Origin: a virus
Length of the DNA: 25,970 nucleotides
IMG/VR virus record: IMGVR_UViG_3300031659_000080
Span: 1 to 25,970 of that record
Direction: 5' to 3' (one strand)
Positions 1-25,970 of the stretch are shown here, in pieces. The notes under the pieces are model-generated. The model saw nothing but the letters and a program-made list of their open reading frames with translations. It searched no databases and was not told where the DNA came from. Position 1 is the first letter of the stretch. Each line of letters opens with the position of its first letter. Both the position numbers and the translations under genes were made by a program.

Positions 1-555
1 ACTGCCTCTCTTTCAGGAGAAAAAAGCTTTAAACTTAGAACTATAATGTACACCGCTGATGAAAATGTTTCACCTGTAATTGATATGCAAAGAGCTACGG
101 TTCTGGCTATCTCTAATACGATTGATAAACCTGCCCCTTCAGCTTCCGCTGGATTTAATGTTCCTATTAATTATGTTGCAGAAACTAATCCTAAAGGTGG
201 TTCGGCCGTTGCTAAACATATCAGCAGCAAAATTACTTTAGGTCAATCAGCGGTAGGGGTAAAGATCTTCGTCTCAGCAAATAAACCGTCAGCCGCATCA
301 TTCGACGTTTATTATAGAACTGGATCGGGTGATCAGAATATATCAGATATTGCATGGGTCCTCGTGACTCCGGAAACTTCACTTATCAGTGATGATAATC
401 CCGAAATCTTCAGGGAATATGCTTATTTAGTTGGCGGTGATACTGGTACATTAGATGCGTTTAATCAAATGCAAATTAAGATGGTAATGGTTTCGGAAAA
501 TAGCAGTAAGCCCCCAGTCTTCAGAGACGTAAGAGCGATTGCGCTGTCGATATAA
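1..555 (+). CDS. Large virion structural protein, C-terminal part (5' end outside window)
   Basis: The reading frame is open from the first base, and the ATG at 46 has no ribosome binding site at normal distance (the nearest GGAG is about 26 bases upstream). I therefore read this as the last 184 residues of a longer protein that begins before the window. The segment is beta-rich and has no signal peptide or membrane segment. A stretch of the type KLRTIMYTADENVSPVIDM followed by a small beta domain resembles the C-terminal parts of large baseplate or tail structural proteins of marine T4-like phages, as I remember them. It overlaps the next gene by one base (TAATG junction), so the two are translationally coupled. 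The exact role (baseplate wedge, fibre base or other) cannot be decided from this piece. Confidence 0.6.
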   Translation, partial: TASLSGEKSFKLRTIMYTADENVSPVIDMQRATVLAISNTIDKPAPSASAGFNVPINYVAETNPKGGSAVAKHISSKITLGQSAVGVKIFVSANKPSAASFDVYYRTGSGDQNISDIAWVLVTPETSLISDDNPEIFREYAYLVGGDTGTLDAFNQMQIKMVMVSENSSKPPVFRDVRAIALSI

Positions 556-758
556 TGAATATAGTTAGATCTAATAACGCGCCAGGATTCGGAAGAGATC
601 CCGAAACCGGTGCTATTATTAATATAAATAGTTCTGAGATCAGAATGGCTAAGAAGGCAAAAGAAAATCGTAACAGGCAAAAGCAAGAGATTCAAGAATT
701 GAAACAAGACGTCAATGATATTAAATCCATGCTTGCCCAGATCATAGAGAAACTATAA
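555..758 (+). CDS. Small coiled-coil virion-associated protein
   Basis: This 67-residue protein starts with a short conserved-looking segment (NAPGFGRDPETGAIIN, about residues 8-23). A charged helix follows, in which hydrophobic residues recur with heptad spacing (about residues 30-67, ending in IKSMLAQIIEKL). It therefore probably forms a coiled coil and oligomerises. Its start overlaps the stop of the upstream structural gene, and its stop overlaps the start of the next fibre gene (TAATG). It is thus the middle member of a tightly coupled late unit. Small proteins of this build sit beside tail structural genes in marine T4-like phages. A connector, chaperone or trimerisation role is inference from build and position only. 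Confidence 0.6.
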   Translation: MNIVRSNNAPGFGRDPETGAIININSSEIRMAKKAKENRNRQKQEIQELKQDVNDIKSMLAQIIEKL

Positions 759-1471
759 TGGCTATTACACTTAATATATCAGACACATTTAATAATCTAG
801 TAACCAAATTTAATGATCTCTCTGCGCTGATCGATTCGGACTTAGACTTTCGAAATAAGATATCTGCAACAGATGCTGGTGGAGATGGTTCACTATCATA
901 CAGTTCAGCCACTGGCGTAATCACATACACCGGACCAAATGTCACTGAAGTAAGAGCGCATTTTTCAGCGGGAACAAACACAACATACGCTACTGGATCA
1001 TTTAGCATTAGTGATACTGTCATTCGAAGTAAGATTAGTGTAACAGATGCTGGTGGAGATGGTTCACTATCATACAATTCATCAACAGGTGTTATCACAT
1101 ACACCGGACCAAGTGCAAGTGAAGTAAGAGCCCATTTAAGTGTAACAGATGCTGGTGGAGATGGTTCAGTATCATACAGTTCAGCCACTGGCGTAATCAC
1201 ATACACTGGGCCAAGCGCCACTGAAGTAAGAGCCCATTTAAGTGCTGGTGAAGGTATTGACTTTGCATCTGGTGTTATTTCCGGGGAAGATGCAACAACA
1301 TCAAATAAAGGTATTGCCTCATTTAGCTCTACAAACTTCAGCGTTTCATCTGGTGCGGTTTCAGTTAAAGCAGATGGAATATCATCTACTGAATTAAAAG
1401 ACCTATCAACCCTATTAATTAAAAACGCCGCAGGTTCTACATTGAAAACCATACACGGTGCAGGAAGTTAA
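758..1471 (+). CDS. Repeat-containing tail fibre-type protein
   Basis: This is a 237-residue, Ser/Thr/Gly/Ala-rich protein with no signal peptide. After an N-terminal helix-prone segment (residues 1-35) it carries three copies of a roughly 34-residue unit with the core DAGGDGSLSY, then GVITYTGP, then EVRAH. Copies begin near residues 38, 96 and 130; the first and second are separated by an unrelated 25-residue stretch. This repeat grammar is typical of the shafts of phage tail fibres. The last 20 residues (LLIKNAAGSTLKTI and a short tail) closely match the C-terminus of the 531-residue fibre gene at 10426-12021, pointing to a shared C-terminal module. Its role in host recognition is inferred from the repeats and from neighbouring tail genes. 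Confidence 0.65.
   Translation: MAITLNISDTFNNLVTKFNDLSALIDSDLDFRNKISATDAGGDGSLSYSSATGVITYTGPNVTEVRAHFSAGTNTTYATGSFSISDTVIRSKISVTDAGGDGSLSYNSSTGVITYTGPSASEVRAHLSVTDAGGDGSVSYSSATGVITYTGPSATEVRAHLSAGEGIDFASGVISGEDATTSNKGIASFSSTNFSVSSGAVSVKADGISSTELKDLSTLLIKNAAGSTLKTIHGAGS
869..1242 (+). repeat. Three near-identical coding repeats of about 98 bases
   Basis: Near-identical copies lie at about 869-964, 1043-1140 and 1145-1242. They start ACAGATGCTGGTGGAGATGG and end at GAAGTAAGAGC. Copies 2 and 3 are in direct tandem with a 102-base period (34 codons), while copies 1 and 2 are 174 bases apart (58 codons). All offsets are multiples of three, so gain or loss of units keeps the fibre gene in frame. 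Confidence 0.9.
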
Positions 1472-1475
1472 ATAA

Positions 1476-2405
1476 ATGACAGCCAGAACACTTCTTAAAC
1501 TAGACGGTTCAGACATTAGACAAATGTCGACGACTGAAATGGAAGCATTACAGACAGAAGCAATTCGTTTGTATGGCGCCGCTCCAACGGCAGTTATGAC
1601 ACAAGTGAGTGGCAGTGGTGCAGGTTTTTCTGCCATAGTAGATACTCGATTGCAAGCTGGTGCAGCAGGTAACGATAATACAAACTTTGATACAGAAGGT
1701 GAGACAGCAAACGTTTCAACTGTTTCAGTTAGTTATGACAAATTGAATCTTGCATATACAAGTGTTTCAGCCTGGTCTGATGGTACTTATGGTTATCCGC
1801 TTTATTTAGACGGTTCAAACAATTTGCAAGAATGTTCAGCACAGGATATGTATGATACGTTAATTCTTCCTGCGATTGATACGCTTACTTCAGGTAGTAC
1901 AGGTACAGCACAGGCCGGTACATATCGAATTCACACAGCAACCTCATTGTCAGGTCATACTTTAATTTCATCAACTCCTGTGTTTATTGATACTCGAGCA
2001 AACGCGGGTGCATATAGTGCAGCTGGTCTACCTGAAACACAAGACCAACCTACTACTATTACAAGCTATTATTTGTTTCGCGTTAATGCCGCATCACAAG
2101 CATCATTTGTGGCCCCTCTCGTTTTAGCAGATTCTGGTGCAACTATTCATGAAATGCCTGCAGCAAACTTAACAAACATGCTTCAAGATTCAATACAGTA
2201 TAATGCTTCACAAGTTGCAGGTACTAAGATATCTTATAATATTAACGGCAGTGGTAATACTCGTGGTTCAGCTATGGTTGATACAAGACTGAACTCCTCG
2301 ACATACCTTACAGACCAACAGAGTGATAACTATCGTTCACAAGAAGTGCCATCTGGGTCTGCAGCAACGATCAACACATATACCTTTAAGATAACTCAAG
2401 TTTAA
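1476..2405 (+). CDS. Tail fibre-like virion protein with three DTR repeats
   Basis: This 309-residue protein is rich in Ser, Thr, Ala, Gly and Asn and lacks a signal peptide. A short N-terminal domain (MTARTLLKLDGSDIRQMS, with an E/A-rich helix to about residue 35) is followed by beta-rich units. In these the motif (I/M)VDTRL or FIDTRA recurs near residues 53, 171 and 269. Each is followed by a TEGE, ETQDQP or QSDNYRS stretch and an aromatic beta strand such as YLFRV or YTFKI. I remember similar proteins beside fibre genes of marine T4-like phages; I know no biochemical function for them. It lies five bases after the previous gene and is the last gene before the promoter-bearing element at 2407, so it closes the first structural block. 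Confidence 0.6.
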   Translation: MTARTLLKLDGSDIRQMSTTEMEALQTEAIRLYGAAPTAVMTQVSGSGAGFSAIVDTRLQAGAAGNDNTNFDTEGETANVSTVSVSYDKLNLAYTSVSAWSDGTYGYPLYLDGSNNLQECSAQDMYDTLILPAIDTLTSGSTGTAQAGTYRIHTATSLSGHTLISSTPVFIDTRANAGAYSAAGLPETQDQPTTITSYYLFRVNAASQASFVAPLVLADSGATIHEMPAANLTNMLQDSIQYNASQVAGTKISYNINGSGNTRGSAMVDTRLNSSTYLTDQQSDNYRSQEVPSGSAATINTYTFKITQV

Positions 2406-2406
2406 G

Positions 2407-2480
2407 GTATACTATACTCTCCCCTTCTTAAAAGACTCTATTAATTATACCACTACAGCCACGGTTTGTAAACCCCTAAA
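2407..2480 (-). repeat. Promoter-bearing intergenic element, copy A
   Basis: This stretch aligns by eye with 7622-7690. On the + strand both begin GTATACTAT directly at or after a stop codon, pass through a CCCTTC tract, an ACTCT stretch, ATTATA and CTACAG, and end in GTAAACCCC(C)TAAA. A related end (GTAAATCCCCTAAATG) recurs at 24871-24886. Read on the reverse strand, each is a sigma70-type promoter. The repetition at three junctions of inserted genes suggests a dispersed regulatory cassette. Confidence 0.7.
2444..2472 (-). promoter_or_regulatory. Reverse-strand sigma70-type promoter
   Basis: On the reverse strand TTTACA (2472-2467) and TATAAT (2449-2444) are separated by exactly 17 bases, and the -35 box is preceded by TTAGGGG. 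Transcription would run leftward, antisense to the fibre gene at 1476-2405, where no convincing reverse-strand gene is visible. The hexamers and spacing are seen directly; activity is inferred. Confidence 0.7.
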
Positions 2481-2501
2481 ACGATAAATTTAAGGGTTTA
2501 C
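2468..2501. repeat. Inverted repeat joining two divergent -35 regions
   Basis: GTAAACCC (2468-2475) pairs with GGGTTTAC (2494-2501). After one C/A mismatch, TAAA pairs with TTTA, leaving an 8-base loop at 2481-2488. Each arm contains the TTTAC core of a promoter, one per strand. The element could act as DNA (paired promoters) or as an RNA hairpin. It lacks the U tract of an intrinsic terminator. Confidence 0.75.
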
Positions 2502-2525
2502 GAATGTGGATATATATAATATAAT
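2497..2525 (+). promoter_or_regulatory. Forward sigma70-type promoter for the accessory island
   Basis: TTTACG (2497-2502) and TATAAT (2520-2525) are 17 bases apart, and the -35 box is preceded by TTAAGGG, close to the upstream signature of the reverse-strand promoters in this window. It lies 24 bases before the start codon at 2549, so it would give a very short leader and drive the genes from 2549 onward separately from the late promoters. Confidence 0.7.
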
Positions 2526-2548
2526 ATTATTATCAAAGGATGAAATGA

Positions 2549-3052
2549 ATGGCAGAATTTAGTGGTAACATTCACAGTGTTACATTTATGGACTATCCCA
2601 AAAATTCGATGGTTGAAGTCCTGTATAAGGATCCAAATCACGACCACGAGGGGTTTACTCCCTGGCATATGGAAGTAGACTTTACTCAAGAAGCTTTCCG
2701 TGATTTACTAGAAGAAGTTTCTCTCGATGAGATTGAAGAAACAACACGGGCCAATATCAGAGCCGAACGGGCCTACTTCAACTCGCTAGTTGAAAAAAAG
2801 GTCAGTGATCTTCGTAGTGAGTGGGAAGACGGGGTTGCAGTCACCCCGCGAGATAGTATGAATGGCAAAGAACTGCTTGAATTAGTGGCTGCGAAGGGTC
2901 GCGATAAAGATTTTACCTTTGCTGTTAAGATTGCTATTTTGGAAGACCCAGTGATTGTTAAATCAAAAGACAAAGATTTAAAGTTGCGTATTCGCACAGC
3001 TAAAACTTTATGGGATCTGTTTTCAATTTACTTTGAAGCAAAAGATGTATAA
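2549..3052 (+). CDS. Hypothetical acidic protein, first gene of the accessory island
   Basis: I do not recognise this 167-residue protein with certainty. The start is supported by AAAGGA eight bases upstream. The N-terminal half is beta-prone (SVTFMDYPKNSMVEVLYKD) and then turns into charged helices (about residues 50-95, EE- and RAE-rich). The C-terminal part has alternating charge with a segment (FAVKIAILEDPVIVKSKDKD, then a basic TAKTLWDL helix, about residues 123-158). There is no signal peptide, membrane segment or cysteine cluster. It is the first gene after the forward promoter at 2497-2525 and overlaps the next gene by eight bases. From its position it may be an adaptor or accessory factor for the glycosyltransferase genes behind it; that is a guess. 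Confidence 0.6.
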   Translation: MAEFSGNIHSVTFMDYPKNSMVEVLYKDPNHDHEGFTPWHMEVDFTQEAFRDLLEEVSLDEIEETTRANIRAERAYFNSLVEKKVSDLRSEWEDGVAVTPRDSMNGKELLELVAAKGRDKDFTFAVKIAILEDPVIVKSKDKDLKLRIRTAKTLWDLFSIYFEAKDV

Positions 3053-3677
3053 CGTAATTTGTGTCAAGTTTGGCACGAAATATGATGAGTCCTATGTAAG
3101 AAAACTGTATCAAGATATTAGGAATCTCACTCAATCTGAATTCAAATTCTATTGTTATACTGATCGATGGACTGGACCATCAGACGGCATAGAACTGATT
3201 TGCCCTTTGGGTAAACCTACGCTTAAAGGTGTGTGGAACAAACTTCGATTGTTTGATCCTACAATGCCAATACCCCCATTAAATAAAACATATTTTTTTG
3301 ATTTGGATGTTAAAATACTAAAAGATCCACTTATCGATTTAGATCATTGGTCAAAGATCACGCTTGTCGACTCTCATTGGAAGGTGGGTAAGCTCTATAA
3401 TAGATTGTCAAACTATGATGTAAAGATCAACTCGTCAGTTATAGCTTGGGACCCAACACAAACAGAACATATTTGGCAGCACTTCAACACAGGGTTGCGT
3501 GATTACTATATGAGAAAGTATGTTGGCATAGACCGATTTATAGTACATGAAGATATTGAATATAATACATTCGATCATTTGTATATACAATCAAAGAAGT
3601 ATCAACCAGAAGTTGATTATGACGCAAATGTTTTGACTTTTGAGGAGATTGATGTTGAACTCGACGATCTTATATAG
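3045..3677 (+). CDS. Short glycosyltransferase-like protein (DxD type, first paralogue)
   Basis: This 210-residue cytoplasmic protein starts with a Rossmann-like strand (MYNVICVKFGTKYD). WNKLRLF stands at residues 64-70 and FFDLDVKIL at 84-92. The WNKL segment followed by a hydrophobic DxD is the arrangement of GT8-like nucleotide-sugar transferases, in which the DxD binds the metal and nucleotide sugar. I chose ATG 3045 over an in-frame TTG at 3033 because it is a standard start overlapping the previous stop. The protein resembles the one at 5144-5812 in N-terminal strand, WNKL and DxD positions, so the two are probably diverged duplicates. Donor sugar and acceptor are unknown. At about 210 residues it is shorter than typical GT8 enzymes and may be a minimal domain. 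Confidence 0.65.
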   Translation: MYNVICVKFGTKYDESYVRKLYQDIRNLTQSEFKFYCYTDRWTGPSDGIELICPLGKPTLKGVWNKLRLFDPTMPIPPLNKTYFFDLDVKILKDPLIDLDHWSKITLVDSHWKVGKLYNRLSNYDVKINSSVIAWDPTQTEHIWQHFNTGLRDYYMRKYVGIDRFIVHEDIEYNTFDHLYIQSKKYQPEVDYDANVLTFEEIDVELDDLI

Positions 3678-4281
3678 AGCGCTTAAACTGTCTGAAAAAG
3701 TATATGATGAGTCAATGTATGGTGTAGATGACTTGTATCGAATCAAAGATATTATACACAGCGTTGATCAAAATCACTGGAATAGCAAAGAGTGGTTAGC
3801 AAAAGAATTTTATAAACACTACAAGCATGATGCAGGTAAAATCCTTGTTGTTGGTGGGTGGTATGGAATGATGGCATATCATCTGCGGCAGCAATGGCCC
3901 AACGAACGCATGAATATCGAATCAACCGACATGGATCCCATGTGTGAAGTTTTCGCGTGGGATTTATTCGGGGACCAAGATATAAATTTCTATACATTGG
4001 AATCTGACGCCGGGGTGAAAATTGACATTAGTGAGCACACCGCGATTGTTAACACGAGTTGTGAACATATGGAACAGGAGGATTTACTTTCTTTAATTAA
4101 ACAAAAGGAAGATAGAACATGGGTTTGCTTTCAAACAAATGATCACGTAGAACTTGATTGTCATATTAATTGTTGGCCTACCGCATATGAGTTTGCGGCA
4201 TCTCTTGGGCTTAGACATGTGGCATATGCTGGTAGCCAGAAACAGGCTGGATTCAATCGGCATATGGTAATAGGTAAATGA
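3652..4281 (+). CDS. Class I SAM-dependent methyltransferase
   Basis: This 209-residue protein has the Rossmann methyltransferase plan. Glycine motif I is ILVVGGWYGMMAYHL (residues 64-78), an acidic motif TDMDP lies at 92-96 where the SAM ribose is usually bound, and NTSCEHM lies at 134-140 at the motif IV position. Motif I departs from the usual GxGxG but keeps two glycines before a GMMA helix cap. An ATG at 3652 with GAGGAG just upstream is the likely start. It lies inside the end of the preceding glycosyltransferase-like gene (26-base overlap) and ends in an ATGA overlap with the next. No target-recognition domain for DNA is apparent, so a small molecule, sugar or protein acceptor is more likely than DNA. 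The substrate is unknown. Confidence 0.75.
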   Translation: MLNSTILYRALKLSEKVYDESMYGVDDLYRIKDIIHSVDQNHWNSKEWLAKEFYKHYKHDAGKILVVGGWYGMMAYHLRQQWPNERMNIESTDMDPMCEVFAWDLFGDQDINFYTLESDAGVKIDISEHTAIVNTSCEHMEQEDLLSLIKQKEDRTWVCFQTNDHVELDCHINCWPTAYEFAASLGLRHVAYAGSQKQAGFNRHMVIGK

Positions 4282-5147
4282 GCAAAGTTGTTTATAGTGT
4301 ATTCATTGACATACCCGAAGATCGACTGGACAACCCGGGGTGGTTTGAGAATGGTGTACAAGTAGTAACTGATAAGAGTATACGGACAAAGGATGCCCTT
4401 TTAAACAATTATGATAAAGTAGTTGAACGGCAAAAACAATATGCAGAAGATATAGGCGCTGACTATCACCTATATGAATGGGATGAAGACTATCAAACCT
4501 TCGCCAAAACGTTCGAACAAGACTTCCCAGAAGTTTCTTATTACGATATTGTAAACTTCTATAAACATTGGACAATGCGTGAATTGGCAAAGCGGTATGA
4601 TTATATTTGTTATATGGATTTTGACGTTGTGCCGAACACAAAAGATTGTATATTTGCCGCACATGATATGGACAAGTTCGGTTGTGCTAATTCGAATGCG
4701 CTTGCGTCATGGGGAAAGACTGTGGATCCGAAAAACTATAATACATGTATTCGGAATCCATCTACTAAATATTGGAATGCGCACGCAATGTTATTAGAAA
4801 CCGGCCATGAAGCAGACAATAATGTATTTAACACTGGCATTATGGTAGCGTCAAAGGGGTTAATCGAGAGGTTGGATTACTTCATAGACTTCGGGAAAAA
4901 CATTGATCTGATGACTCGGTTGAAAACTGAAGAAGATTCAATGTATCCTCGGAATATTCAGAGAGTGTTCGGGTACGATAATGAGAGTCTGTTTTCATAT
5001 TTAGTCCATTCGAAGGACCTCCCGGTTGAGTTTTTAAACGGACCCTGGCACTATATTGTGGATGAAAAAATCCACGGTAAAAATGCTGTCGATCCATCAG
5101 CGAAGTTGTACCATTGTATTAATAAGAAAATGGAGTGGTTTCTATGA
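4278..5147 (+). CDS. Glycosyltransferase-like protein (DFDVVP motif)
   Basis: This 289-residue protein starts with a beta strand (VVYSVFIDI), has a long helical segment, and carries YMDFDVVP at residues 112-119. That is a DxD-type metal and nucleotide-sugar site, as in GT-A fold glycosyltransferases. A later FNTGIMVAS stretch (about residues 184-192) resembles the acceptor-side NTG motif seen in GT8- and GT32-like enzymes. Translation starts at an ATGA overlap with the methyltransferase gene and stops at an ATGA overlap with the next gene, so it lies in a strictly coupled row. It is larger than the two short glycosyltransferase-like proteins on either side and not clearly a paralogue of them. 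The glycan product cannot be inferred. Confidence 0.7.
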   Translation: MSKVVYSVFIDIPEDRLDNPGWFENGVQVVTDKSIRTKDALLNNYDKVVERQKQYAEDIGADYHLYEWDEDYQTFAKTFEQDFPEVSYYDIVNFYKHWTMRELAKRYDYICYMDFDVVPNTKDCIFAAHDMDKFGCANSNALASWGKTVDPKNYNTCIRNPSTKYWNAHAMLLETGHEADNNVFNTGIMVASKGLIERLDYFIDFGKNIDLMTRLKTEEDSMYPRNIQRVFGYDNESLFSYLVHSKDLPVEFLNGPWHYIVDEKIHGKNAVDPSAKLYHCINKKMEWFL

Positions 5148-5812
5148 AGGTTTTTTGCGTGCGCATCGGGGACAAGTATGGCCCACAATATGAAGAGTAT
5201 ATAAACAAGAAACTAGTTGGTTGTGATGTTCATTGGATAAGAGAACCATTCCAGCCATATGTGCCATTGCAATGGAATAAACTGTCAGTATTCAACATGG
5301 ATATTGATGAACCTGTTATTGTCATGGACATTGATAAGCTTTTAATTAATGACTATGAAGAAATAATTCACTATCCATGTAATAAAGGTGAGTTTGTAAG
5401 TGTGCCATTCTGGTGGAACTTTGACGGGACATCATTCAAAACAAGTGGTGGGTTCTACAAATTCTGGCCCAAGGAATGTAAAAACATATATCAAAAATAT
5501 GTGTCTGATATACCATATTGGACAAACTACTATATCAAAAACGGCTTAACAAATGGGCCAGTCAACGGCGAATTTATGTTTGTGCAGGATAACCTGGATG
5601 TTGAGCTTAAACTAATGCCAGACGCATGGTTCACCCGCTGGTTAAGTAATGATGATCCAGCTGGGTGTTCTAAAATTTCGGATAAATACATCGAAGTTAC
5701 CGGGAATACGCATTTATATGATGGCGAATTTCATAAAGATATTAAGATGGTTCATTTTACAAACAGTATGAATAAACCGCATGAATGGAAAGATTATGTC
5801 AAATACAATTGA
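5144..5812 (+). CDS. Short glycosyltransferase-like protein (DxD type, second paralogue)
   Basis: This 222-residue protein opens with MKVFCVRIGDKYG, has WNKLSVF at residues 44-50 and VMDIDKLLI at 60-68. This is the same order as in the protein at 3045-3677 (FGTKYD, WNKLRLF, FFDLDVKIL). The DID is the probable metal and nucleotide-sugar site of a GT-A fold. ATG 5144 is chosen over an upstream in-frame GTG because GGAG stands eight bases before it and it makes an ATGA overlap with the previous stop. A Trp- and Phe-rich middle (VPFWWNFDG) could form a sugar-binding surface. The gene overlaps the radical-SAM gene by 17 bases. Donor and acceptor are unknown. Confidence 0.65.
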   Translation: MKVFCVRIGDKYGPQYEEYINKKLVGCDVHWIREPFQPYVPLQWNKLSVFNMDIDEPVIVMDIDKLLINDYEEIIHYPCNKGEFVSVPFWWNFDGTSFKTSGGFYKFWPKECKNIYQKYVSDIPYWTNYYIKNGLTNGPVNGEFMFVQDNLDVELKLMPDAWFTRWLSNDDPAGCSKISDKYIEVTGNTHLYDGEFHKDIKMVHFTNSMNKPHEWKDYVKYN

Positions 5813-6572
5813 AAATTATGATGTTCAATATGAAAAGAAAACCCTTGGCCTTTGGCTAGACTTATCGACATATTGTAACGCCAAATGCCCGCAATGTCAT
5901 AGAACAAATGCCGATGGATTGGAAAAGGCAGATTGGCTTCCTCTTGTCCAATGGTCTTTAGCTGAATTCAAGAACATGTTTCCCAAAAAAACACTTGAAC
6001 ACATCAATCACTTTGATATTTGCGGCACATGGGGAGACCCAATAATGAATAAAGATATATTCGAAATCGTCAAATACATCATAGAAAATTCGACCGCAGA
6101 AATTGTAATAAACACAAACGGGAGTTTTCGAAATAGCGATTGGTGGTGGAATTTAGGAGTATGTGGCGGAAACAGACTCAAAGTTATGTGGGCGATTGAA
6201 GGTATAACACAAGAACAGCATTCTTTATATAGACAAAACACAAATCTAGAACTTGTTTTAGAAAATATGGAAATCTTTTCATGTGCTGGAGGCGTAAGTG
6301 AAGTCTTTACAGTAACATTTAAACACAACGAAGCCGATCTTCACAATATAGCAAAACTTGTCGAATCTCGTGGCGCGTCTGGCATATTCTTTGTCCAATC
6401 AAATAGGTTCTATGAAAACAACAAATTTCAATTCATTGATAAAACCGGGATAAAAAAGTATCTAGAAAAAAGTACCATTGAAAATAGCGATTTCTATTGG
6501 AAGCTGTGGGCATTATCTGAAGAAACTACTATGAAGGCGATTCATGAAGAAGCAAAAAAACATTCAGTGTGA
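5796..6572 (+). CDS. Radical SAM enzyme core
   Basis: This 258-residue protein contains the radical-SAM cluster motif C27-x3-C31-x2-C34 (YCNAKCPQC). A GTWGDP segment at residues 77-82 takes the place of the usual GGEP, NTNGS lies at 106-110 and IEGITQEQHSLYR at 134-146, giving the expected strand order of the partial TIM barrel. Such enzymes use a 4Fe-4S cluster to cleave S-adenosylmethionine and start radical chemistry. I chose ATG 5796, next to GGAAAG, over the ATG at 5781. The protein ends just where a C-terminal SPASM domain would begin. That domain is encoded in the next frame at 6544, with a 29-base overlap and an A7 run at 6554-6560. The substrate (peptide, sugar or other) is unknown. 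Confidence 0.85.
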   Translation: MSNTIENYDVQYEKKTLGLWLDLSTYCNAKCPQCHRTNADGLEKADWLPLVQWSLAEFKNMFPKKTLEHINHFDICGTWGDPIMNKDIFEIVKYIIENSTAEIVINTNGSFRNSDWWWNLGVCGGNRLKVMWAIEGITQEQHSLYRQNTNLELVLENMEIFSCAGGVSEVFTVTFKHNEADLHNIAKLVESRGASGIFFVQSNRFYENNKFQFIDKTGIKKYLEKSTIENSDFYWKLWALSEETTMKAIHEEAKKHSV

Positions 6573-6978
6573 GTGGATGTCAAAAAATAATGCATTAGTT
6601 AATATTGATGGGCAGGTATATCCATGTTGTTATTTTGCGAATTCATTCACGCTTAGACGAATTTTCGGACAGGATGTAAAGAAGGACTGGCCAGACGAAC
6701 TAAATATGGGTGGGCGTCATTGGAAAAAATCAGAAGAACGAAATTTGGATACTGTCTATGAAGTAAAAGATAGTTATTTTGATAACAGCGAAGCCCTAAA
6801 CCTAAAACATAATACCCTTGAAGATATATTAAATCACGATTGGTTCACAAAAACATTACCAGAATCTTGGGAAGACGAAACAAAAACACATAGGTTGTGT
6901 AGTAAGCATTGTTCGATTGATTCAGAACATTATATAAAAAACAAATCCAATTCCAGAAATCAAGATGAAACGAAATAG
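6544..6978 (+). CDS. SPASM-like iron-sulfur domain protein, separate from its radical-SAM core
   Basis: This 144-residue protein looks like the C-terminal auxiliary-cluster domain of a radical-SAM/SPASM enzyme. Cysteines lie at residues 9, 28, 29, 119 and 123, within IQCEWMSKNNALVNIDGQ, then YPCCYFAN, and at the end LCSKHC. Such domains bind extra 4Fe-4S clusters and help bind the substrate. Its ATG lies inside the end of the radical-SAM gene in the +1 frame, with AAGG six bases upstream, so independent coupled translation is possible. Removing one A from the A7 run at 6554-6560 would fuse both genes into one ordinary enzyme. Either the split is real and the domain acts in trans, or the gene pair carries a recent frameshift. 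Confidence 0.75.
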   Translation: MKKQKNIQCEWMSKNNALVNIDGQVYPCCYFANSFTLRRIFGQDVKKDWPDELNMGGRHWKKSEERNLDTVYEVKDSYFDNSEALNLKHNTLEDILNHDWFTKTLPESWEDETKTHRLCSKHCSIDSEHYIKNKSNSRNQDETK

Positions 6979-6996
6979 CATAGGGAATATGCAAAC

Positions 6997-7398
6997 ATGA
7001 CACAACCCCTAAATGAAAATAAATGTAACATTGAATGCCAATGGATGGACACAAACCGACTTTTGATTAATCCAGATGGACAAGTTTTACCGTGTTGCTA
7101 TTTTGCCAATGTGATATACACTTATGATAAATTGGGCGTGCCAGGAAAGATTGCTGAAAAACCCAATCAAGTGACAGATCAAATGGGTAATAAATTGGCT
7201 ATTAGTGAACAAACAAAATCAACCAACATTCTTATGAATTATTACCAAAACCGTGAAAAATATAACATTAACGAAAATTCACTAGAAGACATTATTACAA
7301 GTGATTGGTTTGTGAAAACATTACCCGAATCGTGGGATGATTCAGATAAGATAGCGTCGCATTGTGTCAAACATTGCACAAAGAAATCCGATGAATAG
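6997..7398 (+). CDS. Stand-alone SPASM-like iron-sulfur domain protein
   Basis: This 133-residue protein is a clear paralogue of the one at 6544-6978. It shares the pattern IxCxWM, then NPDGQVLPCCYFAN, then LEDI, DWFVKTLPESW, and a final HCVKHC. The cysteines are at residues 14, 33, 34, 123 and 127 (C10 is extra). It has its own ribosome binding site (AGGG 11 bases before ATG) and no radical-SAM core attached. It may therefore work in trans with the core at 5796-6572, or with a host or phage partner. The variable middle (residues 40-90) differs from its twin and might set specificity. Function is inferred from the cysteine layout only. Confidence 0.7.
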   Translation: MTQPLNENKCNIECQWMDTNRLLINPDGQVLPCCYFANVIYTYDKLGVPGKIAEKPNQVTDQMGNKLAISEQTKSTNILMNYYQNREKYNINENSLEDIITSDWFVKTLPESWDDSDKIASHCVKHCTKKSDE

Positions 7399-7489
7399 GT
7401 TTTGTGTTATTCCATTTATATCTTTAACTTCTGATAATAAAGGACTTACCAGACCTTGCTGTAAATATGCTATGGAATCTTCCTACTGA
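7391..7489 (+). pseudogene. Fragment of a further SPASM/Twitch-type cysteine-rich gene
   Basis: This 32-codon frame begins inside the stop of the previous gene and reads MNRFCVIPFISLT, then DNKGLTRPCCKYA, before a stop. The spacing C-x-x-P-F followed by a G and CC is the N-terminal layout of auxiliary-cluster proteins of the radical-SAM type, as in the neighbouring genes. It is far too short to be a full domain, and a frame at 7467 looks like its continuation. I read it as a decayed gene. Confidence 0.5.
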
Positions 7490-7622
7490 TGAATTAAAGA
7501 AAGTACACTCGACGTTAAAGGCTGATCTGTCTACTTTGTCTCCTACGAATAAGAATTATGACAAGGTAGATCACCTTGTTAATCATCAAATTGCAACATG
7601 GCTGCTGGATAGTTATATTTAG
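7467..7622 (+). pseudogene. Out-of-frame continuation of a decayed cysteine-rich gene, or a small ORF
   Basis: This 51-codon frame reads MLWNLPTDELKKVHSTLKAD and ends in HQIATWLLDSYI. A WN...ELKKV segment often follows the CC motif in SPASM/Twitch-type proteins, so this may be the downstream part of the fragment at 7391, shifted in frame and joined to unrelated sequence. No ribosome binding site was seen. Its stop codon TAG shares its last base with the GTATACTAT that starts element B. A genuine 51-residue protein is possible but less likely. Confidence 0.35.
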
Positions 7623-7690
7623 TATACTATCCCTTCCATAAGATACTCTTATATTATATCGATATTCTACAGAAAGTAAACCCCCTAAAT
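7622..7690 (-). repeat. Promoter-bearing intergenic element, copy B
   Basis: This is the right-hand relative of the element at 2407-2480, in the same orientation: GTATACTAT, a CCCTTC tract, ACTCTTATATTATA, CTACAG and GTAAACCCCC-TAAATG in the same order. With copy A it brackets the island of glycosyltransferase, methyltransferase and radical-SAM genes. It lacks the second inverted-repeat arm and the forward promoter of copy A. Confidence 0.7.
7653..7680 (-). promoter_or_regulatory. Reverse-strand sigma70-type promoter
   Basis: On the reverse strand TTTACT (7680-7675) and TATAAT (7658-7653) are 16 bases apart, and the -35 box is preceded by TTAGGGGG. It would transcribe leftward into the cysteine-rich genes in antisense. 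No reverse-strand gene is evident downstream. Confidence 0.6.
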
Positions 7691-7865
7691 GATATGTAAA
7701 GCACCTTTTTTAGGCATGACTGTTGATCCAAGGGGTATGCTAACATTATGTTGCGCCACCAACAATAGGAAATACTTTAATACGAATCATACGAAAATGA
7801 TGAACCGGGTCAGAGGAATAGATATTTTTGAAATTGAACCGCGATTATCGTCAATCTTCGAATGA
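7689..7865 (+). pseudogene. N-terminal remnant of another SPASM/Twitch-type cysteine-rich protein
   Basis: This 58-codon frame reads MICKAPFLGMTVDP, then RGMLTLCCATNNRKY, and stops after 58 residues. The layout C-x-x-P-F, DP-x-G, CC matches the auxiliary-cluster domains upstream, but the later cysteines and any radical-SAM core are missing. No ribosome binding site precedes it, and the -35 region of the reverse promoter ends nine bases upstream. I read it as the remainder of a deleted gene, third in a row of similar pieces. A short functional iron-binding peptide cannot be excluded. The rest of the 507-base interval 7399-7905 holds only the two fragments at 7391-7622, element B and a late promoter. 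Confidence 0.5.
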
Positions 7866-7872
7866 AAAGTGT

Positions 7873-7880
7873 TATAAATA
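7873..7880 (+). promoter_or_regulatory. T4-type late promoter
   Basis: An exact TATAAATA octamer, the sequence recognised by the T4 late sigma factor gp55 with gp33 and gp45, lies 26 bases before the start codon at 7906. It restarts late transcription after the accessory island. Confidence 0.8.
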
Positions 7881-7905
7881 AGGATAAGAGAGTTAAGAGG
7901 ATGCT

Positions 7906-8238
7906 ATGGCTATATACGAAGATTTCCTTATGGAACAAGGCGCGTCGTTTAAATACAACGTTACTATCGAAACTCCTGCTGGTGGTGCATACGATCTATC
8001 TGGTCATACCCTGTCCGCAAAGATGAAAAAGACGTACGGTTCTGCGACGACGACTGAAACCTTTACCGCCAGCACCACATCGCTGCCCGGTGAAATTCAG
8101 CTGGTTCTTACCGATGAACAAACTTCTTCTATTAAAGCAGGTCGTTATGTTTTCGATATCGTAATGGAGACGCCATCAACTGATAAATATCGTGTGGTAG
8201 AGGGCCAGATTACGGTTTCTCCTGGTGTGACGGTGTAG
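7906..8238 (+). CDS. Small beta-sandwich virion protein (BppU-like N-terminal domain type)
   Basis: This 110-residue protein begins FLMEQGASFKYNV and continues with alternating beta strands (YDLSGHTLSAKM, GEIQLVLTDEQT, AGRYVFDIVM, RVVEGQITVSPGVTV). The order 'L-x-G-x-x-L/A-K-M ... I-x-L-x-L-T-x-x-Q-T ... G-x-Y-x-F-D-I ... V-x-E-G-x-I-T-V-x-P-G-V-T' is that of an immunoglobulin-like baseplate or decoration domain of the BppU N-terminal type. It is found in marine T4-like phages in my memory. It sits directly behind a late promoter (26 bases) and four bases before the next structural gene. A role as a baseplate or fibre attachment piece is likely; the exact place is unknown. Confidence 0.65.
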   Translation: MAIYEDFLMEQGASFKYNVTIETPAGGAYDLSGHTLSAKMKKTYGSATTTETFTASTTSLPGEIQLVLTDEQTSSIKAGRYVFDIVMETPSTDKYRVVEGQITVSPGVTV

Positions 8239-8242
8239 TCAT

Positions 8243-9856
8243 ATGGTAGATAAAAAAGGCACCATTTACAATCCTTTTGGTAAAGTTGAGTTTAAGACAA
8301 AAGATCCTCTTGAAGTTAGCTACATCCTACAGTCGCTTGCTGACACGGTTGTTACATTCGACGGTTCAGTAGAATTCTTTAAATCGCTTTCCGATCCTAA
8401 GTACGATTCCGCACAAGTATCAGATATTATATCGTTCGGTTTGGGCAAGTTGGCCAGCGACGCTATTACTACGAGTGAGGGCGTTTATTTTGCTACGGCA
8501 AGACCCTTAGGGGATAGCGGCGATGTCAGTGACCTATTTGCCTTACATTATCAAAAAAATCTTACCGATGCCGCAGACGTAGAAGATCTAATAGGTGTGC
8601 CCGATGGATTAACCTATTCATATGCTATGTCAAAAGGCGATGCCGCAGCGGTGGCAGACGTATTTTCACGTACGGTAATATATAACAGATCATTTATAGA
8701 TGCCGGTTCACTATCAGATACCCCTGCTATTAGTTATTCTACTCCTAAAGCAGACAGCGCATCTCCGAGTGACGCAGCAGCGTTACTTACCGGTAAAGTT
8801 TTAGGAGACGCAGGTACCATATCAGATGCACCTGCTTTTGCAAGTACCCTCGGTAAATCAGACACAGCCTCAGCGGCAGAAGATTTTGCACCAGCTTGGC
8901 AATACGACAGATCCCATAGCGACGCGAGTAATACATCAGACGCGCAGGCGTTCAATCTAACTAAAGTGCTTGCTGATACCGTAACCGTAATAGATTCGGA
9001 CGGGTTTGTGATCGGATTCCAGATTGACTCGGAACCAGCAGATTCCAGTTCTACGTCTGACGCACCAGTATTTATTGTCGGAAAAGTATTAACGAATATT
9101 GCCGATGCAGCAGAATCGCTAGCACTTTTTACCGGAAAAACTTTAGCAGACACAGCTAACCCAACTGATGCTGCACCAACCTTCATCGTAGACGCGGTGA
9201 GAGCAGATAGCGCACAAAGTACCGATGTGCCAGCACTTGCTATAGGAAAACCCTTCGCGGATTCAGCGGCAGGTGGGGATGTGATAACCTCATTCGGTTA
9301 TGGTTTAGGTAAAGCAGATGCAGCTGTAACAAGCGAATCTCTCGCCCAGGTTTGGCAATATAGTAAACCCCATGCAGATAGCTCACAGACGTCGGACGCT
9401 CCTGTATTTAATTCAGGACTTAGTAAAGCAGATAGTGCAGGAACGTCAGATACGCAGTCGTTCGCGAGTATCCTGGGTAAATCAGATTCCGCATCTGTAG
9501 CCGATTCATCTATTAGATCGTTTGGAAAAAATTTAGCAGATGCCGCAGATGCTGAAGACCTAGTTGGTGTTCCAGATGGCATTACATACCAATTTGCGAT
9601 GACGAAAGCCGACACGGCTAACGCTGGGGAATCTCTCGCAAGAGCTTGGGTGGCACTACGATCTTACGCTGATAGCTCCCAGGTATCAGACGCAGCGGTT
9701 GTTGCAGCGACATTCAATGAAATACCTACCGACCTTCAGTTTGTCACTGATTCTGGTGAACTATTACTATTTAACTACTTCGAAGCAGACTTCGTTGTTG
9801 CTGCTACGACTGCAGCAACCATATATAATGCTGAAGATATAGTATCTCTTACATAA
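8243..9856 (+). CDS. Highly repetitive virion structural protein (ADS..SD repeats)
   Basis: This is a 537-residue acidic protein. After a start of about 35 residues (KGTIYNPFGKVEFKTKDPLEVSY) almost the whole chain consists of degenerate units of about 17-20 residues. Each has the form K-x-L-A-D-(S/T)-A-x-x-S-D-A-P-x-F. It ends in an aromatic, non-repeated tail (DLQFVTDSGELLLFNYFEAD, then EDIVSLT). A larger block (TDAADVEDLIGVPDG, then Y.AM.K.D) recurs 324 residues downstream in nearly the same form. There is no signal peptide or membrane segment. Repeats of this style are seen in fibrous virion proteins of marine myoviruses. The regular Asp and Ser positions could bind cations, but that is conjecture. 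The start ATG follows the previous stop by four bases without a strong ribosome binding site. Confidence 0.65.
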   Translation: MVDKKGTIYNPFGKVEFKTKDPLEVSYILQSLADTVVTFDGSVEFFKSLSDPKYDSAQVSDIISFGLGKLASDAITTSEGVYFATARPLGDSGDVSDLFALHYQKNLTDAADVEDLIGVPDGLTYSYAMSKGDAAAVADVFSRTVIYNRSFIDAGSLSDTPAISYSTPKADSASPSDAAALLTGKVLGDAGTISDAPAFASTLGKSDTASAAEDFAPAWQYDRSHSDASNTSDAQAFNLTKVLADTVTVIDSDGFVIGFQIDSEPADSSSTSDAPVFIVGKVLTNIADAAESLALFTGKTLADTANPTDAAPTFIVDAVRADSAQSTDVPALAIGKPFADSAAGGDVITSFGYGLGKADAAVTSESLAQVWQYSKPHADSSQTSDAPVFNSGLSKADSAGTSDTQSFASILGKSDSASVADSSIRSFGKNLADAADAEDLVGVPDGITYQFAMTKADTANAGESLARAWVALRSYADSSQVSDAAVVAATFNEIPTDLQFVTDSGELLLFNYFEADFVVAATTAATIYNAEDIVSLT

Positions 9857-9878
9857 AAAAAATGGTAGATATTTTTTA

Positions 9879-9886
9879 TATAAATA
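9879..9886 (+). promoter_or_regulatory. T4-type late promoter
   Basis: An exact TATAAATA octamer lies 58 bases before the start at 9945. It is the last exact octamer before the run from 9945 to gp17, so it probably also drives gp13 to gp17 by read-through. An AATAAATA at 9912-9919 might be a weaker second copy. Confidence 0.8.
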
Positions 9887-9944
9887 AACACGTATATATG
9901 ATACTACACCTAATAAATAAAGATTAAGCTAACAGGAGAAACCC

Positions 9945-10394
9945 ATGCTTACAGATTTTCTAAAACCTTCAGGACAATTAAAAATTGTTCTGCGCGACAA
10001 AGATGGAAACGTTAAGTCCGAAGATACACACACCAACTTGGTTGTAACTACCGGTCTTAATTACATCGCGGCTCGTATGACCGACACATCCGAACCGGCA
10101 GATATGTCCCACATGGCAGTTGGTACAGGTACAACTAGTGCAGCTGCGGGTCAGACTGCTCTTGTAACTGAAAATGCACGTGTTGCATTGACTGGCGGCG
10201 AAGGTGCTCCATCAACGAACACTATTGTTTACACATGCACATTCCCTGCTGGCACTGGTACCGGCGCTGTGACTGAAGCTGGTGTTTTGAATGCAGCTTC
10301 ATCTGGTACACTGCTTTGTCGTACAGTATTCTCTGCAGTTAATAAAGGTGCAGATGATAGTGTTACTATCACTTGGACAATTACCATTAGCTAA
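9945..10394 (+). CDS. Virion structural protein, tail-fibre-associated type
   Basis: This 149-residue, Thr- and Ala-rich beta protein starts FLKPSGQLKIVLRDKDGNVK, has a NLVVTTGLNYIAARM helix (about residues 31-45) and the phrase MAVGTGTTSAAAGQTAL near residues 56-73. It ends in GVLNAASSGTLLCRTVFSAV and DDSVTITWTITI. This order is typical of a conserved small structural protein next to fibre genes in many tailed phages. In these the beta strands form a compact sandwich that probably sits on the tail or fibre. AGGAG stands six bases before the ATG. It lies between the repeat protein and the large fibre, so a fibre-attachment role is likely by position. Confidence 0.6.
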   Translation: MLTDFLKPSGQLKIVLRDKDGNVKSEDTHTNLVVTTGLNYIAARMTDTSEPADMSHMAVGTGTTSAAAGQTALVTENARVALTGGEGAPSTNTIVYTCTFPAGTGTGAVTEAGVLNAASSGTLLCRTVFSAVNKGADDSVTITWTITIS

Positions 10395-10425
10395 TCTCAA
10401 TAATTTAGAAAGGTAGTATCCTGTT

Positions 10426-12021
10426 ATGGTCACCATCACGAAGCGCAGCGTAAAAGGCTCACCACTCACAAATGACGAAGTTGATGCTAACTTCGACAAT
10501 CTTAATACTGGAAAGTTGGAAATTACTGCTTCAACTGGGTCTGCAACTGTACCTAAAGGTACAACTGCGCAGCGTGATGGTTCACCTGCAACAGGAATGA
10601 TTCGCTATAATTCTACCTTAGAAGAATTTGAGGGATACACCGATAATGGTTGGATAGGGATCGGCGACGGGCTCGATTCGGCTGAAGTAATACAATTAGG
10701 GCATGATGCTCTTGACGGATTCGTTTCTGACGAACACATTGCCCACTCGGGTGTAAATGTAGTTGCTGGTGCCGGCCTTACCGGTGGTGGTTCAATAGCT
10801 GCGAGTAGAACAATCAATGTTGTTGGTGGTACGGGCATTACCGTAAATGCTGATAATATAACCACTACAGATGGAGAAATTGTTCACGACAATCTATCAG
10901 GTTTCGTAGCCAATGAGCATATTGATCACTCAGGTGTAACATTAACTGCTGGCACTGGTTTAAGTGGCGGCGGGACAATCACTGCAAACCGTACTTTTAA
11001 TATCGACTCGGCCGAATTTCTTGCGGCTTTTGAGTCAAGTATTAATCACGATAACTTAACAGCCTTTGTTGCTAACGAACACATTGATCATACCAGTGTG
11101 AGCGTCACAGCTGGCGCAGGGTTGACTGGTGGAGGTACGCTTGCTTCAACCCGGGACATCGCGGTTGGTGCAGGTACAGGTATTACAGTCAATGCAGATA
11201 ATATAACTACGAACGATGGTGCCATTGTTCACGATAATCTTTCTGGTTTCGTAGCAAATGAGCATATCGATCACTCAGGTGTTTCGATCGTCGCTGGCAC
11301 AGGACTTACTGGCGGTGGTACAATCACTGCAAACCGAACACTTAATGTCATCGGTGGAGTTGGTATTGATGCAAATGCTGATGATGTAGCGATTGACTCT
11401 GCAGAATTTCTAGCGTATTTTAACCCATCGATTGTTCATGATAACCTAAGTGGGTTTGTTGCTAACGAGCATATTGATCATACTGGTGTTTCAGTTGTTG
11501 CTGGTGCCGGTTTAACTGGTGGTGGTACTATCGCGGCTAGCAGGACATTAAACGTCATAGCTGGTACTGGTATTACGGTTAATGCAGATAATATAACCAC
11601 AAATGATGGACAAATTGTTCACGACAATCTATCAGGTTTCGTAGCCAATGAGCATATTGATCATACTGGTGTTTCAGTTGTTGCTGGTGCCGGTTTAACT
11701 GGTGGTGGTACTATCGCGGCTAGCAGAACGCTGAATGTTATCGCTGGTACTGGTATTACAGTCAATGCTGATAACATAACTACGAACGATGGTCAAATTG
11801 TTCACGACAACCTAAGCGGATTTGTTGCTAACGAGCATATTGATCACTCAGGTGTAACATTAACTGCTGGCACTGGCATGACTGGTGGCGGAACCATTGC
11901 TGCCAGTAGAACATTCAATGTTGCGGGAGTTACATCATCGATGTTCTCAAGTGCAAGTACGGTATTAATTAAGAATGCTGCTGGGACTACCTTGAAAACA
12001 ATCAGATCACCGGGATCATAA
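10426..12021 (+). CDS. Tail fibre protein with HDNL...GGG repeats
   Basis: This 531-residue protein has an N-terminal domain (MVTITKRSVKGSPLTNDEVDANF, then ATGMIRYNSTLEEFEGY, about residues 1-85) of the kind that anchors fibres to the baseplate. About seven repeats of roughly 55-65 residues follow, each with HDNLSGFVANEHIDHSGV, then AGTGLTGGGTI, ANRT or ASRT, and often TGITVNADNITT. Two repeats are replaced by an IDSAEFLA variant. The protein ends in STVLIKNAAGTTLKTI plus five residues, the same C-terminal module as in the fibre at 758-1471. The repeat type is well known from tail fibres and predicts a trimeric beta-helical shaft. No chaperone or peptidase domain is visible at the C-terminus, so the receptor-binding tip may be another protein. 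Confidence 0.85.
   Translation: MVTITKRSVKGSPLTNDEVDANFDNLNTGKLEITASTGSATVPKGTTAQRDGSPATGMIRYNSTLEEFEGYTDNGWIGIGDGLDSAEVIQLGHDALDGFVSDEHIAHSGVNVVAGAGLTGGGSIAASRTINVVGGTGITVNADNITTTDGEIVHDNLSGFVANEHIDHSGVTLTAGTGLSGGGTITANRTFNIDSAEFLAAFESSINHDNLTAFVANEHIDHTSVSVTAGAGLTGGGTLASTRDIAVGAGTGITVNADNITTNDGAIVHDNLSGFVANEHIDHSGVSIVAGTGLTGGGTITANRTLNVIGGVGIDANADDVAIDSAEFLAYFNPSIVHDNLSGFVANEHIDHTGVSVVAGAGLTGGGTIAASRTLNVIAGTGITVNADNITTNDGQIVHDNLSGFVANEHIDHTGVSVVAGAGLTGGGTIAASRTLNVIAGTGITVNADNITTNDGQIVHDNLSGFVANEHIDHSGVTLTAGTGMTGGGTIAASRTFNVAGVTSSMFSSASTVLIKNAAGTTLKTIRSPGS
11467..11726 (+). repeat. 77-base identical direct repeat inside the fibre gene
   Basis: Bases 11467-11543 and 11650-11726 are identical over 77 positions, with a spacing of 183 bases (61 codons). 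The other repeat units of the gene are clearly more diverged. The identity suggests a recent duplication or gene conversion, and the spacing keeps the frame. Confidence 0.85.
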
Positions 12022-12031
12022 GGAATAAACA

Positions 12032-12787
12032 ATGGCGAATCCATCATCTAGACAGGAACTGATAGACTACAGTCTAAGACGATTAGGTGAACCCGTCATT
12101 GAAATTAACGTTGATCCCGATCAGGTTCAAGATCGGGTGGACGAAGCCTTACAATACTGGCAGGAATATCACTCAGACGCAACATATAGAACATATGTGC
12201 CGCACCTCGTAACCGCCACCGATGTGACGAATGAATATATTACGGTTTCAGACGATGTAATTTATGTAAGTAAACTATTCCGAATCTCGTCAAGCTTCAA
12301 TGCGTCTTTTAACTTTTTCGATATTAAGTATCAGATGATGTTAAATGACATTGCCGACATGCAAAACTTTGCTGGGGATTTAGCGTACTACGATCAATTG
12401 AACCAATACCTATCCCTTCTTGATATGAAATTAAACGGCTCGCCTCAAACGACCTATTCACGTAAAATGAACAGACTATATCTTCATGGTGATTTTAATG
12501 ATAAAGATGTACAAGCTGATGATTATATCGTATACGAGGCGTATAAGACCGTAGATTCTGGCACCCACGGGAAAGTGTGGAATGATCTATGGTTAAAAGA
12601 ATACACCACTGCGCTGATTAAACAACAGTGGGGATCAAACTTAATTAAATTCGAAGGAATGCAGATGCCTGGCGGCGTAACGCTCAATGGAAGACAGATC
12701 TTTGAAGATGCGGTGCAAGACATCGAAAAACTTAGAGAAAAGATCCGTTTAGACTTTGAGATGCCAGCAGACTTCTTTGTAGGATAA
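12032..12787 (+). CDS. 13: Neck protein gp13
   Basis: This 251-residue protein begins SRQELIDYSLRRLGEPVIEI, followed by NVDPDQVQDRVDEALQYWQEYH. That is the helical opening of T4 gp13-type head-completion proteins (T4 gp13 has 309 residues). It continues with a beta region (EYITVSDDVIYVSKLFRI) and ends in a long helical part with TLNGRQIFEDAVQDIEKLREKI. gp13 seals the portal after packaging and, with gp14, forms the neck to which the tail joins. The gene starts after AAGGAA and is followed after three bases by gp14 and then gp15 and gp16, the order of marine T4-like phages. It is shorter than T4 gp13 because peripheral segments are absent. Confidence 0.85.
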   Translation: MANPSSRQELIDYSLRRLGEPVIEINVDPDQVQDRVDEALQYWQEYHSDATYRTYVPHLVTATDVTNEYITVSDDVIYVSKLFRISSSFNASFNFFDIKYQMMLNDIADMQNFAGDLAYYDQLNQYLSLLDMKLNGSPQTTYSRKMNRLYLHGDFNDKDVQADDYIVYEAYKTVDSGTHGKVWNDLWLKEYTTALIKQQWGSNLIKFEGMQMPGGVTLNGRQIFEDAVQDIEKLREKIRLDFEMPADFFVG

Positions 12788-12790
12788 AAT

Positions 12791-13651
12791 ATGGCAACGA
12801 ACGTATACGTCTCACATAAGGTAAGCTCCGAACAAAATCTTTACGAAGATATTATCATCGAATCCCTTAAGTTCTATGGACAAGATGTTTATTATTTACC
12901 TAGAACCCTAGTAAACGAAGATAAGATTTTAGGGGAGGATATCCCATCGAGATATTCTTCTGCATATAAGATCGAAATGTATATCGAGAACGTAGAGGGT
13001 TTCGACGGAGAAGGAGATCTTTTCACTAAGTTCGGCATAGAAATCCGCGATCAGGCTACTTTTATTGTAGCCAAACGCAGATGGAGACACGTTGTTAATC
13101 AACAGAATAACACGATTAACATAGAAAGACCTCGAGAAGGCGATGTAATTTACTTGCCGCTGTCAAATAGTATGTTCCAGATTATGGCGGTAGAGCACGA
13201 ATCTCCTTTCTATCAAATCAGTAATCTCCCAACATATAAATTGCGGTGTGAAGCATTCGAATATGGCGGTGAAGACTTTGATGCGGGGGTTAAAGCAATT
13301 GATGCTATTGACGCTGAGTATGCGTATGAATATCAACTGACACTCGATAGTGCTGGATCATCAGCGGGATATAGGGTAGGTGAAGCAGTTACCCAAACGT
13401 TTGCATCTGGCACTATTATGTCGGGTGAAGTTTCTAACTGGAACGATTCAGATAAAGTACTTAGTATTGTTCACGCAGGTGCAGACGACGGTAAATATCA
13501 TACATTTGTAACAGGTTTAAATATAGCGGGCACAAATAATTCTATTAATGTAAATGCAGTGAATGAAGACAATCAACTTTCGGGTAACGAAAAAAATGAC
13601 TTCTTTGATACGACGGAAACTAGTATGTCATTTTTAGACTTCAGTGAATAA
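12791..13651 (+). CDS. 14: Neck protein gp14
   Basis: This 286-residue protein has the gp14-type start (YEDIIIESLKFYGQDVYYLPR, about residues 19-39). A beta-rich middle follows, with RDQATFIVAKRRW (about residues 87-99) and GDVIYLPLSNSMFQIMAVEHE (about residues 117-137). The C-terminal half (residues 180-286) is less conserved, rich in Ser, Asp and Asn, and longer than in T4 (256 residues). Together with gp13 it forms the hexameric neck collar on which the tail docks. An AGGA seven bases before the ATG lies in the end of gp13, and the genes are three bases apart, consistent with coupled expression. Confidence 0.85.
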   Translation: MATNVYVSHKVSSEQNLYEDIIIESLKFYGQDVYYLPRTLVNEDKILGEDIPSRYSSAYKIEMYIENVEGFDGEGDLFTKFGIEIRDQATFIVAKRRWRHVVNQQNNTINIERPREGDVIYLPLSNSMFQIMAVEHESPFYQISNLPTYKLRCEAFEYGGEDFDAGVKAIDAIDAEYAYEYQLTLDSAGSSAGYRVGEAVTQTFASGTIMSGEVSNWNDSDKVLSIVHAGADDGKYHTFVTGLNIAGTNNSINVNAVNEDNQLSGNEKNDFFDTTETSMSFLDFSE

Positions 13652-13674
13652 AATCCATTCGGGGATCCTCAGTA

Positions 13675-14529
13675 ATGTTAAGCAGTCATTTTTACCACGA
13701 AAGAATTAGAAAGAGTGTTGCTATGTTCGGCTCGCTCTTTAATAATTTATACGTTATTCGTAAGGATTCTTCTAATAAAGTTATTAGTCAGGCTCGTGTT
13801 CCTTTATCGTATGCACCGGGTTCCAGTTTTTTAGAACGTATACGGGAAAATCCGGATTTACAAGCGGACACGAAGGTAGCCATTAAGCTTCCCCGTATGT
13901 CTTTCGAGATTACTTCTTACCAATACGATTCACAACGCCAACTACAAAAAGTTAACAACCTTAACAAAGGCAGTGGTAATACTCGTAATAAAATTTACAC
14001 ATATACTCCGTATATTATCGGGTTTCAGTTAAATATATATACAAAGACCCAGGATGATGCACTACAGATCGTGGAGCAGATCTTACCTAACTTTACACCG
14101 CAATACACTTTAACAATCAAACCATTGGCTGATTACTCTGACATAAAAGAAGATGTACCTATTACTTTAAATGGGATTACCTATTCTGATGCATACGAAG
14201 GATCATTGGATCAAAGACGAATTATTCAATATACATTAGATTTTAATATGACTGCTAATTTCTATGGTCCGATTAGTGAGGCTAAAATTATCCGTAAACC
14301 TATTGTGGATATTTTTTCGTCTAATTCATATTACGATTCAGATGGCGTAACTAAATATAACACGATCGATTCAGACGGCGCATTTGCATTATTCAGTCCT
14401 TCATCTAGGGTTATCGTAGAACCGAATCCATTGGACGCATCACCAGATAGTGACTATGGGTTTACTACGGGGGTATATAGTATGGAAGATGGCGACAGTG
14501 ATAACGCAGGATGGGCGTTCTATGAATGA
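13675..14529 (+). CDS. 15: Tail terminator / sheath stabiliser gp15
   Basis: This 284-residue protein (T4 gp15 has 272) begins SSHFYHERIRKSVAMFGSLF. It contains VPLSYAPGSSFLER (about residues 43-56), KLPRMSFEITSYQYDSQRQL (about residues 71-90) and, in the middle, TPYIIGFQLNIYTKTQDDAL. These are features of the gp15 family, which caps the finished tail tube and sheath and joins them to the neck. The C-terminal 60 residues are acidic and Ser/Tyr-rich and look less constrained. Its end overlaps the start of the small terminase subunit by eight bases. The position after gp14 and before gp16 supports the assignment. Confidence 0.85.
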   Translation: MLSSHFYHERIRKSVAMFGSLFNNLYVIRKDSSNKVISQARVPLSYAPGSSFLERIRENPDLQADTKVAIKLPRMSFEITSYQYDSQRQLQKVNNLNKGSGNTRNKIYTYTPYIIGFQLNIYTKTQDDALQIVEQILPNFTPQYTLTIKPLADYSDIKEDVPITLNGITYSDAYEGSLDQRRIIQYTLDFNMTANFYGPISEAKIIRKPIVDIFSSNSYYDSDGVTKYNTIDSDGAFALFSPSSRVIVEPNPLDASPDSDYGFTTGVYSMEDGDSDNAGWAFYE

Positions 14530-14890
14530 TGCAGAAGATAAGAACGTCAAGACCGACTATGAATATTCAAGAGAAGTGTACTACGATCTGATCGAGAAAG
14601 GGCGTCATGCTCTTGAGGATATGATCGAGGTCGCGCGGGAGAGCGAGCACCCGAGAGCGTTCGAGGTGTTAGCTGGTCTTATGAAGAACACATCTGATAT
14701 TAATGATAAGTTAATGGATCTTAATAAGAAACATAAAGACATCAATAACAAAGACCAACCTGTACAAGTGGCGGGTCAAACTACAAACAATTTATTTGTA
14801 GGTTCTACTACGGATCTACAACGTATGATTCATAATGAAAAACAAAATAATGTGGTGGATATTACACCGAGGTTGAATGATAAAGAATGA
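14522..14890 (+). CDS. 16: Terminase small subunit gp16
   Basis: This 122-residue mostly helical protein begins MNDAEDKNVKTDYEYSREVY. It then has a long helix pair (RHALEDMIEVARESEHPRAF followed by EVLAGLMKNTSDINDKLMDL), the oligomerisation core of T4-type small terminases. It ends in a short tail with GSTTDLQRMI. T4 gp16 has 164 residues, so the N-terminal DNA-binding part is reduced. I chose ATG 14522 rather than the longer frame from 14450 because AGGA lies about ten bases upstream and the added residues would lie wholly inside gp15. It overlaps gp17 by 14 bases. It regulates packaging by gp17 at the portal. Confidence 0.85.
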   Translation: MNDAEDKNVKTDYEYSREVYYDLIEKGRHALEDMIEVARESEHPRAFEVLAGLMKNTSDINDKLMDLNKKHKDINNKDQPVQVAGQTTNNLFVGSTTDLQRMIHNEKQNNVVDITPRLNDKE

Positions 14891-16487
14891 AAAAACGGGT
14901 TACCTAGGAAACCAGAACATTAAACGTGATGGTATTATCCAAGGATGGGCCGAGGATACGATTCAAGAATATATGAAGTGCATGCAAGAGCCTGCGTATT
15001 TTGCAAAAACTTACTGTAAGATTATTTCACTTGATGAAGGCCTGGTTAACTTTAAACTCTACCCTTACCAAGAAGAAATGTTTAACCACTTCAATAACTC
15101 TAGATTTTCTATTGTTCTTGCGTGTCGCCAGTCGGGTAAGTCTATCTCTTCTGTGGCTTATCTTCTATGGTATGCCGTGTTTCACTCCGAGAAAACTATT
15201 GCTGTTTTAGCCAATAAAGGTGCTACCTCCAGAGAGATGCTCGGTAGGATAACCCTGATGCTAGAGAATCTACCATTCTTTCTACAGCCAGGAACTAAGG
15301 CTCTTAACAAAGGTTCGATCGAATTCAGTAATAATAGCCGGATCATTGCTGCTGCCACATCAGGTAGTTCTATTCGTGGTATGTCTGTCAATTTGCTTTA
15401 TCTAGACGAATTCGCCTTTGTTGAAAATGCTACCGAGTTTTACACATCTACTTATCCAGTTGTATCGTCAGGTAAAGATACGAAGGTTATTATCACTTCT
15501 ACCGCTAATGGTATCGGTAATATGTACTACAGTTTATGGCAGGGCGCTATTCAGAAAACAAACCAGTTCCAACCATTTAGGGTCGACTGGTGGGATGTTC
15601 CAGGCCGGGATGATAAGTGGAGGTTAGAGACGATCTCTAACACGTCACAGTTACAATTTGACCAGGAATTCGGAAATACGTTCTTCGGTACGGGTGATAC
15701 CCTGATCGGCGCTGAAGCCCTTATGAAGATGAAAGCTATCGATCCGATCCAGATTCTTGAAGGTGGGCATATGCTCGTCTATAAAGAGACCCGAGAAAAT
15801 CATGATTATATTATCTGTGTAGATGTAAGTAGGGGAAGAGGACAGGATTATTCTACATTTAATGTAATCGATGTAACATGTAGACCATTCGAACAAGTCG
15901 CGGTTTATCGATGTAATTCTATCTCTCCGATACTCTTCCCTGATGTTATTTATAAGTACGCGACTTCTTATAATCAAGGATATGTAATTGTCGAATCAAA
16001 TGATCAAGGCACTTTGGTCACACGTGGCCTATATCACGAATTAGAATATGAAAATATGCACGTCAGTTCTGCAATTAAGTCTGATGGGGTTGGTGTTGAA
16101 ATGACCCGCAAAGTTAAACGACTCGGTTGTTCCGGTATTAAAGACATTATTGAAAACGAAAAACTTATTATTAATGATACGAATACTATTCTGGAATGTT
16201 CTACCTTCGTAGTAAGAGGCCAGTCATACGAGGCTTCTCCTGGTAATCATGACGATCTAATGATGAATCTAGTGATGTTCGGGCACTTTGCTACTACAGA
16301 GATGTTTGGTGATATGACTAACATTAACTTAAAAGAATTGATGTTTAAAGATAGGATGGATCAGATCGAGAATGATATGGTACCATTCGGATTCATCGAC
16401 GACGGATCTGATGCCATTAGGGAATTAGAAAGAAAAGATGACGGCGGGAATCTTTGGTCGACAGACTTCGGTCACGGAAACTTCTAA
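14877..16487 (+). CDS. 17: Terminase large subunit gp17 (ATPase and nuclease)
   Basis: This 536-residue packaging motor (T4 gp17 has 610) has all the family motifs. An adenine-binding segment LYPYQEEMF lies at residues 61-69, a Walker A box CRQSGKS at 83-89, a Walker B segment LLYLDE at 173-178, and a coupling motif TSTA at 207-210. The RNase H-like nuclease domain shows VDVSRGRGQDYS at 315-326 (acidic D316), IVESN at 371-375 and HDDLMMN at 458-464. The N-terminal half powers DNA translocation into the prohead through gp20. The C-terminal half cuts concatemeric DNA. Nothing essential is missing. A late promoter follows the stop codon. Confidence 0.95.
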   Translation: MIKNEKTGYLGNQNIKRDGIIQGWAEDTIQEYMKCMQEPAYFAKTYCKIISLDEGLVNFKLYPYQEEMFNHFNNSRFSIVLACRQSGKSISSVAYLLWYAVFHSEKTIAVLANKGATSREMLGRITLMLENLPFFLQPGTKALNKGSIEFSNNSRIIAAATSGSSIRGMSVNLLYLDEFAFVENATEFYTSTYPVVSSGKDTKVIITSTANGIGNMYYSLWQGAIQKTNQFQPFRVDWWDVPGRDDKWRLETISNTSQLQFDQEFGNTFFGTGDTLIGAEALMKMKAIDPIQILEGGHMLVYKETRENHDYIICVDVSRGRGQDYSTFNVIDVTCRPFEQVAVYRCNSISPILFPDVIYKYATSYNQGYVIVESNDQGTLVTRGLYHELEYENMHVSSAIKSDGVGVEMTRKVKRLGCSGIKDIIENEKLIINDTNTILECSTFVVRGQSYEASPGNHDDLMMNLVMFGHFATTEMFGDMTNINLKELMFKDRMDQIENDMVPFGFIDDGSDAIRELERKDDGGNLWSTDFGHGNF

Positions 16488-16499
16488 AATAACACTTCT

Positions 16500-16507
16500 T
16501 ATAAATA
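16500..16507 (+). promoter_or_regulatory. T4-type late promoter
   Basis: An exact TATAAATA octamer lies 13 bases after the gp17 stop and 61 bases before the gp18 start, giving extra late transcription of the abundant sheath and tube genes. Confidence 0.8.
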
Positions 16508-16568
16508 GTAAGTAATTGATAGATCCGTATTATGATTAACATATAATTTAACTCAGAGGAAAAGAGTC

Positions 16569-18308
16569 ATGGCAGTATCAGAATCTCCAGCCATTACCGT
16601 AAAAGAGATTGACCTTTCTGGTGTTGTTCCTAACGTAGGTTCAACAACAGGCGCTTTCGTAGGCGACTTTAATTGGGGCCCTGGCGATTCGCCTGTCCTA
16701 GTTTCCGACGAAGCGGGTCTAGTATCGACTTTTGGTAGTCCCACTAAAACTAATTCAATCGACTTTCATAGTGCAGCGTATTACTTACGTTATGCAAGTT
16801 CGCTTTACGTCGTTCGTGAGCTTACTCAAGGCGCTGGTGAAAGCCAAAACGGTTACGACGCAAGATCGTCTGTATTACCCCGTATTAAAAATACAGGAAG
16901 TTTCGATTTTCAACGGTCCTTTTTAGATTCGGATCAGCACACCTTTATTGCTAAGTATCCAGGCACATTGGGTAATTCAATCCAAGTTCAATGGCTATCT
17001 GCCGTTGATAGCGCAGACGATGCTGCATTTACTGGTTGGGCATATGAAAATAACTTCGATGGTGCACCTATTACTTCGGACCATGCTTCAAACCTAGGCG
17101 CAAGCAACGATGAAGCACATGTAGTAGTGATTGACCAAGATGGTCTATTCACTGGTACTAAAGGAACTATCCTAGAATCATTCCCATTCGTTTCAGTTGC
17201 ATCTGACGCAAAGGCAAATGATGGTACATCAAACTACATCTTAGATGTTATTAATAACAGATCAGCCTATGTTTGGATGGCAGGATTCGGTGATCTTACC
17301 GATTCCGATTGGAGTTCTAATGTTGGTAGTGATGTAGCAGACGGTAAAGATTATCAGCACGCTACTACAGCAGTTAAAACATTAGCGTTAGCCGGAGGCA
17401 CTAACTCAGCAGCGTTTACTACAGCAGAATATGTGACAGGATTCGATCGGTTCGAAGATAAAGATCAAATTCAAGTAGACTTCTTGATTGCGCCTGGTAT
17501 GGCAAATAGAACAGATCACACAACTGTTGTTAATGATCTTATTGCAATTGCGCAAGGCATTCGTAAAGATTGCGTTGTTGTTGCATCTCCAGCAAGATCC
17601 GATGTTGTAACTTCATCAGCGCCTAATGCTGATGTGATTACTACAGCAAAAGGTTTAACTTACTCTTCATATCTCTTTATGGATAATAACTATCTTAGAG
17701 TATACGATAAATATAACGATCAATACATTCAGATCCCGGCCGCATCTTCTACCGCAGGTATTATGGCAGCATCTGATAATAACACCGCAGCTTGGTTCTC
17801 ACCAGCAGGTCAACGTCGTGGGGCATACTTAGGCGTCACTTCTCTAGTCTACACACCGAATAAATCCCAAAGAGATCTACTTTATAGAAACTCAGTTAGC
17901 CCAATTGCTAATATTCCTGGACAAGGTATCCTGCTCTACGGTGATAAAACTCACATGGCAAGACCATCGGCATTTGATCGTATTAACGTTCGCCGCCTGT
18001 TCTTGGTCATTGAAAGAGCGATCGCAATCGCTGCTCGTAACGTTATGTTCGAATTCAACGATGAATTTACAAGAGCAGAGTTTGTTAATATTATTGAGCC
18101 ATTCCTTAGAGAGATCCAAGGTAGACGTGGTATCACCGACTTCCGTGTTGTTGCAGACGAAACAAACAACACCGCGGCAGTTATCGACAGAAACGAATTC
18201 GTATGTTCGATCTTCGTCAAACCAGCACGTTCAATTAACTTCGTGACACTTAATTTTGTCGCAGTTAGAACAGGTGTTGACTTTGAAGAAGTCGTAGGTA
18301 CGGTATAA
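16569..18308 (+). CDS. 18: Tail sheath protein gp18
   Basis: This 579-residue protein (T4 gp18 has 659) starts with the sheath signature SPAITVKEIDLSGVVPNVGS, then TTGAFVGDFNWGPGDSPVLV and SLYVVREL. It ends with the conserved C-terminal subdomain: INVRRLFLVIERAIA, then EFNDEFTRAEFVNIIEPFL, a basic RRGITDFRV and a final acidic FEEVVGTV. This C-terminal part forms the inner contractile mesh through which neighbouring subunits are linked; the middle (about residues 130-330) is the more variable surface domain. AGAGGA lies eight bases before the ATG. The next gene, gp19, follows after 20 bases, so sheath and tube are co-expressed. Confidence 0.95.
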   Translation: MAVSESPAITVKEIDLSGVVPNVGSTTGAFVGDFNWGPGDSPVLVSDEAGLVSTFGSPTKTNSIDFHSAAYYLRYASSLYVVRELTQGAGESQNGYDARSSVLPRIKNTGSFDFQRSFLDSDQHTFIAKYPGTLGNSIQVQWLSAVDSADDAAFTGWAYENNFDGAPITSDHASNLGASNDEAHVVVIDQDGLFTGTKGTILESFPFVSVASDAKANDGTSNYILDVINNRSAYVWMAGFGDLTDSDWSSNVGSDVADGKDYQHATTAVKTLALAGGTNSAAFTTAEYVTGFDRFEDKDQIQVDFLIAPGMANRTDHTTVVNDLIAIAQGIRKDCVVVASPARSDVVTSSAPNADVITTAKGLTYSSYLFMDNNYLRVYDKYNDQYIQIPAASSTAGIMAASDNNTAAWFSPAGQRRGAYLGVTSLVYTPNKSQRDLLYRNSVSPIANIPGQGILLYGDKTHMARPSAFDRINVRRLFLVIERAIAIAARNVMFEFNDEFTRAEFVNIIEPFLREIQGRRGITDFRVVADETNNTAAVIDRNEFVCSIFVKPARSINFVTLNFVAVRTGVDFEEVVGTV

Positions 18309-18328
18309 GAAAGCGCAGGAGATAAAAA

Positions 18329-18853
18329 ATGGTTCTCGCAGTAGACGATTTTAAAGCCAAACTCAGAGGCGGTGGCGCTAGAGCAAATCTATTTAAAGCC
18401 ACTATCAACTTCCCAGCATATGCAGGCGGTGATGTAGAAATTACATCATTCCTCTGTGAAGCTGCACAACTTCCTGGTTCGATTATGGGCGTAATTACTG
18501 TCCCATTCCGCGGACGTCAATTGAAGATTGCAGGTGATCGTACATTCGATACGTGGTCACCTACAATTATCAACGACACGGACTTCAGTATTCGTAATTC
18601 CATGGAACGTTGGATGAACGGTGTTAATGCTCACGCAGCTAACACTGGTTTGACGAACCCGGTTGATTACCAAGCAGATCTTCTGGTTGAACAGTTAGAT
18701 AGAGACGAAACAGTTCTGAAGAAATATAATTTCAGAGGTTGCTTCCCTACTAACGTTTCTCCGATTGATCTAGCATATGGATCAAACGATGAAATCGAAA
18801 GATTCACAGTGGAATTCCAGGTTCAGTACTGGGAATCAGATACCACGTCCTAA
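18329..18853 (+). CDS. 19: Tail tube protein gp19
   Basis: This 174-residue protein (T4 gp19 has 163) keeps the tube-protein order. ANLFKATINFP is followed by FLCEAAQLPGSIMGVITVPF, RGRQLKIAGDRTFDTWSPTI (about residues 62-81) and, near the end, FRGCFPTNVSPIDLAYG and IERFTVEFQVQYWE. The T4 protein has the matching phrases INVAGDRTFDDWTVTV and GLWPTNVGELQLDWDSN. Hexameric rings of this protein form the inner tube through which DNA passes. It directly follows the sheath gene. A second protein of the same fold is encoded at 24940-25452. Confidence 0.95.
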   Translation: MVLAVDDFKAKLRGGGARANLFKATINFPAYAGGDVEITSFLCEAAQLPGSIMGVITVPFRGRQLKIAGDRTFDTWSPTIINDTDFSIRNSMERWMNGVNAHAANTGLTNPVDYQADLLVEQLDRDETVLKKYNFRGCFPTNVSPIDLAYGSNDEIERFTVEFQVQYWESDTTS

Positions 18854-18873
18854 TAAATGGATATATAAGAACA

Positions 18874-18895
18874 GATCGGGCGGAAACGCCCGATC
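18874..18895. repeat. GC-rich hairpin with GAAA tetraloop between gp19 and gp20
   Basis: GATCGGGCG (18874-18882) and CGCCCGATC (18887-18895) form a perfect 9-base-pair stem with a GAAA (GNRA-type) loop. No T tract follows, so it is not a standard intrinsic terminator. It may stabilise the 3' end of the gp18-gp19 message or cause partial termination before the portal gene. Confidence 0.8.
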
Positions 18896-18918
18896 ACCTT
18901 AAATGAATAGGATGAGTA

Positions 18919-20478
18919 ATGGCCGATAATAGTTTAAAGCTTTTCGGGTTCGAAATTAGTAGAACCAAGAGCCAAGAAGCGAAAGAAAAGAATTTAAAAT
19001 CTATTGTCCCAAGAGTGGACGAGGATGGCGCTGGTCATGTCACCGCGTCAGGATCTCACCATGCCCAGTACGTGGATATTCATGGTGATCAATCAAAAGA
19101 TAATTCTACGCTTATTCAGAAGTACCGTGGTGTTGCACAGCACCCAGAAGTGGATGCCGCTGTGGAAGATATTACCAACGAAGCCGTATCCGGCGGCGAT
19201 CAAATGGGCGTTAAAGTAAATTTAGATAATACCGATTTATCCAAGTCTATTAAGACTAAAATCGTAGAAGAATTTGACGGTATCCTTTATATGCTTAAGT
19301 TTATGGATATGGGTCACGATATTTTTAGATCATGGTACGTAGATGGCAGAAAGGTTTGGCATCTCGTAGTTGATGAGGCGAATCCTAAGAAGGGTGTACA
19401 GGATATTCGTCCTGTGGATTCTGCTAAGATCCGTAAGGTTAAAGAAGTTATTCGTAAAAAAGATCCGATTACAGGTGCGACGATCATAGAAGGCCAAAAC
19501 GAATACTACATCTATCAAGAAAAACCCGGAGGGCAGAACTCTGGTATTAAGCTTACTAAAGACTCTGTAGTTTATACTACCTCAGGTCTATTAGATGCTA
19601 CACAAAAGAATGTGGTTTCATACTTACACAAAGCGATTAAGCCAATTAATCAATTACGTATGATGGAAGATTCATTAGTGATCTACCGTCTCGCACGTGC
19701 GCCTGAACGTCGTATTTTCTATATTGACGTCGGTAACTTACCCAAAGGTAAAGCCGAAGAATATATGAAAGGTATTATGACTCGCTACCGGAATAAGCTT
19801 GTTTATGATGCCGGTACTGGTGAGATCAAAGATGACCGCAAGCATATGTCTATGCTGGAAGACTTCTGGCTACCGAGACGTGAAGGTGGTCGTGGTACAG
19901 AGATTAGTACGTTGCCCGGTGGTGAGAATCTAGGTCAGATTGACGATATTCTTTACTTTCAGAAAAGACTATATAGATCGTTAAACGTTCCAGTAAACCG
20001 TCTTGAGCAAGAGTCCCAGTTTTCTCTCGGCCGATCTAATGAAATTACACGTGATGAGCTTAAGTTTCAGAAGTTTATCGATCGTCTTCGTCTGCGCTTT
20101 TCAACAATGTTCAGGGAGATGCTTAAGCGCCAATTGATTCTTAAGAACGTTATCACCGAAGAAGATTGGGAGACATTCTCTAATAATCTAACATTCGAAT
20201 TTACCCGTGATAACCATTTTACAGAATTAAAAAATGCAGAACTGCTTAGAGAAAAACTACAGTCACTTGATCAAGTACAGAACTACGTAGGCGAGTATTT
20301 CTCTAAAGAGTGGATAATGAAGAACGTATTGAAATTTGACGATGAAATGATTAAGTCGATGACAGATCAAATCAACGTCGAAGAACCTGCACAGGAAGAT
20401 GAGTCCCAAGAGGATCAGCCAGAGCAGCAAGACGAAGACGGTTCTAACCATACTATTAACTTGAAAGTCGCAAAATAG
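18919..20478 (+). CDS. 20: Portal protein gp20
   Basis: This 519-residue protein is close in length to T4 gp20 (524). Family segments include YRGVAQHPEVDAAVEDITNE (about residues 69-88), the wing and stem region with DIRPVDSAKIRKVKEV, RLARAPERRIFYIDVGNLPK (about residues 257-276), the LEDFWLPRREGGRGTEISTL segment and LPGGENLGQIDDILYFQKRL. The C-terminal 35 residues are acidic and Gln-rich. Twelve copies form the ring at one head vertex that starts prohead assembly and through which gp17 pumps DNA. gp67, the gp68-position gene, gp21 and gp22 follow in the T4 order, together supplying the prohead core. Confidence 0.95.
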   Translation: MADNSLKLFGFEISRTKSQEAKEKNLKSIVPRVDEDGAGHVTASGSHHAQYVDIHGDQSKDNSTLIQKYRGVAQHPEVDAAVEDITNEAVSGGDQMGVKVNLDNTDLSKSIKTKIVEEFDGILYMLKFMDMGHDIFRSWYVDGRKVWHLVVDEANPKKGVQDIRPVDSAKIRKVKEVIRKKDPITGATIIEGQNEYYIYQEKPGGQNSGIKLTKDSVVYTTSGLLDATQKNVVSYLHKAIKPINQLRMMEDSLVIYRLARAPERRIFYIDVGNLPKGKAEEYMKGIMTRYRNKLVYDAGTGEIKDDRKHMSMLEDFWLPRREGGRGTEISTLPGGENLGQIDDILYFQKRLYRSLNVPVNRLEQESQFSLGRSNEITRDELKFQKFIDRLRLRFSTMFREMLKRQLILKNVITEEDWETFSNNLTFEFTRDNHFTELKNAELLREKLQSLDQVQNYVGEYFSKEWIMKNVLKFDDEMIKSMTDQINVEEPAQEDESQEDQPEQQDEDGSNHTINLKVAK

Positions 20479-20486
20479 GAGTTATT

Positions 20487-20741
20487 ATGACTAAAGAAGT
20501 AGAAACAAACCCGATCTCTGATATGATTGACCATATCCATAATTCTGAATTTGAAAAAGCAAGCGCTATTTGGGATGATGCGATCGGTCAGCGAGTTGGC
20601 GATGCATTAGATCAAGAAAAAATTGCAGTAGCGCAATCAATTTACACAATTGATAACGAAGATCTTGATGATGATGATGTCGACTTAGAAGTATCTGATG
20701 AAGAGCTTGAAGCTGCAGCAGCTGATTTAGAAGAAGTTTAA
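20487..20741 (+). CDS. 67: Prohead core protein gp67
   Basis: This 84-residue, strongly acidic protein (T4 gp67 has 80) has an N-terminal helix, ISDMIDHIHNSEFEKASAIW, then a QEKIAVAQSIY segment matching the KEEKIAIARNF phrase of T4 gp67. Its tail consists almost entirely of Asp and Glu (from about residue 57). It is a minor scaffold component that helps to set head shape and is degraded by gp21. A ribosome binding site AGGAG stands six bases before the ATG. The position just behind the portal gene supports the call. Confidence 0.85.
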   Translation: MTKEVETNPISDMIDHIHNSEFEKASAIWDDAIGQRVGDALDQEKIAVAQSIYTIDNEDLDDDDVDLEVSDEELEAAAADLEEV

Positions 20742-20763
20742 TTAATTTAGAAGAATTAAATTA

Positions 20764-20771
20764 TATAAATA
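20764..20771 (+). promoter_or_regulatory. T4-type late promoter
   Basis: An exact TATAAATA octamer lies 30 bases before the start at 20801. It is the nearest exact copy upstream of gp21, gp22 and gp23 and so probably drives the whole head-maturation group. Confidence 0.8.
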
Positions 20772-20800
20772 AACAAGTATATCCAAATAAAGTGTACCAG

Positions 20801-21022
20801 ATGAAAACTTTTTTACAAATACGAGAAGCTATAAAAAAAGGCATGCCCCCGGGTGAGCATGTTTACGGCTCTAAGGTTGGTAAGCATAATGTAATGGTGC
20901 ATAAAGAAAAGAATAAGTACGTAGCTTATATCGATATGGAGAAATTGGATACTTACAATTCTCTTAACGATGCGAAAAAAGCAGCTGCTGATTTTATAAA
21001 AATGGCCGGGAGCAAACAATGA
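20801..21022 (+). CDS. Small basic protein at the gp68 position (prohead core candidate)
   Basis: This 73-residue protein begins MKTFLQIREAIKKGMPPGEH and continues with VYGSKVGKHNVMVHKEKNKY, a beta hairpin pair and a Lys/Ala-rich helix (DAKKAAADFIKMA). It is basic, unlike gp67. I chose ATG 20801 over an in-frame GTG at 20792, although neither has a strong ribosome binding site. In T4 the gene between 67 and 21 is 68, encoding a 141-residue prohead core protein. This one is half as long and I cannot confirm homology by eye, so the name rests on position only. It overlaps gp21 by an ATGA junction. Confidence 0.55.
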   Translation: MKTFLQIREAIKKGMPPGEHVYGSKVGKHNVMVHKEKNKYVAYIDMEKLDTYNSLNDAKKAAADFIKMAGSKQ

Positions 21023-21675
21023 AGCTGATCACAGAATTTACAGAGACTGATGTTCAATGTATCGTCGAAAAGAAAGAAGACGGCACAAAGAGTCACATCA
21101 TTGAAGGGATCTTTGCTCAGGCCGAAGATAAGAATAGAAACGGGCGTATCTATCCCAAAGCCATTATGGAAGGCGCGGTAGATAAGTACGTAACAGGCCA
21201 AGTTAAAACAGGCAGGGCAGTGGGCGAATTAAACCACCCAGATGGGCCCACTATTAACTTGGATAAGGTATCCCATCTCATTACCGAACTAAAAATGGAC
21301 GGTAATAATGTGATGGGTAAGGCACGTATTTTGGAAACTCCAATGGGTAAAATCGTAAAAGGTTTACTTGAGGGCGGTGTTCAACTAGGTGTATCAACTC
21401 GTGGTATGGGAAGTCTTGAACAGAGAAACGGTGTTATGTATGTCAAAGATGACTTTATGTTAAACACTATTGATATCGTTCAAGATCCATCTGCACCTCA
21501 AGCTTTCGTTAATGGGATAATGGAAGGTGTAGAATGGATCTGGAATAACGGCGTTATCGAAGCTCAAGAAATTGAAAGAATAGAGACAGAAATTAAAACA
21601 ACTCCAAGAGCAGACCTTTATGAGGCGCAAGTTCGCGAGTTTAAGAATTTCCTCTCGTTAATGAAAAACAAATAG
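21019..21675 (+). CDS. 21: Prohead protease gp21
   Basis: This 218-residue protein (T4 gp21 has 212) has the family's catalytic segments. His73 lies in GELNHP (residues 69-74) and Ser126 in GVSTRG (residues 124-129). A third acidic element stands in IDIVQDPSAP (residues 151-160), consistent with a His-Ser-acid herpesvirus-type maturation protease. It is built into the prohead core and, after assembly, cuts the core proteins and the capsid protein after the pattern Leu/Ile-x-Glu. Sites of that kind occur in gp22 and gp23 here. It starts in the ATGA overlap with the previous gene, preceded by GGGAG. Confidence 0.92.
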   Translation: MKLITEFTETDVQCIVEKKEDGTKSHIIEGIFAQAEDKNRNGRIYPKAIMEGAVDKYVTGQVKTGRAVGELNHPDGPTINLDKVSHLITELKMDGNNVMGKARILETPMGKIVKGLLEGGVQLGVSTRGMGSLEQRNGVMYVKDDFMLNTIDIVQDPSAPQAFVNGIMEGVEWIWNNGVIEAQEIERIETEIKTTPRADLYEAQVREFKNFLSLMKNK

Positions 21676-21684
21676 GAGTCAATC

Positions 21685-22629
21685 ATGACTGATCAAGTAG
21701 AACAGGATGTTGCACTCGATGATGACGGGATCGAAATCAGCGAAATGCAAGATGCTAAAAATGCAGAAGAGGCTTCTGTAGCTTCTGTTAAGAAAGCAGA
21801 AGGTGCAGGCAAAACTGCAGCGAAGCGTAAAGGCGATAAGGCTAACTCCGATAAATCTGATTCTAAAGCAACTAGTAAGCCTTCTGGCTTGCAAGCTGAA
21901 GATCTAGATTTCTCTGATGACCTTGATGCACTGTTGGATGAAGAAGCAACTTTGTCCGAAGGTTTCAAAGGTAAAGCCGCAATCATTTTTGAAGCAGCGA
22001 TGAAATCAAAGCTTTCAGAAGAAGTTGGACGTCTCGAAGAAAACTATGCTACCACACTTCAGGAAGAAGTAGACACATTCAAAGCCGATATGGTTGAGAA
22101 GGTCGACGGTTATCTGAACTACGTAGTTGAAAATTGGATGAAAGAAAATGAACTTGCAATTCAGAACGGTATCCGTACTGAAATCGCAGAAGAGTTCATG
22201 AATAAACTGCAGACCCTGTTTACAGAGTCATATATCGCAGTTCCTGATTCCAAAGTAGACCTAGTTGACGATCTGGCTAATCAGAACTCTTCACTTGAAG
22301 AAAAACTGGACGCTCAGACCGAAGATATGATCACAATGAAAGAAGAGCTGGAATCGTTCAAGCGTTACGAAATTATTCGTGAAGCAGCACGCGATCTGGC
22401 AGAAACAGAAGTTGAAAAGCTTGTTAAGCTTTCTGAAGATATCGACTTTGTAAGCGAAGAAGTTTTCGCGGGTAAAGTTGAAACAATCAAAGAAGCTTAT
22501 TTCAAGAAAGAAAAAGCAACTGCTAATTCAATCATTGAAGATACATCAGATGTTGATGAGGGTGAAGTCCAAGACCTTTCCGAATCAATGGATCAATATC
22601 TTAAAGCTCTAAGAAAAACCAATTACTAA
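21685..22629 (+). CDS. 22: Major prohead scaffold protein gp22
   Basis: This 314-residue protein (T4 gp22 has 269) is charged, almost without aromatics and largely helical. An N-terminal disordered Lys/Ala/Ser-rich part (about residues 25-75) is followed by long coiled-coil segments (EEVGRLEENYATTLQEEVDT, and NSSLEEKLDAQTEDMITMKE), as expected of a scaffold core. The conserved end (SMDQYLKALRKTNY) is the likely contact with the shell. It forms the inner core on which gp23 assembles and is then cut by gp21. The AGGAG site and position between gp21 and gp23 agree with the T4 order. The ORF is slightly longer than in T4 because of its disordered part. Confidence 0.9.
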   Translation: MTDQVEQDVALDDDGIEISEMQDAKNAEEASVASVKKAEGAGKTAAKRKGDKANSDKSDSKATSKPSGLQAEDLDFSDDLDALLDEEATLSEGFKGKAAIIFEAAMKSKLSEEVGRLEENYATTLQEEVDTFKADMVEKVDGYLNYVVENWMKENELAIQNGIRTEIAEEFMNKLQTLFTESYIAVPDSKVDLVDDLANQNSSLEEKLDAQTEDMITMKEELESFKRYEIIREAARDLAETEVEKLVKLSEDIDFVSEEVFAGKVETIKEAYFKKEKATANSIIEDTSDVDEGEVQDLSESMDQYLKALRKTNY

Positions 22630-22652
22630 AACCTAATTTAGGAGATTCCAAA

Positions 22653-23978
22653 ATGGAAACTTATGATCGTTTAACCCAGAAATGGGCCCCAGTACTGAAC
22701 GAAGGTACTGAAATCAAAGATGCACACAGACGTGCAGTTACAGCTGTTGTTCTTGAAAACCAAGAAAAAGAGTTCGCCGCTCAGTCCGGTCAAGCAGCAA
22801 TGCTTAACGAAGCTGGTCCAGGTAACGGAGTAGCCTCCGCAGCTAACTGGAATCCAGTTCTGATTAGCCTTGTGCGTCGTGCAATGCCTAACATGATGGC
22901 ATATGATGTTGCTGGTGTTCAGCCAATGACTGGTCCAACAGGTTTGATCTTCGCAATGAAGTCACGCTACGGTGCTGGTGCAACTGGTTCTACTGAAGCA
23001 CTCTTTAACGAAGCAGACACCTCATTCTCAGGTGATTCAGCTGTAACCCAAACTGCAGGTCCATCGGGTCTGTCTGGTCTTACAGACTCCAACTCTGACA
23101 GCTCTATCGACAACGACCGTACAGGTCCAACTGTTGCTTCCGGTATGTCAACAGCAGACGCTGAGGGCCTTGGTTCTACTGGCGCTGGTCCTTCTTCTAC
23201 TTTCAACGAAATGGGTTTCACCATTGAAAAAGCAACTGTGACAGCTAAGTCACGTGCTTTGAAAGCAGAATATAGCTTGGAGCTTGCACAAGATCTGAAA
23301 GCAATCCACGGTTTGGATGCTGAAACAGAGCTTGCAAATATTCTCTCCACAGAGATTCTTGCAGAGATCAACCGCGAAGTTATCCGTACAATTAACAGCC
23401 AAGCTAAAACTGGTGCTGGTACAGCTAACACAGCAATCAACGGCATCTTTGACTTGTCAACAGACGCTGATGGTCGTTGGAGCGTAGAAAAGATCAAAGG
23501 TCTTATTCTGCAGCTTGAGCGTGAAGCAAACGTAATTGCTAAACAAACTCGTCGCGGTAAAGGTAACTTTGCTATCGTGTCTTCCGACGTAGCATCTGCA
23601 CTTGCAGCATCCGGCATGCTTGACTATAGCCCAGCTATGTCCACAGCATTGAACGTAGACGATACAGGCAACACTTTTGCAGGTACACTTAACGGTCGTA
23701 TGAAGATCTATATCGATCCATATGCAACTGCAGACTACATCAATGTAGGCTATAAGGGTACAAACCCATATGACGCTGGTGTGTTCTATTGCCCATACGT
23801 ACCACTCACAATGGTTCGTGCTGTTGCTGAAGATACCTTCCAACCTAAAATCGGCTTTAAGACTCGTTACGGCATGGCGTCAAACCCATTCGTCGGTTCT
23901 ACTCCTGCCGATGGTCTTGCAACTGCTAAGACTAATCCTTATTACAGGTTGTTCCGGGTTGACAACATCCTAGCTTAA
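22653..23978 (+). CDS. 23: Major capsid protein gp23
   Basis: This 441-residue HK97-fold capsid protein is shorter than T4 gp23 (521) but of typical marine T4-like length. Characteristic phrases are NWNPVLISLVRRAMPNMMAY (about residues 66-85), GPTGLIFAMKSRYG, the VTAKSRALKAEYSLELAQDL helix region and, at the end, FQPKIGFKTRYGMASNPF. The N-terminal 53 residues are likely a propeptide: LNE at residues 51-53 fits the gp21 cleavage pattern and precedes AGPGN. The gene has a clear AGGAG and is followed by strong hairpins, as expected of the most highly expressed late gene. Codons look adapted and uniform. Confidence 0.97.
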   Translation: METYDRLTQKWAPVLNEGTEIKDAHRRAVTAVVLENQEKEFAAQSGQAAMLNEAGPGNGVASAANWNPVLISLVRRAMPNMMAYDVAGVQPMTGPTGLIFAMKSRYGAGATGSTEALFNEADTSFSGDSAVTQTAGPSGLSGLTDSNSDSSIDNDRTGPTVASGMSTADAEGLGSTGAGPSSTFNEMGFTIEKATVTAKSRALKAEYSLELAQDLKAIHGLDAETELANILSTEILAEINREVIRTINSQAKTGAGTANTAINGIFDLSTDADGRWSVEKIKGLILQLEREANVIAKQTRRGKGNFAIVSSDVASALAASGMLDYSPAMSTALNVDDTGNTFAGTLNGRMKIYIDPYATADYINVGYKGTNPYDAGVFYCPYVPLTMVRAVAEDTFQPKIGFKTRYGMASNPFVGSTPADGLATAKTNPYYRLFRVDNILA

Positions 23979-24000
23979 TAGCTACGATAAAAACAATAAA

Positions 24001-24022
24001 GGAGAGGGAACCAACCCTCTCC
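24001..24022. repeat. Hairpin behind the capsid gene
   Basis: GGAGAGGG (24001-24008) pairs with CCCTCTCC (24015-24022) around an AACCAA loop. No T tract follows. It may protect the capsid message 3' end and lies 16 bases before the true terminator. Confidence 0.8.
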
Positions 24023-24038
24023 GACTTTAACTAATAAG

Positions 24039-24065
24039 AAAGAGCAATTCGTTGCTCTTTTTTTT
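24039..24065 (+). terminator. Rho-independent terminator of the capsid operon
   Basis: AAAGAGCAA (24039-24047) and TTGCTCTTT (24052-24060) form a 9-base-pair stem with a TTCG tetraloop, and the T tract extends to 24065. This is a textbook intrinsic terminator for the forward strand. Read in reverse it has only a mixed CTTATT tail, so it would be weaker for the opposing genes that end at 24072. Confidence 0.92.
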
Positions 24066-24071
24066 ATGTGA

Positions 24072-24287
24072 TTAGAAAGTCAGTCGCACCGGTTTGGTGT
24101 AACCCTTATCCAATAAGCTTTTGTAATATATGCGTGCGGTTGCAATAGGCATCGAGCAGCCCATACCGATGTTATGGTTCATGATTTCCACCTCGTCTTC
24201 ATTTGGTGTAAAATGAACAGCGCAAACGCTACCAGTAGAACCGGCAGGACGAAGAGGTGAATATAGCGTGTGATAACGATTTGACAT
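24072..24287 (-). CDS. Hypothetical 71-residue protein, reverse-strand cassette
   Basis: I do not recognise this protein. It starts MSNRYHTLYSPLRPAGSTGS, has a beta strand VCAVHF and an acidic DEVEIMNHNIGMGCS segment, and ends basic (LLDKGYTKPVRLTF). AAGGAG stands eight bases before its ATG on the reverse strand, which makes it a real gene rather than a shadow frame. It is the second gene of a two-gene unit behind the promoter at 24847-24875. It ends seven bases from the capsid terminator, opposing the late genes. Reverse orientation and a sigma70-type promoter point to early or middle expression, perhaps in host takeover. That is inference. Confidence 0.7.
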   Translation of the reverse strand: MSNRYHTLYSPLRPAGSTGSVCAVHFTPNEDEVEIMNHNIGMGCSMPIATARIYYKSLLDKGYTKPVRLTF

Positions 24288-24325
24288 TGGGTAGTCTCCT
24301 TAGTTAATTTTGAAAGAGGCGGGGT

Positions 24326-24817
24326 TTATCCCTTAACGTTAATTAATGTTCTATAGTGTAAGCATTGGATGTTATATCCGCCAGCTAAGATCGTATCGAC
24401 TGTAACTGTTTTATTACCTTTTTCGGTCTTAACTTTGAAGTAGCCGTTAAATCCGTCTGCTGAGTGTATTACTTCGCCTTCCATAACTTCTGTAATTTGT
24501 GCCTTTGTAAGCTTATTAGCAATGGAAGCGTTACGGGATTTAATAACACGGTCTGCTTTTTTAGCACCCTGTTCTGTAATACCTGCATCGTTGTAATAAC
24601 CAGGTTGAATAATTTGGAATGTACCTTTGCCACCAGCTATGTTCACCATAGTCTCGTAGCGTTCTTCCGCCCTCATTTGTTTGGCTTCGTCTGACACCAT
24701 GAATTCTTTAAGTGCTGCTTTGCGATCGAACAAATATTGGATAGTAGCTTCACGGTATTTAACATCGAAATGCTCGAAGGTTGTTTCTAATGTTTCTGTG
24801 ATTTGCGTGAAAGACAT
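24326..24817 (-). CDS. Hypothetical 163-residue protein, reverse-strand cassette
   Basis: I do not recognise this 163-residue protein. It has a helical N-terminal half (TQITETLETTFEHFDVKYRE, then RKAALKEFM and EAKQMRAEERYETMVN). A glycine-rich turn (IAGGKGTFQIIQPGYYNDAG) follows, then a basic helix and a beta-rich C-terminus (GYFKVKTEKGNKTVTVDTIL). No signal peptide, membrane segment or metal site is visible. AAAGGA lies about nine bases before the ATG on the reverse strand, and a sigma70-type promoter with exact 17-base spacing stands just upstream. The gene is thus the first of an early-type reverse unit inserted between gp23 and a late tail gene. Confidence 0.75.
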   Translation of the reverse strand: MSFTQITETLETTFEHFDVKYREATIQYLFDRKAALKEFMVSDEAKQMRAEERYETMVNIAGGKGTFQIIQPGYYNDAGITEQGAKKADRVIKSRNASIANKLTKAQITEVMEGEVIHSADGFNGYFKVKTEKGNKTVTVDTILAGGYNIQCLHYRTLINVKG

Positions 24818-24846
24818 AATAGATGTTCCTTTGTTTGTTGTATACT

Positions 24847-24875
24847 ATTATACACTATTTCAAATCAAATGTAAA
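24847..24875 (-). promoter_or_regulatory. Reverse-strand sigma70-type promoter of the 24072-24817 unit
   Basis: On the reverse strand TTTACA (24875-24870) and TATAAT (24852-24847) are exactly 17 bases apart, and the -35 box is preceded by TTAGGGGA. The start codon of the 163-residue gene lies 30 bases downstream. This copy, with a proper gene behind it, supports the reading of the two similar boxes at 2444 and 7653 as promoters. Confidence 0.8.
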
Positions 24876-24907
24876 TCCCCTAAATGAACTTTACCGACTT
24901 TTTTTGA

Positions 24908-24915
24908 TATAAATA
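24908..24915 (+). promoter_or_regulatory. T4-type late promoter
   Basis: An exact TATAAATA octamer lies 25 bases before the start at 24940. It begins 33 bases from the -35 box of the divergent early-type promoter, so the intergenic space carries an early/late divergent switch. Confidence 0.8.
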
Positions 24916-24939
24916 CACGTAAGCAGCAAGGAAATAGTC

Positions 24940-25452
24940 ATGGCTACTACAGAATCGACACTAGAATCACAGAACTTTCTACAGCCTACAGGCTTTAAAA
25001 TAGTTGTAAACAGAAAAAGATTTAAAAACCTAGAGTTTTTTGCGCAGTCCGTTGCACACCCAGACCTAAGTGTGTCGCCTGCGATAGTACAGTTCCGTGG
25101 TACTAATGCTCAAATGCCTGGGGATAAATTAGAGTATGGCACACTTACAATAGATGCTATCATGGATGAAAATATGAACGTCTATAAAGAAATGCACACT
25201 TGGTTAAAAAGTACTGTAGAAGATAATTACGCCGTTTCAAATTCGATTACTGCTGCGGATCAGGATCTTACTACGTATGACATCAGTCTTATGATTTTAA
25301 GCAGTCATAATAACACTATAGATAAGATTAGATATAAAGACGCCTTTCCAATTAATATCGGTACAGTGAATTTTCAGTCGTCCGTGGATGGTGTGCAATA
25401 CGTAACATTCCCGATCACGCTTGCTTATACGACATTTACAATTACAGATTAA
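24940..25452 (+). CDS. gp19-fold tail structural protein (second tube-like protein)
   Basis: This 170-residue protein shares the layout of the tail tube protein at 18329. It has LQPTGFKIVVNRKRFKNLEF, then VQFRGTNAQMPGDKLEYGTL (compare VPFRGRQLKIAGDRTFDTW in gp19), a DENMNVYKEMHTWL helix and near the end DAFPINIGTVNFQSS and YVTFPITLAYTTF. Proteins of this subtype (with a PGDK/EY segment and a later D-x-x-M-x-x-Y helix) resemble the tube-fold domains of baseplate tube initiators such as gp54 and gp48. It may therefore be a tube initiator, tube terminator or minor tube protein rather than the main tube. A late promoter and AAGGAA precede it. The uvsY promoter is embedded in its end. Confidence 0.7.
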   Translation: MATTESTLESQNFLQPTGFKIVVNRKRFKNLEFFAQSVAHPDLSVSPAIVQFRGTNAQMPGDKLEYGTLTIDAIMDENMNVYKEMHTWLKSTVEDNYAVSNSITAADQDLTTYDISLMILSSHNNTIDKIRYKDAFPINIGTVNFQSSVDGVQYVTFPITLAYTTFTITD

Positions 25453-25463
25453 TATGGTATAAT
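25435..25463 (+). promoter_or_regulatory. Sigma70-type promoter for uvsY
   Basis: TTTACA (25435-25440) and TATAAT (25458-25463) are 17 bases apart, with the -35 box inside the last codons of the upstream tail gene. The TTAGGGG signature of the other early-type promoters is absent. uvsY starts 26 bases downstream, so this promoter lets the recombination gene be made before late transcription. Confidence 0.75.
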
Positions 25464-25489
25464 GCTTTAAGAAGCAATTGGAGTATAGT

Positions 25490-25936
25490 ATGAACTACCT
25501 TGACACCGTTTTAAAAATGTGGGAAACCGATTCTAAGATCGATAGTACCTCTCTTGATGAAGCATCTCGCCAAGCGCCAATGCTTCATGCAAAATATCTT
25601 CCGCTATTATCAGAAGCTAAGATGCAGCTCAAGCGATCGGATATGGAGCAAAAGATCCTATTAAAAGATAAGTGGCTCTATTACAATGGTAAGATGCCAA
25701 AAGAACAGATCGAATCCCGTGGTTGGGAGTTCGATCCATTCGAAGGTTTACGGGTACTAAAAGGTGAGATGGACTACTATTACGATTCCGACATTGATAT
25801 TCAAAAGTCGGAACTTAAGATTCATCAATGGAAAATCGTAGTAGAAACCCTAACCGAAGTAGTAGATAATATTAAATGGCGGCACCAAACCATTGGTAAT
25901 ATGATCAAGTGGCGTATGTTTGAAGCTGGCGGTTAA
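25490..25936 (+). CDS. uvsY: Recombination mediator UvsY
   Basis: This 148-residue, helical, charged protein (T4 UvsY has 137) keeps the family's features. It has a start of the type MNYLDTVLKMWETDSKIDST, a KYLPLLSEAKMQLKRSDMEQ segment, LLKDKWLYYNGKMPKEQ and a C-terminus MIKWRMFEAGG (T4 ends FEAGK). UvsY hexamers bind single-stranded DNA coated with gp32 and load the RecA-like UvsX, starting recombination-dependent replication. The true start is ATG 25490, with GGAG six bases upstream, not the in-frame TTG at 25478. It sits behind a late tail gene but has its own sigma70-type promoter, fitting its middle-period role in T4. Confidence 0.9.
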   Translation: MNYLDTVLKMWETDSKIDSTSLDEASRQAPMLHAKYLPLLSEAKMQLKRSDMEQKILLKDKWLYYNGKMPKEQIESRGWEFDPFEGLRVLKGEMDYYYDSDIDIQKSELKIHQWKIVVETLTEVVDNIKWRHQTIGNMIKWRMFEAGG

Positions 25937-25970
25937 ATTTCTTCTTCGTTTACAGAAACTTTTGAACAGT
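25933..25970 (-). CDS. Possible 3' end of a reverse-strand gene (partial)
   Basis: On the reverse strand a frame that enters from outside reads CSKVSVNEEEI and stops at TAA (25935-25933), overlapping the uvsY stop codon. A short acidic tail ending in a stop directly opposite a neighbour's stop is what a convergent gene would look like. Eleven codons are too few to be certain, and no function can be given. Confidence 0.25.
   Translation of the reverse strand, partial: CSKVSVNEEEI

What the first reader, a model, noticed from the sequence alone, without database searches (positions are those of the whole stretch)
2407..7690. Accessory island bracketed by two related promoter-bearing elements in direct orientation
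Seen: elements at 2407-2480 and 7622-7690 share GTATACTAT, CCCTTC, ACTCT, ATTATA, CTACAG and GTAAACCCC(C)TAAA in the same order and orientation. Each begins at the stop codon of the gene before it. Between them lie the glycosyltransferase, methyltransferase and radical-SAM genes; on both sides lie structural genes. A third relative stands at the edge of the reverse-strand cassette behind gp23. Known: T4-type phages carry promoter/stem-loop cassettes (PeSLs) that mediate shuffling of gene modules. Inference: here such elements mark where cassettes have been exchanged inside an otherwise conserved late block.
Basis: partly seen in the sequence, partly recalled or inferred. Interest (0 to 1): 0.75.

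Follow-up and report, generated by a model that had tools for sequence, protein, structure and literature searches.

The report
Reverse-facing phage promoters at cassette joints
The two matching elements are copies of a small promoter-plus-leader unit that points backwards against the gene before it; many marine T4-like phages keep such a unit in front of their late-switch gene (gp55), and accessory genes come and go right beside it.

Summary
The elements are real. Read on the minus strand, E1 (2411-2481) and E2 (7617-7690) are strong sigma70/T4-early-type promoters followed by a conserved leader (inverted repeat, G-rich Shine-Dalgarno-like run, TAGTATACTA), but no gene. They fire against the plus genes and abut a stop codon. 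A profile built only from elements in front of the late sigma gene gp55 in other phages finds both (E=1.5e-10, 1.6e-9). At that site 33 of 40 non-redundant marine loci carry such a promoter (control windows 7%), and in at least four of the other seven it lies just beyond an inserted gene. C48C1 and five cyanophages have an analogous one. Near-identical units occur at different sites (94% over 63 nt). At gp55, accessory genes are present or absent directly beside a retained element (L091 vs L092), and a related radical-SAM module sits there in L046. But the window's island is not a unit bracketed by two repeats: the same island lacks E1 in its closest relatives, and none of 39 fibre loci has E1. 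E1 also holds a forward early promoter for the island. Function (antisense RNA, operon boundary or replication primer) is untested. I call it a new variant of PeSL-like regulatory cassettes.

The parts
2407..2481 (-). E1: minus-strand early promoter (-35 TTTACA 2472-2467, 17 nt, -10 TATAAT 2449-2444) plus leader (AAGAAGGGGAGAG, GTATAGTATAC), no gene; antisense to the fibre gene end
   Evidence: 39.5 bits, E=1.5e-10
2494..2525 (+). Divergent forward early promoter in E1 (TTTACG-17-TATAAT) driving the island
2459..2509 (.). Stem-loop formed by the two divergent -35 regions (-22.3 kcal/mol, z -4.5); no U-tract
   Evidence: not flagged as terminator
7617..7690 (-). E2: minus-strand early promoter (-35 TTTACT 7680-7675, 16 nt, -10 TATAAT 7658-7653) plus leader (ATAAGA-GTA-TCTTAT, GGAAGGGA, TAGTATACTA), no gene
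   Evidence: 36.2 bits, E=1.6e-9; same site occupied in G001, G002, G010, G019
24846..24885 (-). E3: ordinary early promoter of the minus gene 24817..24326; shares only the promoter half
   Evidence: 14.5 bits
24326..24817 (-). Minus-strand 163-aa gene behind gp23, driven by E3
1476..2405 (+). Fibre-like structural gene whose stop abuts E1
2549..3052 (+). First island gene, 167 aa, unknown function, syntenic in G001/G002
3033..3677 (+). Glycosyltransferase-like gene
   Evidence: phrog_1962, 3.8e-7
3640..5812 (+).
   Evidence: orthologues in G001
5781..6572 (+). Radical SAM protein
   Evidence: phrog_21308, 1.2e-24
6544..7398 (+). Two SPASM-domain genes (6544-6978, 6997-7398)
7364..7622 (+). 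Deletion scar: N-terminus of a 386-aa radical SAM protein (residues 1-40) joined to the C-terminus of the next one (residues 284-333)
7689..7865 (+). Deletion scar: radical SAM gene reduced in frame to residues 1-33 + 337-362 (of G002's 362-aa protein); ATG abuts the E2 -35
7873..7880 (+). Late promoter TATAAATA before the 110-aa tail-fibre-assembly-like gene 7906-8238

Best explanation
E1 and E2 are two copies of a mobile promoter-leader cassette of marine T4-like phages: a sigma70 early promoter, an inverted repeat starting right after the -10, a G-rich Shine-Dalgarno-like run and TAGTATACTA, ending where a start codon would be. SHOWN: most copies are gene-less and face the 3' end of the preceding plus gene; one copy is positionally conserved in front of gp55; near-identical copies occur at different sites, sometimes as the sense leader of an accessory gene; accessory genes are inserted directly beside the element, on the -35 side (forward genes) or the leader side (reverse genes). 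INFERRED: (1) short homologous recombination between copies at different sites moves the unit and helps accessory modules dock there; (2) the gene-less state is kept because the backward promoter does something at early times, most simply making a short antisense transcript and opposing RNA polymerase at the end of the preceding (often late) operon, so that it acts as an operon boundary next to a forward early promoter.
For: Promoter identity and minus orientation. Family membership from an independent profile. gp55 site: 33/40 non-redundant upstream regions have the minus promoter, 27/40 with the G-run, against 7.2% and 0.35% of control windows; C48C1 and five cyanophages, 6 of 7 named phages tested. 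Of 69 distinct leader-type promoters 54 are antisense and 7 sense. Inverted repeat after the -10 in 72% of antisense elements against 14% of ordinary early promoters, p=1.3e-11, and stop codon 33-45 nt from the -10 in 51 of 54. Copies across sites: L093 (gp55) to L383 (sense leader of a glycosyltransferase-like gene) 94% over 63 nt; L270 (gp55) to E2 86% over 73 nt; L106 (gp55) to E1 77% over 70 nt. Gain or loss beside a retained element: L091 has a 260-aa gene between element and gp55 promoter that L092 lacks; L134 has a reverse gene on the leader side; L043/L046 have a radical-SAM module homologous to the window's (51-64% identity) between element and gp55. In the window E2 persists between two deletion scars.
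Against: No transcript data. The 5' arm of the inverted repeat lies upstream of the expected start site, so its role in the minus RNA is unclear. RNAalifold finds no consensus structure on the MAFFT alignment, and E2 folds no better than shuffles. At the site upstream of the 118-aa gene, only 4 of 80 relatives have a clear backward orphan element just upstream, so E2's position is not universal. Elements are about 75 nt, so trees of copies have modest support. The loci behind the 54:7 count were partly gathered by location or by pattern.
Confidence: 0.7

Rival explanations
1. Classical PeSL: an early promoter plus stem-loop terminator, with the island exchanged by recombination between the two copies E1 and E2.
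For: Early promoter at module joints; E1 has a strong stem-loop; copies at several sites.
Against: No terminator at either element; promoters point backwards; E1 absent in all 39 fibre loci including phages with the same island; E2-type element inside the island in G002.
Confidence: 0.15
2. Relics: leaders of reverse-strand early genes that have been lost, without present function.
For: Leader ends where an ATG would be; sense versions with genes exist (L298, L246, L383) and L134 has a reverse gene there.
Against: Conserved at one locus in 33 of 40 divergent loci and, with different sequence, in cyanophages; E2 kept intact between two deletions.
Confidence: 0.15
3. Replication-origin primers: the backward early promoter makes a G-rich RNA that forms an R-loop, as at T4 oriF/oriG/oriE.
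For: T4 origins are promoters whose transcripts prime, oriE with an early promoter (PMC3016281); one or two gene-less promoters per contig; G-run at the RNA 5' end; site near uvsW/gp55.
Against: No AT-rich unwinding element downstream (AT about the genome mean); no copy-number data; E1 and E2 positions vary between phages.
Confidence: 0.12
4. Ordinary early promoters that look alike only because sigma70 consensus is shared.
For: E3 and many sense promoters share TTTAGGGG-TTTAC-TATAAT.
Against: Similarity extends over leader and spacer; the profile separates E1/E2 (36-40 bits) from E3 (14.5 bits); no gene downstream.
Confidence: 0.05

Closest known systems
PeSLs, promoter(early)-stem-loop cassettes of T4-type phages (Arbiol et al. 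2010; Comeau et al. 2014; cited through PMC4503421, papers not held; content from titles and memory)
   Same: Small early-promoter cassettes at joints of accessory modules, several copies per phage group, linked to gene gain and loss
   Different: Face backwards, mostly without a gene, no terminator found; one copy fixed in front of gp55; inverted repeat lies after the -10
T4 early promoters (PMC2988021)
   Same: Strong sigma70 promoters; GTTTAC and TATAAT boxes at 16-17 nt
   Different: Extended TTTAGGGG box; the minus-strand copies read into non-coding antisense sequence
CfrI antisense RNA of cyanophage S-PM2 (PMC2984593)
   Same: Antisense transcription in a T4-like phage
   Different: CfrI lies at psbA and a homing endonuclease gene; the present element is at the gp55 junction in S-PM2 too, but no RNA has been shown there
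T4 origins oriF/oriG/oriE (PMC3016281)
   Same: Promoter whose RNA may have no coding role
   Different: No AT-rich unwinding element detected; R-loop not testable here

Membership tests
PeSL | Strong sigma70-like early promoter | tested here: met
   11 of 12 and 10 of 12 consensus matches
PeSL | Adjacent stem-loop | tested here: inconclusive
   E1 stem-loop -22.3 kcal/mol, z -4.5; E2 z 0.35; short inverted repeat after -10 enriched in the family
PeSL | Stem-loop acts as terminator | tested here: not met
   no terminator-like site at 2407-2530 or 7617-7700; activity itself not testable
PeSL | Promoter reads into the downstream gene or module | tested here: not met
   E1- and E2- face the preceding plus gene; only E1+ drives the island
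PeSL | Modules shuffled by recombination between copies | tested here: inconclusive
   gene presence/absence beside the element and near-identical copies at different sites, but no swap between two copies caught
T4-type early promoter | GTTTAC -35 and TATAAT -10, 16-17 nt apart | tested here: met
T4-type early promoter | Active at early times | not testable with these tools
   no RNA data
T4 R-loop origin | AT-rich unwinding element downstream of the promoter | tested here: not met
   AT 0.53-0.77 in 50-100 nt bins, genome 0.57-0.65
T4 R-loop origin | Persistent R-loop used as primer | not testable with these tools
   needs nucleic acid mapping
Known Rfam RNA family | Match to a covariance model | tested here: not met
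   only chance-level hits, none at the elements

The most novel reading that the evidence does not exclude
A gene-less backward early promoter is a conserved control element of the gp55 (late sigma) locus throughout the Kyanoviridae-type T4 phages, cyanophages included. Its antisense RNA or opposing polymerase separates the late uvsW operon from the early gp55 operon and so tunes the early-to-late switch, and copies of it have been reused elsewhere as docking sites for accessory cassettes.
Probability: 0.35. Interest if true: 0.78.

Novelty: new variant of a known kind. Interest (0 to 1): 0.62.

Why it matters
It ties the place where accessory genes (radical SAM enzymes, sugar and methyl transferases) enter a conserved late block to a recognisable element that can be searched for in marine phages. 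It also predicts an antisense transcript at the gene for the late sigma factor in already cultured cyanophages such as S-PM2, where strand-specific RNA-seq could test it directly. In the papers I could read, only one antisense RNA (CfrI) is reported for T4-like phages and none at gp55.

Tried and rejected
Near-identical named phages: none (81 bp only). Rfam: no family. RNAalifold on the element alignment: no consensus structure, so the inverted repeat rests on a shuffle test and a comparison with ordinary promoters, with pairing in mixed registers. A test of which strand's RNA folds, by G-U asymmetry, was not decisive. AT-rich unwinding element: not seen. My early reading that the closest relative lacks elements at both island edges was wrong for the right edge and was corrected. 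A start codon on the antisense strand at gp55 (from a conserved ..LH-stop end of the preceding gene) was considered, but E1, E2 and the other rSAM-site copies lack it. Two scripts failed to label gp55 sites because of a blast option; fixed. The PeSL papers are not held. T4's own gp55 lies in another context.
Full report
WHAT IS THERE. The window is a 25,970-bp IMG/VR fragment of a marine T4-like phage. Its portal protein is 65% identical to that of Phage C48C1, a Kyanoviridae member. Read on the minus strand, both are sigma70/T4-early-type promoters: E1 TTTACA-17-TATAAT (2472..2444) and E2 TTTACT-16-TATAAT (7680..7653). Downstream of each -10 lies a leader with a G-rich purine run and GTATAC, ending at the stop codon of the plus gene. 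There is no minus-strand gene behind either. E1 is a divergent pair: a plus promoter (TTTACG-17-TATAAT, 2497..2525) precedes the first island gene (2549), and the two -35 regions form a strong stem-loop (2459-2509, -22.3 kcal/mol, z -4.5) without a U-tract. The third relative at 24840 is the ordinary early promoter of the minus gene 24817..24326.

MORE THAN CHANCE. E1 and E2 align at 68% identity over about 94 nt, score 20 against a shuffle maximum of 11 in 1000. I aligned 23 elements from the gp55 site of other phages and built a sequence-only profile holding no window sequence. Over 415 kb it finds E1 (39.5 bits, E=1.5e-10) and E2 (36.2 bits, E=1.6e-9). It gives E3 only 14.5 bits, over the promoter half.

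A FAMILY WITH A HOME. Searching relatives showed the same backward promoter in front of gp55, the late sigma factor gene, right after the stop of the gene that follows uvsW. Of 40 non-redundant gp55 upstream regions 33 have a minus promoter with at most two mismatches, 27 of them with the G-run; in control windows of the same loci the rates are 7.2% and 0.35%. Of the seven without, L091, L119, L140 and L164 carry the element further away, beyond an inserted gene. Phage C48C1 has it, and in the cyanophages S-PM2, Syn19, Sf-FR1, P-RSM1 and S-SSM7 the same gap holds TTGACA-17-TANAAT on the minus strand followed by AACYCTGT..-type repeats; Melnitz-3 does not. In T4 gp55 lies in a different context. 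A genome-wide scan of the contigs finds one or two such antisense elements per contig.

ARCHITECTURE. Of 69 distinct promoters with this leader, 54 face the end of an opposing gene and 7 have a gene of their own. In 51 of the 54 the opposing stop codon lies 33-45 nt from the -10. An inverted repeat starting right after the -10 is present in 72% of antisense elements but 14% of ordinary early promoters of the same genomes (p=1.3e-11; shuffle test). RNAalifold finds no consensus and the registers are mixed, so I claim an enriched inverted repeat, not a proven RNA fold. Because its 5' arm lies upstream of the expected start site, its role is unexplained. The sense versions (L298, L383, L246) show that the leader is that of an early gene: G-rich run, TAGTATACT, then ATG. 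The orphan form lacks the start codon and gene.

MOBILITY AND CASSETTES. Elements at different sites are close copies, spacer included: the L093 gp55 element against L383, the sense leader of a glycosyltransferase-like gene before the 118-aa-gene homologue, 94% over 63 nt; the L270 gp55 element against E2, 86% over 73 nt; the L106 gp55 element against E1, 77% over 70 nt; and G002's two elements, 83% over 70 nt. Genes come and go beside the element. L092 has element, gp55 promoter and gp55; L091, a close relative, has a 260-aa gene inserted between the element's -35 and the gp55 promoter, its ATG abutting the -35. L119, L150, L156, L164 and L140 have other genes in that gap. L134 has a reverse-strand 299-aa gene on the leader side. 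In L043 and L046 a radical-SAM module related to the window's (51% and 64% identity) lies between the element and gp55. In the window, E2 remains between two deletion scars of radical-SAM genes.

WHAT IS NOT SUPPORTED. The island as a block bracketed by two repeats. G001 and G002 have the same gene order and the E2-site element, but nothing like E1 at the fibre junction; none of 39 fibre loci has it. E1 is an acquisition of this phage as far as the data go. In G002 and G010 the second element lies between two radical-SAM genes, so its edge position in the window results from the deletions. Upstream of the 118-aa gene only 4 of 80 loci (L349, L419, L423, L425) carry a clear element. No terminator was detected. 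In the distant phage Mosig a homologous accessory set lies on the opposite strand beside the same fibre gene, so this is a generally variable site.

HOW IT MOST LIKELY WORKS. Shown by sequence: strong backward promoters, fixed at gp55, copied to other joints, with accessory genes docking next to them. Inferred: recombination between short homologous copies spreads the unit and helps modules land. The gene-less state persists because backward early transcription marks and insulates the end of the preceding operon, or makes an antisense RNA against it; at gp55 and at E1 the element stands back to back with a forward early promoter at the end of what looks like a late operon. Replication priming is a rival: T4 origins are promoter-driven (PMC3016281), but no AT-rich unwinding element is evident here. 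Antisense RNA has one precedent in T4-likes, CfrI (PMC2984593).

VERDICT. Observation confirmed, with strand corrected. Interpretation partly supported. New variant of a known kind (PeSL-like regulatory cassettes), with an unexpected conserved copy at gp55.

Noticed in passing
window 7364-7865: Three radical-SAM genes that are full length in G001 or G002 are reduced here by two deletions to fused N- and C-terminal stubs.
   Followed up: yes
L042 55-4839 (G001): The 1594-aa structural protein upstream of the fibre gene in the closest relative appears to contain an intein-like Hint stretch (SCFIAGTLITMADGTKKKIEDVEIGE ... LLAHN); seen by eye in the translation only.
   Followed up: no
window 25434-25463 (+): A forward early promoter overlaps the end of the tail-tube-like gene and drives uvsY; its leader (hairpin, GGAG, TATAGT, ATG) has the same plan as the orphan leaders.
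   Followed up: partly
L077 12001-24457 (Pelagibacter phage Mosig): Homologues of the island genes (methyltransferase, MoaA-like radical SAM and others) lie on the opposite strand beside the same fibre gene.
   Followed up: partly
window 23979-24070: Two hairpins behind gp23, the second (AAAGAGCAATTCGTTGCTCTTTTTTTT) a good intrinsic terminator between convergent gp23 and a possible minus ORF 24072-24287.
   Followed up: no
window 10426-12021: A 531-aa gene built of repeats of about 60-65 residues (HDNLSGFVANEHIDHSGV...), a fibre-like repeat protein.
   Followed up: no
L050-L070: TTTAGGGGTTTAC-N22-24-TATAAT is a recurrent early-promoter form in several unrelated-looking marine phage groups, in sense orientation there.
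   Followed up: partly
L134 2406-3305; G002 45155-46063: An amidinotransferase-like gene is found behind the gp55 element in L134 but between uvsY and uvsW in G002, on the minus strand in both; assignment by eye.
   Followed up: no
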